Positions 1 through 64,000 of a stretch of 64,000 nucleotides of DNA are shown here, piece by piece; positions within the stretch are counted from its first letter, which is position 1; each line of letters opens with the position of its first letter. The stretch is from Acidobacteriota bacterium (GTDB taxonomy: Bacteria; Acidobacteriota; Terriglobia; Acidiferrales; UBA7541). The DNA is taken from contig JABCZD010000006.1 of NCBI GenBank assembly GCA_013289855.1, positions 62,001 through 126,000 on the forward strand. Direction: 5' to 3'. The notes under the pieces were generated by a model. The model saw only the letters and a list, made by a program, of their open reading frames with translations, did no database searches and had not been told where the DNA came from. The translations under genes and the position numbers were made by a program.

Positions 1-1
1 G

Positions 2-2248
2 TCTCTACTATTTGCCACCTATCAAGTGCGGACGCAGCGACGCGAATTGCGGAGCGATTTGTCGCGGCGCGCGGAAATTCTCGGCGACAGCCTGCAGGAA
101 AGCGTGGAGCAGATTCTCGATCGCGGCAGCGATAAGGGCCTGCAGCGCCTGGTGGATCGCTTTGGGCAGCGCGAGCATTTGAAAGGGGTGGCGCTGTACG
201 ATCCCGCGGGCGTGGTGATTGCGATTACGCCAGCGCTGGATCCGATGTTTCGTGTGCGTCCTGCAGTGGCCAGCAGGGCTACGCAGCAGGATGCTGGCGT
301 GGGTGAATTTGTTCGCGGCCAGGCCGTGCACATTTACGCGTTGTCGGTGCATCGCAACGGCGAGCCCGCGGGCACGCTCGCGGTATTTCACGACACAACC
401 TACATTGACGATCAAGTAGCGCACACGCTGCGCGATTCGCTACTGAACGCCACGGTCCAGACGGTGTTGATCGCCGGCCTCGCGTTGATCCTGGTGCGCT
501 GGACGCTGACCGGACCACTAACGCGCACCGCCAACTGGCTGCGGTCACTGCGCACGGGAGAAACGCAAAGCGCGCAGGGGAACCTGCCACAGGGACCATT
601 GTTTGAGCAGATCAACAAAGAAGTTACACATTTGGCGCGCGACTTAAAGGATGCGCGGGCCACCGCAGAAGAAGAAGCGCGTCTGCGGGAATCGAACGTA
701 TCGATCTGGACCGCGGAACGTCTGCGCGTGAGCCTCACCAATAAATTGCAAAACAAGCCGCTGTTCGTGGTGGCCAATCGCGAACCGTACATGCACGTTT
801 ACAGTGAAAAGGATCACGAGATAAATGTGCTGGTGCCGGCCAGCGGTCTGGTGACCGCGCTCGAGCCGGTGCTGCTGGCGTGTAACGGCACATGGGTGGC
901 GCACGGCTCTGGCAGCGCGGACCGCGACACCGTGGACGAACACGATCATCTGCGCGTGCCACCGGATCACCCGACATACACCCTGCGGCGCGTGTGGCTC
1001 AGCGAAGAAGAAGAAAAAGGCTACTACGAAGGCTTCGCTAACGAAGGTCTCTGGCCGCTCTGCCACATCGCGCACACGCGTCCGATTTTCCGTCCGCAGG
1101 ACTGGCAACACTATCAGCAAGCAAACCGGCGCTTCGCCGACGCGGTGCTCGACGAGATGGAGGGCACCGAATCACCTATCGTGCTGGTGCAGGATTATCA
1201 CTTTGCTTTGCTGCCGCGGATGATCAAGGAAGCGCGACCGGACGCGCGCGTGGCGATCTTCTGGCATATCCCGTGGCCGAACCCGGAAGTGTTTGGCATT
1301 TGCCCGTACCAGCGCGAACTTGTGGATGGTTTGCTGGGCGCGGATCTGGTGGGATTTCACATCCAGTCGCACTGCAATAATTTTCTGGAGACCGTGGATC
1401 GCGCCGTCGAAGCACTTACGGAATGGGACCGCTTCGCCGTGAATCGCCAGGGGCATGTGACGCGCGTGCGGCCTTATCCCATCAGCGTGGCGTTTCAAGA
1501 GCCAACTTTGGCCGTGAACGAAGCGCGCAACGCGGGCGCAGAACGCGCGGCGCTATGCGCGGAGTTGGGCATCGAAGCTTCGCTGCTCGGAGTGGGCGTG
1601 GATCGCGTCGATTACACCAAGGGAATTCTGGAGCGCTTCCGCGGCATCGAGCGGTTCCTGGAAATGAATCCCGTGTACCAGCGGCGCTTTTCCTTCGTGC
1701 AAATTGGCGCGCCCAGCCGCACGGATATTGAGCGTTACCGGCAATTCCTCGACGAAGTGACCAGCGAAGCCGACCGCATCAACGCGAGGTTTCAGGCGGG
1801 ACGCTGGAAGCCCATCGTGCTGCTCAAGAGGCATCACAGCCACGACGAAATTTCTCGGTACTACCGCGCCGCCTCTGTTTGCATGGTCACTTCGCTGCAC
1901 GACGGCATGAATCTGGTAGCCAAGGAATTTGTCGCCTCGCGCGACGACAATCGTGGCGTACTGGTTCTAAGCACTTTCGCTGGTGCGGCCCTGGAATTGA
2001 CCGACGCCTTGCTCGTCAATCCGTACGACGTGCAACAGCTCGCCGACGCGATTCTGCGCGCTTTGAATATGCCCGAGGATCAGGAAGCAGAGCGCATGCT
2101 GCGTATGCGGCATAACGTTCGCGAGCACAACGTCTACCGCTGGGCCGCCAATTTGCTCTCCGACCTTACGGAAATTCGCATCGATGTGCCAGATCGCGTC
2201 GAGTCCCCGCTAGCGGGGGAAGTAGCCAGTCTTGGAACGCACGGTTAG
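2..2248 (+). CDS. otsA: Membrane sensor-HAMP-trehalose-6-phosphate synthase fusion (5' partial)
   Basis: The C-terminal two thirds is a GT20 trehalose-6-phosphate synthase, which joins UDP-glucose (or another NDP-glucose) to glucose-6-phosphate. Visible signatures are [22 protein letters not shown] (phosphate-binding Arg/Lys) and [15 protein letters not shown]. The reading frame is open to the window edge and begins with the tail of a hydrophobic stretch (LLFATYQV), so the true start lies upstream. It is followed by about 130 residues of probable extracytoplasmic sensor, a transmembrane segment ([16 protein letters not shown]) and a HAMP-like linker before the catalytic domain. Classical OtsA is about 470 residues and soluble, so this is a receptor-like fusion. 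No trehalose-phosphatase gene is visible nearby. The enzyme call is firm; regulation by the sensor part is inference. Confidence 0.9.
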
Positions 2249-2268
2249 CCCTTCCTGCTTATAGGCCG

Positions 2269-2314
2269 CCGCACCGGAATTTTTCTGAAGGTGCGGTCGT
2301 CTCCAACTTTTTTC
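2269..2314 (+). terminator. Possible terminator after the otsA-like gene
   Basis: A 7-bp stem (ccgcacc/ggtgcgg, 2269-2275 and 2290-2296) with a 14-nt loop is followed about 10 nt later by a run of Ts. The long loop and the distance to the T-run make it a weak candidate. Confidence 0.3.
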
Positions 2315-2438
2315 TGCGGATGCCGGCCTAGCTCATAGAAACTCATACCAGCGCTGCAATTCGCGCATCTGGCGAAGCCGTCGTCTGCCTTGAGAAATGC
2401 TACTATCGCTGCACAGCCCCCAGCCGAGGAGAAGACGT

Positions 2439-3317
2439 ATGAAGTGGACCCCAGGCGGCGAAAGCCAGGACATCGAAGACCGCCGCGATGAATCAGGCGG
2501 CGGAGATGGCGGCGGTGGATTCCAGTTTGGCGGCATGCATATCGGAATTGGCGGCGCCATTGTTCTGTTGATACTCAGTTTTGTCTTTAAACAAAATTTC
2601 TTCGCGCTGCTCGGGGGCGGTCCTGCTGGACCAGCTCCCGCCACGGTCAGCCAGCCGAATCCTGCGCGCGACGAAGCGGAAAAGCCGCTCGTACAATTTG
2701 TTTCGTTTGTGCTCGATGACACGCAGAAAACGTGGACCGAGATTCTCCCTGAGCAGTCCAACAAGTCCTATCGCCACGCAAAGCTTGTGTTGTTCCGCAA
2801 TTATACGGAGTCCGGTTGCGGCAACGCGCAATCGGCCACCGGTCCCTTTTACTGCCCGGAAGACGAAAAGGTCTACATCGATCTGGGATTTTTCGACGAA
2901 CTAAAGCAACGTTTCGGCGCCCCCGGAGAATTCGCGCAGGCCTACGTGGTGGCGCACGAACTGGGACATCACGTGCAGAAAATTTTGGGCATCGAACAGA
3001 AAGTCTCGCAACTGCAGCAGAGCGATCTGCGGCAGCAGAATCCGCTGTCCGTGCGGCTCGAATTGCAAGCGGATTGTTTCGCCGGCATTTGGGCGCATTC
3101 CACGCAACAGCGCGGCTTGCTGGAGCAAACGGACATACAATCCGCGCTCGGCGCTGCCGCGGCGGTCGGCGACGATCGCTTGCAAAGAATGTCCACGGGA
3201 CACGTGAGCCCGGAATCCTTCACGCACGGGACGTCGGAGCAGCGCATGAGCTGGTTCCGCAAAGGTTTTGACACCGGCTCGATCAATGCGTGCAATACGT
3301 TCGCGGCATCACAATAG
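2439..3317 (+). CDS. YpfJ-like neutral zinc metallopeptidase, membrane anchored
   Basis: A 292-residue protein of the YpfJ/KPN_02809 putative neutral zinc metallopeptidase family. The N-terminus is charged and Gly-rich (MKWTPGGESQDIEDRR, then GGG runs) and is followed by one transmembrane helix (IGGAIVLLILSFVF), the arrangement typical of the family. The catalytic motif VVAHELGHHVQ (HExxH) lies near residue 172, and LQADCFAGIWAH further on supplies the expected third-ligand region. The start at 2439 was chosen because GAGGAGAAG lies just upstream; an upstream in-frame ATG has no ribosome site. The substrate is not known for the family. It probably acts at the outer face of the inner membrane. 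Confidence 0.88.
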   Translation: MKWTPGGESQDIEDRRDESGGGDGGGGFQFGGMHIGIGGAIVLLILSFVFKQNFFALLGGGPAGPAPATVSQPNPARDEAEKPLVQFVSFVLDDTQKTWTEILPEQSNKSYRHAKLVLFRNYTESGCGNAQSATGPFYCPEDEKVYIDLGFFDELKQRFGAPGEFAQAYVVAHELGHHVQKILGIEQKVSQLQQSDLRQQNPLSVRLELQADCFAGIWAHSTQQRGLLEQTDIQSALGAAAAVGDDRLQRMSTGHVSPESFTHGTSEQRMSWFRKGFDTGSINACNTFAASQ

Positions 3318-3369
3318 CGCTGCGCTTGCCGAATCGCTAAGCGCGAAGCTCGAGTGCTTTAAGCAAATC

Positions 3370-5091
3370 CTAGTTCTTGGAAGTAGTTTCGTTTCCGGCG
3401 GGGCCAGATTGTGTCGCCGGATCCGCAGTTCCCGGCTTGGGCTGCCCTGATTTCGGGCGCTTGGCTTTTTCCGGATCACTCCAGGAATCTTGCGACACGA
3501 TGCTGGATATCGACGGTAGGGCAATCCCCGCTCCGGTCTTGTCCAGTGTTTCCATCATTTGCAAGAGCAGATTTTCCTGCTCCATCAGAAAATCTTCCAT
3601 CGCCCGTTCCAGGATGTATGCAAAAATCTCCACTTCGAACGCGTAATCCGCGAAGCGCAGCAGCCGCACTCGCGCGGTCTTGTTTTCTACTTTGGCGTGC
3701 GCGATGAGCACGCCGCGCATCTGCTCCAGAACATAGTTGATGTGTTCCGGCGACATGTCATAGCGCAAGCGCACGATCTGGCGGCACAGCATTTTGTCGC
3801 GGAGCCGGTAATTCTCGAGCACCGCGGTGGCCACCGTGCCATTGGGAATCGAGACCAACGTGCGATCCGGCGTGCGCAGTTTCGTGGAGCGCAATCCAAT
3901 ATCCTCCACCGTGCCAACCTGATCCCCAATTTTGCAGTTGTCCCCAACTAGCAAGGCTTTGTCGCTGAGAATACTGATCCCGCCCAGTAAGTTTTCAAAC
4001 GTTTTCTGTGCGCCAAGTCCGACGGCCAAGCCGCCGATTCCCAGTCCAGCGAGGGCGGCGGTTACGTTGACGCCCATACCGTTCAATACCAACAGGCCTA
4101 GGGCGACAAAAAGGCTGACATCCAGAACGCGCCGGGTCAGCGATACCAGAGAGCGCTCCGCCAGTTTTCCGCTTGCGGCGAGCCGCACGCCAATCTGCTT
4201 GGATATCAGCCGCGTGACTCGCGTGGCCCCCCAATAAAACGCCGCAGCCAGCAGGATCCAGACCACCCGGCGGTAATACTGGCGATACAGCAATGACGCC
4301 CCGATCAGCGCCACAAACTGGAAGTGAATCAGGGTGGCCAGCAGGTACGTTGCCGGACCAATCTTGCGCGACACCTGTACCGGATCAACACCACGGAGAC
4401 GCCGCACCAATCCGCTCAACAGTTGAAACAACTGCACTACTATCCAGGCAATACCGATGGCCACGGGTATATACAGAATTATGGCGATCCATTGCCATAA
4501 CGGCATGGCCAGTGGCCGGCGGTTCACTAGAAATGTGGGCAGAGTTTTTTCGATGCGCGCGAAGTGCAACGAATCATAAACATCCGGCACTTGGTCAAGT
4601 GTTTGGCGCGAGATAAACCAGAGATTCGTTCCGTGTTCATCCTCGATGCGAACCAGACGGAGGGTAAAGGGAGGTCCACTATTTATTAGCGCGCCGGTGA
4701 TCATTTCCTGGTCAGGTGGGAGACCATCGTCCAACGTCCCTTCTGGATTGCGGCTCAGTGCGTCGAGCGTTGCCGAGGAGAATTTCTCGTTCAGGATGGA
4801 AAGGAGTTGCGCCGCGAGATCCTGTTCTTCTTCCACGCTGGGCCGATGGCGCCCTGAAGGCGGCTGAAAATATTGCACCGCAAGCCTGTAGTTTTCATCC
4901 TGCGCTGCGTGGATGAAACCGAACACGGTGCCACGTGGCGTTTCGCGTCCCAGACGATCGGCGGGAACGGCGGGCTTGGCCGGGGCCGCAGGCGCAGGTG
5001 TTGTTGGTGCTAGAGGATTGAGCTGCGCGTGGCTCGTCATCGCCGCCAGAAGCAGCGCTAGTAATCCGATCGTCCGAAACAAAACGCGCAT
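3370..5091 (-). CDS. MscS-family mechanosensitive channel
   Basis: A small-conductance mechanosensitive channel of the MscS superfamily, which releases solutes on hypo-osmotic shock. From the chosen start (573 residues) there is a signal peptide (MRVLFRTIGLLALLLAAMTSHAQ), a Pro/Ala linker, a periplasmic domain of about 180 residues, several transmembrane helices, and the pore helix and beta domain (AGLGIGGLAVGLGAQKTFEN, then GDQVGTVEDIGLRST and PNGTV). The C-terminus is Lys/Pro/Gly-rich. An upstream ATG at 5181 would add 30 charged residues before the signal peptide and is disfavoured. The extra periplasmic domain makes it longer than E. coli MscS (286 residues) and closer to MscK/YbdG-like forms. 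The gated solute is unknown. Confidence 0.88.
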   Translation of the reverse strand: MRVLFRTIGLLALLLAAMTSHAQLNPLAPTTPAPAAPAKPAVPADRLGRETPRGTVFGFIHAAQDENYRLAVQYFQPPSGRHRPSVEEEQDLAAQLLSILNEKFSSATLDALSRNPEGTLDDGLPPDQEMITGALINSGPPFTLRLVRIEDEHGTNLWFISRQTLDQVPDVYDSLHFARIEKTLPTFLVNRRPLAMPLWQWIAIILYIPVAIGIAWIVVQLFQLLSGLVRRLRGVDPVQVSRKIGPATYLLATLIHFQFVALIGASLLYRQYYRRVVWILLAAAFYWGATRVTRLISKQIGVRLAASGKLAERSLVSLTRRVLDVSLFVALGLLVLNGMGVNVTAALAGLGIGGLAVGLGAQKTFENLLGGISILSDKALLVGDNCKIGDQVGTVEDIGLRSTKLRTPDRTLVSIPNGTVATAVLENYRLRDKMLCRQIVRLRYDMSPEHINYVLEQMRGVLIAHAKVENKTARVRLLRFADYAFEVEIFAYILERAMEDFLMEQENLLLQMMETLDKTGAGIALPSISSIVSQDSWSDPEKAKRPKSGQPKPGTADPATQSGPAGNETTSKN

Positions 5092-5196
5092 CCCGCTGCC
5101 TACCCAGTTCCTAAGTTTCCGCACGCAGACACTGCGATTGTACTCGCGATAGCGGGCGCGGAACACTTTGCTCCATGCCATGGCGCCCGCACCATT

Positions 5197-6411
5197 TCAA
5201 TTCCCTAAATGTTCGCGATGTTGGCGAAGAAGAAATTGGTCCGTCATCCCCGCGATATAGTCGCACACCACCACGTGACGCGCCGCAGTTTGCGCCAATT
5301 CTTCATACGCAGCCGGCATGCTGCCAAACGATTGCAGATAATAGTCGAATAGCTCTGCCAGACACTGCACGGAACGATCGCGTTCCTGGGTAATCGCAGG
5401 ATGGTCGTAAATATGCGCAAACAAAAAGCGCTTCAATTGCGCATTTCCCTGAGCCGCCTTGGCGCTGAAGCCTGCAAGCCGCTGCGGCGTGCTGCGAATA
5501 TCGTCCGTGGTTTTCGCACCGGACAGCGTTATCCGTTCTTGAGTCGTCTCAATTAAATCCGTAGCCAGGAAATTGAGCACGCGTTTCAGCGCTTCATTAA
5601 ACTTAAGTTTGTCGAACTTAATGTTGTCAATTTTCAAAGGTTCGAGCTCGTCGCCGCCGTGCACCGCGTTGGGGACTGCGGGATACTCGGTATCCACTTG
5701 CGCGTGGATTTCGGCAAAAAGGGGCACTTCGCTGCGCAAGGCGTCAAGAACCAACAAGTCCGCCTCGCGCGCGTCGTCGAGGTCCGCGGTGTTGTACGCA
5801 ATTTCGTCCACGCAGTCGATCAGCTGCGCTTCGAGCGGGGGCCGAAGTTCCAGCAGATATTCCGCCAGTTCCGGAAACCTCCCCGGCGCATAATCCCGGG
5901 AGTGCTTGACGATTCCTTCGCGAACTTCAAACGTCAGATTGAGACCGGGGAAATCCAGATAGCGCTGCTCGAAGTGTTCGACAATCCGCAGTGCGTGCAG
6001 GTTGTGATTGAAGCCACCGCCGTGCGCGCGCATTAGCTCGTCGAGTTTGTGTTCGCCGGCATGCCCAAACGGCGGATGGCCGATGTCGTGCACCAGCGCC
6101 AGCGCCTCCGTCAATTCGGTGTTGGCATGCAGCGCGCCCGCTACCGTGCGGGCAATCTGCGAAACTTCAATCGTGTGCGTCAGTCGATTGCGAAAATGGT
6201 CCGAGTAGCGCGTGGTAAAAACTTGCGTCTTGGCTTCCAGCCGCCGAAAAGCCCGCGAATGAATGATGCGGTCGCGATCTCGCGCATACTCGCTGCGGTA
6301 CGGGTGAGTTTTTTCCGGGAAGCGCCGCCCGCGCGAATTCTCTGCTTTCATCGCCCACGGCGCTGGCAGTGCCATAAGTTCGGCGGCGGTTTTCACAGGT
6401 GGAACCGGCAT
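5197..6411 (-). CDS. dgt: dNTP triphosphohydrolase (dGTPase family, HD domain)
   Basis: Hydrolyses dNTPs to deoxynucleoside and triphosphate, limiting dNTP pools. HD-domain metal ligands are visible as RLTHTIEVSQIART, then VHDIGHPPFGHAGE, then the conserved CVDEIAYNTADLDDA segment. The N-terminal PYRSEYARDRDRIIHSRAFRRLEAKTQ element is characteristic of bacterial dGTPase-like proteins. The start at 6411 is preceded by GGAG at a 7-nt spacing, giving 404 residues; in-frame starts further upstream (6426, 6504) lack this. It lies 105 bp upstream of the mscS-like gene on the same strand. Substrate specificity within the family (dGTP only or all dNTPs) cannot be read from the sequence. Confidence 0.92.
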   Translation of the reverse strand: MPVPPVKTAAELMALPAPWAMKAENSRGRRFPEKTHPYRSEYARDRDRIIHSRAFRRLEAKTQVFTTRYSDHFRNRLTHTIEVSQIARTVAGALHANTELTEALALVHDIGHPPFGHAGEHKLDELMRAHGGGFNHNLHALRIVEHFEQRYLDFPGLNLTFEVREGIVKHSRDYAPGRFPELAEYLLELRPPLEAQLIDCVDEIAYNTADLDDAREADLLVLDALRSEVPLFAEIHAQVDTEYPAVPNAVHGGDELEPLKIDNIKFDKLKFNEALKRVLNFLATDLIETTQERITLSGAKTTDDIRSTPQRLAGFSAKAAQGNAQLKRFLFAHIYDHPAITQERDRSVQCLAELFDYYLQSFGSMPAAYEELAQTAARHVVVCDYIAGMTDQFLLRQHREHLGN

Positions 6412-6546
6412 TCTTGGGCTCCGCATGCGGATCACATTACGGGTTTTACCGCGGCGCGAAGCGAAAATCGTGCGCGGAGTACGCGGTGCAAAAAAACACC
6501 TCACGCATAAAGCGTTCTTCCCGCGAGCCGAACATGCGCGGCAGGC

Positions 6547-7272
6547 CTACGACTTTGGCGCAACGCTATTCAGTCCGCGATCGGCTTCTTCGGAGATGGT
6601 CGGGTCGGGGTAATCCTTCTTCACCTGCTGATACAAGCTGATAGCTTCCGTCGGATTAGACTGTTTCAGCAAGCCAGCAAGATCCAGCAGCACCATCGGA
6701 TGCGGCACCAGCACGGTTGGTTTGTCCTTCAGCGCGCGCAGAATCTTGATGGCGTCGTCTACTTTTCCCGTACGCGTGTAAATCACGGACGTTTGGTACT
6801 GCGCCATGGCCGCCAGTTCCTTGTCGCTGGAGCCGCTGATTTTCTTCAACTCGTCCAGCGCCGAATTCACCTGCTCCATATTTTCGTAGCAGAGCGCTGT
6901 GTAATAAGTGGCGAATCTTCCCGGGTTGGTATTGGGATACTGCGCCGTCACTAATTGGAATTTTGGTATGGCGGCCTGCGCGCGCGCTGATTCATTCGGA
7001 TAGATCACTTCGTTGGGGTCCGCGCCTGGCTCCGGCGTGCCGGCGATGCGCGCGTTGTAGACCTTCATCGCGGCGTCAAATTCCACTTGGGCCTTGGCGG
7101 TCTGCCGGTCGGTGTACAGCTTCCATCCGCCGTACACACAGGCGATCAACAAAACCGCCAGCACCAGCACCGTCGCGAGTTTGCTGTGTGAATAGACGGC
7201 CTCAGCCCCGTGCTCGAAAGTCTCCTTGATTTTGTCCTGCTTTAATTCTTTGCGCGAAATATGCTCGGTCAC
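6547..7272 (-). CDS. Membrane-anchored TPR protein (YfgM-like)
   Basis: A 241-residue protein with a cytoplasmic N-terminus (about 30 residues), one transmembrane helix (KLATVLVLAVLLIACVYGGW) and a tetratricopeptide-like periplasmic region. The helix-turn-helix repeats include ARAQAAIPKFQLVTAQYPN and TEAISLYQQVKKDYPD. The order matches YfgM-like proteins, which associate with the SecYEG translocon and periplasmic chaperones in E. coli. That role is known for YfgM only and is an inference here. The start is GTG with GGGGAG upstream. It reads toward dgt on the same strand with a 135-bp gap. Confidence 0.75.
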   Translation of the reverse strand: MTEHISRKELKQDKIKETFEHGAEAVYSHSKLATVLVLAVLLIACVYGGWKLYTDRQTAKAQVEFDAAMKVYNARIAGTPEPGADPNEVIYPNESARAQAAIPKFQLVTAQYPNTNPGRFATYYTALCYENMEQVNSALDELKKISGSSDKELAAMAQYQTSVIYTRTGKVDDAIKILRALKDKPTVLVPHPMVLLDLAGLLKQSNPTEAISLYQQVKKDYPDPTISEEADRGLNSVAPKS

Positions 7273-7433
7273 AAACGCTCCCCTGATTGATGTTCTGCTG
7301 ATGGATAGGTGTCATCCTAGCATAACAAATCTGCGGCTTCGGAAGCGCGGCTGCTAGGCCCAAGGCGCCGGGAAGCGCTCCGCAATCCCGCAATTGTGAG
7401 ATACTGACGGCGATTCCTCTCGTGCCGCCCTCG

Positions 7434-8195
7434 ATGAACCGCATCTCCGCCTGCCTGATTACTCTGAACGAAGAAAACCGCCTCGCACGCGCCCTAGCTT
7501 CCCTTTCCACCGTCGCCGACGAGATTGTCGTAGTCGATTCCGGGAGCACTGACCGCACCGAAGCCATCACGCGCGAGCATGGCGGCAAATTCGTGCTTCG
7601 CGCGTTTACCAACTACGCCGAACAACGAAACTTCGCCGCGACGCAGGCTGCCAACGGCTGGATTCTGTGTCTGGCCCCAGACGAAGAGTTAAGCACCACG
7701 CTGCAAACTTCACTGCTTGCATGGAAGCAACGCCCTCCGCAATTTCAGGTCTACGAGTTCGCGCGTCGCGCCTGGTATTTGGGTGCATGGATTCGCCACT
7801 CCGGCTGGTATCCCGATTTTCAGCGCCGTCTGTACCGCCGCGACGCAGCACAATTTACTGGCATCGTTCACGAAGCTCTGCGTTTCGATGGCCAACCGGG
7901 TCGCCTCGCCGGCGACTTGCTGCACTTCACCATCGAAAACTTTGCCGAACACGAAGAAAAAGTGGAGCGCTACACCACGCTGGCCGCGCAGCAGATGTTT
8001 GCCGACGGCAAAAGGAGTTGGCGCGGCGGATTGTGGGTCGGTACACCGTGGAGCTGGCTACAGAACTATTTTCTGCGCGGCGGTTTCCTTGATGGCTATC
8101 GCGGCGCGTTGATCGCGCAAATGGCCTCGCGCTCCGTTCGCCTGAAGTACCGCAAGCTCGGAGAAATGCTGCGCGCCGAAGGCTGCGCGAAATGA
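7434..8195 (+). CDS. Glycosyltransferase family 2 (WaaE/KdtX-like)
   Basis: A GT-A fold family 2 glycosyltransferase of 253 residues. It opens with ISACLITLNEENRLARAL, followed by VVDSGSTDRTEAI (nucleotide-sugar binding) and WILCLAPDEEL, where the usual DxD is replaced by a PDEE motif, as in LPS-core transferases of the WaaE/KdtX type. WYPDFQRRLYRR and the His-containing GIVHEAL are typical of that subfamily. The start at 7434 (ATG) was preferred to a GTG 12 nt upstream. Its stop overlaps the next transferase by 4 bp (ATGA), so the two are translationally coupled and probably act on the same LPS or surface glycan. The sugar and acceptor are unknown. Confidence 0.88.
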   Translation: MNRISACLITLNEENRLARALASLSTVADEIVVVDSGSTDRTEAITREHGGKFVLRAFTNYAEQRNFAATQAANGWILCLAPDEELSTTLQTSLLAWKQRPPQFQVYEFARRAWYLGAWIRHSGWYPDFQRRLYRRDAAQFTGIVHEALRFDGQPGRLAGDLLHFTIENFAEHEEKVERYTTLAAQQMFADGKRSWRGGLWVGTPWSWLQNYFLRGGFLDGYRGALIAQMASRSVRLKYRKLGEMLRAEGCAK

Positions 8196-9274
8196 ATATT
8201 CTCTACGTTGACCTTGATCGCGATTGGCGCGGCGGACAAAGCCAGGCGCTCCTGACGCTGCGCGGACTGCGCGCCGCGGGGCACGGCGTCGAATTGATCG
8301 CCGCGCGCAAATCTCCGCTTGCCCAGCGCGCAATCGCGGAGGGACTGACGGTAACAGAGGTCTCGCGAAGCACGCTGCGATTCAGCGCCGCGAAGGCGAT
8401 TCGCCGCCGCCTAAGCCGCGCACATTTCGATCTGCTCCATTTGAACGAACCGCACGCCCTAACGGCTGCGTGGTTGGCTGGCGCTCACAAACGACTTCCG
8501 TTGCTGTTCTCGCGACGGATTCTTTTCCTGCTACAGAAAAACTGGATCTCGCAGGCGCGCTTCCGCGCCGTGACTCGCTTTCTACCCAACAGCAAAGCCG
8601 TGGCGCAAAAACTGGTCGCATCCGGTATCGCCCCAGCGCGCATTTCCATTGTCAACGAGGGCGTCGAGATTCCCGCGCTCGCTACCGCGGAACAACGCAC
8701 CGCGGCGCGCCAACACTTCGGCGTAAGCGACCAGGAATTTCTTTTTGGCTGCGTAAGTTTCCTGGTAGAAGGAAAGGGTCAGGAACATCTGATCGAGGCT
8801 CTTGCGAAAGTCCGCGAAAAACATACTCAGGCGCGCCTGCTTCTTGCGGGAGACGGCCCGCGGCAGGCGGAACTTGAATCACTAACGAAGCAGCTCGCGC
8901 AAGAAAACGCAGTACGTTTTCTCGGTTTCGTAAAAGACGTCGCCACGGTCTACGCCGCGCTCGACTCCTTCGTATTCCCTTCTGAGTTCGAAGCCCTCGG
9001 CACCGCGCTCCAAACCGCCATGGCTCTCGCCATTCCCTGTATCTCCACCGTCTGCGGCGGTCTAGGCGAAGTCGTGCAAGATGATCGTACCGCCATGGTC
9101 GCCGAACCAAGTGGGCCGGCCTTCGCCGCAGCCATGCTTCGCATCATCGAAGACCCGCAATTGCGCGAACGCCTGCGCAAGGCCGCGCGCGAGCACATAC
9201 AACTCTGCCTGTCCTCCGAGCGCATGGTGGAAAATACCATCAAGGTTTACGAGGATGTATTGCAGCGCAAATAA
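8192..9274 (+). CDS. Glycosyltransferase family 4 (GT-B)
   Basis: A 360-residue GT-B transferase. The N-terminal lobe opens with MNILYVDLDRDWRGGQSQ, a glycine-rich acceptor loop. The C-terminal GT4 lobe has FLVEGKGQEHLIEALAKV, LLLAGDGP and the E-x7-E type donor site FPSEFEALGTALQTAMA with GGLGEVV. It overlaps the upstream family 2 transferase by 4 bp, indicating an operon for glycan assembly, probably LPS core or a surface polysaccharide. No pathway partner lies immediately downstream. The family call is firm; the reaction product is not known. Confidence 0.9.
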   Translation: MNILYVDLDRDWRGGQSQALLTLRGLRAAGHGVELIAARKSPLAQRAIAEGLTVTEVSRSTLRFSAAKAIRRRLSRAHFDLLHLNEPHALTAAWLAGAHKRLPLLFSRRILFLLQKNWISQARFRAVTRFLPNSKAVAQKLVASGIAPARISIVNEGVEIPALATAEQRTAARQHFGVSDQEFLFGCVSFLVEGKGQEHLIEALAKVREKHTQARLLLAGDGPRQAELESLTKQLAQENAVRFLGFVKDVATVYAALDSFVFPSEFEALGTALQTAMALAIPCISTVCGGLGEVVQDDRTAMVAEPSGPAFAAAMLRIIEDPQLRERLRKAAREHIQLCLSSERMVENTIKVYEDVLQRK

Positions 9275-9310
9275 TTTGTGCGTATTGAATTATCGCTGCG
9301 AAGGTCGCGC

Positions 9311-9358
9311 CAAAAAAAAGAGAAGCGCCGGGCGGCTTTTTCTCCGCTACGGCGCTTC
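9311..9358 (-). terminator. Rho-independent terminator of the ggdef-pilZ operon
   Basis: A 9-bp stem (gaagcgccg 9322-9330 / cggcgcttc 9350-9358) with an inner gcgg/ccgc pairing is followed, reading the minus strand, by a run of eight Us (A-run at 9312-9319). It sits about 90 bp past the PilZ stop codon. On the plus strand the hairpin lies about 50 bp after the glycosyltransferase but has no T-run. Confidence 0.7.
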
Positions 9359-9448
9359 AGAAACTGTACTTCTTATTTCGCGCTAGTTTTCTGGATTCCC
9401 TTTTTTCGACGTTCCCCTCCCTTTCCGCTCGTCTTCTTACAGATCAAG

Positions 9449-9754
9449 CTATCTTGGGGATTGAACTACCCATCGCCCTTTTGGTTCGATGAACTCCAAT
9501 CCAATCGCAAAGCCGTCGCCTTGCACTGGTTGGCAGTAAGCTACTCGAGCCGAGGAGCGAAATTCTCCGGTGCGCGAAGCGAACGTCACGCGTTCGTCTA
9601 GGTCCCAGCGGCGCACGCTCATTACCCGCGCGCCACGCGCACTCACATTTTCTGTAAAAGTCGATTCCGTGCCCGGGACACGGCGATGGCCATCCAGGAT
9701 CACGGGTATTTCCATGGGAATGCGCGCATCCGCGCGATGAAAACTGAAGTCCAT
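9449..9754 (-). CDS. PilZ domain protein
   Basis: A small single-domain PilZ protein (101 residues), the expected c-di-GMP receptor fold. It shows FHRADARIPMEIPVIL at the start, FTENVSARGARVMS (the N/D-x-S-x-x-G-like element) in the middle, and VQGDGFAIGLEFIE near the end. The canonical RxxxR is only partly matched (HRADAR), so ligand binding is likely but unproven. It follows the GGDEF gene on the same strand. An in-frame GTG at 9790 would overlap that gene by 10 bp and cannot be excluded; the ATG at 9754 starts right at the domain. Its output partner is not encoded nearby. Confidence 0.78.
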   Translation of the reverse strand: MDFSFHRADARIPMEIPVILDGHRRVPGTESTFTENVSARGARVMSVRRWDLDERVTFASRTGEFRSSARVAYCQPVQGDGFAIGLEFIEPKGRWVVQSPR

Positions 9755-9780
9755 TTTGCGCGGCGTTTTCAATAACGCTC

Positions 9781-11223
9781 TCACAAGCACGCCGCTATTC
9801 GCGCTAAGTTTTGTACCCCACCGCGATTCTTCTTCATTCCGTAAAGCGCGCGATCCGCGGCTCCCAAAAGCTTTTCCGGTGTATCGCCATCTTCGGGAAA
9901 AGCCGCCACGCCAGCGCTCGCAGACAGCGCGGGAAACTCGACTTCCGCGGCCATGCGTTCGCGAATCCGGCTCACCACGCGATTCGCGATGTCCGGCCCA
10001 GCCTCTGGCAGCACCAGGGCAAATTCATCTCCGCCGTAACGCGCCGCAGTATCAATCGCGCGTGAATGGCTACGCAAAATTTTACCCAGCCGCACCAGCG
10101 CCCGGCTTCCCGTCAAGTGTCCATAACGATCGTTGATGGCCTTCAGACCATCCATGTCCAGCAGCACGATGCTGAAAGGCCGCTGCGTACGCCGCGAACG
10201 ATCCAGCTCCGCTTCAAGAACGCTGATCAACCGCCGATAATTCGAAAGCCCCGTCAGGGAATCGCTTACCGCCATGCTGCGCACCTGGTCGAATAGCCGC
10301 GCCTGGTCCAGCAACGCGCCAGAGAGCATCACCACGTACCCCGCGGTCTTGCTCAGCTCCGCCAGAAAAAATGGTCCATCGAACATCCGGGTGGAAAACG
10401 CGGCGGAGACGTGGCAGATCACGTTCAGCGAAGCCACGGCTAGCAACGTATAGTCGTACAACGTCGCAGGATTCTTGTTCGTCGCAATTCGATGGTAAAA
10501 ACTCAGCGCCGCGATGAAAAACAACGCTCCCGGCAGCAGATCCCAGGGCCGCGAAATAAGGCTTTGTGCGTGCGCCACCGGAGCTGAAGGCGCCGCCAGA
10601 AACGCCGCACTCGTCAAGTACGCGGCCACTGCCACCACCAGCAAAGCCCCAGCCGTCTCTTTGCTCGGCTGCCGCGCCGTCGGCATATAACGTTCCACGC
10701 CAATCGCGGCCAGCAGCAGCACCGCCAGCAGCGTTCGGCTAACCATCCAGCCCAGCGGAATGTGCGACATCGCCGCGGGCCCCGAGGCCAGCAGATTGTC
10801 CAACCCGAAATACGCCACCGCTTCAATAATTCCCGAAAGTACAAAGCCGAACGCCAGGATCAGCGCGGTGCGATCGTGCGTCCCGCGAAAGCGCACCAGC
10901 GCGTTCGCCGCGTAGCAGAAACTCAACAGCGTCCCGCCCACTTCTAAATAGAGATACGTTTCCGGAGAACCCGAAACGCCCGATTGCCGCAGATAGAAAA
11001 TCGCTCCAAAGAAGACCAAAACGATGGCAGCCGCCGAAGCAATAAGAATCCTGGGTCGCAGCGCCTTCAGATGAGACGAGACGCCCGCTGGATTCGAACT
11101 CTTGCGCTCCACGCCTTCCGTCGGGCCAGACGCACTGGGAAGGTTCCCGCCTGCCGCCACAGCTGTAGCGACGTGCTCGTGCGCAGGGCTGGTTAAAGCC
11201 CCGTCACCGTGAAACCCGGTCAT
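9781..11223 (-). CDS. Membrane diguanylate cyclase (GGDEF)
   Basis: Makes c-di-GMP from two GTP. The C-terminal domain (about residues 310-470 of 480) contains the intact active site RYGGDEFALVLP. The product-inhibition I-site RAID sits five residues before GGDEF, so feedback inhibition is expected. The N-terminal half holds about eight hydrophobic helices (for example IASAAAIVLVFFGAIFYL, LILAFGFVLSGIIEAVAYF, LLPGALFFIAALSFY) and resembles MASE-type integral membrane sensor modules; the signal is unknown. The start at 11223 was chosen; an in-frame codon at 11274 would add 17 residues. The adjoining downstream PilZ gene suggests a local cyclase-effector pair. Confidence 0.9.
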   Translation of the reverse strand: MTGFHGDGALTSPAHEHVATAVAAGGNLPSASGPTEGVERKSSNPAGVSSHLKALRPRILIASAAAIVLVFFGAIFYLRQSGVSGSPETYLYLEVGGTLLSFCYAANALVRFRGTHDRTALILAFGFVLSGIIEAVAYFGLDNLLASGPAAMSHIPLGWMVSRTLLAVLLLAAIGVERYMPTARQPSKETAGALLVVAVAAYLTSAAFLAAPSAPVAHAQSLISRPWDLLPGALFFIAALSFYHRIATNKNPATLYDYTLLAVASLNVICHVSAAFSTRMFDGPFFLAELSKTAGYVVMLSGALLDQARLFDQVRSMAVSDSLTGLSNYRRLISVLEAELDRSRRTQRPFSIVLLDMDGLKAINDRYGHLTGSRALVRLGKILRSHSRAIDTAARYGGDEFALVLPEAGPDIANRVVSRIRERMAAEVEFPALSASAGVAAFPEDGDTPEKLLGAADRALYGMKKNRGGVQNLARIAACL

Positions 11224-11553
11224 CTTGCCCCAACCGCCCACGAAAACCCCCAAATGCCAAAGAAAGACGGACAACTCCCAAGGATTGCAACTTGGTGCCC
11301 TTTTCTGCTCTCATTTATCGGCTTGTAAACTACTGATTTTTAGATGCTTACTGAGATGCCAAAAAAAGGAAGGACTTGGCGATACACATGCGAGACAGCG
11401 AAAATCTCCCTAAAATCGCGCCCTTAGGGAATTATCATATTTGTTTCGTTGTAGTTACCCGACCATTCGAGCAGTATCACGCCACTCGGCCACCACTGTC
11501 TCACCCTGAGACAGTCTCACGTTGTGGAACACCCCGATTCCCGCTTTCTCAGG
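11224..11553. other. Intergenic region between the GGDEF gene and the CDGSH gene
   Basis: 330 bp without a convincing gene. It holds two inverted repeats. One is tccctaa/ttaggga flanking aatcgcgccc, near 11408-11430. The other is a set of alternating palindromes at 11496-11519 (described separately). The promoter of the GGDEF gene and the end of the cysteine cluster transcript should lie here, but no clear -35/-10 pair was recognised. Confidence 0.5.
11496..11519. promoter_or_regulatory. Alternating inverted repeats, possible operator or switch
   Basis: ctgtctca-ccc-tgagacag (11496-11514) overlaps a second palindrome tgagac-a-gtctca (11507-11519). The shared middle arm can pair with either flank. 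It lies 35-60 bp beyond the CDGSH stop. It could be a terminator-like fold, a repressor site or chance. Confidence 0.35.
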
Positions 11554-11787
11554 CTACATTTTGGGCTTCGGCGGGGGCAGTTCTCGCGCTACCACGGTAT
11601 CTTTGAAGCCCGCTCCGTTGTGCGAACCATCGCAAAACGGCTTATTGGCAGACTGCCCGCAGCGGCACAGCCCAATCGCCGTCCGCCCGGCCAGCCCAAA
11701 TGCGTTTCCTTGCGGGTCCACGATCTCAAAATCGCCTTCCACGCGAATCGACCCGTTATTGCCAATGGTAATTTTCGTCGCAGCCAT
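11554..11787 (-). CDS. CDGSH iron-sulfur domain protein
   Basis: A 77-residue protein of the CDGSH (mitoNEET-like) family, which binds a [2Fe-2S] cluster through three Cys and one His. The ligand motif is visible as LCRCGQSANKPFCDGSH (C-x-C, then C and H of CDGSH). The ATG at 11787 has AAAGGGTGG just upstream; a GTG six bases earlier is the alternative. It is the last gene of the minus-strand cysteine/thiocarboxylate cluster, 68 bp after the MoeZ-like gene. A role in iron-sulfur or redox handling is inferred from the family; a link to cysteine synthesis is only positional. Confidence 0.92.
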   Translation of the reverse strand: MAATKITIGNNGSIRVEGDFEIVDPQGNAFGLAGRTAIGLCRCGQSANKPFCDGSHNGAGFKDTVVARELPPPKPKM

Positions 11788-11855
11788 GTCCACCCTTTAG
11801 TTGAATCTTCTAGTTGAGACTTCTTATTCGAATTTGCCAGTCGTCTTAGCGGCAA

Positions 11856-13058
11856 TCAATACTTCGGCACGGAAGGATCCACTTGATCCGACCACGCTAG
11901 AATACCACCCGTCAGGTTCAATATCTTCTTAAAGCCGGCCTTGCGCAGAAAATCCACCGCCTCGGCGGAGCGCTTGCCGCTGCGACAATGCGCCACAATC
12001 TCCCGCGAGGAGTCCAGTTCGTGTACCCGCCGCGGCAACTCGCCGAGCGGAATCAGATGCCCCTTGAGATTGCAAATTTGAAACTCGTGCGGCTCGCGCA
12101 CATCCAGGATGAACAGGTCATCCCCATGGTCCAGCCGCGCTTTCAACTCTTTCGGACTAATCTCTGGCACGTGTAAATTCACCTCCGGGGCTTCTTCGCC
12201 GCGCACTCCGCAAAATTCGTAGTAATCGATGAGCTTGTTTATGGTTCGATGTTCGCCGCACATCGGGCAATTCGGATTCTTGCGCAGTTTCAGCTCGCGG
12301 AATCTCATCGCCAGCGCATCGAACAGCAGCAACCGCCCAGACAAGCTGTCGCCCGCCTTCAGCAGCAGCTTGATAGTCTCCATTGCCTGGATCGATCCAA
12401 CAATCCCCGGCAATACGCCCAGCACTCCGCCCTCCGCGCACGAAGGCACCAGTCCCGGCGGCGGTGGCTCCGGGTACAAGCACCGGTAGCACGGCCCATC
12501 CGGCATGCCAAACACCGTGGCCTGTCCCTCAAAACGGAAGATCGAGCCATACACATTCGGCTTGCCGAGCAAAATGCACGCATCGTTTACCAGATAACGT
12601 GTCGGGAAATTATCCGTGCCATCCACAATCACGTCGTAATCTTTGAAAAGTTCCAGCGCGTTCTCGCTGGTCAACTTCGTTTCGTACGCCACAATCTCGA
12701 TCGCCGGATTCAAATTCGACAGCCGCCCGCGCGCCGCCTCCGACTTGAACTTCCCCACATCACTCGTGCCAAACGTCACCTGCCGCTGCAAATTCGTAAA
12801 ATCCACCACATCAAAATCCACCAGCCCCAATTTCCCAACGCCCGCGGCCGCTAAATACAAACCCAGCGGCGCGCCCAATCCGCCCGTGCCAATCAGCAGC
12901 ACCTTGGCATTCTTTAGCTTCAACTGCCCTTCCATGCCCACTTCCGGCATGATCAAATGTCGGCTGTACCGCAAAATCTCATCGTTGCTCAGCGACGTCG
13001 CCGGCCGCGTTCCCGCTGTCGTCGCACCCGCAATTTGCGTTTCTGTGTTCGTAGCCAT
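11856..13058 (-). CDS. moeZ: MoeZ-like adenylyl/sulfurtransferase (ThiF/MoeB + rhodanese)
   Basis: A 400-residue two-domain enzyme. The N-terminal E1-like domain has the ATP loop VLLIGTGGLGAPLGLYLA, DGTDNFPTRYLVND, CYRCLYPEPPPP and CPMCG zinc cysteines, and SCAEGGVLGVLPG. The C-terminal rhodanese domain carries the persulfide Cys358 in VAHCRSGKRS. Such proteins adenylate the C-terminal glycine of a ubiquitin-like carrier and then transfer sulfur to make a thiocarboxylate. In Mycobacterium MoeZ does this for CysO. Here it lies 128 bp downstream of the CysO-like gene, after a JAMM protease and a CysM-like synthase. The same enzyme could also serve MoaD or tRNA thiolation. The start at 13058 has AAGGCGAAC upstream. 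Confidence 0.93.
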   Translation of the reverse strand: MATNTETQIAGATTAGTRPATSLSNDEILRYSRHLIMPEVGMEGQLKLKNAKVLLIGTGGLGAPLGLYLAAAGVGKLGLVDFDVVDFTNLQRQVTFGTSDVGKFKSEAARGRLSNLNPAIEIVAYETKLTSENALELFKDYDVIVDGTDNFPTRYLVNDACILLGKPNVYGSIFRFEGQATVFGMPDGPCYRCLYPEPPPPGLVPSCAEGGVLGVLPGIVGSIQAMETIKLLLKAGDSLSGRLLLFDALAMRFRELKLRKNPNCPMCGEHRTINKLIDYYEFCGVRGEEAPEVNLHVPEISPKELKARLDHGDDLFILDVREPHEFQICNLKGHLIPLGELPRRVHELDSSREIVAHCRSGKRSAEAVDFLRKAGFKKILNLTGGILAWSDQVDPSVPKY

Positions 13059-13155
13059 GTTCGCCTTGTTTCCTTTAGCGCTAACAATCAGCGCTCACAT
13101 CCGCCCTTGCAGTGGCGCAGCATGCTGCGCGCTGTTTTACCCACCAACCCAAACC

Positions 13156-13183
13156 TGTCATTCCGAGCGAAGCGAGGAATCTG
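13156..13183. repeat. Dispersed TCATTCCGAGCGAAGCGAGGAATCT-type repeat
   Basis: An imperfect palindrome (attccgagcg aagcgaggaat) of a type seen scattered in intergenic DNA of many bacteria. It begins only a few bases beyond the stop codon of the CysO-like gene and lies inside the cluster, between cysO and moeZ. It may act as a transcript-stabilising or attenuating hairpin. Confidence 0.6.
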
Positions 13184-13186
13184 CTT

Positions 13187-13492
13187 TTATCGACTTGCCT
13201 GTCCGCTATTGCCTGAACATCCGCCCGCGATCGACGGCACAATGCTTACGGTATCTCCGTCCTTCGTAACCGTCTGCTCCTTCGCCAAATACCGAATATC
13301 TTCATCGTTCAAGTAAACGTTCACAAAGCTCCGCAAATGCCCCTGCTCGGTAAACAAATGCTTCTTGAGCTCCGTAAACTCAGCGGTTAGCTGCGCCAGC
13401 GCTCCGGCCACCGAACCAGCCGACACTTCCGTCGAATCCCGCTTCCCCGCGTAAACTCGTAGCGGCGTCGGAATAATCACTTTTACCGCCAT
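13187..13492 (-). CDS. cysO: CysO/MoaD/ThiS-like sulfur-carrier protein with C-terminal tail
   Basis: A 101-residue ubiquitin-fold sulfur carrier. MAVKVIIPTPLRVYAGKR, FVNVYLNDEDIRYL and KDGDTVSIVPSIAGG are the typical strands and the terminal Gly-Gly (residues 90-91). The sequence resembles mycobacterial CysO more than MoaD because of the NVYLN..DI....KDGD.VSIVP pattern. Unusually the di-glycine is not the end: ten residues (CSGNSGQASR) follow and would have to be removed before activation. The JAMM protease gene directly upstream in the transcript is the obvious candidate. GGGAG lies 7 nt before the ATG. ThiS or MoaD function cannot be excluded, but the neighbours favour cysteine synthesis. 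Confidence 0.88.
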   Translation of the reverse strand: MAVKVIIPTPLRVYAGKRDSTEVSAGSVAGALAQLTAEFTELKKHLFTEQGHLRSFVNVYLNDEDIRYLAKEQTVTKDGDTVSIVPSIAGGCSGNSGQASR

Positions 13493-13604
13493 ATTCTCAC
13501 TCCCTCTCGAAGGCCTCAGCCATCAGATGTCTCACGTTACGCCACCGATTCAGCTCGCCGTAGGGTCACGGCATGCCGTGCCCGTCTTCGCGTCACGCTG
13601 AAGC

Positions 13605-14105
13605 TCACGCCGATGCAGCCTCGCGTTCGTTCTTTCCAGCGTTACGGCGCGATCCGTCCCGCACCTCAATGCCCTCCGAAGAAAATTCCTCCCGGTCATC
13701 ATTCAGCCGCCAGGACGTCATCTCCTCCGGTTTTCCGTTCGCCACGCTCACAATAATGTAGCTGTACCATGGCCAAGCATGTTCCCGATCAAATTCGCTC
13801 GGCCGCGCCGGATGATCCGGGTGCGAATGATACCAGCCCACCACTTCCATTTCCTGTTCCCCCGCAGCCTTCTCCGCCGCACGCACATCTTCCGAGGTAA
13901 CCGAAAAACGATTCCGCGGCGAGTCGTCCCGCCGATTCACCAGCGGATACAGCCCCAAAATCTCTCGCACAATCTTGCGCCCGTCAATCAACTCCTCCCG
14001 CCCCAGCAGCGCCCCGCAACACTCATGTGGATACGTCTCCGCCCCATGCGCGCGAATCTTCCCCGCCAACTCCGTAGTAATCGTAACCGGCGCCGTAATT
14101 TCCAT
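13605..14105 (-). CDS. mec: JAMM/MPN+ metalloprotease (Mec-like)
   Basis: A 166-residue JAB1/MPN/Mov34 metalloenzyme. All JAMM residues are present: Glu28 (HECCGALLG), His93-x-His95 and Ser103-x2-Asp106 in YHSHPDHPARPSEFD. Mycobacterial Mec releases cysteine from the CysO-cysteine adduct; related proteins (QbsD, HcyD) trim residues after the Gly-Gly of sulfur carriers. Here both jobs are plausible because the neighbouring carrier has a ten-residue tail. The start at 14105 follows GGAGAGAAT. An open frame continues to 14240, but it runs through a palindromic repeat and is rejected. The gene lies between the cysM-like and cysO-like genes on the same strand. Confidence 0.9.
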   Translation of the reverse strand: MEITAPVTITTELAGKIRAHGAETYPHECCGALLGREELIDGRKIVREILGLYPLVNRRDDSPRNRFSVTSEDVRAAEKAAGEQEMEVVGWYHSHPDHPARPSEFDREHAWPWYSYIIVSVANGKPEEMTSWRLNDDREEFSSEGIEVRDGSRRNAGKNEREAASA

Positions 14106-14133
14106 ATTCTCTCCGCGACCAAAAAAATCCTTA

Positions 14134-14199
14134 TGGGTCGTGGCTTCAGCCACGACATTGACGCCGCGACACTGACTTGGCTTTAGCCGCTGAACTCCA
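14134..14199. repeat. Bipartite palindromic repeat, family A, copy 1
   Basis: First hairpin gtcgtggc-ttca-gccacgac (14137-14156), then about 20 nt, then ttggctttagccgctgaa. It has the same two-hairpin plan as the copies near 24.3 and 34.2 kb. It sits between the cysM-like and mec-like genes. Confidence 0.65.
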
Positions 14200-14224
14200 C
14201 GCCGCGAGGAACTCTTAGCCTCAT

Positions 14225-15190
14225 TTACCCTTCGTCCCAAAATCTCTCATTCAAATACTTAGCCGCCGAATCCGCAAAAACAGTAACAATCACAGCCTTC
14301 TCGCCATCCGGAATTCCCGCCGCCACCCGCAACGATCCGACCAGCGCCGCACCCGCGCTAGGACTGAGCAACAACCCTTCTTCCCGCGCCGCCCGTTTCA
14401 CCATCACGTAAGCCGCTTCCGTACTCACCAGCAAATTCTCATCCGCCAGCCCATCATCATAAATTGCCGGACGCATCGCCGTCGCCATATCCTTCCAGCC
14501 TTCCAGCCCATGAAACGGCCCATCCGGCTGCAAGCTGATGCAACGAATCCGCGGGTTCAACTCCTTTAGTCTCCGCGTAGTCCCCATAAACGTCCCACTG
14601 GTACCTAGTCCTGCCACAAAATGCGTAACCCGCCCGCCGCTCTGCTCCCAAATCTCATTCGCCGTAGTCCGGTAGTGGGCCATCCAATTCGCATCATTGC
14701 TGTACTGATCCGGATAAAAATATCTCTCGCGATCACCCGCCACAATTTCATGCACTCGGCGGATCGCTCCATCCGTGCTCTCATCCCCCGGCGTAAACAC
14801 CAGCTCCGCGCCATAAGCGAGCAACATTTTTTTGCGCTCCGGCGAAGCGCTATCCGGCAAACACAGTTTCACCGGATACCCCATCGCCGACCCAATCATC
14901 GCGTAAGCAATCCCGGTATTCCCGCTGGTTGCATCAATGATCGTCTTACCCGCCCGCAGCGCTCCAGAAGCCAGCCCCGCTTCAATCATGCTCAGCGCCG
15001 CGCGATCCTTCACCGACCCGCCAGGATTAAACCACTCCGCCTTCGCGCAAATTTCCACATCCCTTGCCTGTGCAAGCTCCCGCGCAATGCGCTCCATGTG
15101 CAGCAGTGGCGTATTCCCAATTCGCGCCAGCACGGACTCGCCCACGCGAACCCGTTGCGCGACTCCGCGATTCACCACCGGCACACTCAC
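14225..15190 (-). CDS. cysM: PLP-dependent cysteine synthase (CysM-like)
   Basis: A fold-type II PLP enzyme of the cysteine synthase family, about 321 residues. VLARIGNTPLLHMERI opens the fold, NPGGSVKDRAALSMIE holds the PLP lysine, TSGNTGIAYAMIGSAMGYP binds the substrate, and GLGTSGTFMGTTRRLKE binds phosphate. In the mycobacterial system CysM uses O-phosphoserine and CysO thiocarboxylate rather than sulfide. Here the neighbours are a CysO-like carrier, a JAMM protease and a MoeZ-like activator, so the same chemistry is inferred. The GTG at 15190 was chosen because AGGGGA precedes it at a 6-nt spacing; the ATG at 15208 is the alternative. It is the first gene of the cluster. Cystathionine beta-synthase-like activity is a less likely reading. 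Confidence 0.92.
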   Translation of the reverse strand: MSVPVVNRGVAQRVRVGESVLARIGNTPLLHMERIARELAQARDVEICAKAEWFNPGGSVKDRAALSMIEAGLASGALRAGKTIIDATSGNTGIAYAMIGSAMGYPVKLCLPDSASPERKKMLLAYGAELVFTPGDESTDGAIRRVHEIVAGDRERYFYPDQYSNDANWMAHYRTTANEIWEQSGGRVTHFVAGLGTSGTFMGTTRRLKELNPRIRCISLQPDGPFHGLEGWKDMATAMRPAIYDDGLADENLLVSTEAAYVMVKRAAREEGLLLSPSAGAALVGSLRVAAGIPDGEKAVIVTVFADSAAKYLNERFWDEG

Positions 15191-15214
15191 CAATGATCCC
15201 CTTCCCATGTAGGT

Positions 15215-15232
15215 GCCGGACTTTAGTCCGGC
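15215..15232. repeat. Palindrome in the leader of the cysM-like gene
   Basis: gccggact-tt-agtccggc is a perfect 8-bp stem with a 2-nt loop, 25-42 bp upstream of the chosen cysM start. It resembles the short dispersed hairpins elsewhere in the window and could influence translation of the cluster. Confidence 0.45.
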
Positions 15233-15458
15233 CTGCGTTTGCCCTTTGCTGATCCTCTGCCGTAACTCAGCGGTGATTGCCGCCCCATGCCCCTCAACCA
15301 CCCATTCGATGCCGCCGCCCCATTCCAAGATATATACCGCGAGTTTACCGCAACTTACACGAATCACCCGCATCTCCATAGACAATCGCGACGCCGCACA
15401 AAAAAGTGGGGGCTAACCGCGCCCCCACCTTCTTTCCCACGCGCTCGCCGGCCGTCTC

Positions 15459-18400
15459 TTAATACGTCAGGTGCAACGCGAACTGAATCAGCCGCGGACT
15501 ACCGATCGTGTTCTGAATGAACCCCGCACCGAAAGGCGCCTTCCCATTGCCAATCGCGCCGCCTGAACCTGCCACCCCCGGAATCGTTCCAAGCCACTGG
15601 CAGGAAAACCCGGACGGCGAAGTTTGCACGTTGGGCCCGAAACAGGGGTCCAGGCTGAAGTTCGCGTTCGGGGCGTCAAAGCTCGGATGATTGAAGATGT
15701 TGAAGAATTGCGCCTCGAACCGCAGCCCGATCCGTTCCTTCAGCCTGATCGTCTTGAACACGCTACTGTCGAAGCGTGCCTGGAATGGCCCTCGGTACGC
15801 ATTTCGCGCCGCCCCGGCAAATGCCGTCTCCGAAAAATCGCACGCCGCCGTCGGCGAAGCATTGTCCGTCGTCGGACCGCAGGGCGGCACGCCGTTGGTC
15901 CCCGGCGCGTTGATCAGCACCCCGAACAGCGCGCCGTTCAGCACCGGGTTCATCGGGTTCACTCCTGTGGTTCCCTGTAACTTCGTGCTCGCCACGGTTC
16001 CTCCGGGAATGGCTAGCAATGGATTGGTGATAAAGTTGTCCGCGGAAAAGTACTGGCTGCCGACGGTCCCGGAAAAGTCGATGACGCTGTATGGCAGGCC
16101 GCTTTCCGCCGTCGTAATTCCCGAAATGCCCCAGCCGTTCGCCACGTATTTGAGGAACCCGGAAGACTTCGTGAGGTTCGGCACGTTGTATACGTAACTG
16201 ACCGTGATCACGTGCGTGCGGTCGAATCCCGAATTGCCATACGCCGTCGATGGCTGCAGCGGATTGTTTCCGTTGAAGAACAGTCCTTCGGAAATTCCGC
16301 TGCCTTCATCCAGCGTGTGCGACCACGTATAGGAAGCGTTGACTGTCAGCCCGTGGCTCAACAGTTTCTTCACCGAAACCTGCAGCGCATTGTAGTTGGA
16401 GACTCCCTCGGCCTCCCAGAAATCCGAGTTCGGGTTATAGCCCACAAACGGCGTCCGCAATCCGGTATTTCCATCCGCACCGGTGAACTCTCCGTTCGTT
16501 GTTCCCACCTGCTCGGTAAGCAGCGTGCCGAACCCTCCGTTCGCATCCGTCGCTTGATATCCGTAGGAATAAATCTGTCCGTTGATCGGGTGCGTTGGCG
16601 TCGCAATCCCCGGCTGGTTGAAGGGGATCGGCAGCAGTAAATGTTGTCCGTGATTGCCCACGTATCCAACGTCCAGCAGCAATGAAGCGAACGGCTGCCA
16701 CTGCACATCCAGGGTCCAGTTCTCGGAATACGGCAGGGTATTCGCAGGGTCGTACCCGCCAAATAGGAACGACAACTCCGGCGTTCCCGTCGGCGTACAC
16801 GTCGGCGTCACCACCACGCAACCGCTCAATCCCGATAGATTGTGCACCAGCGCCTCAACACCCGTAAAATTTGCCGGCGGCGACGGTGGCGCCACCGTGC
16901 CGAACGGGTTGTTTCCCAGGCAGCCCTGCCCCGTACACGTCGTATTGAAAGGCACCGTGAAAGGCTGCTCTGTGGTCACGCCAAACGGTCCGCTGATTCC
17001 CAAGCCGGCGCTCGCGGAAAACTCCGTAAAAAATTCGCCGCGGTCCGCATATAGGCCAAAGCCCGCCCGCACTACCACGTTCTTCAGGAAGCTCGGCGTC
17101 CACGCAACTCCGATTCTCGGTTGAAACAGCCATTGCCGTCCCGTCAGCGTCGAATTGTTCACGCAGAAAGGCTCCTTGGTTTTGCAAAACTCGCTGTTAT
17201 TCCCCGCCACTACCAGTCCGATGTCATTGATCGTGTCCGTCGCCAGGTCAAAGTTATAGTCCTTGGGATAGAAGTTGGTCAGCAATCCATTCTTTTCCGT
17301 GAGTGGGCCGTCCCAGTCCCATCGCAGCCCGGCCGTGATCGTCAGATTGGACCGCATTTTGAAGCTGTCCTGCGCGTATACTCCCGTTTGCTTGGCCCGG
17401 AAATAACGGTTCGTCTCTCCGTTCAGAAGCAGCCCGCTTCCGCTTCGTCCGCCCATCGTCCCCGTCGCAAAATCCGAAAACGTGCTGAAGTTGAACGTGG
17501 CCACCTCATTTTCCCGGTTGGTCACATTCAATTGCCCGTAGTCCCCGTCGAATCCCAGTGACACCGCGTGTCTCCCGTGTGTCCAGTTATACGTCGTCCC
17601 GATTTGAAAGTGATTTTGGAATACTCCCGCATTTGCGAAATTGTTTGATGGTCCAATGTTGAGCCCGAAGCCCGTTCCCGAACCGCCGTCCGAGACCGCG
17701 ATACCTGGAAAAACCGAGCTCCCGAGAATATTGATGCCCACGTCGCTCGGTGCAATTTGCTGCCCCGTGGTTGCGTTGGCGACCTGCCGGATGAATCCGA
17801 TTCGTTGATCCCACGTCGTGTTCGGCGTTAGGACCGTCGTGTTATCCAGCGAAAATACCTGGCTTCCCGCTTGCAAACTTTGCGCAAACCCCAGCACTTG
17901 ACTCACCGCAAATGGACTCGTCGAAGGGTCATTCTGAAAGTAGTACTTCCCCGCCAGCCGGTCGTTGGCGTTGAACACGTAGTCGATATTCGCGTTCACC
18001 TGGTCCGCGCTGAAGGTGCTTGGCGGGCCACTGTTGAGGGCGTTTCCGCCCAGCGTCCCGATCAGCGTCGGATTGAATACGCTCGCCGACGGAATCAGAA
18101 ACTGGCCGTTGCTCGTCTTTGCCTGTAGCAGCTTCAGCGACGCGGGATCGATCTGCGACGCCGTGACGCACGGCGAATTTCCTGGCGTTCCGCAATTCAA
18201 CCCGCTGGCTAAGGTGGCTAGCGTCGCCGCGCTCCGGTCACTCGACAGACAGGTCGCCGGCGTTGGGTTCGTGGGATCCACGCATGGCACGTTCGCGAAC
18301 TCGGTCGAGCCGTTCGTCGCGTCCGTGACCCGCTGCCCCTGGTACGAACCGTAGAAAAACAGTTTGTCCTTTTTAATCGGTCCGCCTAGTGTCGCGCCGA

Positions 18401-19376
18401 ACACGTTGCGGTGCATCGGTTGTCGCGGAATTCCCGCCGCATTGAAGAAAAACGGATTGGCATTGAGTCCCGTGGACTCGTGGTCCTCATAAATCACCCC
18501 GTGATAGTCGTTGCTTCCCGACTTCGTCAGCACCGAAACGTGCGCCCCGCTGTTCGCTCCCTGCGAAACGTCGTACATCGACGTATTCACATGCACTTCT
18601 TCCACGGTCTCCTTCGGCGGTGTCGGTAATCCTTGGCCGATCGCGTCGAACACCGACGTGTTCGTCTGTATTTGGCCGCCCGCCAGAAATTGTTCGTTCG
18701 TGTTCAACACAAACCGGCTCTCCCCGATCGAACTCGCCGAAAGCCCGTTGAACAGGTTGTTCGCCGTTACCGAATTGAAGCTGAAACTGTTGCTCGTGTC
18801 CCGCTGTCCATTCGCGAAAATGTCCTGGTTTCCCAACCCCGCGTTCACACCCGTCCCGCTCAGAAAGTCCGCGTTCACCCCCGGCGAAAGAATGGCCAGT
18901 TGCGTAAAACTACCCGTTCCCAGTGGGATGTTTTCGATCAGGTCGCTGCCTAGCGTGTAGCCGTTGGTCATGTCCGTCTGGTTCAGCACCGGCGTCGACT
19001 TCACCGTCACCGTCGACGACACCTCTCCGGGCTGCAGCGACGCATTGACCGTCGCCGTGCGGTTTCCTTGCACCACAATTTGCGAGAACACCTCGGTCTT
19101 GAATCCGCCCCTCGTGAACGTCACCTCATACGTGCCGATCGGCAAGTCCACGAAACTGAACGATCCATCCTTCTTTGTTTCCGCGGTCCGCGCCAACCCT
19201 GTCTCCACATTGTGAATCTTCACCCCGGCGCTTGCCACCACCGCTCCCGAGCTGTCTGTCACCGTGCCGTTAATCGATCCCAAAGTCTGCTGCGCCCGCA
19301 GCGTTCCCGCACCTACCAATGCCAGCGCTACAAACATGCAAAACGCAAGACAGGACCTGCGCACAAAGTTCCTCAT
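15459..19376 (-). CDS. Oar-like TonB-dependent receptor with carboxypeptidase-regulatory domain
   Basis: A 1305-residue outer-membrane protein. The signal peptide is FCMFVALALVGAGTLRAQ. Next comes a carboxypeptidase-regulatory/CarbopepD_reg beta-sandwich (LGSINGTVTDSSGAVVASAG, then DGSFSFVDLPIGTYEV and AGFK-like TRGGFKTE), a plug region (ETVEEVHVNTSMYDVSQGANSG) and a long beta-barrel ending in QFALHLTY with a terminal aromatic, as expected for barrel insertion. Expanded families of such receptors are typical of Acidobacteriota and are usually linked to uptake of large molecules, often carbohydrates; the substrate here is unknown. The ATG at 19376 follows GGAGGGG. No ExbB/TonB or SusD-like partner is adjacent. 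Confidence 0.92.
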   Translation of the reverse strand: MRNFVRRSCLAFCMFVALALVGAGTLRAQQTLGSINGTVTDSSGAVVASAGVKIHNVETGLARTAETKKDGSFSFVDLPIGTYEVTFTRGGFKTEVFSQIVVQGNRTATVNASLQPGEVSSTVTVKSTPVLNQTDMTNGYTLGSDLIENIPLGTGSFTQLAILSPGVNADFLSGTGVNAGLGNQDIFANGQRDTSNSFSFNSVTANNLFNGLSASSIGESRFVLNTNEQFLAGGQIQTNTSVFDAIGQGLPTPPKETVEEVHVNTSMYDVSQGANSGAHVSVLTKSGSNDYHGVIYEDHESTGLNANPFFFNAAGIPRQPMHRNVFGATLGGPIKKDKLFFYGSYQGQRVTDATNGSTEFANVPCVDPTNPTPATCLSSDRSAATLATLASGLNCGTPGNSPCVTASQIDPASLKLLQAKTSNGQFLIPSASVFNPTLIGTLGGNALNSGPPSTFSADQVNANIDYVFNANDRLAGKYYFQNDPSTSPFAVSQVLGFAQSLQAGSQVFSLDNTTVLTPNTTWDQRIGFIRQVANATTGQQIAPSDVGINILGSSVFPGIAVSDGGSGTGFGLNIGPSNNFANAGVFQNHFQIGTTYNWTHGRHAVSLGFDGDYGQLNVTNRENEVATFNFSTFSDFATGTMGGRSGSGLLLNGETNRYFRAKQTGVYAQDSFKMRSNLTITAGLRWDWDGPLTEKNGLLTNFYPKDYNFDLATDTINDIGLVVAGNNSEFCKTKEPFCVNNSTLTGRQWLFQPRIGVAWTPSFLKNVVVRAGFGLYADRGEFFTEFSASAGLGISGPFGVTTEQPFTVPFNTTCTGQGCLGNNPFGTVAPPSPPANFTGVEALVHNLSGLSGCVVVTPTCTPTGTPELSFLFGGYDPANTLPYSENWTLDVQWQPFASLLLDVGYVGNHGQHLLLPIPFNQPGIATPTHPINGQIYSYGYQATDANGGFGTLLTEQVGTTNGEFTGADGNTGLRTPFVGYNPNSDFWEAEGVSNYNALQVSVKKLLSHGLTVNASYTWSHTLDEGSGISEGLFFNGNNPLQPSTAYGNSGFDRTHVITVSYVYNVPNLTKSSGFLKYVANGWGISGITTAESGLPYSVIDFSGTVGSQYFSADNFITNPLLAIPGGTVASTKLQGTTGVNPMNPVLNGALFGVLINAPGTNGVPPCGPTTDNASPTAACDFSETAFAGAARNAYRGPFQARFDSSVFKTIRLKERIGLRFEAQFFNIFNHPSFDAPNANFSLDPCFGPNVQTSPSGFSCQWLGTIPGVAGSGGAIGNGKAPFGAGFIQNTIGSPRLIQFALHLTY

Positions 19377-19735
19377 CAGAACACACCCCTCCAATAGCGA
19401 ATTTACTTACAAACACACCCGGGCGGCGTCACGAGCCCTGACGGATTGCAACTCTCGTGGCACCGCTTTATCACAGCTTTTTCGGAACGCGGTATTCAAA
19501 AATTAAGCGAGTCAGATTAACGATTCAGAAACGCCAGATTACCGACCTGTGAATTCCACCCTGTTCGCTTGCGTCAACCTCTCTGGTCTTGGCGACGCCC
19601 CACCGCACCGCGCCCTCGTCCGAACCCTAGACGCAGTATTAGTACCGCCGGTACCTCTACGGTCCATTTTCCCGAATCGGAACACTGCGCATGAGCACCG
19701 CGTGTGCGCGGTCTAACATTTCCCCAAAATATCCC

Positions 19736-19764
19736 TTGACGTCCCGCCACGTATTTGGTATATT
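19736..19764 (+). promoter_or_regulatory. Sigma-70-type promoter
   Basis: TTGACG (19736-19741), a 17-bp spacer, then TATATT (19759-19764), followed by AT-rich aattaa. Transcription would start near 19771, about 240 nt before the next coding start. Confidence 0.7.
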
Positions 19765-19771
19765 AATTAAT

Positions 19772-19943
19772 GGTTAGAGGTGTATCTTGGCCTCGCCGAA
19801 GTTGCGCCGGCCTGGCCGTGGCACGCCACGTTCTCGTAGTTACCACCTGGCTAACACTTTGGCCTCCTAACTCCTTTGCAACGAACACTTGCAGAAGGTT
19901 GTGAAAACAAAGGAACTTTAACTCCCTTTGTTTTCACAACCTT
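19772..19943 (+). ncRNA. Candidate structured RNA or leader
   Basis: Directly downstream of the promoter, gttag-aggtg (19773-19782) can pair with cacct-gg-ctaac (19844-19855). Between them is a cgtgg-cacg-ccacg hairpin. About 40 nt further is a long inverted repeat. It could be a small RNA or a 5' leader of the gene at 20011. No match to a known RNA family is claimed. Confidence 0.3.
19895..19943. repeat. 19-bp perfect inverted repeat
   Basis: aaggttgtgaaaacaaagg (19895-19913) and its exact complement (19925-19943) flank an 11-nt loop. It is AT-richer than its surroundings. There is no T-run after it, so it is not a standard terminator. Confidence 0.8.
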
Positions 19944-20010
19944 TGAAGAAACACAAGGCGGGTAGTCCGATTGCTTTACAGAAACTCCCGCTTTCATTAC
20001 TCTAATTGCT

Positions 20011-20454
20011 ATGTGGAATGTTGAAGATCGCTTCTCGTCCAAATCTATTGAAGGCCTAGCCGCCCTCGGTTTTTCCGTCGGCAGCACTCGCGGCGTGGTC
20101 CGCGTTGAAAAATACGGCTGCGGCGCCGAATTTCGTCAGGGTACCGATGGCGCCTTTCAGATGACCATTCTCCCCACCATCATGCTGAAAGGGCAGTTCA
20201 CCCGCTTGTGGGACGCCGGCTACCAAAAATTTCTCCTCGCCGACGACGGCGTAAAACTCCCCGCCCTCGCCACGCATCTCGAAGGCCTGCGCAGATTCAA
20301 CGAAGAGCTGCGCACCGCTCTCGGCGTTCCAACTTTTTACAACGAAGCCCTCGGCTCCGTCAGCCAAGTCAGCGTCTACGATCGCGTCAAAGGCCGCACC
20401 GGCGACGTCCCGGACAAAACCGTCGGCGCGCACAGCCCCGGCGGCCATCATTAG
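20011..20454 (+). CDS. Conserved-looking hypothetical protein (147 aa)
   Basis: No family recognised. The protein starts MWNVEDRFSSKSIEGLAALG, is soluble in appearance and has a mixed alpha/beta composition with a His/Gly-rich end (GAHSPGGHH). There is no signal peptide, transmembrane helix or catalytic motif. Codon use resembles its neighbours and the long minus-strand frame opposite it looks like a shadow. There is no clear ribosome site before the ATG. It would be transcribed from the promoter at 19736 with a structured leader. It is followed by a palindromic repeat and then a receiver-like gene on the same strand. Confidence 0.65.
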   Translation: MWNVEDRFSSKSIEGLAALGFSVGSTRGVVRVEKYGCGAEFRQGTDGAFQMTILPTIMLKGQFTRLWDAGYQKFLLADDGVKLPALATHLEGLRRFNEELRTALGVPTFYNEALGSVSQVSVYDRVKGRTGDVPDKTVGAHSPGGHH

Positions 20455-20479
20455 GAATCACCGCCGCTCGACGCTTTTT

Positions 20480-20503
20480 TGTAGCGGCCGCCTTCTGAGG
20501 CGG
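20480..20503. repeat. Palindromic repeat, family B, copy 1
   Basis: tgtagcggccgccttctgaggcgg: the ccgcct-tctg-aggcgg stem plus a flanking gtagcgg tag. The same sequence occurs inverted at 44850-44873 and in part near 35.36 kb. Confidence 0.65.
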
Positions 20504-20574
20504 ACGCTTTTCGTGAACAGCGCCGCGATACCGTCCGTCCAAGCAACTCTCACCACGAAAGGACCTTCTTAATC

Positions 20575-20925
20575 ATGGGTAGAGTCATCGCTCTAATGGA
20601 CGATCTTTTCTTTCAGATGAAACTAGCCGAAACCGCCAAACACCTGGGCGTCGAAATAAAGGTCGCCACCAATGCCGATGCCCTCCAAACCTTGCTCGAT
20701 CCCTTACCCAAACTCGTGGTCATTGACCTAAACGCGCGCAGCAACCCCATCGCCGCCGTGCAGCAACTGCGCCACTCCTATCCCGATCTGCGCATCGTCG
20801 CGTTCCTCTCTCACGTGCAGCGCGATCTCGCCGCGCAAGCGCAAGCCGCCGGTTGCACCGAAGTTCTGCCACGTTCCGCCTTCACGCAAAATCTCGCCGC
20901 CATTCTCGAAACCGCCAAGGACTAA
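20575..20925 (+). CDS. Degenerate receiver (CheY-like) protein
   Basis: A 116-residue single-domain protein with receiver-like order. Asp9-Asp10 (VIALMDD) and a phospho-acceptor-like Asp51 (VVIDLN) are present, followed by FLSHV and a final AGCTEVLPRSAF. The Lys that closes the phosphorylation site in true receivers is replaced by Arg. No output domain follows and no histidine kinase is nearby. It may be a weakly phosphorylatable or pseudo-receiver adaptor; that is inference. Its stop abuts the ATG of the next gene with no gap, so the two are probably co-translated. GAAAGGA lies upstream of the start, about 12 nt away. Confidence 0.7.
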   Translation: MGRVIALMDDLFFQMKLAETAKHLGVEIKVATNADALQTLLDPLPKLVVIDLNARSNPIAAVQQLRHSYPDLRIVAFLSHVQRDLAAQAQAAGCTEVLPRSAFTQNLAAILETAKD

Positions 20926-21987
20926 ATGCTTCCGAATCTCATGCCCGCGCATTTCGCAACAAAATCCTCGCGGCCACATCTTCCAGCCGCCGTCGTTGCC
21001 CCCATCGTTGCAATGACCAAGATGATTTTTTTCCTCACCGTTATTTCTCTCGTGCCGTTCCCATCCCTCACTCTCGCGCAAGAGTCCAGTTCCCTTACCT
21101 CTCCCTCGGACGCCCCTGTCGCCTCCGGTCCCTCCGGTGCGCTGAGCCAGGCGCTTTCCGCCGCTTGCTCGCAATCGCAAATCGAGTTCGCAAAATTTCT
21201 GACCGCTCGCAACAAACAATCCTTCGCCCGCATGACTCCCGCTGCGCGCATCTCCCTCATGAAACGCTTCGTGCTTCTCAGCCAACCCGGCAAGCCTACC
21301 GTCACGCTGAATCCCTCGGGACGCCCCACCGTGCGCTGCGATACTCCCGACGGCGCGGCGGAAATTCAAATCGGGGGCGCCGATCAGCAAGACAATCTCG
21401 CTTTTTTCCCGGTCGAACTCCGCGACGCTACTGACACCGCCGGCACCGACGTCATCCGCGTAAACATGGGTCTCATCCGCGAAGACAATCAATGGCGCAT
21501 TCTCTCCATCGGCCTCGTCCTTCTCGATCTGCCCTCTCTCGAACTCGAATGGAATTCCGCGGAAATGACCGCCAACGAAAACGCCGCCCTCGAATCCCTC
21601 AAAGCCGTGGCGCAAGCCATCGAAATTTATCGCCGCACGTACACGCGTCTGCCAGACACTCTCTCCCAGCTCGGCCCGCGCCCCGAAGCTCCCAAGACTC
21701 CCAGCGGCAAAACTCCTGCACCTAAAGCAAGCGACAAGCCTTCCGCTGAATTCGCCGATCTGCTCGACGCCGATCTCGCCGCCGGAAAAAAAGACGGCTA
21801 CGCCTTTCGCTACGTTATCCTTGGCGCCAGCGGCCTCGGTGCCGTCGCGCAATTTGAACTCGCCGCTTCCCCCGCCCCTTACGGCCAGGCCGGACGCCGC
21901 TCCTTCTTTCGCGACGCCAACGGCACCATTCACGCCGCCGATCGCAAAGGCGCCATCGGCAGCATCTCCGACCCCAAAGCCGAATAG
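20926..21987 (+). CDS. Secreted hypothetical protein with pseudopilin-like C-terminal region
   Basis: 353 residues from an ATG directly after the preceding stop (AAGGA 4-5 nt upstream). A later ATG at 21013 would begin right at the signal peptide MTKMIFFLTVISLVPFPSLTLAQ. The middle (about 80-200) is an unrecognised alpha/beta domain. From about 215 on it resembles the C-terminal part of GspG-like pseudopilins often found in acidobacterial secreted proteins: AVAQAIEIYRRTYTRLPDTL, then KDGYAFRYVI and GRRSFFRDANGTIHAA. A Pro/Lys-rich linker (about 250-270) separates the two halves. No function can be assigned. It may work with the receiver-like protein encoded just upstream. Confidence 0.6.
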   Translation: MLPNLMPAHFATKSSRPHLPAAVVAPIVAMTKMIFFLTVISLVPFPSLTLAQESSSLTSPSDAPVASGPSGALSQALSAACSQSQIEFAKFLTARNKQSFARMTPAARISLMKRFVLLSQPGKPTVTLNPSGRPTVRCDTPDGAAEIQIGGADQQDNLAFFPVELRDATDTAGTDVIRVNMGLIREDNQWRILSIGLVLLDLPSLELEWNSAEMTANENAALESLKAVAQAIEIYRRTYTRLPDTLSQLGPRPEAPKTPSGKTPAPKASDKPSAEFADLLDADLAAGKKDGYAFRYVILGASGLGAVAQFELAASPAPYGQAGRRSFFRDANGTIHAADRKGAIGSISDPKAE

Positions 21988-22292
21988 CGCACGGCCCTTG
22001 GCCGCAAACTTTCGCGCAGTAATTTGGTGTGCGGCGGTTTACCTTGAGCGCTCTGCGCGATGGGCTTGACGCCGCTTTCGCGGTTATTGCGCCTTCTTGA
22101 TCCGAGCGTTTACTCGCGTACTCTCACCCCACTCCCTGTTACCAATAAGCAATCCCCGCTTTAGTACTCTTGTCCCGCACTAAGCTTTCTCTCACAATGG
22201 TCTCGGGTCATTCCTTTCTTCCCGCGCCGCTTTCTCGCGACAGCGAGTTTAGCGACTGCCCGCAAGGTCTCCGCAGGCTTACGGAGACTTGC
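21988..22292. other. Intergenic region with a repeat of family C
   Basis: 305 bp with no convincing gene start until 22293. It includes a split copy of the gtgcggcgg...cttgacgccgctttcgc palindromic repeat (22023-22083) in which the two halves are separated by about 20 nt of unrelated sequence. Confidence 0.5.
22023..22083. repeat. Palindromic repeat, family C, copy 1 (interrupted)
   Basis: tttggtgtgcggcggttt at 22023-22040 and gggcttgacgccgctttcgc at 22062-22081. Together they match the compact copy at 24173-24203 but with an insertion in the loop. Confidence 0.5.
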
Positions 22293-22664
22293 ATGCCGGA
22301 TCCACCGGCGGACCGTCGCGGCTCGCCTCGGTTCCCTGTAGCCATGGACGCGGAAGCCACCGACCTGCTCACACGGACGATGGTAAAGCTGCGTTGCTCC
22401 GACCTCAGCTTAAGCGGCTGTTACCTGGACACTCTCAATCCCATGGATCCCGGTACGCCCGTGTGGGTCCATCTCGTACACGGTGGCCACATCTTCGAAG
22501 CGCAGGGCAAGGTAGCGTACGCGGTTCTCCGCCTCGGCATGGGCGTCGCTTTCGCACAACCCATCCCCGCGGACCAGTTGGCCGTTCTTAGTGACTGGCT
22601 CGCGGAAGCCGGCGCCTCCACCACTCCGCAGCCTTCACTTTTCGGCAGCAGCGCATCGCGCTAG
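22293..22664 (+). CDS. PilZ domain protein
   Basis: A 123-residue PilZ protein. The c-di-GMP binding motifs are recognisable: DRRGSPRFPVAM (the RR-x-xxR-like element) and CSDLSLSGCYLDT (D-x-S-x-x-G), followed by GKVAYAVLRLGMGVAFAQ. The start at 22293 is preceded by GGAG at a 6-nt spacing; the open frame continues upstream to 22170 without a ribosome site and is not PilZ-like there. Unlike the PilZ protein at 9.5 kb, this one is not paired with a cyclase. The binding residues are better conserved, so c-di-GMP binding is likely. The downstream target is unknown. Confidence 0.85.
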   Translation: MPDPPADRRGSPRFPVAMDAEATDLLTRTMVKLRCSDLSLSGCYLDTLNPMDPGTPVWVHLVHGGHIFEAQGKVAYAVLRLGMGVAFAQPIPADQLAVLSDWLAEAGASTTPQPSLFGSSASR

Positions 22665-22725
22665 CCATTCGGTTCGTTCTCCGCCCAATTCACGTTTGTA
22701 ACCAACCTGCGTTGACGCTACTATC

Positions 22726-23823
22726 ATGGAATTCCCAATGCGCTCGCTTGCTTCACTTTTTCGCGCGACTTTGCTGCTTTTGCTCGTGGCCTGCTTCCTC
22801 CCGGTCTCCGCCGATCCTCGCGCGCAAAGCGATTCCATCTTCGGCCCACTCCCTGTCTTCGAATTTCACAGCGGTTTCTGGCTCAATCTTCATCACATGC
22901 TTTACGAGCAGGCCAAAGCGCTACGCGACCCTTCCGAACATCCCACGCCCGGCAAATACGCACACTCGTTTCTTGACCGCGCTCCCGAGCCGCATCCCGC
23001 GCTAACGGCCGCCGAGCAGCGCCTCTGGAACGACGCCGTCAATTTCTACGTCGTCAATTACGCCGATCGCGACCTGCTCTTCAGCAACGATTTGGTAATC
23101 CTGAAAAATCAGCTCGGCGATTTCGAAGATTGCGACGAACTCTCTGGCGCAAAAAAGAAAACTTGCGACGCCGGCCTGCCCCCCAACATCACTCACGTTT
23201 TAGAATCCGCCGGCGCCATCTATCGCGCCCACTATTGGTCCGCCCACGACCGCGCCAACCGCCAGTGGATCGCCATGATCGCGCCGCTCATTCGCGAACA
23301 AGGCGTCGGCATCTCCGAGCGTCTTGCCGCCGCTTATCAAACCAAGTGGCCCAAGCCCAAAATTCGCGTCGACGTTTCTGTCTACGCCAACTGGGCCGGC
23401 GCCTACACCACGCTCGATCCGCTGCGCGTCACCATCTCCAGCCTCGACCCACGCAATCAAGATACCGCCGCGCTTGAAGTCCTTTTCCACGAAGCCTCCC
23501 ACGGCATCGCCGAACCCGTCGAGCAAGCCATCGTCCGCGAATGTCGCCAGCGCGACAAAGCCATTCCCCGCGACCTCTGGCACGCCCTAGTTTCCTACAC
23601 CACCGGCGAACTCATCTACACCGCCATGACTCCTGATAACTCCATCTCTCCCCCCGATAACTCCGTCCCCGGTGGCGGCGCCAGCCCCTACGCTATTCGC
23701 GAAGGCCTCTACGCCCGCGGCTGGGACGACTATCTCCCTCTACTCACCCGCTTTTGGCAACCCTACCTCGACGGCCACGCCTCCTTCGACGACGCCATCG
23801 CCCGCATGGTCTCCTCCCTCTAA
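22726..23823 (+). CDS. Secreted protein with HEASH motif, putative metallopeptidase
   Basis: 365 residues with an N-terminal signal sequence (SLFRATLLLLLVACFLPVSA). An HExxH-type motif, LEVLFHEASHGIAEPVEQ, lies near residue 260, in the C-terminal third, followed by a predicted helical region with WHALVSYTTGELIYTAM that could supply a Glu ligand. No known peptidase family was recognised with certainty. A segment rich in Pro, Asp and Gly (PDNSISPPDNSVPGGG) follows. It is likely periplasmic or exported. The second ATG at 22738 is an alternative start. It sits alone between a PilZ gene and a small basic protein. Protease function is inference from the motif only. Confidence 0.65.
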   Translation: MEFPMRSLASLFRATLLLLLVACFLPVSADPRAQSDSIFGPLPVFEFHSGFWLNLHHMLYEQAKALRDPSEHPTPGKYAHSFLDRAPEPHPALTAAEQRLWNDAVNFYVVNYADRDLLFSNDLVILKNQLGDFEDCDELSGAKKKTCDAGLPPNITHVLESAGAIYRAHYWSAHDRANRQWIAMIAPLIREQGVGISERLAAAYQTKWPKPKIRVDVSVYANWAGAYTTLDPLRVTISSLDPRNQDTAALEVLFHEASHGIAEPVEQAIVRECRQRDKAIPRDLWHALVSYTTGELIYTAMTPDNSISPPDNSVPGGGASPYAIREGLYARGWDDYLPLLTRFWQPYLDGHASFDDAIARMVSSL

Positions 23824-23940
23824 GCTACTGAGATTTTCTCCTAGGATCCGCGCAGGGCGCTTGCCTCTGATCCTGCGGCTTTTCTCGAACTCCGGCACCC
23901 AATTCGCCGCGCCCGGCCCTCTAACGCAAAGGAGCTCAAT

Positions 23941-24165
23941 ATGCCGACAAAAAAATCCTCAACAAAACGAAAATCGCCCAGTCACAAATATGGCCCCGCC
24001 GCCGCAAAAAGCGTGGAACGCGCCATGCACCGCGAAAAGCGCGGCACGCTAAAATCCGGCAAGGGCGGCAAAGGCGGCACCGTCACCTCGCGCAAACAAG
24101 CCATCGCCATCGGCCTCTCCGAAGCCCGCAAAAAAGGCGCAAAAGTCCCCAAAAAGAAATCCTAA
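23941..24165 (+). CDS. Small Lys-rich DUF6496-type protein
   Basis: 74 residues, very basic, with alternating Lys/Gly/Ser (MPTKKSSTKRKSPSHKYG, then GTLKSGKGGKGGTVTSRKQA). The ending IAIGLSEARKKGAKVPKKKS is characteristic of the small DUF6496 family. Function is unknown; the charge suggests nucleic-acid binding. AAAGGAGCTCAAT directly precedes the ATG, a strong ribosome site, so it is probably well translated. Confidence 0.88.
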   Translation: MPTKKSSTKRKSPSHKYGPAAAKSVERAMHREKRGTLKSGKGGKGGTVTSRKQAIAIGLSEARKKGAKVPKKKS

Positions 24166-24172
24166 TATTTTT

Positions 24173-24203
24173 TTTGGAGTGCGGCGGCTTGACGCCGCTT
24201 TCG
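24173..24203. repeat. Palindromic repeat, family C, copy 2
   Basis: ttggagtgcggcggcttgacgccg-type element: cggcg-gctt-gacgccg hairpin with a conserved ttttggagtg flank, immediately after the small basic protein gene, where it could end transcription. The inverted copy is at 43361-43390. Confidence 0.6.
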
Positions 24204-24262
24204 CACATGAATCACTGCCGCCAAATAACGACGAAGCAACGAGGATTATTAGCGCCAGTTTT

Positions 24263-24330
24263 GTGGGTCGGAGCTTCAGCTCCGACATTCAGCAGTCGGC
24301 AACCAATCGGCTTCAGCCCCTGAAGTAACG
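24263..24330. repeat. Bipartite palindromic repeat, family A, copy 2
   Basis: gtcggagc-ttca-gctccgac (24267-24286), then about 20 nt, then atcggcttcagcccctgaa. Same layout as the copies at 14.13 and (inverted) 34.23 kb. Confidence 0.7.
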
Positions 24331-24378
24331 TTCGACAATCTTCATCCGCAACTTGCTTAGTTCACCGAGCGCCACGCC

Positions 24379-25047
24379 TCACGCATCAAACGAAACCCCA
24401 CCCGCGCCCGATCCCGTCGATGTCCCTGAGGACGTCCCCGAACCCGTCCCCGTCGACAATCCATCACCCTGCGAGAATTGTGCAAAGTCCGCCTGCAACG
24501 ACCCATACGCCGTCTGCGCCGCCGTAAGATTCCCCGCCTGCAGCGCCTGCCCCAACTGACTAAACAATGTGCTGATCGGATTCCCCGACCCGCCGCCGGA
24601 CACGCCGCTCGCGCCGCCCAGCCGGTGATGCTGATGCTCGCGTTGCACCGGCCCCGCCGGACTCTTCCCCCCCACGCCCTGAAGATCCTGCTGCAGCGTA
24701 GAAAAATCCGATTGCGCCGCCGACAAATTTCCCGACTTCAAATCCTGCGCCAACTGCTGGAACGCCTGCGTAACCGGATTACCCACATTGCCGCCCGGCC
24801 CTGCTGCAGTCGTACTTCCCGCTGAAGCCGTACTTCCCGCCCCCGTCGCAGCTCCGCCAGACGCCCCACTCCCCTGCGCCCGTCCCTGCTGCAACGCCGA
24901 AAAATCCGTCTGCGCCGCAGACAAATTTCCCGCCGCCAAATCCTGCCCCAACTGCTGAAACTCCTGCTTCAACTTCTGCGCCGCCGTCTGCACTCCCTGC
25001 GCCGCACCAATTCCAAACAATCCGCTCAAGATCCCCGTAACCGCCAT
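24379..25047 (-). CDS. Triple-repeat Gln/Ala/Gly-rich protein
   Basis: 222 residues with no recognised family. Three copies of a helical unit of about 25 residues are visible: QEFQQLGQDLAAGNLSAAQT near residue 29, AFQQLAQDLKSGNLSAAQSD near 95 and LFSQLGQALQAGNLTAAQTA near 160. They are joined by Gly/Ser/Thr/Ala-rich linkers. The pattern D/G-NLSAAQ-x-x-[FY]-x-x-LQ recurs in each. The start is preceded by GGGGGGAA. The N-terminus (MAVTGILSGLFGIGAAQGVQ) is only mildly hydrophobic. It could be a secreted or surface repeat protein or a helical scaffold; function is unknown. Confidence 0.7.
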   Translation of the reverse strand: MAVTGILSGLFGIGAAQGVQTAAQKLKQEFQQLGQDLAAGNLSAAQTDFSALQQGRAQGSGASGGAATGAGSTASAGSTTAAGPGGNVGNPVTQAFQQLAQDLKSGNLSAAQSDFSTLQQDLQGVGGKSPAGPVQREHQHHRLGGASGVSGGGSGNPISTLFSQLGQALQAGNLTAAQTAYGSLQADFAQFSQGDGLSTGTGSGTSSGTSTGSGAGGVSFDA

Positions 25048-25330
25048 GGCGTTCCCCCCTCACCAAACTCCGGTGTCCACGATGCTCAATCGGCAGTCCG
25101 CCGCAAGACTTCAGCGCCGCCACAGTCCCATCAAGCACCTGCTATGCCAACCGCTCCCCACAACGCCACGCACAACGCCACGCGCAACCTCCTCCATCGC
25201 AACGTCTTACCCAAGCCCCAACCACCGCCGCCTCCCATCCGCACACCACGTAGGCAAGCTCGCCACGCCAACCCGGCAATCCTTGCCGGCCTGTTCCGGT
25301 TGCCCGTCTTCTGGGTCTAAGTCCTCGGAC

Positions 25331-25915
25331 CTATTTCGCCGGACGCGACCCGGCGATCAAGATATCCACCAGCCTTTTGGCACTTTGCTGCCAGTCGGGG
25401 CTGGCTGGTATAAGGGCGACGCCGATCAGCGCGCGGAGAAAATCGTTGGGGTCGAGATTGCTCCGAAGATCGCCGCTGCGGATGGCGCGCTTGGCCAGCG
25501 TTTCAATCGCTCCACGGATCTGACCGCGAGCTCCTTCATACAACCTCGAAGGGCCCCCGACCACCGTATTCAGCGCCGGGGCGATGATCAGCTTGGCCGC
25601 CATGTGGTCCACGAATAGCAGCATCCAGGCCCGCAGCGCTTCGAGCGGAGGCATGGCCGCGGCGAAGTGGTCTGCTGCGGCCGCTAACTTTTCCACCTCC
25701 GCGCGATAAACCGCCTCGATGAGCGCATCTCTTGTGGGAAAGTGGCGATACAGCGTCCCGGGTCCGACGCCGGACTGCTTGGCGATGTCGTCCAGGCTGG
25801 CGTTCGCACCATCACGGGTAAAAGCCTCCTTGGCAACTTCCAGGATGCGCTGGCGGTTGCGCTGCGCATCCGTGCGCGGCTTGCGAGATGCGGATTTTGT
25901 GGGTTTTGTAGGCAT
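25331..25915 (-). CDS. TetR-family transcriptional regulator
   Basis: 194 residues. The N-terminal helix-turn-helix is clear (RQRILEVAKEAFTRDG, then SLDDIAKQSGVGPGTLYRHF, then PTRDALIEAVY) and is followed by an all-helical ligand domain of TetR type. The ATG at 25915 was chosen; the frame continues upstream but runs into the operators. It is divergent from the SDR gene at 26106 across a 190-bp gap holding two 17-bp palindromes. It most likely represses itself and the SDR gene and is released by a small ligand. The ligand is not predictable. Confidence 0.92.
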   Translation of the reverse strand: MPTKPTKSASRKPRTDAQRNRQRILEVAKEAFTRDGANASLDDIAKQSGVGPGTLYRHFPTRDALIEAVYRAEVEKLAAAADHFAAAMPPLEALRAWMLLFVDHMAAKLIIAPALNTVVGGPSRLYEGARGQIRGAIETLAKRAIRSGDLRSNLDPNDFLRALIGVALIPASPDWQQSAKRLVDILIAGSRPAK

Positions 25916-25943
25916 CGACGAAAATAAGCAAAATAATTTGTAA

Positions 25944-25989
25944 CCGGAGACAGCCTCCGGTAATCTATCCATACGGAGACTATCTCCGT
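25944..25989. promoter_or_regulatory. Twin palindromic operators for the TetR regulator
   Basis: ccggagacagcctccgg (25944-25960) and acggagactatctccgt (25973-25989) share the cggaga-n3-(t/c)ctccg pattern. Centres are 29 bp apart, close to three helical turns. The second copy is a perfect inverted repeat around cta. They lie in the divergent gap 29 bp from the TetR start. Confidence 0.8.
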
Positions 25990-26105
25990 TTCTATCAAAG
26001 TGGCCATAGTTCGTCAAGCTGACGATGGTTCCGTCAAAGACGATATCCCGTCAAGGTCGCTTGCGCACGCGCCACCGGCAGGAACATCGCTCAGGAGGAA
26101 AGAAC

Positions 26106-26993
26106 ATGCGTGTATTCGTCACAGGTGCTACAGGATTCATCGGCTCGGCTGTCGTTCCAGAGCTAATGAAAGCGGGCCACCAGGTACTGGGGATGGCGCG
26201 CTCCGATGCGGGCGCGAAATTTCTTGAAGGCATCGGCGCCAAAGTGCATCGCGGGGATCTAGAGGACCTCGACAGCCTGCGCAAGGGAGCGGAGCAGTCG
26301 GATGGCGTGATTCACCTGGCCTTTAACCACGACTTCTCGAAGTTCGAGGCGGTCTGTGAGACCGACAGGCGCGCCGTCGAGGCCCTCGGCTCAGGGATTG
26401 CTGGCTCAGACCGTCCACTCGTAATTACCTCCGGGACAGGAATCGTCCGGACGCAAGGGCGCCCCTCGACGGAAGATGATGCCGCGAGCTCCGCCATCCC
26501 CCGCGTAGCCTCGGAACAGGCCGCAGCTGCACTGGCGGCGCAGGGCAAGCGCGTTTCGGTGGTGCGCCTTCCGCAGGTGCACGACACTGTCAAGCAAGGT
26601 CTCATCACCTATCTGATCGCCGTGGCCCGCCAGAAGGGTGTCTCGGCGTACGTCGGCGACGGACTAAATCGCTGGACCGCGGTGCACGTGCTGGATTGCG
26701 CGCGGCTGTACCGCCTGGTGCTGGAAAAGGGCAAAGCGGGAGCCCATTACCATGCGGTCGCCGAAGAGGGCGTGTCGCTTCGCGACATCGCCGACGTGAT
26801 CGGCCGCGGCCTGAAACTCCCGGTAGTCTCGATCTCGCCGGAAAAGGCCGCCGAACACTTTGGCTGGCTCGCGCACTTCGTGGCCTTCGACATACCGGCC
26901 TCCAGCGCGCTCACCCAGGAACGACTGGGATGGCGCCCAATCGGCCCGGCGCTGCTCTCCGATCTCGAGAGCATGAGCTACTTCCCAGCCTGA
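26106..26993 (+). CDS. NAD(P)-dependent epimerase/dehydratase (extended SDR)
   Basis: 295 residues. The Rossmann glycine motif VTGATGFIGSAVVPEL is at the N-terminus. The protein continues as an atypical/extended SDR: VIHLAFNHDFSKFEAV, SGTGIVRTQGRPSTED and VRLPQVHDTVKQGL, and the usual YxxxK is not evident, as in NmrA/atypical members. AGGAGGAAAGAAC precedes the ATG. It is divergent from and probably controlled by the TetR protein. Similar TetR-SDR pairs are common in soil bacteria; the substrate is unknown. Confidence 0.88.
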   Translation: MRVFVTGATGFIGSAVVPELMKAGHQVLGMARSDAGAKFLEGIGAKVHRGDLEDLDSLRKGAEQSDGVIHLAFNHDFSKFEAVCETDRRAVEALGSGIAGSDRPLVITSGTGIVRTQGRPSTEDDAASSAIPRVASEQAAAALAAQGKRVSVVRLPQVHDTVKQGLITYLIAVARQKGVSAYVGDGLNRWTAVHVLDCARLYRLVLEKGKAGAHYHAVAEEGVSLRDIADVIGRGLKLPVVSISPEKAAEHFGWLAHFVAFDIPASSALTQERLGWRPIGPALLSDLESMSYFPA

Positions 26994-27100
26994 AAATTCC
27001 AAGGTGTGGGTGATCGTCATCAACAGTTCAACAGGGCAAGTTCCTTGATTTTTTCGAAATCTAAATTAAAGAAAACATCCCGTCTGTCCAAAGCTTTCGA

Positions 27101-27592
27101 CTATTTCCGATTGATCTTCGCGCACTCGGCGATAAATGTTTCTCGAAGTTCTGGCGTCGCCCGGAATGAAGTCTCCGCAGTCAATCGCTGAAAGAGCGAT
27201 TCGGGATTTGCAACGCCACGCGCACCTGCCGCGAGCAATACGCCTAACGTTCCAGTGGTGGTGATCCCGCGTCGCCGTGCTTCGAGCCGGCCTTGCCGTT
27301 CATCGATCAACAGAAGGTCCGCGCGTGCCTCTTGCGCCAGTAGGATGGCCTCGCGTTCGCCGGGATCCAGCACTTGAAGACTCTCGTCTTGTGAAAATAC
27401 GACGGCGCGAACCTCGATCCACGAGGGAATCCGCGACATCCAAGCGGCCACCGCCTCCGGCGCGCGAGGATGACGCAGTTCCTGCATCACCGCTGTTGGA
27501 ACGAGGACCGCTCCGAAAATCTTGTTTAGGAGTTCATCCGCATGAAGTTGAATCAGGTAGTTCAGCGGAGAGGCATCCGCGACGACGATCAT
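27101..27592 (-). CDS. PIN-like toxin (DUF3368)
   Basis: 163 residues. The PIN-fold start IVVADASPLNYLIQL with an early acidic residue, GEREAILLAQEARADLLLIDERQGR in the middle and GTLGVLLAAGARG near the end are typical of DUF3368, a PIN-related family found with UPF0175 antitoxins. PIN proteins are metal-dependent RNases. The start lies 2 bp after the antitoxin stop, so the two are co-translated. Confidence 0.9.
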   Translation of the reverse strand: MIVVADASPLNYLIQLHADELLNKIFGAVLVPTAVMQELRHPRAPEAVAAWMSRIPSWIEVRAVVFSQDESLQVLDPGEREAILLAQEARADLLLIDERQGRLEARRRGITTTGTLGVLLAAGARGVANPESLFQRLTAETSFRATPELRETFIAECAKINRK

Positions 27593-27594
27593 GC

Positions 27595-27870
27595 CTATCG
27601 GGGGTTCTCAACCCCGGACATCACCCGTAGTTTGTTCAGGGAATCGAGGTCTTCAGCAAGCTCTTGCGTGCCGTAGGCGTGGTCGCTGACGCCGCGATTC
27701 TTCAGGAATATCTCAAACTCGAATCGCGAAGTGAAGCCGAGAAGTCGTCCAGCTTGATATGCCGTCAAGCCGCCGGAACGATACCCGGCAATGGCGACAG
27801 CCTCAAGCGCCTCTCGTGCGGGGTCGGGATGTTGCTCGAGGTCGTTGGGCAATTCCACGGTGATTCGCAC
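27595..27870 (-). CDS. UPF0175-family antitoxin
   Basis: 91 residues. RITVELPNDLEQH is followed by AREALEAVAIAGYRSGGLTAYQAGRLLGF, the helix-turn-helix of UPF0175 proteins, and FEIFLKNRGV. These partner DUF3368 PIN toxins and probably bind DNA to autoregulate. The GTG start at 27870 has TAGGAG 7 nt upstream; an open frame to 27936 has none. It precedes the toxin with a 2-bp gap. Confidence 0.88.
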   Translation of the reverse strand: MRITVELPNDLEQHPDPAREALEAVAIAGYRSGGLTAYQAGRLLGFTSRFEFEIFLKNRGVSDHAYGTQELAEDLDSLNKLRVMSGVENPR

Positions 27871-28203
27871 GTGATGACTCCTAAATGCGGCAAGCGCAAG
27901 ATTACCATGCAAAATGCCTACGGAGGACGACAACATAGAAACCTAATCCTGAATCGACCGCGTTCTGCCAGTTTTTCGTTCGCCTGTCTTTCCACAGACT
28001 CCCGTCGCCCTGTCCAGGGAACTTGGGGACCAGAATAGCCCTGATTCTAAACCCATCGAATTCGATGGATTTAGAAAGCAGGCCGGGCTGAACAGCTTCA
28101 GCCAGCAATGACCGATGGCGCCCCAATGCCCAGCACAAACGACTTGGCGTCAAGGCCGTAACGCGATAGAATTGTGTACGCAGAGGTACGCAGGAGTCCA
28201 CCG
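27871..28203. other. Gap between two divergent toxin-antitoxin modules
   Basis: 333 bp with no credible gene. It contains a 32-bp near-perfect palindrome (28045-28076) and an 8-bp direct repeat gtacgcag (28176-28183 and 28186-28193) just before the Phd-like gene. Promoters for both modules must lie here. Confidence 0.6.
28045..28076. promoter_or_regulatory. 32-bp palindrome, possible toxin-antitoxin operator
   Basis: ttctaaacccatcgaa and ttcgatggatttagaa form 16-nt arms with one mismatched pair and no loop, centred at 28060/28061. Position between two antitoxin genes suggests an operator; a simple repeat remnant is possible. Confidence 0.5.
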
Positions 28204-28467
28204 ATGGCAACCCTCAGAGTAGGCATTCGCGAGTTTCGCGAAAAGCTCGCCGCATATCTCCTGGAGTCTCAGGCGCCAGTAGCCATTACACGGCACGGCG
28301 ACACCGTCGGATACTACATCCCCGCGCGCCGCAAACGCAGCGTCGCGGAGCGTGCCGCGTTCAAAGACGCCGTCGACCGTCTCCAAGAAACGCTCAAATC
28401 CGAAGGCCTGTCCGAGGACGAGATCGTCAAGGATTTCAAAGCCTGGCGCTCCGGCCGCAGGAAGTAA
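28204..28467 (+). CDS. Phd/YefM-type antitoxin
   Basis: 87 residues. The N-terminal DNA-binding part reads ATLRVGIREFREKLAAYLL, then VAITRHGDTVGYYIPAR, a typical Phd/YefM core. The C-terminal helical tail (EGLSEDEIVKDFKAWRSGR) would wrap the toxin. CAGGAGTCCACCG precedes the ATG, and a direct repeat gtacgcag lies just upstream. Its stop is 3 bp before the toxin start. Confidence 0.88.
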   Translation: MATLRVGIREFREKLAAYLLESQAPVAITRHGDTVGYYIPARRKRSVAERAAFKDAVDRLQETLKSEGLSEDEIVKDFKAWRSGRRK

Positions 28468-28470
28468 AAG

Positions 28471-28890
28471 TTGGCTAAAGGGATAGTACTGGACGCCAAT
28501 ATCCTGCTGCGCGCCGTCTTCGGGCAGCGCGTGCCACAAATCCTGAGTCTGTACGCGGACGGCGTAAGTTTTTATAGTCCGGACGTCTGTCTTGCCGATG
28601 CCCGGGAATATACCGTCAAGTTGTGCGCGCGCCGCGGTCTCGACCCACTCCAGGCCCTCGCGGTTCTCGATGGCATAGCGGGAATCGTCGAAATCGTAGA
28701 CCGCAGCTTGTACGAAGACTACGAGCAGCTGGCTCGCGAACGCATTCAAATCCGTGATCCAGAAGATTGGCCGATCGTCGCCGTCGCCCTCTTACTCGAT
28801 ATACCCATTTGGACCGAAGATCGAGACTTCTTCGGCGCTGGCATCCCGACCTGGACCACGGACCGAGTCGAATTGTACTTGCGAGATTAG
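28471..28890 (+). CDS. PIN-domain toxin (VapC-like)
   Basis: 139 residues. The PIN acidic residues are visible: IVLDANILLRAVFG, then SPDVCLADAREYT, then RIQIRDPEDWPIVAVALLL, then IWTEDRDFFGAG. Such proteins are Mg/Mn-dependent endoribonucleases acting on tRNA, rRNA or mRNA. The start is TTG with AGGAA 7-8 nt upstream. It is co-transcribed with the Phd-like antitoxin. The target RNA is unknown. Confidence 0.9.
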   Translation: MAKGIVLDANILLRAVFGQRVPQILSLYADGVSFYSPDVCLADAREYTVKLCARRGLDPLQALAVLDGIAGIVEIVDRSLYEDYEQLARERIQIRDPEDWPIVAVALLLDIPIWTEDRDFFGAGIPTWTTDRVELYLRD

Positions 28891-28903
28891 TAGAACGCAC
28901 ACT

Positions 28904-28920
28904 CACCACCATCGTTCGAA
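28904..28920. repeat. 17-bp direct repeat, left copy
   Basis: caccaccatcgttcgaa, repeated exactly at 29105-29121. The pair brackets about 184 bp that includes a hairpin and a small tandem repeat. Confidence 0.7.
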
Positions 28921-28977
28921 CGTAATGTTTGGGTTTTCTTGGATTCATCTTTTCTGGAGTTTGTTCTTTTCAGGGTG

Positions 28978-29015
28978 CCCCACCCTCGGTTTTTGAGGGT
29001 GGGGTCTTGGTTTGC
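28978..29015 (+). terminator. Terminator-like hairpin after the PIN toxin
   Basis: CCCCACCCTC (28978-28987), a 7-nt loop rich in T, and GAGGGTGGGG (28995-29004) form a perfect 10-bp stem, followed by tcttggttt. It is about 90 bp past the toxin stop. The downstream T-run is weak. Confidence 0.5.
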
Positions 29016-29056
29016 TGTTTGCTCCATTTCTTTCGGCCATCATTGGACCTGTTTTA

Positions 29057-29084
29057 GACCATGGAAGACGGACCATGGAAGACG
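29057..29084. repeat. Two tandem copies of gaccatggaagacg
   Basis: Exact 14-bp units at 29057-29070 and 29071-29084. Confidence 0.75.
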
Positions 29085-29104
29085 ATAGGTACAGACGTGA
29101 CCCG

Positions 29105-29121
29105 CACCACCATCGTTCGAA
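29105..29121. repeat. 17-bp direct repeat, right copy
   Basis: Second copy of caccaccatcgttcgaa, 19 bp upstream of the promoter at 29140. Confidence 0.7.
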
Positions 29122-29139
29122 TGCTACTATAAAGTACTA

Positions 29140-29168
29140 TTGACATGCGATTACGGCCTTGCTATCCT
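29140..29168 (+). promoter_or_regulatory. Consensus sigma-70 promoter
   Basis: TTGACA (29140-29145), a 17-bp spacer and TATCCT (29163-29168). It is followed within a few bases by an ATG (29174). It is about 790 bp upstream of mqnD; what it drives is unclear. Confidence 0.6.
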
Positions 29169-29447
29169 CTGCCATGTCTCGCGCAAAATCCATCTCCGCC
29201 CCAACCTCTCCGCTTCACCCAGCCACACCTTCGCCGTCCGAGCCTCATTACTCCGTCACCGCATCCCTTCGCTCTTGCGCACCGCCGCAAAAACGCGATC
29301 CTTTCTTTTCAACAGCTTGCGCACTCTTCTTAATTCGCGATTCCGCCTATCTCTTGTGTTTTGTTAGCGCTGCGCACTCTTTGCCAAAAACACCCGGGCG
29401 TAGGGTTGGCCTCTCTAGCCAAATTCCTGGTGAAATTCCCAACGTCC

Positions 29448-29606
29448 CTGTAACCCCAACAGAATCTGTCTCTTTCACGCGAATCCCTCTAAACCCAATG
29501 GAATCTTACTCTTTCGCACGAATCGCCCCTAAACCCAACAGAATCTTACTCTTTCAACATGACCGCCTCTAACCCCTTTAGTGTCTATCTCTTTCGTAAA
29601 TGGGGG
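29448..29606. repeat. Degenerate tandem array of 40-bp units
   Basis: Four units begin near 29448, 29489, 29529 and 29569. Each carries ctaaacccaacagaatct followed by actctttc and a variable 13-nt end. Copies 2 and 3 differ at only a few positions in the first 27 bases; copies 1 and 4 are more diverged. There are no unique spacers, so it is not CRISPR. Confidence 0.75.
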
Positions 29607-29956
29607 TGGGGGTGGGTCCCCTTCTGTCCCAACCTCCTCACCTCATTGCTTTGCCTCGTTGTCAGCCTCTTCAGGTTTGTTCGTCGCCCGGCGATATGCT
29701 AGGCTCTCTTTTGCAGATTTCGTGCGGCGACGCCCCGAACGTCCTCGCGGCGCGCGCGTTCTCTCCCTCCTCGCTTCCCGCAGCTCGCAGCGCGAGAGGT
29801 GTCCATCGGGAGGGGCGCACACCGCCGACTCGCGGCGGCCGTTCAGGAAACGCCAGGCCGTTGCGCACAAAAACGCTGGACGGGTATTTTCATTCGCCGC
29901 TGCACCGACGTCGGGGCCCCAACAGACGTCAGGGCCTTAAAGGAAGAGATCCCATC

Positions 29957-30826
29957 ATGTCCGCCACGCAGACCAAGACCGAAAAAGAGCCTGTCGAGAT
30001 CAAGCTCGCGCACTCGCCAGACTCCGACGACGCCTTCATGTTCTACGCCCTGGCCACGCACAAGCTGCAAACTCCCGGCTACAAGTACACCCACGTACTC
30101 TCGGACATTCAAACGCTGAACGAAGCCGCGCTCACCGAAACCTACGACGTCACCGCCGTCAGCTTTGCCGCCTACCCTTCGCTGCGCGATAAATACGTGC
30201 TGCTCGATTGCGGCGCCAGTTTTGGCGAAGGCTACGGCCCCATCGTGGTCTCCGGCAAACACATCAAGAAAGAAGAATTGGCCGGCAAACGCATCGGCGT
30301 CCCCGGATTGCAGACCACGGCGTACCTGACGCTGAAACTTTTCGAGCCCAATTTTGAAGCGGTGGTGATTCCCTTCGACAAGATTATTGACGCGGTGCAA
30401 AACGGCGTGGTGGAAGCCGGCCTGCTCATCCACGAAGGCCAGCTGTTCTTTCCGCAGCTTGGATTGCATCGCATCGTCGATCTTGGCATCTGGTGGCAGG
30501 AACTGACGGACCTTCCGTTGCCGCTGGGCGGCAACGCGGTGCGCCGCGCGCTGGGTCCGAAGCTGGGGCGGCAAGTCGCCAAAGTGATTCGCGACAGCGT
30601 CTCCTATGGCCTCGAGCATCGCGAAGAAGCGCTGAACTACGCCATGCAGTTTGCGCGCGACATGGACACGGAACTGGCCGACAAATTCGTCGGCATGTAC
30701 GTAAATAAATGGACCTTGGGCTACGGCGACCGCGGCAAAAAAGCCGTCACCGAGCTGATCGCGCGTGGCACCGCCGCTGGCTTGCTCCCGGGTCCGCCAG
30801 AGGTTGAATTTCTAAGCGAAACTTAG
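29957..30826 (+). CDS. mqnD: MqnD-like 1,4-dihydroxy-6-naphthoate synthase
   Basis: 289 residues of the MqnA/MqnD substrate-binding-protein fold. KLAHSPDSDDAFMFYALAT is the MqnD-type opening, followed by YDVTAVSFAAYPSLRDKY, GKRIGVPGLQTTAYLTLKL, VVEAGLLIHEGQL and DLPLPLGGNAVRR. MqnD converts cyclic dehypoxanthinyl futalosine to 1,4-dihydroxy-6-naphthoate in the futalosine route to menaquinone. The start at 29957 was chosen where similarity begins; the open frame runs upstream to 29600 as low-complexity sequence. No other mqn gene is in the window, so the pathway is dispersed. Confidence 0.88.
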   Translation: MSATQTKTEKEPVEIKLAHSPDSDDAFMFYALATHKLQTPGYKYTHVLSDIQTLNEAALTETYDVTAVSFAAYPSLRDKYVLLDCGASFGEGYGPIVVSGKHIKKEELAGKRIGVPGLQTTAYLTLKLFEPNFEAVVIPFDKIIDAVQNGVVEAGLLIHEGQLFFPQLGLHRIVDLGIWWQELTDLPLPLGGNAVRRALGPKLGRQVAKVIRDSVSYGLEHREEALNYAMQFARDMDTELADKFVGMYVNKWTLGYGDRGKKAVTELIARGTAAGLLPGPPEVEFLSET

Positions 30827-31117
30827 TTTTATAAGTGCAGACTAATTTCTTCGCCGAACGCAAATAAAAAAAACTTGTCGACACAAACGAGAAAGAATCG
30901 AAAATAGTCAGCGGCGAAAAATTAAAATCTTCTAAAAAAGTTTTGCCCGCGACTGAAGCAAGGTTTGTGCGCAACGAAGTTTTGCTGAACGGCAATTAAA
31001 GTTTCTGTCGATTGTTGCCGATACACCTGCCGTAGTCTCCTCGGCGTCGCTCGCAGCCGCATTTTCACTGCTGCCGAACGAAACACTTTCCGCGACGGCC
31101 GAGTGTGGGAGGTCATC

Positions 31118-32092
31118 ATGGCACTCACCGGCATCGTCAATCTTGCCGAGCGGCTTCTGAATCAGTCGCAATCTCAGCCACAAACGGAACAGAACACGCC
31201 GCCAGTCACGCCGATCGTTTCGCGAAATATTTCGCCGGAAATTTCCGCCCCCGCAAATACTGTCGCCGCGCCCGTCACCGACGCGTTCACGTCCTCCGCG
31301 CAAACGCCCGCCGCGGACGCCACGGCGCAAGCCGCCGGACTTTTTAGCGTCGCGACTTCTTCACTCTTCAGCGCGGCCGCAAATTTCCTGCTAGGCAATG
31401 GCGCAACGGCTGCGGGAAATTCTGCGGCAACTCCGGCACCCGCGAGCGCCAACACGGCCGCGACATTGCAGACGGCTACGACATCGAACACGGCTTCGAC
31501 ATCCAACGCAACAGGCGCAGCCGCCGCAAACGTGGCCGCATCCGCGAACGCGCCGTCACCCGCGTTGCCGATCGGCAACAATGCGGCGCAATCCGCTGGC
31601 GGTACTGCGGCCGCCGCCAGCGCTCCTTCGAGTGCTGTCAATGGATCGGCGGCCACACCTTCCGCTGCAACGTCGCAAGCGGCCCCGCAAACAGCGGCTC
31701 AAACAGCTTCGCCAGACACCGCCGCGTTGCCGGCCGTCCCGCCTCCACTGCCGAGCGTGGCGCAAACCGCGACGACGAACAGCGAACTTCAAGCACTTAA
31801 CACCTTGCTCGCAGCGGAAGGTCTCTCTACGGCGAACATCGCGCAAGTCGACAACGTCGCGCAATCTCTGAACGATTACAATGCAACCGATTATGCAACT
31901 CTGGTGAGTCAGCTGGAATTCGCGGCGCAAGGCCACTCGCCCGTGGCAACCGCAGCGAACACTCAAGCAGCGACCGCGCCAGACTCCTCGCTCACAACGA
32001 ATCTCAGCACCGCGGCGGTGGTGAATGACGCGACAGTGGCGATCGCGGTCCCAAAAGTAAGCAGCGCCGCAGCGGGCTTGTCCAAGCCATAG
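31118..32092 (+). CDS. Ala/Thr/Ser-rich low-complexity protein
   Basis: 324 residues. The N-terminus MALTGIVNLAERLLNQSQSQ is a short amphipathic helix. The remainder is dominated by Ala, Thr, Ser and Pro (for example TAATLQTATTSNTASTSNAT). Around residues 225-270 lies a more normal segment (LQALNTLLAAEGLSTANIAQVDN). No signal peptide or domain was recognised. GGGAGGT sits 6 nt before the ATG, an excellent ribosome site, which supports expression. It is similar in style to the repeat protein at 24.4 kb. Function is unknown. Confidence 0.6.
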   Translation: MALTGIVNLAERLLNQSQSQPQTEQNTPPVTPIVSRNISPEISAPANTVAAPVTDAFTSSAQTPAADATAQAAGLFSVATSSLFSAAANFLLGNGATAAGNSAATPAPASANTAATLQTATTSNTASTSNATGAAAANVAASANAPSPALPIGNNAAQSAGGTAAAASAPSSAVNGSAATPSAATSQAAPQTAAQTASPDTAALPAVPPPLPSVAQTATTNSELQALNTLLAAEGLSTANIAQVDNVAQSLNDYNATDYATLVSQLEFAAQGHSPVATAANTQAATAPDSSLTTNLSTAAVVNDATVAIAVPKVSSAAAGLSKP

Positions 32093-32351
32093 AAAAATCT
32101 CGCGACGCATTTCGCCGGCGAAGACGAAATTCGGAGCGCGAGTTAGAGCGGCGCGAGCCAGACCGGCGCGCGCAAGATGAATCGTCACAATCAATCTTCT
32201 GACGCACAGAAGCCCCCACGCGTACTACGTAACTGAAACATTTCGCGCAGCTGCGGAAAATGCATTAAGTTTTCAGATTGGACCGCGTGGCAGTCAGCTC
32301 GCCAATGTGCTGCGTATTGACGACGGGCGCTCAATCACTTAGTGTTTTTAG

Positions 32352-34184
32352 TTGGTGCTCACACTCAACAATCGATTGTCGCTGCGTCTCGCTTCCCTTA
32401 TTTTTGCTGTGGCAATGTTTGGCGAGCCAGCCGTGCGTCCGCAAACCGCGGCGGAATATCGCGATCATTCTGAAAACGGGCGGGCCGACATTCCGAAAGA
32501 GTGGCCGAGGCAGGCAGTGCGCAGCGCGCACGGCATGGTGGTCACTGACGAACAACCGGGCTCGCAAGCGGGAGTAGAAATTTTGCAACGCGGAGGAAAT
32601 GCCGTCGACGCCGCGGTGGCAGTGGCTTTTGCATTGGCGGTGGTTGAACCGGCCGCGGGAAACATTGGCGGCGGCGGATTCATGCTGGTGCGGCTGGCGG
32701 ACGGGCGCAACAGTTTTCTGGATTATCGGGAAGTTGCGCCGGCGCGCGCAACGCGCGATATGTATATCGGCGCGGACGGCAAGCTGGTCGCCGAGGCGTC
32801 GACGCTGGGGCCGCGCTCTGTGGCCGTGCCGGGAACCGTGGCAGGACTGGCGCTGGCGTTGAAGCTCTACGGCACGATGAAACTGGCGGAGGTGATGGCT
32901 CCGGCGATTCGCCTGGCGGAAAATGGTTTTCCTGTAACCGCGAAAATAGTACGGGAACTTGGCGAGGAGCGCGCCGGCCTAGAGCGCTTTACAGTCAGCA
33001 AACGCATTTTTCTCCGTGATGGAAATATGTTTCGCGCCGGCGAAATTCTCAAACAGCCTGAACTGGCCGCTACGCTGAAACGCATCGCACAAAATGGTGC
33101 AGATGATTTTTATCATGGCGAAACCGCGCATGTGATTGCCGAGGACATGAGCAAATTCGGCGGCATCATCACGCTGGAAGATCTGGCGAATTATCAACCC
33201 AAAGTGCGCGAAGCGCTGCGCGCAAAATACGAAAGCGACGGACACGATTGGGAAGTACTGACATCGCCGCCACCAAGTTCCGGCGGCGTGGCGATCATCG
33301 AGTCGCTGAACATGCTGGAGCACGTGGCGCTGAAAAATTGGGACGACGTGAACAGCGTGCATATGGTGGCGGAAACGATGCGGCGGGTTTTTGCGGATCG
33401 CGCGGCGTATCTGACGGATCCGGATTACACAAAAATTCCCGTGGATGGCTTGACGGCGCCGTGTTACGCGGCGGAACGCACGGCGACGATCGATCGCACG
33501 CACGCTTCGTCCAGCAAAGAAGTGAAAGCCGGTGTTCCGCACGTCTGCGGAGTGTCTGCCAGCGCGGGCGCCGCACCGGAAAAAGTTTTCGGACTGGGCG
33601 AAGGTCCGCACACCACGCATTTTTCCGTGGTGGATGCGGCGGGCAACGCGGTGGCCAGCACCTATACGCTGAACGACAGCTATGGATCGCACTTCACGTC
33701 CAGCGGCGGATTTTTGTTGAACGATGAGATGGACGATTTTTCGACACAACCGGGAGTTCCCAACGCGCTCTTTGGGCTGGTGCAATCCGATGCAAATGCC
33801 ATTGCGCCGGGTCACCGGCCGCTGAGTTCAATGACTCCGACGATGCTGCTGCGCGATGGAAAACTTAGCTTTGTTACCGGCTCGCCGGGCGGCCCAATGA
33901 TTATTTCGGCCACGTTGTTGACGGTGATCAACTGGATGCGCCTGGGCATGGAGGCGCAGGAGGCGATTAACGCGCCGCGCTTTCATCACCAGTGGTTGCC
34001 GGACAAGCTGGTGCTCGAGAAAGAATTTCCCGCGAGCATGGAAAGCGCATTGAACGTGATGGGCTACGAGACGAAACGCAAAGGGCATATCGGGCTGGTG
34101 AATGCGATTGGCATTGATCCGCGCAGTGGGGAGCGCCTGGGTGCGGCGGACCCGCGCGATGATGGCTCGGCGATCGGGTATTAG
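32352..34184 (+). CDS. ggt: Gamma-glutamyltransferase precursor
   Basis: 610 residues. A signal sequence (RLASLIFAVAMFGEPA) is followed by the large subunit (GGNAVDAAVAVAFALAVVEP, GNIGGGGFMLVR). The autocatalytic cleavage site and nucleophile Thr lie in GPHTTHFSVVDAAGNAVAST near residue 420, then SSGGFLLNDEMDDFS and SPGGPMII. It cleaves gamma-glutamyl bonds (glutathione, gamma-glutamyl peptides) in the periplasm. The start is TTG at 32352, immediately after an in-frame stop; GTG at 32355 is equivalent. It has no operon partner. Length is normal for the family (about 580). Confidence 0.95.
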   Translation: MVLTLNNRLSLRLASLIFAVAMFGEPAVRPQTAAEYRDHSENGRADIPKEWPRQAVRSAHGMVVTDEQPGSQAGVEILQRGGNAVDAAVAVAFALAVVEPAAGNIGGGGFMLVRLADGRNSFLDYREVAPARATRDMYIGADGKLVAEASTLGPRSVAVPGTVAGLALALKLYGTMKLAEVMAPAIRLAENGFPVTAKIVRELGEERAGLERFTVSKRIFLRDGNMFRAGEILKQPELAATLKRIAQNGADDFYHGETAHVIAEDMSKFGGIITLEDLANYQPKVREALRAKYESDGHDWEVLTSPPPSSGGVAIIESLNMLEHVALKNWDDVNSVHMVAETMRRVFADRAAYLTDPDYTKIPVDGLTAPCYAAERTATIDRTHASSSKEVKAGVPHVCGVSASAGAAPEKVFGLGEGPHTTHFSVVDAAGNAVASTYTLNDSYGSHFTSSGGFLLNDEMDDFSTQPGVPNALFGLVQSDANAIAPGHRPLSSMTPTMLLRDGKLSFVTGSPGGPMIISATLLTVINWMRLGMEAQEAINAPRFHHQWLPDKLVLEKEFPASMESALNVMGYETKRKGHIGLVNAIGIDPRSGERLGAADPRDDGSAIGY

Positions 34185-34225
34185 ATTTGGCTTCTATAGA
34201 GGACGCGAGAGGAAAAGGCAAAACC

Positions 34226-34296
34226 GCTTCCTCAGGCGCTAAAGCGCATCGGTAGTGCAGCAGTTGATGTCGGAGCTAAAAGCTCCGACCCGCAAA
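34226..34296. repeat. Bipartite palindromic repeat, family A, copy 3 (inverted)
   Basis: ttcctcaggcgctaaagcgc then tgtcggagctaaaagctccgaccc (34269-34292). It is the reverse complement layout of the copies at 14.13 and 24.26 kb. Confidence 0.65.
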
Positions 34297-34340
34297 GCTA
34301 AGAGTCTTTCTGCAGTTAGTATCGATGAGGATTCATCGCT

Positions 34341-35162
34341 ATGACCATTTCTTCACAGCCGTCTTCGTCACAGACGTCCTCGTCTCACGCGTCCTGCCCC
34401 CAAGCGTCGGCGACGCAGAGTTGGAATGCCGCCGGATACGCTGCTAACGCGCATTTTGTGCCCGCGCTTGGGCAACCGGTGCTGGAGCTGCTTCAGCCGC
34501 AATCCGGTGAACGCATTCTCGATGTGGGATGCGGAGATGGTGTGCTCACCGAAAAGCTTGTGGCGCTCGGCGCTAGCGTCGTGGGCGTCGACAACGCTCC
34601 GGATATGATTGCGGCGGCACAGCAGCGCGGTCTGGACGCACTAATCATGGACGTGCGATCGATCACTTTTGCGAATGAGTTCGACGCCGTTTTTTCCAAC
34701 GCGGCGCTGCACTGGGTTAAGGATGATCCGGATGCGCCTATCGTCGGGGCGTTTCGCGCGTTAAGAGCCGGTGGGAGATTTGTGGGCGAGTTGGGCGGTC
34801 ATGGATGCGTGGCCGCGATCACCGTCGCTTTGCTGGATTCGCTGGAACGACGCGGCGTCGAGCAGGCCAGTTCGCAGATTCCCTGGTATTTTCCGACGGT
34901 CGACGAGTACGAAACCCGTTTGCGTCGGGCGGGATTTGTGCCGCGCAGCGTGCAACTGATTCCGCGGCCCACGCCGCTGCCTACGGGAATGCGCGGGTGG
35001 CTTGAGACGTTTGCCAATCCCTTTTGCGCTGCGTTGCCGGAGGAGGAGCGCGGGGGTTTTCTTGACGAGGTGACGGCGCGGCTTAAGCCGGTGCTGTGCG
35101 ATTCGCAGGAGCGGTGGACGGCGGATTATATGCGGTTGCGGTTTGCGGCTGGCAAGAGTTGA
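34341..35162 (+). CDS. Class I SAM-dependent methyltransferase
   Basis: 273 residues. The SAM motif I is ERILDVGCGDGVLTEKL, followed by VVGVDNAPDMIAAAQQRG (motif II) and FDAVFSNAALHWVKDDP (motif IV/post). The order and HWV element resemble trans-aconitate 2-methyltransferase and related small-molecule methyltransferases. The first 30 residues are Ser/Gln-rich. The substrate is unknown. It follows a palindromic repeat and does not appear to share an operon. Confidence 0.88.
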   Translation: MTISSQPSSSQTSSSHASCPQASATQSWNAAGYAANAHFVPALGQPVLELLQPQSGERILDVGCGDGVLTEKLVALGASVVGVDNAPDMIAAAQQRGLDALIMDVRSITFANEFDAVFSNAALHWVKDDPDAPIVGAFRALRAGGRFVGELGGHGCVAAITVALLDSLERRGVEQASSQIPWYFPTVDEYETRLRRAGFVPRSVQLIPRPTPLPTGMRGWLETFANPFCAALPEEERGGFLDEVTARLKPVLCDSQERWTADYMRLRFAAGKS

Positions 35163-35292
35163 AGGCGGGGAGTTTGGTTAGCTGAGCCAGGTTCGCTACA
35201 TTCGCTGCATTCGTCACATGCACCGCAACGTGTGCTTTTCGCTTTTCGTGTTTGGCCTTAGACTCTTATTGCAGTTTCAGCAAAAGAAGGAT

Positions 35293-35404
35293 GCGAATCT
35301 AAAGATTCGCCACTACGAAAGGCGGCCGCCTCCCCTCCAAGGTCGGGGTAAACAGAAGGCGGCCGCTACAGAGCCAAAGGCACGGGTCTGAAGACCCGCC
35401 GCTA
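35293..35404. repeat. Three consecutive short hairpins (family B type)
   Basis: gcgaatct-aa-agattcgc (35293-35310), a ggcggccgcc/aaggcggccgctaca part (35321-35370) and cgggtct-ga-agacccg (35383-35398). It lies between a methyltransferase and an isomerase gene. Confidence 0.6.
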
Positions 35405-35425
35405 AAACGGCTTCATCGGCTTACT

Positions 35426-36304
35426 ATGCAGAGAATACTTTCCACTTATCAATTCGTGTCGCACAAGCTGACGCCGGAGTTGTTGGCGCAGATTGCGGCG
35501 GCCGGTTTTCAAGGCGTGGAGATTTTTGCCAGCCGAGGGCATTTTGACTACAACTCGAAGACGGACGCACGGGCGATGGCGGGTGCGTTGGCGGCCAACG
35601 GATTATTTCTATCTTCGTTGCATGGGCCGACCAGTCGCGACCTGAGCGCCACGCGCGAGGGCGGAACGCCGGTGTCCATTTGCGAGGTGGAGCGTGTGCG
35701 GCGCATCGAGGCTATGGACGAGTTGAAGCGGGCCATCGACGTCTCCGAGGATCTGCCGTATCCGCGGCTGGTGCTACACATGGGCGGACCTCGCGAAACG
35801 GCTGATCCGCGCAAACGGGATGCGGCATTCAGTTCGCTAGAACATTTGATTTTGCACGCGCATCACGCCGGCGTGGTGATTTCCATCGAAAACACCACCA
35901 CGGAAATGGGCGACCCGCAATATTTGCGCAGCTTTGTGGATGAGACGCGGCTTACCGGCCTGCGGTTTAATTTCGATATCGGGCACGCGCATCTGGCGGA
36001 TGGTCCGGAGAACGAGCGCATCGAGAAAAGCTTCGCGCCAATGCGTGAACTAGTCGCCGGCGTGCATGTGCACGACAATCACGGCGAGAAAGACGAGCAT
36101 CTCGCCCCGTACGCTGGAACGATCGACTGGCCCACGGCGACGGCGCTGCTGAAGACGGTGCCGGGGAAGGAAGTTCCGCTCACGCTGGAATTAAAAGAAA
36201 AAACAGCACCGGATGCGCCGTCGGCAGTCGAGCAGCTGGAAGCGGCGCGGGTGGCGATGGATCGATTTGAAGAGGATTGGTCGAGCTGGTGGGCTGCGGG
36301 TTAG
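35426..36304 (+). CDS. Sugar phosphate isomerase/epimerase (TIM barrel)
   Basis: 292 residues of the xylose isomerase-like AP endonuclease 2 superfamily. Metal-binding carboxylates/His are visible as LVLHMGG, VVISIENTTTEMG, RFNFDIGHAHLA and VHVHDNHGEKDEH, then LTLELKE, so the site looks intact. Typical activities are epimerisation or isomerisation of sugars or inositols; the substrate is not readable. It stands alone, preceded by hairpin repeats. Confidence 0.88.
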   Translation: MQRILSTYQFVSHKLTPELLAQIAAAGFQGVEIFASRGHFDYNSKTDARAMAGALAANGLFLSSLHGPTSRDLSATREGGTPVSICEVERVRRIEAMDELKRAIDVSEDLPYPRLVLHMGGPRETADPRKRDAAFSSLEHLILHAHHAGVVISIENTTTEMGDPQYLRSFVDETRLTGLRFNFDIGHAHLADGPENERIEKSFAPMRELVAGVHVHDNHGEKDEHLAPYAGTIDWPTATALLKTVPGKEVPLTLELKEKTAPDAPSAVEQLEAARVAMDRFEEDWSSWWAAG

Positions 36305-36395
36305 GTTCGCTGGCCAATGATAAATCGTCTGCGCATGCGGCGCCAGGAATAAGGCTGCAGGGAACTTTTGGCATCCTGCCGGTGTCGAAACGGGT

Positions 36396-36869
36396 ATGAT
36401 TTTTAAGTTTTTCGAATTCACTGACCCGGGTGTCGGCGTGTGGCACCTACCCGTTCTCGGCCGACTGTTCCTACTACTACTTTTTATGGTTGGCACATAC
36501 AGCCTGTATTCCAACTGCGTCATTCTCGTGGGCCTCCGCTCGCTATCGAGAAGACGTTCAGTCGGGGAAAACAATTCTTTTCGCCATTCTCTGATTCTAC
36601 TCAAGCACCGCGCGGCGCATTTACGAGAACTGATTCTTGCCACTCTCTGTTTGTTTGGGCTGACATTTTTTCTGCAAATAACAGCGGCGTTCGTTACTCC
36701 AATCGCTGGGCCTTACGGCTGGGTCAACATCTCGCAGAACTTGGCGGTGCAATTCAGTTTTGCCGCAGACGTCTTTCTGGTCCTTTTCGTCCTTCAGGTT
36801 GTCCAGTGGTTCACTTCAACGCGTGTTCGTTCCATGGCGCTGGAACTGGGCCCGGAGACCGCAGAATAA
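36396..36869 (+). CDS. Small integral membrane protein
   Basis: 157 residues with three or four transmembrane helices (LGRLFLLLLFMVGTYSLY, ELILATLCLFGLTFFLQI, FAADVFLVLFVLQVVQWF) and a basic loop (RSLSRRRSVGENNS). There is no recognised family. A weak ribosome site precedes the ATG. It ends 13 bp before a convergent RHH-type gene. Confidence 0.6.
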   Translation: MIFKFFEFTDPGVGVWHLPVLGRLFLLLLFMVGTYSLYSNCVILVGLRSLSRRRSVGENNSFRHSLILLKHRAAHLRELILATLCLFGLTFFLQITAAFVTPIAGPYGWVNISQNLAVQFSFAADVFLVLFVLQVVQWFTSTRVRSMALELGPETAE

Positions 36870-36882
36870 TTGTCCAGGAGCG

Positions 36883-37167
36883 TTAGCGAGCAAGTTGGCG
36901 GCGGCGTAAACGCTTTCGTACGTTCTTCCTTACGCTTTCAGATCTGTCCGAATGGCCGCTGGAGATCACGCCAAAAGATGCCTTCGCCGCGGCGTGCAAC
37001 TTCGCTTGCGCATCGTCGTCGGCCGGCTCCCGCATGGTCCGCTCTAGCCATTGGCGGACAGCGAGTTCCAGCAAGAAAGAAACCGGCCTGTCGCGGAGCC
37101 GGGCTTGGCGCTCCAGATCCGCCTTCAGCTCGCGGGAAAGCCGCCATGTGTAGACGTCCGTCTTCAT
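36883..37167 (-). CDS. Ribbon-helix-helix (CopG-like) protein
   Basis: 94 residues. MKTDVYTWRLSRELKADLERQARLRDRPVSFLLELAVRQ fits a ribbon-helix-helix DNA-binding domain (strand residues TDVYTWRLS, then two helices); the basic tail is KNVRKRLRRRQL. Such proteins are usually antitoxins. No toxin gene is adjacent on the same strand, so it is an orphan antitoxin or a free-standing regulator. Confidence 0.7.
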   Translation of the reverse strand: MKTDVYTWRLSRELKADLERQARLRDRPVSFLLELAVRQWLERTMREPADDDAQAKLHAAAKASFGVISSGHSDRSESVRKNVRKRLRRRQLAR

Positions 37168-37224
37168 GCACTACAGTGTAGTTCAAGCACTCGTCTGCGC
37201 AAGGCGCTCCTCACCGGCGATTCG

Positions 37225-37854
37225 CTAGTACGTCGCATCTGCGTACTTCACCGAACAGCCGTAGGGACGCGTCGCTGCCGTCTGCACCGGTTTTCCGGCC
37301 ATGGACTGCTGCAGGGCCTGGCTGACGTAGTTTGTCGCGTTCGGAACGTCCTGCAGGTCGGTGGTGGGTTTATCGTCGATGGCGCCGCTGTAGATGATGA
37401 CGCCCTGCGGATTGATGACTACCATCTGCGGAGAAGTTTTTGCTTCATAGAGATGGCCGATCTCGCCGGTTGGATCTAGCAGCGCGGCGGTGGGCGCGGC
37501 CTGCATCTTGGCGAGATAGTCGTTTTCTTCGTTGGCGGTGACGTAGCCCTGCTTGCCCGGCGCGGAAGAGAGAATCGTGAGCCACGCCACGCCTTGACTG
37601 GTCCACTGCTTTTGCAAGCGCTGCATGTTGCCGCTGTTGTAGTGCTTGCCAACGTACGGGCAGCCGTTGTTGTGCCACTCGAGAACCACGTACTTCCCGC
37701 GATAGTCGGCGAGATGGACGGTCTTGCCGTTGCTCGCCGGGGCGGTGAACTCCGGCGCCGGGTCTCCTACTTTTGCGGCCCAGAGCAGCGGCGCGGCAGC
37801 GCACAGTAGCAGAACGGCGAGAAGCGTGAATAGCGTCGAGCATTTTATTTTCAT
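37225..37854 (-). CDS. Secreted redoxin (AhpC/TSA-like) with one N-terminal active-site Cys
   Basis: 209 residues. The signal sequence is MKIKCSTLFTLLAVLLLCAAAPLLWA. A thioredoxin-fold core follows (GDPAPEFTAPASNGKTVHL, VLEWHNNGCPYVGKHYNS). Only Cys65 is present where thioredoxins have CxxC, so it looks peroxiredoxin-like or a single-Cys redoxin; another Cys is near the C-terminus (RPYGCSVKYA). GGGGGAACT precedes the ATG at 37854. It overlaps the stop of the upstream DsbD-alpha-like gene (ATGA), so the two are coupled and probably interact in the periplasm. Confidence 0.82.
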   Translation of the reverse strand: MKIKCSTLFTLLAVLLLCAAAPLLWAAKVGDPAPEFTAPASNGKTVHLADYRGKYVVLEWHNNGCPYVGKHYNSGNMQRLQKQWTSQGVAWLTILSSAPGKQGYVTANEENDYLAKMQAAPTAALLDPTGEIGHLYEAKTSPQMVVINPQGVIIYSGAIDDKPTTDLQDVPNATNYVSQALQQSMAGKPVQTAATRPYGCSVKYADATY

Positions 37855-38774
37855 AGTTCCCCCTTCAAAAAAATCGTGGCCAACAATAGTTTTGCGTTGA
37901 AATTGCCGTGAACATTTTTCGCGACGGCGGGCTTGCTGAGCGGCACATCGATTAGATAAGCCTGCTCGTTGGGGAGCACGAGCACGCCCTTTAGCCTGGC
38001 GAGCGGTTTGAGCAGCTGCTCGGACTTGCGCAGCGTAAGGCGAAAACCTCCTGATGTGGGCTGAACATTTTGCGGCGCGGCGTTGTCGATTTGGGACTCG
38101 GCCAGCGGGAAAAATGTCGCCTGCGGAACTTGCCGGCCGAAGTTCGCCGTGAGCACGAACGAGCCATTCGCTTCGGCCACGCGGAATTTCCAATTTTGCG
38201 GAAGAGGTTGCGGCAGCAGCTTGCGCGTGGCGTTGAACAAATCTTGAGTTTGCATATCCGGTGCGGCAGGCTGTGACTTTATTGGAATGCTTAACGAAAG
38301 TTGCACCTTGCCCGTGATGCACAGTTCGCGGCAGACCAGCACGGTCACTTCCGCAGTAAGTTGCGCCGGCTGCTGCGCCGTCAAGTTTGCCGCGGCATGC
38401 AGCGGCACGAGGAGCGTCACGGCGTCTTCGTAACCAAAATCCACGATGCTGGGAGACCCTAGGCGCCGCGGGGCGGGCCACTCCATCGCGCCAACGGTGA
38501 GACCCGTCGGCAACTGCCATTTCACGCGCGGCGGCTCGCCCGAGTCGCCGGGGTTCACCCAGTAGATGTGCCAGCCTTTTTCGAGTTGGAAATGCAATCC
38601 GAGATTTAGCGTGCGTCCCGCGGTGATCCACGGACTCTCGGGGATAAGTTCCACTGTGCCATGCGGAATGGCCGTGCCTGCTGCCCGAACATTCGCGCTG
38701 GTGAGCACCGTCAGCGCAAACGCAAGGGTCCGGAAAGGAGATAAACCTAAGTTACACGGGCGCGTTTTTCCCAT
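37851..38774 (-). CDS. DsbD-alpha-like (DsbDN) periplasmic protein
   Basis: 307 residues with a signal peptide ending near ANVRAAG. The immunoglobulin-like DsbD N-terminal domain is present (GRTLNLGLHFQLEKGWHIYW, GDSGEPPRVKWQLP) with a CxxxC pair in LVCRELCITG. In full DsbD this domain receives electrons from a membrane domain, which is missing here. The neighbouring coupled redoxin suggests a two-component periplasmic thiol-redox pathway. The electron donor is not encoded nearby. Confidence 0.78.
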   Translation of the reverse strand: MGKTRPCNLGLSPFRTLAFALTVLTSANVRAAGTAIPHGTVELIPESPWITAGRTLNLGLHFQLEKGWHIYWVNPGDSGEPPRVKWQLPTGLTVGAMEWPAPRRLGSPSIVDFGYEDAVTLLVPLHAAANLTAQQPAQLTAEVTVLVCRELCITGKVQLSLSIPIKSQPAAPDMQTQDLFNATRKLLPQPLPQNWKFRVAEANGSFVLTANFGRQVPQATFFPLAESQIDNAAPQNVQPTSGGFRLTLRKSEQLLKPLARLKGVLVLPNEQAYLIDVPLSKPAVAKNVHGNFNAKLLLATIFLKGEL

Positions 38775-38959
38775 GGTTTACAACCGATGCGCAAACGTGG
38801 CCCAGACCGCCCAGCGGCTTCTCTCTATCTGACGACCCGCCCAGGCGAATGGTTACCTTCGCCCCACAATTTGCCCGCTCCATCCCACCGCACGCGCCAG
38901 CGACGCCGGGCCTTCTCTGGTAAAATCGTGGTTTGGATTGGCGACGGCGAAACTCTCTT

Positions 38960-40261
38960 ATGACAACCATCACGATCGAACAGGCTGGGAAATACGACGG
39001 GCAGGAAGTCACCATCAAAGGCTGGCTTTACAATTTGCGGGAGTCCGGGAAACTGATGTTCCCGATATTTCGCGACGGTACGGGGATTATTCAAGGCGTA
39101 TGCGCGCTGAAGGAAAATCCCGAGGCGTTTGCGGCGCTGAAGGGGCTGACGCAGGAGTCCAGCGTGATCGTCACGGGCAAGATTCGCGCCGAGCAGCGCG
39201 CGCCCGGCGGATTTGAGATGGGCGTCGGCAGCATTCAAGTGTTGCAAAAAGTTTCCGAAGCCACGCCGTTCCCCATTCAATTGAAGGAGCACGGCGTCGA
39301 TTTTCTGCTGGATCATCGCCACCTGTGGATTCGCACGCCGCGTTCCGCCGCCATTCTGCGCATCCGCGCGGAGGCCGTGCGCGCCGCGCGCAACTACATG
39401 GACGACCAGGGCTATACGCTTACCGACGCGCCCATTTTTACTCCCGCGGCATGCGAAGGTACTTCGACGCTTTTTGAAGTGAATTATATCGACGAGCAGA
39501 AAGCGTATTTGACGCAGAGCGGCCAACTGTACATCGAAGCGACAGCCATGGCGCTGGGCAAGGTGTATACATTTGGTCCGACGTTCCGCGCGGAGAAATC
39601 CAAAACCCGCCGGCACCTGACGGAGTTCTGGATGCTGGAACCGGAAGCCGCTTATGCGGAACTTGCGGACATGATGGACCTTGGCGAAGGATTGGTCAGC
39701 GCGGTGGTGCAGTCGGTGGTGAAAAATAAATCGCGCGAACTGGAAGTTTTGAAGCGCGACGTGAAGAAGCTGGAAAACGTGAAAGCGCCGTTCCCGCGTA
39801 TCAGCTATGAAGAGGCTGTCGCGGTGCTGAATAAGCACGGCAATCCCGCGAAATTCGGCGACGATTTTGGGGGCGACGAAGAAACCATCATCTCTAACGA
39901 GTTTGACCGCCCGGTGATGGTGCACCGCTACCCGTCGTCGATTAAGGCGTTTTACATGCAGCCGGACGCGGCGCGTCCCGATTTGGCACTCGCCTTTGAC
40001 ATGCTTGCTCCCGAGGGCTACGGCGAGATTATCGGCGGCAGCCAGCGCATCCACGACTATGATTTGTTGGTTAAACGATTGAGGGAGCACAACTTACCGG
40101 AAGAGTCGTTTCAGTGGTACCTGGACCTGCGCCGGTATGGCAGCGTTCCCCACGCCGGCTTCGGCTTAGGCCTTGAGCGCACCGTGGCTTGGATCTGCGG
40201 TACCGAGCACATTCGCGAGGTCATCCCCTTCCCTCGTATGCTCTACAGGGTCTATCCTTAG
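38960..40261 (+). CDS. asnS: Asparaginyl-tRNA synthetase
   Basis: 433 residues, class II synthetase of the AsnRS group. OB-fold anticodon-binding start ([20 protein letters not shown]), class II motif 2 ([20 protein letters not shown]) and motif 3 ([15 protein letters not shown]) are intact. It charges tRNA-Asn. The length is normal. The start at 38960 is the only ATG at the domain boundary. It is divergent from the dsbD-like gene. Asparagine-specific rather than aspartate-specific recognition is inferred from overall resemblance (no GAD insertion, short N-terminus). Confidence 0.94.
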
Positions 40262-40469
40262 GCGGGGTAGTAAAGGGCCAAGTTCAACGCTTGGTCCGGT
40301 AGCTTCAACCAGTTTGGTGCCTCTCCGGCATCCGACGCTGGCTCGCAGTTCCAGTAGTTAAGACCAGAGTGAATGTTGCATCTGACGAGTGCATAGCACA
40401 CGTCCGCGTCCCCGCGCGGATAACCCGTGCGCGTCGGGGGGCACGCTCACCGATCCTGGATTCTTGAAA

Positions 40470-41384
40470 ATGACGCATCAAAAAGTTCGCATTATCGGTG
40501 TCCCCATGGATCTTGGTGCCAGCCGCCGCGGCGTAGATATGGGCCCATCGGCGTTGCGCGTCGCGGGTTTGCAGACGCGCCTGAAGCAGCTGGGGCATCA
40601 GGTGGAAGACATCGGCAATATCTCCGTGAAGCAGCCGGAGGAAATGTCCTACGGCGAAAAGCGCGCCAAGTATTTGGTCGAAATCGCCGAGACGTGCAAG
40701 GATCTGGCCGAAGCCGTCCAGAAATCGCTGGAGGAAGATTACTTTCCGCTGGTGCTCGGCGGGGACCATTCCATCGCGGCGGGCGCAGTATCTGGAGTGT
40801 CTTCTTTTTTCCGCAAAGAAAAAAAGGAGATCGGCTACATCTGGCTGGACGCCCACGGCGACATGAACACGCCAGAGTCTTCTCCATCGGGCAACGTGCA
40901 CGGTATGCCGCTGGCGTCCGTGATGGGCTACGGCCCCAGCGAACTCGTCGATCTAATGGGCTTCAAACCAAAGGTCGAGCCGGGAAATATCGTCATCGTT
41001 GGCGCGCGCGACCTGGACGCGCAGGAACGCAAAATGATGAAAAAGTCCGGCGTCCACGTTTTCACCATGCGCGATATTGACGAGCGTGGCATGCGCGAAG
41101 TCATGAGCGACGCCATCAAGTACGCCATGGACGATACCGGAGGCATATCCGTAAGCTTGGACATGGATTTCGTGGATCCGTCAGATGCGCCCGGAGTCGG
41201 CACGCCCGTTCGCGGCGGTGTAACCTACCGCGAAGCCCACTTAGCTATGGAGATGATCGCCGACAGCGAAGCCATGGCCTCGCTCGAAGTAGTGGAAATT
41301 AATCCCGTCATCGACGAACACAACCGCACGGCGTTATTAGGCGTAGAGCTAATCCTCTCCGCCCTCGGCAAAAAAATCCTGTAG
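40470..41384 (+). CDS. rocF: Arginase
   Basis: 304 residues. The ureohydrolase manganese ligands are all visible: GGDHSIAAGA, WLDAHGDMNTPES, SLDMDFVDPSDAPGVGTP; ending EINPVIDEHNRTALLGVELI. It opens with VRIIGVPMDLGASRRGVDMGPSALR, typical of arginase rather than agmatinase. It hydrolyses arginine to ornithine and urea. No urease or ornithine genes are adjacent. The ribosome site before 40470 is weak. Confidence 0.93.
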   Translation: MTHQKVRIIGVPMDLGASRRGVDMGPSALRVAGLQTRLKQLGHQVEDIGNISVKQPEEMSYGEKRAKYLVEIAETCKDLAEAVQKSLEEDYFPLVLGGDHSIAAGAVSGVSSFFRKEKKEIGYIWLDAHGDMNTPESSPSGNVHGMPLASVMGYGPSELVDLMGFKPKVEPGNIVIVGARDLDAQERKMMKKSGVHVFTMRDIDERGMREVMSDAIKYAMDDTGGISVSLDMDFVDPSDAPGVGTPVRGGVTYREAHLAMEMIADSEAMASLEVVEINPVIDEHNRTALLGVELILSALGKKIL

Positions 41385-41485
41385 GCGCGTCGTGACCGAA
41401 CGCCCTCCTCGAACAGACGCTATCCCTCTTCTGGAAACCGCACGCGCCTCTCCTCTTTAGCCGCGCGAACTTTTCTGAAAAAATA

Positions 41486-42622
41486 ATGCTTGTGACTCCA
41501 GACAAGAAACGTCTCCGTGTTGGCATTCTTTTTGGCGGACGCTCGGGCGAACATGAAGTTTCGCTGGCTTCCGCCGCCTCGGTAATTCGCGGCCTCGATC
41601 CGGACAAATACGAACCAGTGCCCATCGGCATCTCCAAAGAGGGCCACTGGCTCACCGGAGCGGGCGCGCAAAAAATGCTGCCCGACGTTTTACGCCAGGG
41701 CCAGCGTGTGATGATGAACGCCGACCCCACCGATGCAGCCCTCGTGCGCCTCGATGGCAGCGGCGGCGGCCAGCGGCTCGACGTCGTCTTTCCGGTAATC
41801 CACGGCTCGTTTGGAGAAGACGGCACCGTCCAGGGATTGCTGGACCTCGCGGGACTGCCTTTCGTCGGTGCCGGCGTCCTGGGCTCCGCGATCGGCATGG
41901 ACAAAGACGTGGCCAAGCGCCTGCTGCAATTTGCGGAAATTCCCGTGGTCCCCTGGGTTACCGTGCATCGTCACGAGTGGGAAGCCGACGCCTCCGCCAT
42001 TCAATCCGCAATTGAAGAGCAGTTTCCGTATCCCCTGTTCGTGAAACCCGCCACGCTCGGCTCTTCCGTGGGCATGACCAAGGTGCATTCGCACGAAGAA
42101 CTGGCCCCAGCGATTACTTTGGCCGCCGAATTCGCCATGAAAATTCTCGTGGAAAAGGCCGTCAGCGCCCGCGAAATCGAAGTCTCCGTGCTCGGCAATC
42201 ACGATCCCGAGGCTTCCATTCCCGGAGAAATCGTCCCGCATCGCGAATTCTACGATTACGCCGCGAAATATCTCGAAGCGGGCACGCAGCTCCTGATTCC
42301 CGCGGAACTAAAACCCGCGCAAGTGAAAAAAATTCAGGCCATGGCTATCGCCGCTTTTCGCGCGCTCGAACTCAGCGGCATGGCCCGCGTCGATTTCTTC
42401 ATGGAAAAAGCTGCCGGAAAAATCTATCTCAACGAAGTGAACACCATCCCCGGCTTCACCTCCATCAGTATGTATCCCAAACTTTGGGAAGCCACCGGCA
42501 TTCCCTTCCGCGACTTGATCGACCGCTTAATCACTCTTGCGCTAGAACTGCACGCCGAAAAAGCCCGCACCAAATACCAAATCGAACTCCCCGAAGGCTC
42601 GGGCGGCGCGCTCGACGTTTAG
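41486..42622 (+). CDS. ddl: D-alanine-D-alanine ligase
   Basis: 378 residues, ATP-grasp ligase joining two D-Ala for peptidoglycan. LFGGRSGEHEVSLASAASV, PVIHGSFGEDGTVQGLL, LFVKPATLGSSVGMTKV, AREIEVSVLG and YLNEVNTIPGFTSISMYP are intact. The Ser and Tyr/Phe specificity positions were not assigned, so D-Ala-D-Lac activity cannot be excluded. Length matches DdlA-type enzymes. Confidence 0.95.
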   Translation: MLVTPDKKRLRVGILFGGRSGEHEVSLASAASVIRGLDPDKYEPVPIGISKEGHWLTGAGAQKMLPDVLRQGQRVMMNADPTDAALVRLDGSGGGQRLDVVFPVIHGSFGEDGTVQGLLDLAGLPFVGAGVLGSAIGMDKDVAKRLLQFAEIPVVPWVTVHRHEWEADASAIQSAIEEQFPYPLFVKPATLGSSVGMTKVHSHEELAPAITLAAEFAMKILVEKAVSAREIEVSVLGNHDPEASIPGEIVPHREFYDYAAKYLEAGTQLLIPAELKPAQVKKIQAMAIAAFRALELSGMARVDFFMEKAAGKIYLNEVNTIPGFTSISMYPKLWEATGIPFRDLIDRLITLALELHAEKARTKYQIELPEGSGGALDV

Positions 42623-42805
42623 AACACAGCGCGCCGTTGGCAAGACCTTGGACCGTGAAAACGGAAGAACCGCAGGGCTCAAAAGCAAGCGCCCTGCGCT
42701 ACATGAAGACGCGCTGTCCAACGCACGCCAGAACATTTACTCGTACACACCTCTTCTGCTAATTTTGATTGGCGCCTTGAGCCCTCGCAGGCAGGAGACT
42801 TCCGC

Positions 42806-43255
42806 ATGACCACGCTTCTCAACGTACCTGCCGAAAAACCGGACAAATCTCGCGCCATGATTTTTACCGTGGTAGCGCTGCTTTCCGTGGCGGTTCTGGG
42901 ACTTTACTTCGCGGTGCGCTACTATCCGGAAAAACATGCTACAGAAACGTTTTTTAATGCCCTGGTCGCCGGGGACACCGCCAAGGCTTACGAAATCTGG
43001 AAGCCCAGCTCCAGCTACCAAATGAAAGATTTTCTCGCCGATTGGGGACCGAACGGCTACTACGGCCCGGTGAAGAGTTTCGCGCTGCTGCACGCCAAAT
43101 CTCCGGTGGGCGCCAGCGGCGTAATCATCACCGTTGCGGTCAGCCCGTTTTCCCCATTGCCAAACGAAAACTCCGACCCCGCGCAAAGTCAGAAAACACG
43201 CGTGGTAAATCTCTGGGTCGAATCCAAAGACAAATCCTTCAGCTTCCCGCCATAG
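42806..43255 (+). CDS. Membrane-anchored hypothetical protein
   Basis: 149 residues with one N-terminal transmembrane helix (AMIFTVVALLSVAVLGLYFAV) and a periplasmic domain resembling DUF4864/NTF2-like anchors (ATETFFNALVAGDTAKAYEI, then a strand-rich part). Such folds are common in acidobacterial proteins of unknown function. GCAGGAGAC precedes the ATG at a suitable distance. No partner is evident. Confidence 0.65.
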   Translation: MTTLLNVPAEKPDKSRAMIFTVVALLSVAVLGLYFAVRYYPEKHATETFFNALVAGDTAKAYEIWKPSSSYQMKDFLADWGPNGYYGPVKSFALLHAKSPVGASGVIITVAVSPFSPLPNENSDPAQSQKTRVVNLWVESKDKSFSFPP

Positions 43256-43360
43256 GTAAGAGGCACAGGGCACAGGTCTGAAGAACTGCCACTACAACTG
43301 CATGAGCACGTGCTACACCTACGCGCCCCGGAGGCATGGGAGGTGAGCGGAACGCAGCTA

Positions 43361-43390
43361 AAACGGCGTCAAGCCGCCGCACTCCAAAAA
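43361..43390. repeat. Palindromic repeat, family C, copy 3 (inverted)
   Basis: aaacggcgtcaagccgccgcactccaaaaa-type element; its complement matches the copy at 24173-24203 over nearly the whole length. Confidence 0.6.
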
Positions 43391-43427
43391 TATCGGGCGG
43401 TCCCAGCAACTTATGTGTTTTTATTTC

Positions 43428-44714
43428 TTAATGCGTGATCGTTCCCAAGGACGAAACCGCATTCCCACAAGCCGCAGGCGACAACAGCCTCTGTCCAGGA
43501 AAAATCACCGCGGCGTCACGCAATCCTGCGTTGGCCCGCGCCACGCAAGGCCAGCGCGCCCCGTCGCCATACCGCTCGGCAGAAATCTTCCACAAGGAAT
43601 CTCCACTTCGCACCACGACGGTTCGTGCAACGGCGCGCAACGCTGGCGACGATCCAGGAGGACTCCCCTCAGCGCGCGGAGGAACCAACAGCACTGCCCC
43701 AACTCTCAAACTCCGTGGATCGCCCAGCCCAGGATTACGCCGTAGCCACTCCGTCCATCGCACCGCGCTGCCCGAATATTGCCGCGACAATTTCCAAAGG
43801 GAATCGCCCGCCCGAATGGTCACCGTTCCCGTCACAAGCGACGCCCGCGCGTCGAGCCCAGATCGTGACCGTTCACTGACTACGGGTCTCGACGCAACTT
43901 TGGGATTAGACGAAACGCTCGCATCGTTCACCGGTGCGGCTTTCGTCGCGACAAATGACGACGTTACATTTTTCGGCGATGCTGGTAACCGGACCGCTGG
44001 CACCGTGGCAATCGCCTTCGCTACATCGAAATGTTTTCCTGCCAATCCAGCCGCCGGTTGTGAAAAGGGATCGCGCCGCAACGCCAATCCGCGCGCACCA
44101 GTTTTCAAGCTCGTCGAAGGGGGCGCAGCAGTGGGCAACGGTGGCGCGCGCCGAGGCACAATTTGTGGAGCAACGTGCGGCATAGCATGTGGTGCGACCT
44201 GTAACACCACACCCGGTGCAACTTCGGCCAGCGAACCCGCTGGAATTTCCAAGTGGAATTGTGAAGCGGCAGGAGTTCTGCTCGCTTGCTGCGCTTCTCG
44301 CTCGTTTTTCTCGCGGCGATACCGTCGCGCCACGGCAGCCAGTGATTCTCCCGCGGGAGCATTCGTCTCCACGCTGGCCGCCGGCGTTTTTCGCTCCGCG
44401 GTCGTGGCCACAGGCGACGGAGTGTTCTGCTTGCGCGTAGCAACGCGCGCACCATCCTGCTCAATCAGGATGCGCGACCGCTGCAAATCTTCGTTCGTAT
44501 AGATATAAGTTTCAGTCTGGGATGGAGACTGCCCCTGCGCAGCTTTGCGCGCTCGTTGTTGCCGCGCTGCTTCCGCAACGTCCTGCGGAGCATCTTGCGC
44601 CCGCACGCCAACCGCCGCGAAAAAGCCAACGCACAGCACGCCCACGCCGACTCTCGCGATACACAACGGCAGCGCGCCACTCCGGACTGGGGCAGACGAA
44701 TTCATCAGCTTCAT
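43428..44714 (-). CDS. Secreted protein with two LysM domains
   Basis: About 428 residues. The signal region is VGVGVLCVGFFAAVGVRA. A long Ala/Arg/Pro-rich region precedes two LysM repeats: TIRAGDSLWKLSRQYSG (near 300) and VVRSGDSLWKISAERYGDG (near 365). LysM binds peptidoglycan N-acetylglucosamine. There is no catalytic domain, so it is a cell-wall-binding or structural protein. The ATG at 44714 was chosen; in-frame starts at 44744 and 44705 are possible. Confidence 0.85.
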   Translation of the reverse strand: MKLMNSSAPVRSGALPLCIARVGVGVLCVGFFAAVGVRAQDAPQDVAEAARQQRARKAAQGQSPSQTETYIYTNEDLQRSRILIEQDGARVATRKQNTPSPVATTAERKTPAASVETNAPAGESLAAVARRYRREKNEREAQQASRTPAASQFHLEIPAGSLAEVAPGVVLQVAPHAMPHVAPQIVPRRAPPLPTAAPPSTSLKTGARGLALRRDPFSQPAAGLAGKHFDVAKAIATVPAVRLPASPKNVTSSFVATKAAPVNDASVSSNPKVASRPVVSERSRSGLDARASLVTGTVTIRAGDSLWKLSRQYSGSAVRWTEWLRRNPGLGDPRSLRVGAVLLVPPRAEGSPPGSSPALRAVARTVVVRSGDSLWKISAERYGDGARWPCVARANAGLRDAAVIFPGQRLLSPAACGNAVSSLGTITH

Positions 44715-44849
44715 CAACGCTCGTGAATCCGCCCTGGGGGACACCAGAGCTTCGGGAAACGTTAAAATTTACTGAGCTGATTCTAGCGCTCGCCGTAGAA
44801 AAGGGGACCGTACGTGTTTCCAGAACAGCAACACCAGTTGCAAAGGCGA

Positions 44850-44873
44850 CCGCCTCAGAAGGCGGCCGCTACA
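44850..44873. repeat. Palindromic repeat, family B, copy 2 (inverted)
   Basis: ccgcctcagaaggcggccgctaca, the reverse complement of 20480-20503, about 50 bp from the heptose kinase stop. Confidence 0.65.
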
Positions 44874-44923
44874 AAAGCAAACTTACATCCGCAGGCGCGA
44901 ATCCTACCGCAGCGCGCGCACCC

Positions 44924-45985
44924 TCACCGCGCTTCCCCCAGCGCCGCGCCTAATTCCTCCGACGTCACGCTCGCCGTTCCAAGCTTGCCCACCACCACTC
45001 CCGCCGCCGCGTTGGCAATCACCGCGGCGTCGCGCAACTCCGCGCCGGCGGCCACCGCCAGTGTCAAAACGCTCAGCACCGTGTCACCCGCACCCGTCAC
45101 ATCAAACACCTGCCGCCCGGTCGCGCCACGGTCTACTCCAGCTTGCCCAACGCGCGCGTAGGTCACTTCGGAACTCGTCGCGGGAATATGCAATTGCCCC
45201 GCCGAGGTTTCTTCCACCACGCTCATGCCCTTTTCGCCGCGCGTAATCACTACCGCCCCGCAACCAAAATGCGCCAGCAGCGCCCGCCCCGCTTCTTCAA
45301 AAGATTTTTCGTCGACCAGCGAGCGCGTGACGAAAAACCCCGCCTCCTTCGCGTTACACACAATCACCCGCGCCCCACGATACGCATACAACCGCGAAGT
45401 CTTCGGCTTCACAAACACCGGCACTCTCAATTGGTGACACGCGCTGAGTACGCGGTCCGCGAACGCATCCGTAATCAGCCCCTTGTCGTAATCGGAAAGC
45501 ACCAGCGCATCGAGCTGCTTCAGCGCCGCAAAAAGGGCCCGCAAGAGTTTTTCTTCCGTCTCGGAACGCAACGCCTCGCGGCGTTCCCGGTCCACGCGCA
45601 CTACTTGCTGGTGGCGCGCGATGATGCGCGTCTTCACCGTGGTCACGCGCTTGGCGTCGGCCACCACCCCGCGATGAACGATTCCCGCGGCATCCAAACA
45701 ACTCAGCAAAACGCGTCCCGCTTCATCGCTGCCCACTACCCCAAAAACTTCCACGCGCCCGCCCAGCACCGCGACATTCGCCGCTACATTTCCCGCGCCG
45801 CCCAAGCACTCGCTCTGTTCGATAAAATCCACCACCGGCACTGCCGCCTCTGGCGAAAGCCGCGACGCCGTGCCCCACATATAGCGATCCAACATCAGAT
45901 CGCCAAGCACGCCTATGCGTTTCCCGCGCATCCGCGGAATCACGCGCCGTAAACGCACAACGGAATCGTTAGTTTTCGCTGCCAT
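44924..45985 (-). CDS. rfaE1: D-glycero-beta-D-manno-heptose-7-phosphate kinase (HldE kinase domain type)
   Basis: 353 residues of the PfkB sugar-kinase family. IGVLGDLMLDRYMWGTASRL, CLGGAGNVAANVAVLGG and the catalytic VFDVTGAGDTVLSVL mark RfaE domain I. It phosphorylates D-glycero-D-manno-heptose 7-phosphate in LPS-heptose synthesis. Domain II (the adenylyltransferase) is absent, so another gene must supply that step. AAAGAGATT precedes the ATG. It lies near Trm112 on the same strand, which is often found near LPS genes. Confidence 0.92.
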   Translation of the reverse strand: MAAKTNDSVVRLRRVIPRMRGKRIGVLGDLMLDRYMWGTASRLSPEAAVPVVDFIEQSECLGGAGNVAANVAVLGGRVEVFGVVGSDEAGRVLLSCLDAAGIVHRGVVADAKRVTTVKTRIIARHQQVVRVDRERREALRSETEEKLLRALFAALKQLDALVLSDYDKGLITDAFADRVLSACHQLRVPVFVKPKTSRLYAYRGARVIVCNAKEAGFFVTRSLVDEKSFEEAGRALLAHFGCGAVVITRGEKGMSVVEETSAGQLHIPATSSEVTYARVGQAGVDRGATGRQVFDVTGAGDTVLSVLTLAVAAGAELRDAAVIANAAAGVVVGKLGTASVTSEELGAALGEAR

Positions 45986-46015
45986 AATCTCTTTGCGTTT
46001 CTAGAATTCCCAACC

Positions 46016-46041
46016 GCTGTAGTGGCGGGTCCTCAGACCCG
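46016..46041. repeat. Short hairpin of family B type
   Basis: gctgtagtggcgggtcctca: cgggtc-ctca-gacccg (46026-46041) with a tgtag flank like the other copies. Confidence 0.5.
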
Positions 46042-46085
46042 TTCTCTTGACTTCCCGTTCTCACTTCCCTGTCATTACCCAGCGA

Positions 46086-46268
46086 CTATTCCTGACCCTC
46101 CGCAGCAATCTTCGCCTCTTGCACCAGCATTACCGGAATATCATCGCGCACCGGATAAACCCGCCCGCACGTCGCACACTTCAGCCCGGACTTATCCGCC
46201 GTAAACGCCACCTTGGTCTTGCACACCGGACAAACCAAAATGTCTAACAACTCCTGCGCTATCGCCAT
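46086..46268 (-). CDS. Trm112-family zinc-ribbon protein
   Basis: 60 residues. LLDILVCPVCKTKV and LKCATCGRVYPVRDDIPVML give the two CxxC zinc motifs of Trm112/YcaR-like proteins. In bacteria these accompany LPS genes (lpxK) or act as methyltransferase partners. The start at 46268 is the ATG before AIAQELLD; ATG-like codons upstream are less likely. Confidence 0.9.
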   Translation of the reverse strand: MAIAQELLDILVCPVCKTKVAFTADKSGLKCATCGRVYPVRDDIPVMLVQEAKIAAEGQE

Positions 46269-46351
46269 CTCTCGGCACACTCCCGCTTGACATCGCCGGA
46301 AGCGACTGTAGCAAATTCCAGTCGCAGCCGTCGAATCAACCCAGCCAGTCG

Positions 46352-47425
46352 CTATTTCAAAGCGTAATATCCCGTCCGCGTGCGCGCCGTAAGCCCAGGC
46401 TTATCGAGCTTGACCTCCAGCGCGTGATACTGCACCGGGCCGTCCGGCGGAGGCGCGTCAAACGACAGCACATAGTACGCATTCGCGTCCGTCGCGGCAC
46501 TCGCAATCTCGCCTGCGATATCGTTGCTGGAATTGAACACCCGTCCGCCGCTTTGATACGCCAGCACCTGCAACCCTAGATTGCCTATCTCCACGTTTTT
46601 CGCGGCTTTCACGCCTTTGGTAAACTCCTTGTAATAGGAGGTTCGAGTTCCCCCAGCGTCCGCCGTCCCCAGAGGGTCGACACTATATAAAGTGACGTTC
46701 GCCTGCCGCATCGCGGTCGAGAGATCCACAATCGAGTGAAACAGTCCCTCTTCGTTCTTCTGGCTCAACTGGATTCCAGGTCCGGAGAGCAACGGCCAGC
46801 CCGGACTGATCCACACCAACAATTTTCTTCCCGGCACTTTCGCTTCCGCGGCCACCAGCATTCCCAGCGTTTGGATGGACAATCTCAGCCGGTCCTCGGC
46901 CCCGTAAAATCCCTGCGATCGTGTGATCGTGCGCAGACTGGTCGCATACTCGTCGAGCGACGCGGCCAGGGCGTTTCCGTCCCGCGTCGATTCTCTCTGA
47001 ACTTTTGCGTCTTTATCGGTAAAGAAAACCATGGTCACCGGCTCGGCCAGTTTTCCACCATTCTGTTTGAGAAAACTTTCGATCTGCCCGCGTCCGTAGG
47101 CGACCGATTGGAACGAGGTATTCACAGCGTCCACCAGCAAAATCACCGACACTGGAGGAGCGGAACTCCCGGCCTCCACCGCACGAAAAGACTTTAGATT
47201 TTGCGCGAGTTTATCGTCCAGCACCATGAAGTCCTGCTGTTGCAGCCCAGCCACCGCCTTCCCGGATTTGTCGGTCACCACCACGTCCAGGGTAATGTTG
47301 CGATCCGTTCTGTCAGGGAACGCGGCCGCCGCCGCGCCAGTCGGTCTCGCGGGCTCCGGCTGCTCAGCTTCTTGCTGCGCAAGCGCCGGCGTCACGAGCA
47401 AAAAGAAAACCATCACAGTTTTCAT
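46352..47425 (-). CDS. Secreted VWFA-related domain protein
   Basis: 357 residues. The signal peptide is MKTVMVFFLLVTPALA. NITLDVVVTDKSGKAVAGLQ is followed by a von Willebrand A-type domain (VSVILLVDAVNTSFQSVAYG, LLVWISPGWPLLSG, NVTLYSVDPLG). The metal-ion site is DAVNTS. It ends in a beta-rich part (YHALEVKLDKPGLTARTRTG). This architecture is repeated many times in acidobacterial genomes; function is unknown. AGGAG sits 8 nt before the start. Confidence 0.88.
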   Translation of the reverse strand: MKTVMVFFLLVTPALAQQEAEQPEPARPTGAAAAAFPDRTDRNITLDVVVTDKSGKAVAGLQQQDFMVLDDKLAQNLKSFRAVEAGSSAPPVSVILLVDAVNTSFQSVAYGRGQIESFLKQNGGKLAEPVTMVFFTDKDAKVQRESTRDGNALAASLDEYATSLRTITRSQGFYGAEDRLRLSIQTLGMLVAAEAKVPGRKLLVWISPGWPLLSGPGIQLSQKNEEGLFHSIVDLSTAMRQANVTLYSVDPLGTADAGGTRTSYYKEFTKGVKAAKNVEIGNLGLQVLAYQSGGRVFNSSNDIAGEIASAATDANAYYVLSFDAPPPDGPVQYHALEVKLDKPGLTARTRTGYYALK

Positions 47426-47673
47426 TCCGCTAACTCCTATATTTCCAGATCGCTTCGATTGCCCCATGGTTTCCGCCCGCCAACCGCACGCCACTATCTA
47501 TCTTTTAGACGGCCCGCCCACAGTGCGGGTTACGAAGCTCTGAATAGCACCGGCACTCTTGTTTGCCTTGACGAACGAAGGGCCTGTGCGCTTTGTCCAA
47601 CCCGGCCCAGCGCGAACTTACGCTTGCCGCCGTCATTTCAAGCGCGTATACCATAATCAAGGGGTAAGCACCT

Positions 47674-47916
47674 ATGACCCTCGAGCATCGCCACCAGGAA
47701 GTCCGGGCGCGTGAGCTCAGTCCTCGCCCAATTCAAATCGTCCCGTTTGGCACTTACGGAGCAGGCGTTTGGACCGCTCATCCTATCGGCCTCGTCATCG
47801 TTTTCGGTCTGATTTTTATGGGTCTTATCGGACTGCCGGAAGCCCGCTGGTTTTTCGCCGGCGCCATGCCTCTAGGCGGACTCTGCGGATATCTGTTGTG
47901 GCGAAGCCATGGTTAG
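47674..47916 (+). CDS. Small two-helix membrane protein
   Basis: 80 residues: a hydrophilic N-terminus (MTLEHRHQEVRARELSPR) and two transmembrane helices (IGLVIVFGLIFMGLIGLP, WFFAGAMPLGGLCGYLLW). AAGGGG lies upstream. No family recognised. Confidence 0.6.
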   Translation: MTLEHRHQEVRARELSPRPIQIVPFGTYGAGVWTAHPIGLVIVFGLIFMGLIGLPEARWFFAGAMPLGGLCGYLLWRSHG

Positions 47917-48049
47917 TCTCTCGCTGGTGAGACGAAAAATTACCTCAATAAATTAGTATTAGCTGGCAGACACCGCGTCGCGATGAACGGGCAACACTAG
48001 CAGCCGATGCTGGAGGCCGATACCAGTGGTCCGGATGCATCCGCTGTCG

Positions 48050-51000
48050 TCATGGCTTCGTTACATCAATGATGTTGTCGTCAGAAACGCGATCAATCAA
48101 TTTGTTGTAAGGATCGATTCCCGCCCGGGTGGGCATCTGATCAACCGTAATTTCGAAAGTTTGCTTTTCTTGCGTAATTTTTTCCTTCGTCAGGTACAGC
48201 GGCTGCTCGTAATCTTTTTTCCCGGTAAAAACGCCGATGTCCACGTAGTCGTTTAGCGCCATGGGAGTCTCTTGCCCGTTTTCATCCGCCTTGGATTTGC
48301 GAGCCTGCACCGTTAGTGTGACCTTAAATTTCTTGTCCGCCGTTGCAGTCACCGTAGCGCTCACCGCTTTATTGTCGTAAAGCACGATCGATTCAAACAT
48401 GTCCGTAATCAGGTACTGCATGTCCGCCGGAGTTTGTTCCCGCAGCGCCGCCACAAATTCCCGGGTGTCCGGATAGGGAACGTCCTGGCCGCCAGAAGCA
48501 TTGGCGAATTTATATTTCTCCAGAAAATTCTTCAGCGCGGCATTTACCTTGTCCTCGCCAATGTAGTCCGCCAGCGTATACATCACCAAGCCGCCTTTTT
48601 GATACCAGACGTAGGGTTCGCGCTGCACTAGAACGAGCGGTGGTTCCTTGCGAATTTCGCCGGCCCTTCCGCGCAGGTATCCGTCGAGCTCGTGCTTCAG
48701 ATACTTGTGCATCTGGTCGGTGCCGTATTTTTTCTCCATCACCTTCAGCGCGGAATATTCAGCCAGCGTCTCGGACATCATGTTCGAGCCCTGCACCAGC
48801 CCGCCGATCAATTGATGTCCCCACCACTGGTGACCCAGTTCGTGCGCCGTCACAAAGTAGGTGAAATCGATATCGTCAGGTTTCTTCATCCGGGCGATAA
48901 ATCCCATGCCTTCGGAATACGGGACGGTGTTGGGAAAAGACTGCGCGAATTCCCGGTAGCGCGGAAATTCGATGATCCGAAACTGGTCGAATTGATAAGG
49001 GCCGAAATTCTTTTCGTAATAGTCCAGGCCGGATTTCGTGGATTGCAGCATGTCGTCAAGATTGTACTCATGCCCCGGAACGTAATAAATTTCCAGCTTC
49101 ACGTTTTTCCATTGGTCTTGCTTCAGGCGGTAGCGTCCCGACAGATAGGAGAAGAAATCCGCCAGCTTGCTCGCACCCATATCGTATTCGTAGTAGTGGC
49201 GCCCATTTTGCGTCCATTCTTTCTTCAGGTCGCCGGGAGCGATGGCCACTTGATCTCTCGAGGTGCTCACCACCGTGTGGTAGCTGATCCAGTCGGAATC
49301 CGCCGTAAAGAGGCTGACTTTTTCGTAATAGGAATCGCCGCGCGAGGCCAATTCCTCCAGCGGGCCGAGCTTTTCTTCTTTCCTGCGGCGTGGATCGTCG
49401 AGTTCGACGTTGGGGTTGTAGCCGATATAAGGAAAATAGTCGCTGTCGAAGAACGTACCGTTGTACGCCAATTCAGGACGCTCGTTTCCGTCTTTGAACC
49501 CGTGCGACGCGAACGCTACCTGGAAATTCATCTTCAGTATCTCGCCCGGTTGCAGCGGCGTTTCCAGCGTATAGATGGTGTAGAGATCTCTGGCGCTGGA
49601 GGAAACCTTGTGAAAGGGCCGGTCGAATGTGACACCGTTTACGCTTTGCCGCTGATCGGTCACATGGATCTGCTCGATTGGCGCGCCGGTCTTGTTTTGC
49701 AGCAAATACCACGCGGACCCATCGAACGAGCGCCGTTCCGGATAGATATTGATTTGTGCGTCGACTGCGATCAGCTTGGGCTGGGGGAATTTCTCATATT
49801 TCTTAAAATTTATTTCGTATTCGGCTTGCGCCGCACGGCGTTGTTTGGAATTCAGATATTCGTTTCGTACGTGTCCATTCCAGTAGTACCAGCCACCGCT
49901 CCCGAGCACCACCAAAAGCATACCGGCCAGAGCCGGCGCCAGACGGGGCATGCGTTGCGACGCAGCCCGAAAACGAGCCCTCCAACTTTCATCGCTGCCC
50001 CGGAGCGCCAGCGCAATCGACAAAACTCCCAGGTAACCTCCAATCGCGAACCAGTACGTCAGCGACCAAGTCAGCGCGGGAACAAAATGCCCGTACCCGT
50101 TCATATCGCTATAGATGTACGGCGGTGTAGCGCCCGGCAGGTACAACGTATTTTCAAACCCGTAACGAAATAGGACAGTCTGCGAAATAAACAGCCCTAG
50201 AACAATGGCGTGCCCGATGAACTTATTGCTCACCACAGTCTGAATAAAAAAAGCAAACAACGCGAAAGTCAGAATCTGCGGAAATGCCACGATGAACAGC
50301 TCTTTGAAATACTGGCCAAGCTCGTAGTGGTAGTAACCCTGAAATGTCTGCATTAGGATGCCGCACAGCATCGTCACGATTAGCAAAATGATTTCGACGA
50401 ACGCCAGCGCCAGAAACTTGCTGAGCCAGTCAGTAACTTCGCGCATCGGAAGCGCATCGTGAATACCGTCGAAATGCGTGTCGCGTTCCCGCCAAATCAG
50501 TTCGGCGGCATATAGCGTGGCGACGATAAAGAAGAAAAGGAAGGCCGAGCCTTCGACCGCTTGCACCATCAGATAGGTAACCGGCCAGACGTCGCGGCCC
50601 GCCAGGCGCCCCGCAAAGTATCCATTGTTAATCGCAAAGGCGATCAGCAGTGCGACGATCGCCCAGAACGGAATCTCATGCAGGATGTTGCTGATCCGCA
50701 CTCGTGTGAGGGATACCAGTTGCGCCCAGCCAGTTCCAGGCCCGAATACTTGATGAACGGTCGGCAGTTTGGCCGCCACCAGGCTTCGCTTGGGCCGAAC
50801 TTCTTCCTGCTCCAGCTGCGTCGCGCGCGACGCCCGCTTTCCGCTAGAGACCGCGGTGAGCGCTTCTACCGACATCGGGAACAACGCCAGCACGACTACC
50901 AGCGCGGCGCCACCGACGCCCATCCACAGCAGCCGATTCAGCAGGAAAACACCAGTCCACGTCGTGAGCAGCGAATTTTTCTCAACCACCGTCCAGTACC

Positions 51001-51670
51001 GCGAAACGTTGTCGAGCAGCAGCAAGCCGACAGGATCGAGCAGACCACTCCAAAAATGTTCCAAACTCCGGGTAGCGAAAAACACGGTGATTCCAATGAT
51101 GTAGGTCATGAACAGCGCAACGCCCTGCAGATACACAATGAAAATCTTCCGCGTCAGCGCCGCAACACAGAAAAATAAGGAACCGAGAAAGAAAATCTGC
51201 ACCACTACGATGGACAGGAAAGGCTGGATGTACCACCACAGATGTCCGGAAACGATGCGGCTGTGATCCGCCCAGGGCGCCGACGCTCCCGCCATTTCGC
51301 CAAATAGCATTCCGCCGAACGCGAACACTGTAGCGACAAACGAGCCAGCCCAGCGCCCGCCCAAATACGCAAACTTGGAGATCGGCTTGGTAAATAGTAG
51401 TTGGTACGTGTCCCGCTGAAAGTCCCGCAGGATCGACGTGCCAAAAATAGCGGCGATTACGATGATGCCAAAGAGGCAGAATTGCGTGTAATAGGTCGCG
51501 GTGGCCCAGGGTCCGTTCAGCAGGACTTTTCCGTTCCCTACCGGCCCGAAGTCTTCGGCCGCAACCGAAAAAAAACTGAGCGCGAACCACAGCAAAAAAT
51601 AAACGTACGTGGATATGCTCTTCAGTCGAAATTTAATTTCAAAGGAGAAAAACTCCCAGAACATGCCCAC
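48050..51670 (-). CDS. ABC-2 permease fused to an M1-family aminopeptidase
   Basis: 1206 residues. The N-terminal half (about 1-590) holds two ABC-2-type membrane modules with about 12 helices (FLLWFALSFFSVAA, IIVIAAIFGTSILRDFQRD, and a repeat with ATLYAAELIWRERDT). The C-terminal half (about 650-1120) is an M1 metallopeptidase with HELGHQWWGHQ near residue 942, a downstream Glu in SETLAEY, and SEGMGF where GAMEN is usual. GTG at 51670 is preceded by AAGGAG. It is coupled to the ABC ATPase upstream (17-bp gap). The combination suggests export or processing of peptides; transported substrate unknown. Confidence 0.9.
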   Translation of the reverse strand: MGMFWEFFSFEIKFRLKSISTYVYFLLWFALSFFSVAAEDFGPVGNGKVLLNGPWATATYYTQFCLFGIIVIAAIFGTSILRDFQRDTYQLLFTKPISKFAYLGGRWAGSFVATVFAFGGMLFGEMAGASAPWADHSRIVSGHLWWYIQPFLSIVVVQIFFLGSLFFCVAALTRKIFIVYLQGVALFMTYIIGITVFFATRSLEHFWSGLLDPVGLLLLDNVSRYWTVVEKNSLLTTWTGVFLLNRLLWMGVGGAALVVVLALFPMSVEALTAVSSGKRASRATQLEQEEVRPKRSLVAAKLPTVHQVFGPGTGWAQLVSLTRVRISNILHEIPFWAIVALLIAFAINNGYFAGRLAGRDVWPVTYLMVQAVEGSAFLFFFIVATLYAAELIWRERDTHFDGIHDALPMREVTDWLSKFLALAFVEIILLIVTMLCGILMQTFQGYYHYELGQYFKELFIVAFPQILTFALFAFFIQTVVSNKFIGHAIVLGLFISQTVLFRYGFENTLYLPGATPPYIYSDMNGYGHFVPALTWSLTYWFAIGGYLGVLSIALALRGSDESWRARFRAASQRMPRLAPALAGMLLVVLGSGGWYYWNGHVRNEYLNSKQRRAAQAEYEINFKKYEKFPQPKLIAVDAQINIYPERRSFDGSAWYLLQNKTGAPIEQIHVTDQRQSVNGVTFDRPFHKVSSSARDLYTIYTLETPLQPGEILKMNFQVAFASHGFKDGNERPELAYNGTFFDSDYFPYIGYNPNVELDDPRRRKEEKLGPLEELASRGDSYYEKVSLFTADSDWISYHTVVSTSRDQVAIAPGDLKKEWTQNGRHYYEYDMGASKLADFFSYLSGRYRLKQDQWKNVKLEIYYVPGHEYNLDDMLQSTKSGLDYYEKNFGPYQFDQFRIIEFPRYREFAQSFPNTVPYSEGMGFIARMKKPDDIDFTYFVTAHELGHQWWGHQLIGGLVQGSNMMSETLAEYSALKVMEKKYGTDQMHKYLKHELDGYLRGRAGEIRKEPPLVLVQREPYVWYQKGGLVMYTLADYIGEDKVNAALKNFLEKYKFANASGGQDVPYPDTREFVAALREQTPADMQYLITDMFESIVLYDNKAVSATVTATADKKFKVTLTVQARKSKADENGQETPMALNDYVDIGVFTGKKDYEQPLYLTKEKITQEKQTFEITVDQMPTRAGIDPYNKLIDRVSDDNIIDVTKP

Positions 51671-51687
51671 GGCGTTCTCCTTGAGGT

Positions 51688-52569
51688 TTAGTTTTTCGCC
51701 TGATTCGAAAGATTAAGGAAATACACATCTTCCAGACCGGCATCGACCGGCGTAAATCCCTCGCCCGGATCCGCATCGCTGAAAACGCGAACTTCATGCA
51801 GCCCGCCCACCAGGTGCGTCGAAACTACGTGAAACGCCGATTCCAGGGCCACCAGCTCGCCGTCCGTGGAGACCACTTTGCTCCAGATTCTTCCGCGCAG
51901 CGCGAGCAGCGTTTCCGCTGGCGAGCCTTCCATCAGTAACTGTCCATTGCTGATGATGGCCATCCGCGGACACAGCTCCCGGACGTCTTCGACGATATGG
52001 GTGGAAAGAATCACGATTACGTTACGCCCGATGGAGCTCAGCAGATTTAGGAAGCGATTGCGTTCCGCCGGGTCCAGCCCGGCCGTCGGTTCGTCGACAA
52101 TGATCAATTTGGGATTCGCCAGCAGCGCCTGCGCAATGCCGAAACGCTGCTTCATCCCACCAGAGTAGGTGCTCAGAGCCTTCTTGCGGGCCTCCCACAA
52201 GTTGGTCTGATGCAGGAGCGCATCAATCATCTCTTTGCGTTCGGCGCTGTTCGTGATGCCCTTCATTACCGCCAGGTGCTGCAGCATGTCCAGCGCATTC
52301 ATCTTGGGATAAACACCAAACTCTTGCGGGAGATACCCAAGCACTTGTCGCACAGAATTCTTTTCTTTGAGCACGTTTATATTGTCAAGAAAGATCTCGC
52401 CTGAATCCGGATCCTGCAACGTAGCGATCGTTCGCATCAAAGTACTCTTACCGGCACCGTTAGGCCCCAGCAGACCGAACATATTGTTCCCGATGGTCAG
52501 CGAGAGATTCTTGAGGGCCTTAACTCCGTTGGGATAAGTCTTCGAAAGATTGGTAATTGTCAGCGCCAA
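51688..52569 (-). CDS. ABC transporter ATP-binding protein
   Basis: 293 residues. Walker A GPNGAGKST, signature YSGGMKQRFGIAQ, Walker B LIIVDEPTAGLDP and the H-loop STHIVEDV are all present. The start is TTG with a perfect GGAGGTAATTC ribosome site. It powers the ABC-2/M1 fusion protein encoded 17 bp downstream. Confidence 0.94.
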   Translation of the reverse strand: MALTITNLSKTYPNGVKALKNLSLTIGNNMFGLLGPNGAGKSTLMRTIATLQDPDSGEIFLDNINVLKEKNSVRQVLGYLPQEFGVYPKMNALDMLQHLAVMKGITNSAERKEMIDALLHQTNLWEARKKALSTYSGGMKQRFGIAQALLANPKLIIVDEPTAGLDPAERNRFLNLLSSIGRNVIVILSTHIVEDVRELCPRMAIISNGQLLMEGSPAETLLALRGRIWSKVVSTDGELVALESAFHVVSTHLVGGLHEVRVFSDADPGEGFTPVDAGLEDVYFLNLSNQAKN

Positions 52570-52756
52570 GAATTACCTCCGCTCTAGTTGGACGGCTACA
52601 TCAACAATTTAGTAAGTTTTGAGACGGCCACTATAACATTTCACAGCCACAATTTGTGCCGCGCCTCGGCAGCACCGCCTTCGACTTGCGAACGCGCCAA
52701 ACCACGCGGTTCAGCCCATTTCGTCATCAGCAATTTCCACGGTATAATTAAGGGCT

Positions 52757-54424
52757 ATGCTTGCCGTTAATAATGTCACTATGCGCTTCGGCGGACGCAT
52801 CCTCTTTGAGGACGTCACCACTACCTTTATGGCTGGACGCCGCTACGCCATCACCGGGCCCAACGGCGCGGGTAAATCCACCTTAATGAAAATCCTCACC
52901 GGCGAGCTCGAGCCCACCAAAGGCTCCATCACTCGCCCCAAGAAAATCGGCGTGCTTCGCCAGGATCAGTTCGCCTTTGATGAATTTCGCGTCATTGACA
53001 CCGTCATCATGGGCAACGCCCCGCTCTGGAAAGCTTTAGAAGAGCGCGATGCCCTCTACGCCAAGCCTCACGACGATCTCACCGACGCCGATGGCATGCG
53101 CCTCGGCGAACTCGAAGGCATCGTCGGCGAAGAAGGTGGCTACACCGCGGAAGCTGATGCTGCCATCCTCCTCGACGGTCTGGGCATCGATGTCGGCATC
53201 CACGAACGCAAAATGCGCGAACTGCAGGGCGGACAAAAAGTTCGCGTCCTCCTCGCCCAAGCGCTTTTCGGAAGCCCCCCAGCGTTGCTCCTCGACGAAC
53301 CGACGAACAACCTGGACCTCGATTCCGTCCACTGGCTCCGGGAATACGTTCTCGAATACACCGGCGTGCTCATCGTCATCTCGCACGACCGCCATTTCCT
53401 CAACAGCATTTGCACGCACACTGCCGACATTGACTACCAAACCGTGATCATGTACAACGGCGGCTACGACGATATGGTGCTGGCGAAAACGCAAATTCGC
53501 AGCCGCATTGAAGCCGACAACGCCGTTCGCGAAAAGAAAATCGCCCAGCTCAACGATTTCATCGCTCGCTTCTCTGCCGGCACGCGCAGCGCGCAAGCCA
53601 CCAGCCGCAAAAAAGAAGTCGAGCGCCTGCAAACCAGCGAACTGGCGCGCTCCAATATTGCCCGCCCGTACATTCGCTTCCAGATCAACAAACAATCCGG
53701 CCGCCTGCCGCTCGAAGTGAAACGCCTCGACAAGTCTTATGACGATCTAAAGGTGATTAAGCATTTCAGCGCCAGCGTTACGCGGGGCGAACGCATCGCC
53801 CTGATCGGCCGTAACGGCGCCGGCAAATCCACGCTGCTCAAATCCGTCATTCACAACGCCGGCGATTTCGTCTCTGAAGCCGACCGCGCTTTCCCGATCA
53901 ACAGCGGCAACGTCGTCTGGGGCCACGAAGTTACCGTCGGCTATTTCCCACAGGATTTCGCCGACGTCATCGACAAAAGCAAAGGTGTCACCGCCATCGA
54001 ATGGCTCTGGCAGTTCGATCCGCAATCCTCGCAAGAAGAACTCCGCGGCCTATTGGGTCAAATGCTTTTCAGCGGAGAAGACGCCCTGAAGCCAACCAAG
54101 GCCCTGAGCGGAGGCGAAACCGCCCGCCTGCTGTTCTGCAAGCTCATGCTGCAGAAGCCAAATTTCCTGGTCTTCGACGAACCCACGAATAACCTGGACC
54201 TGGAATCCATCAACGCCCTGAACATCTCCCTGCAAAAATTCGAGGGCACCGTGTTACTGGTCACTCACGATGAAGACGTCATCGACGAAGTGGCCACGCG
54301 CATCTGGCACCTCGGCGCCAATCATCACATCGAGGATTTCAAAGGCACGTACGAGGAATTTCTCGGCCACTCCGCCCAACAAAAAGCCGCGCCAGTCGCA
54401 GCCGCCAAATCCGGCCGCAAATAG
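52757..54424 (+). CDS. ybiT: ABC-F ATPase (YbiT-like)
   Basis: 555 residues with two ABC domains: Walker A GPNGAGKST (near 36) and GRNGAGKST (near 355), signatures LQGGQKVRVLLAQ and LSGGETARLLF, and both Walker B motifs in LLDEPTNNLDLDS and VFDEPTNNLDLES. The inter-domain linker and KPKKIGVLRQDQFAFDEFRV match YbiT of E. coli, a ribosome-associated translation factor. No membrane domain. AAGGGCT precedes the ATG. Confidence 0.92.
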   Translation: MLAVNNVTMRFGGRILFEDVTTTFMAGRRYAITGPNGAGKSTLMKILTGELEPTKGSITRPKKIGVLRQDQFAFDEFRVIDTVIMGNAPLWKALEERDALYAKPHDDLTDADGMRLGELEGIVGEEGGYTAEADAAILLDGLGIDVGIHERKMRELQGGQKVRVLLAQALFGSPPALLLDEPTNNLDLDSVHWLREYVLEYTGVLIVISHDRHFLNSICTHTADIDYQTVIMYNGGYDDMVLAKTQIRSRIEADNAVREKKIAQLNDFIARFSAGTRSAQATSRKKEVERLQTSELARSNIARPYIRFQINKQSGRLPLEVKRLDKSYDDLKVIKHFSASVTRGERIALIGRNGAGKSTLLKSVIHNAGDFVSEADRAFPINSGNVVWGHEVTVGYFPQDFADVIDKSKGVTAIEWLWQFDPQSSQEELRGLLGQMLFSGEDALKPTKALSGGETARLLFCKLMLQKPNFLVFDEPTNNLDLESINALNISLQKFEGTVLLVTHDEDVIDEVATRIWHLGANHHIEDFKGTYEEFLGHSAQQKAAPVAAAKSGRK

Positions 54425-54588
54425 CGTTTAGCAAATCCCTTTCGCAAAACAAGAGGGCTGTGAACGAGCAGCCCCGCTCTTAAATTCTCAAACGCATCCT
54501 TCGGCACACGATCTATCGTGCCCGCCGCCCGCGCGCCGTTCGCCGGCTTTTGTCCTTAGTTCACCTGTTACTTCCTATCTCAACTCTT

Positions 54589-55626
54589 TCATCCTAGCCA
54601 CTCCGGATGCTGCGCCGTCCCGTCAAACATCGGCGAAGTCTTAAACAGCTCATACCTCCCATTCGCCGCCGCCGTCGCCGTCTTCGCCAAGATCCCCGCA
54701 ATCTCCGCCTTCGTCAACCCGCTGTACGTCTTCGCCGCCGTGAAGGCTTGCTCCAGATTTTCCCTGCTTTCAATCCCGGTAATCACCACCGACGTCGGCA
54801 AACTGAGCGCATACTGCAAACACTCCAGCGCCGTCACCGTCTTGCTCTGCAAAATCAATCCCGCTCCCATCGGCTTCATTCCCAGCACCGCAATCTGCTT
54901 CCGCACCAAAATCGGCAACACCTCGGCCCCAAAACTCCGGAAATGCGCATCCATCACATTCAAAGGCATTTGCACCGCATCAAATGTAAAGTTATGCTTT
55001 TCCGCCATCTCCAACATCCGCAAATGCACACTGGGATCCTTGTGCCCGGTAAATCCCACAAACTTTATCTTCCCCGCTTTCTTCGCCTCCAATACCGCTT
55101 CCCCCGCTCCACCCTCCGCAAAAAAACGGTCCGGATCCTCCAACCGAATATTTTCGTGAAATTGCCATAAATCGATAGTCTCCACTTCTAGCCGCGACAA
55201 CGATTCATCCAACTGCCGCAACGCCGCCGCTTTCGTCCGCCCATCAAACTTGGTCATCACAAAAACCTTTTCCCGATATCCGCCAGCCAGCGCCTTTCCC
55301 ACGCGCCGCTCGCTCTCGCCTCCGTTGTAGTCCCAGCAGTTGTCCGAAAAATTGATTCCCCGGTCCACTGCGGCATGAAAGATCTCGATTGCCTCCGCCG
55401 ATGTTAGGTTTGAACTCCCCAGGTGATACCCTCCGATGCCAATGCAAGAAACCTGCACCCCGGTCTTACCCAGCATCCGGTAAGGCATCTCGCCTTTTTT
55501 AGAAACCTCAGTTCCCGCGCTTACATTCAACAGGTCCTCCCCGCCCCCCAGCCGTGCCGAGGGCGTTACGGACAGCGCCGCCATACCTCCGATAAACTCC
55601 CGCCGCTTAATCGCATCCCCACTCAT
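54589..55626 (-). CDS. Aldo/keto reductase with Tat-type signal
   Basis: 345 residues. An N-terminal RREFIGGMAAL motif looks like a twin-arginine signal. The AKR fold follows: MPYRMLGKTGVQVSCIGIGG, GINFSDNCWDYNGGESERRVGKAL (Asp and Tyr of the catalytic tetrad), FVMTKFDGRT (Lys), LWQFHE in place of the usual LxxLH, and SVVITGIESRENLEQAF. GGGAGAATTT precedes the ATG. It is probably exported; substrate unknown. Confidence 0.9.
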   Translation of the reverse strand: MSGDAIKRREFIGGMAALSVTPSARLGGGEDLLNVSAGTEVSKKGEMPYRMLGKTGVQVSCIGIGGYHLGSSNLTSAEAIEIFHAAVDRGINFSDNCWDYNGGESERRVGKALAGGYREKVFVMTKFDGRTKAAALRQLDESLSRLEVETIDLWQFHENIRLEDPDRFFAEGGAGEAVLEAKKAGKIKFVGFTGHKDPSVHLRMLEMAEKHNFTFDAVQMPLNVMDAHFRSFGAEVLPILVRKQIAVLGMKPMGAGLILQSKTVTALECLQYALSLPTSVVITGIESRENLEQAFTAAKTYSGLTKAEIAGILAKTATAAANGRYELFKTSPMFDGTAQHPEWLG

Positions 55627-55799
55627 AAATTCTCCCTTCCTCTCCTCCCATGAATCCACCAACCGAAAGCCCCGCAAGGTCCGAGCCTAGCCCACTTCCA
55701 TGCAAATTTCGAGCAGAAGACCTTGGGACGAATCGAACTAGAGTTTCGACCTTGCCGAAGGGATTCTTGAGTTCCACCTCTTCACTCTGTTCTCCGACT

Positions 55800-56369
55800 C
55801 TAGTTCCACACCCGTGGCACCAACGCCCCAGTCCTCCGCGCGTACTCCTCGTATGCCTCCCCAAACGTCTTCCGCATCACCTGCTCTTCAATCCCCAATT
55901 TCACCCAGAAACCCGCCAGTAGCACAAAAAATGCCAGCACCCCGCGCACCTGCCCACGCACCAGCCCCGTCCCCACGATCGCCACCAGCAATCCCGTGTA
56001 AATCGGATGCCGTACCCACCTGTACGGTCCCCCGCGGATCAATTCATGCCGCACCTTCAGCTGTACTGACCCACTCCAATTACTCCCCAAATAAACCCGC
56101 GCCCAAATCGCGAACGCCACGCCCAGCGCTGTCAGCGCCACCCCAAATTCATCAATCCACTGCGCCCGCGCGTACAGCCGCAGATGCAACCAGCCCTCCG
56201 GCAGCCCGCCTCCAAACATCAAATAAAATCCCGCCACCGTAAACAACCCATAGACGATCCGCGCACGCATATCTGTCCGTTCCTGTGTGCGCTTGCTCCA
56301 CAACAATCCGATGATCCAAACAATCCACAACCCCGTCCACAAATCTCCGCAAATCTTCATCGCATCCAT
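55800..56369 (-). CDS. Isoprenylcysteine carboxyl methyltransferase-like membrane protein
   Basis: 189 residues with four or five helices (GLWIVWIIGLLWSK, IVYGLFTVAGFYLMFGGG, FGVALTALGVAFAIWARV, FFVLLAGFWVKLGIEEQVM). HELIRGGPYRWVRHPIYTG and EEQVMRKTFGEAYEEYARR are the SAM/substrate signatures of the ICMT/PEMT family. AGGAG sits 7 nt before the ATG at 56369. The substrate in bacteria is generally unknown. Confidence 0.88.
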   Translation of the reverse strand: MDAMKICGDLWTGLWIVWIIGLLWSKRTQERTDMRARIVYGLFTVAGFYLMFGGGLPEGWLHLRLYARAQWIDEFGVALTALGVAFAIWARVYLGSNWSGSVQLKVRHELIRGGPYRWVRHPIYTGLLVAIVGTGLVRGQVRGVLAFFVLLAGFWVKLGIEEQVMRKTFGEAYEEYARRTGALVPRVWN

Positions 56370-56619
56370 GAATTTACTCCTGCCTCCAATACGCAATCTG
56401 CCGCTCAACTGTTTCGCTGCCCGTTCCCCAAATGACGGTGTCATGTCCCCGCGCCACGACCGCTTTTTCCTGCTGTCAATCCTACTTTCTTACACTCTTG
56501 GACTGCCCCAAAAATTCCAGGGTTTTTCAACCCGCTCGGTGTATTATTACCCCACTAACCGGGTCGCGTAGAGGTCGCGTGGAGCACGCCTCCGCGCCCT
56601 TAGTCACGTGAAAAGCCGC

Positions 56620-58668
56620 ATGAAGAAATTTTTCTTAATCTCTGTGATTATTGGCTGGACTGCATCTACGTCCACTCTGTCCGCTCAAAACAACACCGTC
56701 GGCAACGGCATTCACAACACCGCCGACGCCGCTGGCCTGGACAGTTTCGCCGAACGCGCCACCGTTGACGTCGTCCTCAAAGCCCCCAACGGCGTCCCCG
56801 TCAAGGGCGCGGTCGTGACCCTTATCACATTTGCAGGACATCCCTATCAGCAGCTAAGCCCAGACACGAATCTGGCGCATTTCGGCGACGTGGCCTCGGC
56901 CGAATACAATGTTCGGGTCATCGCTCCCGGCTTCGTGCCTGCCACCCTGCAGGTGGACGCCAAGCCCAGACACCCCGCGCAATTGATTTTCGAACTGCAA
57001 CCGCTCTCCGCCGAAGACGCCGCGTTCGCCTCTCGTGTGGCGGCACTGCCTCCCAAAGCCCAACAGCAACTTGGCAAGGCCATGGACGCCCTGCGCGTGG
57101 ACAACACCGCTAAAGCACAACACCCGCTCGAGAACCTCCAGCGCCTCGCTCCCAACCACCCAGAAGTAAACTACCTCCTCGGCGTCTACGCTTCCAAGAC
57201 CAAAGATGAAGCCCACGCTAAGTCCTATTGGACTCGCACCATCGAGCTCGACCCCAGACACCTGCAAGCCCTCTTGGCGTTGAGCGACATTGCCCTTCGC
57301 GAAAACGACTACGACGAAGCCTTCGTTCTCTCGCAGCGGGCCACGCAGGCCGATCCTTCCTCCTGGCGAGCACAGGCCGTTCTCGCAAGCGCTTACTCAC
57401 GAAAAAATAACAATCCCGAAGCGTTGCAACACGCCGAGCGTGCCGTCGAACTTGGCCACGCCCAGGCGGACACCGTCGCGCCCATGCTCGCGTTTCTGCT
57501 AGCCTCGAGCGGAAACAAAGACGGTGCCATCGAAGTCTTGCAAAGCTACCTCAAGGATCACCCCACCAACACGGATGCCAAGGCTCAACTCGACCGCATC
57601 GAAAAGGGTGAGTTCATCGTCGTCTCCGCCTCCAACACCGCCGAAGACGCCGCCGTGGCCAGCGCTACCACCGCTATCATTCCCGCCAGCAACTGGCTGC
57701 CTCCCGATGTCGACGAGAAAATGCCTCCAGTCGACTCCGCCACCGGGTGTGACGTCGCCGCCGTCGTCACCGCCACCGGCAAGCGCGTCGAAGAACTCAT
57801 GCACAACGTGGATCGTTACACCGCCACGGAATCTCTTTTCCACGAATCCATTAATAAATGGGGCGCTCCGGATTCCAAGGCCTCGCGCAAATTCAACTAC
57901 GTCGCTTCCATCACCGAGATGCGCCCGGGTATTTTTGACCTCGAAGAGTATCGCGGCTCCGGCGGGTCACCAGCGGAGTTCCCCGACGGCATAGCGACTC
58001 TCGGGTTGCCCGGCCTTGCACTGATATTCCATCCGCATAATGCCGGTAATTACGACATGATCTGCGAGGGCGTTACCAAGTGGGAAGGCGTCCCGGTATG
58101 GCAAATCCATTTTCGCCAGCGCCCAGACAAGCCCAACAACATGCGCTCCTACCAGATGAGCCTCAATGGCCCGTCCAAAAACGTCTCCTTGAAAGGCCGC
58201 GCCTGGATCGCCGTCGATAGTTCTCAGCTCGTTCGCCTTGAGACCGACCTGGTCGCTCCCCTCCCCGAAATAAAGCTCGTCGCCGACCACATCATGATTG
58301 ACTACGGTCCCGTCCATTTCAAAGAAACTGGAACTGACTTGTGGCTGCCGCGTTCCGCCGAAGTCTTTTTCTTTTGGAATAACGCCCGCATGCACCGGGT
58401 ACACAGTTTCAGCGACTATCTCCTTTTCTCCGTCGACAATCAGCAAAAAATCTCCGCTCCGAAAGGCGCCGACACCGCGCCCGACGATCGCAACTCAACC
58501 CAGCCGCCCAATCCCGACGCCAAATCCCCTGATGCACCTCTGAACGCCCCTAAGGTTCCTGACGCGGTGCCAGCAGATGCAAAGCCTGCGCAACCACCCG
58601 CCGCAACGCCGGCCGATCCCAAGTCCTCGCTACCACCTGCGGCTGGCACACCCCCCAACCATCGCTAG
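56620..58668 (+). CDS. Secreted TPR protein with N-terminal carboxypeptidase-like domain
   Basis: 682 residues. After a signal peptide (MKKFFLISVIIGWTASTSTLSA) comes a beta-sandwich like a carboxypeptidase-regulatory/PEGA domain (ATVDVVLKAPNGVPVKGAVV). Next are TPR units (about 140-330: EVNYLLGVYASKTKDEAHAK, HLQALLALSDIALRENDYDE). The C-terminal third is an unrecognised beta-rich domain (VPVWQIHFRQRP, DLWLPRSAEVFFFWN), and the tail is Pro/Ala/Asp-rich. The ATG at 56620 was chosen over a GTG 12 nt earlier. Function unknown. Confidence 0.75.
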   Translation: MKKFFLISVIIGWTASTSTLSAQNNTVGNGIHNTADAAGLDSFAERATVDVVLKAPNGVPVKGAVVTLITFAGHPYQQLSPDTNLAHFGDVASAEYNVRVIAPGFVPATLQVDAKPRHPAQLIFELQPLSAEDAAFASRVAALPPKAQQQLGKAMDALRVDNTAKAQHPLENLQRLAPNHPEVNYLLGVYASKTKDEAHAKSYWTRTIELDPRHLQALLALSDIALRENDYDEAFVLSQRATQADPSSWRAQAVLASAYSRKNNNPEALQHAERAVELGHAQADTVAPMLAFLLASSGNKDGAIEVLQSYLKDHPTNTDAKAQLDRIEKGEFIVVSASNTAEDAAVASATTAIIPASNWLPPDVDEKMPPVDSATGCDVAAVVTATGKRVEELMHNVDRYTATESLFHESINKWGAPDSKASRKFNYVASITEMRPGIFDLEEYRGSGGSPAEFPDGIATLGLPGLALIFHPHNAGNYDMICEGVTKWEGVPVWQIHFRQRPDKPNNMRSYQMSLNGPSKNVSLKGRAWIAVDSSQLVRLETDLVAPLPEIKLVADHIMIDYGPVHFKETGTDLWLPRSAEVFFFWNNARMHRVHSFSDYLLFSVDNQQKISAPKGADTAPDDRNSTQPPNPDAKSPDAPLNAPKVPDAVPADAKPAQPPAATPADPKSSLPPAAGTPPNHR

Positions 58669-58790
58669 CCTCCGCCCACCCCCGCGAGCCCGCTGCTCCG
58701 CCACCACCGCTCCTCCAGCGTCGTCCAGGCCTCGTGGCACAGCCAATCCTGGCTATGCGCCCTTCTCATGCATCCACCAATCCCCCTCCA

Positions 58791-59699
58791 TCACAGCCCC
58801 TTCGACACTCGAAACGCTCGCACCACCTCTACCACATCCCGCTGATCCGCATCCACGGCCGCATTCATCTTGCGCATCTCGTCCTCGGAGATCTTCCCCG
58901 CTAAATCCGCCAGCGCGCCGCGCAGCGCCGGAAATTTCTCCAGGGTCGCGTCTCGCACAATTGGCACCGCGTCATAGGGCGGAAAATAATGGCGATCGTC
59001 CGTCAGCGCCACCAGATGCAGCGCCTCTATCAACCCGTCCGTTGAATTCCCCGCCACAATATCCACTTTCTTGTCCACCAGCGCGCGGTAAATCAATCCC
59101 AAGTCCATCACGCTTGGCGTCTCCGCGAAGTGCAATCCATACTTCTTCGCCCAACCCGCGTAGCCGTCCGGCCGCTCCAGAAACTCGTATCCGAACCCCG
59201 CTCGCCACTGCGGCGCCAGCGGCGCAATGTCCGAAATCTTCTGCAGGTGATAGCGCTGCGCGTCCTCTCCCCGCACCACCATCGCAAAAGAATTCGCAAA
59301 TCCCAGCGGCGGCGGCACGGTCAATGCAAACCGTTCCGCGTACCCGCGCTTCACGCGCTCATAGATTTTCTCGGAATCGTCATCATCTGGCGCTTCGCCC
59401 AGCACGCTCGTCAGCGCCGTTCCGGTATATTCCACGTACAAATCCAAATCTCCGGAGAGCAGCGCTTTCTGGCACAGCAGCGTTCCGCCCAAATTACTTT
59501 TTCGCTTCACGCGAATCCCCGTGCGTGCCTCGATATGCTGCGCCAGCAATTCACCGAGCACCACCTGCTCGGTAAAGAATTTCGAGCCCACCGTAATGGA
59601 TGGCTCGCGCGAAGCATGGCAAGCACTGAGGAAAAGCGTGAAGGAAAACAACAGAAAGAAAAGAAGAAACGAAACACCCTGATGACGCACTACTCTCAT
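58791..59699 (-). CDS. Glycine betaine/choline-type substrate-binding lipoprotein
   Basis: 302 residues. The lipoprotein signal ends in FLSAC. The OpuAC/OsmF-type fold follows: ITVGSKFFTEQVVLGELLAQ, SGDLDLYVEYTGTALTSVLGE, DIVAGNSTDGLI and FPPYDAVPIV. It captures a quaternary amine or related solute in the periplasm. Its start overlaps the permease stop (ATGA). Confidence 0.9.
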   Translation of the reverse strand: MRVVRHQGVSFLLFFLLFSFTLFLSACHASREPSITVGSKFFTEQVVLGELLAQHIEARTGIRVKRKSNLGGTLLCQKALLSGDLDLYVEYTGTALTSVLGEAPDDDDSEKIYERVKRGYAERFALTVPPPLGFANSFAMVVRGEDAQRYHLQKISDIAPLAPQWRAGFGYEFLERPDGYAGWAKKYGLHFAETPSVMDLGLIYRALVDKKVDIVAGNSTDGLIEALHLVALTDDRHYFPPYDAVPIVRDATLEKFPALRGALADLAGKISEDEMRKMNAAVDADQRDVVEVVRAFRVSKGL

Positions 59700-60328
59700 G
59701 ACACGCGCAACCGCCGTTCCAGCAGCGCCAGCAGTCCATCGGCCAGCAGCGCCAGCAGTGCCGCGGGGATCGCTCCCGCCAGTATCACCGCATCGCTAAC
59801 CATGGCCACCCCGCGAAAAATAAAGGTTCCCAATCCGCCCGCGCCAATCGCCGCCGCAATCGTCGCCACGCCAATCGTGATGACCGTTGCGGTGCGAATT
59901 CCCGCCAGGATCACCGAAAGCGCGAGCGGCAAGCGGACTCGCCACATCACCTGCCACGGCGTCATCCCCATCGCCGTCGCGGCCTCCAGCACCGCCGCGT
60001 CGATTCCCGTCAACCCCACGTACGTGTTCCGCAGAATCGGCAACAACGCATACACCACCAGCGCCACCACGGCCGTCCGCTTTCCAATCCCCCCAATGAA
60101 AGGAATGGGAATCAGAAAACCAAACAGCGCCAGGCTTGGAATCGTCTGGAACACGCTGGCCACGCCTAGCACCACAGTACGCAGCGCCGGCCGCTGCACG
60201 ATAAAAATTCCGAGCGGAGTCGCTACCGCCACGGCGATGACCACGGCGATCAGCACCAGCTCCACATGTTCCAGCGTCGTGGAAAATATCTCCACACGGT
60301 GCGTGACGAAAAATGTGTAAGTGTTCAC
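59696..60328 (-). CDS. ABC importer permease (OpuBB/OsmW type)
   Basis: 210 residues with about five transmembrane helices (VELVLIAVVIAVAVATPLGI, VVALVVYALLPILRNTYVGL). The EAA-like loop reads EAATAMGMTPWQVMWRVRLP, which contacts the ATPase. GTG at 60328 overlaps the ATPase stop by 4 bp (GTGA), with GGAGAG upstream. Confidence 0.92.
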   Translation of the reverse strand: MNTYTFFVTHRVEIFSTTLEHVELVLIAVVIAVAVATPLGIFIVQRPALRTVVLGVASVFQTIPSLALFGFLIPIPFIGGIGKRTAVVALVVYALLPILRNTYVGLTGIDAAVLEAATAMGMTPWQVMWRVRLPLALSVILAGIRTATVITIGVATIAAAIGAGGLGTFIFRGVAMVSDAVILAGAIPAALLALLADGLLALLERRLRVS

Positions 60329-61221
60329 GCCTTCTCTCCACCGTCGCGGACAACCGAGTCTTCCGTATCCAGGCACGACGCGAACGCTCGCACCTCGGGA
60401 TGCTTCTGCTGCAAAAAGTTTTCCGGCGCTCCTTGCGCTACGATTTTTCCGCCTTCCAGCAGCACTATACGCGTCGCCAAGAGCAGTGCCTCGTGCAAAT
60501 CATGTGTCACAAACACAATGGTCTTGGCCAGCCTCTTCGCCAGCGCTCCGAATTCGCGCTGCAACTCCGCGCGCGTCACAGGGTCGAGCGCGCCGAACGG
60601 CTCATCCATCAGCAATATCTGCGGATCCGCCGCCAGCGCCCGCGCCACGCCTACGCGCTGCCGCTGCCCTCCGGAAAGTTGTCGCGGATAGCGCCGCGCA
60701 AAATCACCGCTATGGAGTCCCACGAGTTCCAGCAACTCTTGGACCCGCGCGTCGATGCGCGGCTTCTCCCACTTCTCCAGCGTTGGCACCAACGCAATAT
60801 TTTCCGCCACCGTGAAATGTGGAAAGAGGCCCGCCTCCTGAATCACGTATCCAATCCCGCGTCGCAGCTTAATCGCGTCCCACTCCGTGGTCGCCCGCCC
60901 CTCCACGAAAATTTCTCCCGACGTCGGCTCCAGCATGCGATTGATCAGCCGCAGCAGGGTGGTCTTCCCGCTGCCGCTGCGACCCAGCAGCACCACTGTC
61001 TCGCCCGTCTCGACCGTCAGCGAAATATCGGACACCAGTGTCCGTCCCCCAACGGCCTGTGTACTGTCACCCTGCGCCCTTTCACCCTGTACCCCGGCAC
61101 CTCTTACCCCGTCACTTTGTCCAGTGGAATTGGTTGCCTGCGTAGGCGTACCATCTACACGGTATGTCACCGCTTGAAAGCGGATGCTAGCGTTTATGGG
61201 TGCACTGGATGGCGAAGACAT
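60325..61221 (-). CDS. ABC importer ATPase (OpuA/ProV-like)
   Basis: 298 residues. Walker A LLGRSGSGKTTLL, signature LSGGQRQRVGVARAL, Walker B ILLMDEPFGALDP and the H-loop THDLHEALL are intact. No C-terminal CBS domains are present, unlike ProV. Between the first strand and Walker A there is an unusual Gly/Gln/Ser-rich insertion of about 35 residues (from GTPTQATNSTGQ to QGDSTQAVGG). The first gene of a three-gene coupled operon; ATG at 61221 is the likeliest start. Confidence 0.92.
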   Translation of the reverse strand: MSSPSSAPINASIRFQAVTYRVDGTPTQATNSTGQSDGVRGAGVQGERAQGDSTQAVGGRTLVSDISLTVETGETVVLLGRSGSGKTTLLRLINRMLEPTSGEIFVEGRATTEWDAIKLRRGIGYVIQEAGLFPHFTVAENIALVPTLEKWEKPRIDARVQELLELVGLHSGDFARRYPRQLSGGQRQRVGVARALAADPQILLMDEPFGALDPVTRAELQREFGALAKRLAKTIVFVTHDLHEALLLATRIVLLEGGKIVAQGAPENFLQQKHPEVRAFASCLDTEDSVVRDGGEKA

Positions 61222-61493
61222 AATTTTGCAACCATCGCCTTGGCAATGATCGCCTTGGCGACAGGCATTTGTAACAAACACTTTGCCCGGCAGCGATCAA
61301 AAAAATCGCGCCTGCCGGCTCGAATCCTTTACCCCGGCAAGATTGCCATCTGGAAGAAGCATCATAGCGAACTGCGTGCCGCATAGCGACGTGCGCGAGT
61401 CCGCCAGAAATAATCGCCATCTAACTGATTTGATGCAATTTATTTGATGCATCGTTGGGAGCGGTCGGGCATCCAACCCAAGGGAGCTATTCA

Positions 61494-62837
61494 ATGGAAT
61501 CGCTGGCCACTGCACTTCGGAAAGTCCCCTCGCAACTCTCTGTGCGTATTTCGCAGGCCCGTAAACAGACCGACGATCTGTTCGCCATTGTCCGTAGCGA
61601 AGCCATGTACGACCGCCCTATCCCGGAGCGCCACCGCATTATTTTTTACCTCGGACATGTGGAAGCCTTCGATTGGAATCTGTTGGGCGAGCGCGCTTTC
61701 GGCCTGTGCTCTTTCAATAAAACGTTCGACCATTTATTTGCCTTCGGCATCGATCCGGTTGATGGCGGACTCCCGGCGGACCAGCCTGCGGATTGGCCAA
61801 CATGCACCGAAGTAGATGAGTACAATGCGCGCCTGCGTGAAGAACTCGATTACGGCATTCGCGTGGCGCTCGAGCATCCCGGCGAAGGCCACCCCGACCT
61901 GCTCGAAATGATCGAAACCGCCATCGAGCATCGCCTGATGCATGCGGAAACGCTGGCCTACATGCTGCACCGTTTGCCGAGCGAGCGTAAAGTTGCCGCG
62001 CCTGCTGAATTCAAATGGAAAACCGGCCAGGTAAAATCGCGCCTGGTGGAAATTCCAGAAGGCCGCGCCACCCTGGGCTTGCAAGCGCACGATGGAGACG
62101 TTGGCAATACATTTGGATGGGACAACGAATTTGACGCTCACGTCTTGGTAGTTCCGGAGTTCGCGATCGACGCCCACAATGTCACTAACCGGGATTTTTT
62201 GCGCTTCATGCAAGCCGGCGGTTACGACAACGCCGCGCTGTGGACCGCTGACGATTGGGCCTGGAAGCAAAAACAGCAGATCCGCCAACCTTCTTTCTGG
62301 AAGCGAGAAGGCAATTTGTGGGCCTATCGCACCATGTTTGGCGATATCCGTTTGCCCATGGAATGGCCGGTATACGTCAGCCATGCGGAAGCGGCCGCCT
62401 ATGCCAAGTGGCTCGGCCGGCGCCTACCTACGGAAGAACAATTTCATCGCGCGGCATATGGCGTTCCGAAAGGCGTGAAGGAGCGGCGTTATCCGTGGGG
62501 CGACACGCAGCCCACTGAATTGCACGGGAATTTCGATTTTCGTCATTGGGATCCCGGTCCTGTCGGCGCGCATCCCGCGGGCGACAGCGCTTTTGGCGTG
62601 CATGATTTGCTGGGCAACGGTTGGGAATGGACGCGCAGCGTGTTTGCGCCCTTTGATGGCTTCCGCCCGCGCTCTTTTTATCCTGGATATTCGGCGAACT
62701 TTTTTGATGGCAAGCATTTTGTAATGAAAGGTGGCTCACCCCGGACAGCCGCCTGCATGCTGCGGCGATCCTTCCGTAACTGGTTTCAGCCACATTATCC
62801 GAACGTCTACGCGACCTTCCGTTGCGTGGAAGATTGA
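61494..62837 (+). CDS. egtB: EgtB-like ergothioneine sulfoxide synthase
   Basis: 447 residues. The DinB-like N-terminal domain carries the iron ligands His55 (FYLGHVEAF) and His146-x3-His150-x-Glu152 (EHRLMHAETLA). The C-terminal sulfatase-modifying/FGE domain reads FAIDAHNVTNRDFLRFMQAGG, WPVYVSHAEAAAYAKWLG, LPTEEQFHRAAYG and LLGNGWEWTRSVF. EgtB adds sulfur (from gamma-glutamyl-cysteine or cysteine) to trimethyl-histidine using O2. AAGGGAG lies 7 nt before the ATG. It is followed 27 bp later by egtD. The sulfur donor type was not determined. Confidence 0.9.
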   Translation: MESLATALRKVPSQLSVRISQARKQTDDLFAIVRSEAMYDRPIPERHRIIFYLGHVEAFDWNLLGERAFGLCSFNKTFDHLFAFGIDPVDGGLPADQPADWPTCTEVDEYNARLREELDYGIRVALEHPGEGHPDLLEMIETAIEHRLMHAETLAYMLHRLPSERKVAAPAEFKWKTGQVKSRLVEIPEGRATLGLQAHDGDVGNTFGWDNEFDAHVLVVPEFAIDAHNVTNRDFLRFMQAGGYDNAALWTADDWAWKQKQQIRQPSFWKREGNLWAYRTMFGDIRLPMEWPVYVSHAEAAAYAKWLGRRLPTEEQFHRAAYGVPKGVKERRYPWGDTQPTELHGNFDFRHWDPGPVGAHPAGDSAFGVHDLLGNGWEWTRSVFAPFDGFRPRSFYPGYSANFFDGKHFVMKGGSPRTAACMLRRSFRNWFQPHYPNVYATFRCVED

Positions 62838-62864
62838 AAAAAAACGTAAGTCTTTGGGAGCCTT

Positions 62865-63935
62865 ATGTCCACGCAATCGGTTCGGGCGCAGGAAATTGCC
62901 GCAGAAAATTGTCGACGGCTGTCAGCGAAAATTCATGATTCGCAGCACACTCACGGTGCTTTGCCAACACGCGACGCGCGGCAAACACCAGGGCACGTTG
63001 CGGAGTTTGCTGCCGACGTGCGTGCCAGCCTGACCAAGCCTGGCCAGCGTGAACTGCCCTCTAAATATTTGTACGATGAACTGGGTTCCGCGCTGTTTGA
63101 AGCCATTTGCGTGCTGCCGGAATATGGCTTGACGCGCGCCGATGCCCGCCTACTGGAGCGCCATGCGCGAGACATTGTGGACCGTTTGCCGTCACCTGTT
63201 CAGGTGGCCGAGCTCGGCAGCGGCAGCGGAAAAAAAACCCGCTGGATTTTGCAGGCCCTGGCGCAACATCAGCGCACCTATTACTACCCCATCGAAATTT
63301 CGGCGTCCGCGCTGGCCGCGTGTGAAAAAGAGATGGGGCAAATTGATCTGGTCAGCGTGGTAGGGTATGAACAAACTTATCTTGATGGTTTGCGCGCGGT
63401 CGCTTCGCGGCGCGACGAAAAAGATCACCTGCTGGTGCTATTTTTGGGTAGTAGCGTCGGCAACTTTGACCGCGACGCGGGCGATAGTTTTCTGCACGAA
63501 GTACGCAAAACGTTGCGGCCCGGCGACACGCTGTTGCTGGGAACCGATCTTGTAAAAGATGTGCCGACGCAACTTTTGGCGTACGACGACCCCGCCGGCG
63601 TGACCGCCGCGTTTAATCTGAATCTTCTGGCGCGCATCAATCGTGAACTTGGCGGAGATTTCGACTTGGCCCAATTCCGCCATGAGGCGCGCTGGAATGC
63701 CGCGGAGCGGCGCATCGAAATGCATTTGCGTTCGCTATGCCGCCAGACGGTCCACATTCGCGAGGCCAACCTGCACATTCTGCTCGAACCCGGCGAAACC
63801 ATCTGGACGGAGAGTTCGCACAAATATTTCGCTCAGGACGTTTCCGCTATGGCCGCACGCGCCGGCTTCCGCTGCGTGGAACAGTGGATCGATCAGGCCT
63901 GGCCCTTCGCGCAAAATCTGTTAGTCGCTGAATAA
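62865..63935 (+). CDS. egtD: EgtD-like L-histidine N-alpha-methyltransferase
   Basis: 356 residues. RELPSKYLYDELGSALFEAI and LPEYGLTRADARLLERHA are the typical EgtD start, followed by the SAM-binding AELGSGSGKKTRWILQAL and LVLFLGSSVGNFDRDAG. It methylates histidine three times to give hercynine. It follows egtB by 27 bp with a GGGAG-type site upstream, so the pair forms an ergothioneine operon. No egtA, egtC or egtE is in the window. Confidence 0.93.
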   Translation: MSTQSVRAQEIAAENCRRLSAKIHDSQHTHGALPTRDARQTPGHVAEFAADVRASLTKPGQRELPSKYLYDELGSALFEAICVLPEYGLTRADARLLERHARDIVDRLPSPVQVAELGSGSGKKTRWILQALAQHQRTYYYPIEISASALAACEKEMGQIDLVSVVGYEQTYLDGLRAVASRRDEKDHLLVLFLGSSVGNFDRDAGDSFLHEVRKTLRPGDTLLLGTDLVKDVPTQLLAYDDPAGVTAAFNLNLLARINRELGGDFDLAQFRHEARWNAAERRIEMHLRSLCRQTVHIREANLHILLEPGETIWTESSHKYFAQDVSAMAARAGFRCVEQWIDQAWPFAQNLLVAE

Positions 63936-64000
63936 TCCTGCCATTTTGGCGCGCGACCCACAGAGCGGCGCATTGCGCCTCTGGCGCAAAATGGAATAAT

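Follow-up and report, generated by a model that had tools for sequence, protein, structure and literature searches.

A probable noncoding copy of a genus-restricted, promoter-bearing dispersed element in an intergenic region of an Acidobacteriota genome

Analysis of a 64,000-nucleotide stretch of Acidobacteriota DNA (the window) revealed, upstream of a gene that starts at position 20011, an intergenic sequence that is probably a noncoding copy of a dispersed element, one that carries a promoter, has a high copy number, and is restricted to one genus (Table 1). The element appears to be non-autonomous and MITE-like, and its own promoter probably drives transcription as far as a 3' hairpin. Its repeat nature, the edges shared between copies, the promoter pattern, and the lineage specificity of the site in the window were established by sequence comparison. 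An earlier note had described a promoter followed by a foldable noncoding stretch at this place; the features that it named are present, but their significance is to be found beyond the segment that it had marked. No description of the element was found in the open-licence full-text literature.

Table 1. Parts of the sequence at positions 19719 to 20003 of the window
Feature	Position	Strand	Observation
Element copy in the window	19719-19965	+	One copy of the dispersed intergenic element
Left edge and UP-like A-tract TTTCCCCAAAATATCCC	19719-19735	+	Family consensus CCnAAAATnnTnC just 5' of the -35
Sigma70-type promoter TTGACG-17-TATATT	19736-19764	+	-35 at 19736-19741, -10 at 19759-19764
Expected transcript start and degenerate 5' motif GGTTAGAGGTGTATC	19770-19785	+	Family consensus GTAGAGAAsTGCGyC
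Variable interior	19786-19836	+	Mean pairwise identity 0.31 at +20 to +36; similarity between copies not expected
Conserved 3' module: TAGTTACCACCTGGCTAAC, CTAACTCC, GCAACGAACACTTGC, hairpin, right edge	19837-19961	+	Match to model R1, 93.7 bits
3' hairpin, 20 pairs, 11-nt loop	19893-19944	+	z = -7.4; 89% of cells paired in 40 copies
Promoter-like element of gene 20011 (TTTACA ... TTACTCT), outside the element	19975-20003	+	TTTAC[AG] in 30/30 orthologues; -10 part judged by eye

The promoter named in the earlier note is present with the 17-nt spacer described there. Taken alone, it is at chance level (one promoter-like site in 3 kb compared with 1.0 expected from shuffled sequences), and it is credible only because sister copies of the element retain it. 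The inverted repeat, which had been put at 19 bp, was found to have 24-nt arms (19895 to 19918 and 19920 to 19943) that are 92% complementary; its fold of -28.6 kcal/mol is far beyond chance. A 147-amino-acid open reading frame (ORF) begins at 20011, the coding start named in the earlier note; orthologues of it were found in 48 of 61 genomes, the own genome included. Searches of the window revealed no Rfam family at gathering score and no tRNA or tmRNA. An Rfam search of 16 loci with E values of up to 1 returned plant and animal microRNA hairpins and one weak match to Xoo8, all of them below gathering scores. An ATG frame that begins at the expected transcript start (19770 to 19901) extends over at least 44 codons without a stop. 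A conserved short ORF was rejected as a family feature: of 52 noncoding copies, 8, the window copy among them, have an early ATG frame of at least 30 codons.

Both segments of the long-range pairing proposed in the earlier note exist (GTTAGAGGTG at 19773 to 19782 and CACCTGGCTAAC at 19844 to 19855), but the sequence from 19771 to 19862 folds no better than its own shuffles (z = -0.09). In a 178-nt fold, the 5' arm of this pairing pairs with a different TAAC further 3'. The cognate duplex mean in 35 copies was -6.34, compared with -5.82 for re-paired segments (p = 0.031); without the window copy and L041, the p value was 0.12 (33 copies). The pairing therefore finds no family-wide support and was rejected as a family feature. 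The 5' motif and the 3' AGAATGCGCACTT repeat were also considered as pairing partners and rejected, as inspection by eye revealed no consistent co-change.

The own genome (5.35 Mb in 54 contigs, 90% complete) was searched with positions 19736 to 20010, and 73 match places were found, each strand of the palindrome being counted separately. A profile of the 3' part, R1, was built from an alignment of 40 copies (39 and the window copy); RNAalifold placed no pairs on this alignment, and R1 is therefore a sequence-only model. The R1 profile gave 124 matches in the own genome, which correspond to 81 distinct places after both strands of the palindrome were merged. All of these places except C8:30260 were examined, and at least one further copy (L111) was missed by the profile. 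With a home-made codon-usage gene caller, not one of the 80 modules was found to lie wholly within a predicted gene; at L061, the final codons of an ORF run into the 3' module.

Comparison of the copies with each other revealed common edges. In the all-against-all comparison, 35 of the 41 matches that cross the -35 begin no more than 30 bp before it; of the 1185 matches that run through the module, 1176 end 80 to 139 bp after the module start. Whole units of about 200 to 290 nt are 73 to 89% identical at places with unrelated flanks. Because the edges are shared and the flanks are unrelated, the unit is a discrete dispersed block. Terminal inverted repeats were not detected at the edges (edge-to-edge inverted score of 5.2, compared with 5.25 for re-paired edges, in 56 copies). 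Target duplications were likewise not detected (direct-repeat score of 5.48, compared with 5.6 for re-paired edges), with the exact edges not fixed to the base. The element is short, mostly noncoding, and present with sharp edges in many copies at unrelated sites, as is typical of a MITE; it was not filed as a MITE because terminal inverted repeats were tested for and not found.

A typical unit consists of an UP-like A-tract, a promoter, the 5' motif GTAGAGAAsTGCGyC, a variable interior of 28 to 1162 nt, and a 3' module of about 125 bp with the hairpin. Most copies carry a TTGACA-16/18-TAnnnT promoter upstream of the 3' module, with the 5' motif located 6 to 8 nt after the -10. An exact pattern, TTGACA-N24-32-GTAGARAANTRCGYC, matches the genome 21 times, compared with no match for the reversed pattern. 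The 1500 nt upstream of each module were scanned for promoter plus motif with a cut-off of 16, the best of 80 reversed controls reaching 13.7. A score above 16 was found for 56 of the 80 copies, and 55 were kept after L094 (score of 20.0, with a poor -35) had been dropped by hand; the remaining 25 copies, the window copy among them, fall outside this class, being below the cut-off or dropped. The window copy scored 10.6, below the control maximum, and its 5' motif is therefore regarded as degenerate, while its promoter and A-tract are good.

In the 55 copies, the mean pairwise identity was 0.96 for the -35, 0.31 for the 16-nt spacer before the -10, 0.73 for the 5' motif, and 0.31 for the interior, the conservation of the -35 and -10 being partly ascertained because the copies had been chosen by promoter and motif score. 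The A-tract 5' of the -35, which played no part in the choice of copies, is also conserved (A at 0.84 to 0.89, T at 0.82). Constraint on an own promoter, as in a small RNA gene family, is thus present in the family, subject to this ascertainment and to the degenerate motif of the window copy. Other palindromic repeats lie within some of the interiors (GGCACGGCATGCCGTGCC and GTAGCGCAGGGCGCTTG; L040, L067, L084, and L091; L048, L078, and L103). At L234 (G000:C1:297300-300300), the minus strand carries two tandem promoter and 5' motif parts about 360 bp apart, with a terminator-like hairpin and T-run (GTAGAGAACTACGCCTCGGC-AAAA-GCCGGGGCGTTTTGCTTTT) after each of them; no 3' module was seen in the printed stretch of this locus.

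The 3' module occurs in several forms. The arms of type A, to which the window copy belongs, are GGTTGTGAAAACAAAGG/CCTTTGTTTTCACAACC. In type B, AAAGGACTTTAACyCC is flanked by AGAATGAACACTTRC as a direct repeat, and type C has different arms that are still complementary. The common form in relatives consists of two repeats of about 46 nt in tandem. The compensatory changes looked for after the earlier note were found among paralogous copies in the 3' hairpin but not in the long-range pairing, and RNAalifold gave no pairs on the same alignment. In 40 copies, 89.0% of the hairpin cells were paired (86.7% in shuffles) and 23 cells showed a double change (12.8 in shuffles). Pairs with a double change (4, compared with 3.2) and further pair types (7, compared with 6.8) did not exceed shuffles, so that two of five covariation measures were not above the controls.

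The palindrome, the intergenic sites, and five Y1_Tnp matches in the genome would also be consistent with an untranscribed REP- or TIR-like repeat that is moved in trans by a RAYT or TIRYT, the promoters being incidental; so would the repeated part of only about 100 bp in another species. The hairpin, however, is not preceded by GTAG: the consensus bases 5' of it are AACACTTGC-RAA, GTAG occurs only at the 5' end of the RNA, and the 3' module is not a 20- to 40-bp hairpin tagged by GTAG or CGTC. Among the five Y1_Tnp loci, three were examined; the module convincingly flanks none of them, the repeat on both sides of L231 is a different one (GTAGCGGCCGCC), and a 13-mer with two mismatches at L232 looks like chance. 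As this explanation also leaves the promoter constraint unaccounted for, it is regarded as improbable. The Y1_Tnp gene at L231 (G000:C3:343067) has GTAGCGGCCGCCTTCTGAGGCGG on both sides in opposite orientation and looks like a REPtron; the GTAGCGGCCGCCTTCTGAGGCGG repeat is also found in the window at about 20481.

The profile of the module, applied with stricter filters, matched 26 of 61 genomes, all of them in the genus of the window (26 of its 36 genomes). In a second species (G001), 8 of the 18 copies examined (of 34 matches) had a promoter plus motif score above 16. In a third (G033), promoter plus motif were found in 4 of the 20 copies examined (of 38 matches), and the repeated block of most copies is only about 100 bp. 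The locus of gene 20011 was compared between the own genome and 29 of the 33 congeners with an orthologue. The module was found upstream of the orthologue in none of the 29 congeners, and only the own locus has it. The left neighbor gene is kept within 1500 nt clearly in 4 of the 29 (L179, L187, L189, and L192) and weakly in 2. The absence of the unit from the congener loci indicates a lineage-specific insertion or, less likely, loss in 29 lineages.

The earlier note had suggested a small RNA or a cis-regulatory leader. The unit lies on the same strand as gene 20011 and 50 bp 5' of it, which would suit a leader or riboswitch of this gene. That reading was rejected and is considered very improbable, since the unit is absent from all 29 congeners and TTTAC[AG] is retained within the 55 nt that precede the gene in all 30 orthologues, so that gene 20011 has its own conserved promoter element at 19975 to 20003. 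The sister copies argue in the same direction, as 44 of the 80 face a downstream gene on the opposite strand and 36 one on the same strand. No family is typical of their downstream neighbors (the most frequent Pfam family occurs in 4 of 75), and no gene-neighborhood theme was seen. The other half of the suggestion, an unrecognized noncoding transcription unit, is supported by the position of an own promoter, by promoter elements that are kept while the spacer is randomized, and by the absence of an Rfam match in the window.

A further explanation is a multi-copy small RNA family that serves the host, in which the 5' motif and the 3' hairpin would be constant, and either the variable interior would be the targeting part or the RNAs would act as decoys for a regulator; gene duplication would have dispersed the copies as a side effect. 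The covariation of the hairpin is consistent with such a family, as is the retention of the promoter elements and the 5' motif relative to a random spacer. A comparison of flanks between 37 unit loci from other genomes and the 80 own loci gave 11 matching pairs; 6 of these were checked, and 1 (L228/L057) was consistent, in the right flank only. L228 is a counterpart of L057 in another species, with promoter and motif at equal spacing 5' of a homologous gene, which also speaks for such a family. Against this family stand the copies themselves, which are mostly unshared between the species compared (none of 29 for the window locus, 1 of 6 pairs consistent), and the large variation in interior length. 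We therefore regard a host-serving family as rather unlikely and favor the dispersed element.

Four units carry an interior ORF (363, 225, 193, and 158 amino acids) behind the same promoter and leader, and the encoded proteins belong to one otherwise unclassified family with a C-C-C-H motif. This family has 13 matches in the own genome and a match in 26 of 61 genomes, representing 3 of 22 genera. Module and protein family occur together in 19 genomes, the module only in 7, and the protein only in 7. Two of the four proteins were compared with Pfam and NCBIfam and gave no match above the curated cut-offs. A sequence search of solved structures with the C-C-C-H protein revealed one unrelated weak match (E of 0.051), and a search of phage records revealed none; a single-sequence structure model was set aside (mean pLDDT of 47.9). 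The 5' motif was found with at most 5 mismatches in the leader of 14 of the 41 family loci scanned. In at least four loci (L166, L167, L168, and L156), inspection by eye revealed the motif followed by a terminator-like hairpin and T-run, and this arrangement of the sequence suggests that the coding copies may be regulated by attenuation. Nine more distant members of the family lie in the own genome (L132 to L140), several with GTAACCCCAACAGAATCTTACTCTTTCGC-type repeats upstream of the gene. Noncoding interiors as remnants of the coding ORF were considered and rejected: the best blastn match (E of 0.001) lies within another repeat, and descent by internal deletion is unsupported because the interiors have no convincing similarity to the coding ORF.

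According to the model that we propose for the dispersed element, units would insert as discrete blocks into intergenic gaps in the manner of MITEs, and their mobility would act in trans, the noncoding units being non-autonomous relatives of the coding copies. The units would be transcribed into RNAs of about 0.2 kb, whose 3' end the hairpin may protect or define. The unit in the window lies upstream of, and separate from, the promoter of gene 20011. More speculatively, and with little confidence, the family could be a new kind of mobile unit, namely, an RNA gene that is led by a promoter, constant at its ends, and exchangeable in its interior, in which the orphan C-C-C-H protein of some copies would recognize the 3' module and drive or control the spread of the noncoding units without inverted repeats or a known transposase.

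Multi-copy small RNA families such as LhrC of Listeria comprise several small paralogous units, each transcribed from a promoter of its own. The element resembles them in its paralogous small units with own promoters, for which transcription is predicted here, and differs from them in its roughly 80 places, its mostly unrelated interiors, and its positions, which are mostly unshared between the species compared. Acidobacteriota are abundant soil bacteria, and little is known of their noncoding RNA. Passages in published accounts describe the Correia repeat enclosed elements (CREE) of Neisseria as small, high-copy, intergenic, and equipped with sigma70-like promoters, with structured transcripts that RNase III can process (PMC2649163, PMC10969869). 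Like CREE and other promoter-bearing MITEs, the element is small, high-copy, and intergenic with a sigma70-type promoter and a predicted transcript. In contrast to them, it has no detected terminal inverted repeats or target duplications, its 5' RNA motif is constant and its interior variable, and its coding partner is no recognized transposase. Acidobacteria have TIRYTs, as stated in part of a published account (PMC3733652). With the REP and RAYT/TIRYT systems (GTAG/CGTC families; Koribacter TIR repeats), as presented in the same part of that account, the element shares its palindromic, dispersed, and intergenic nature (PMC3733652). Unlike a REP, it is much longer (about 0.1 to 0.25 kb) and promoter bearing, its hairpin has no GTAG tag, and the one repeat-flanked Y1_Tnp locus found here has another repeat.

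About 80 promoter-bearing units in one genome provide many candidate transcription starts in intergenic gaps, and such units will confuse the annotation of promoters and small RNAs. They also constitute a natural set of paralogues in which to study how the promoter of a small element persists despite the turnover of its interior, and which agent mobilizes the element.
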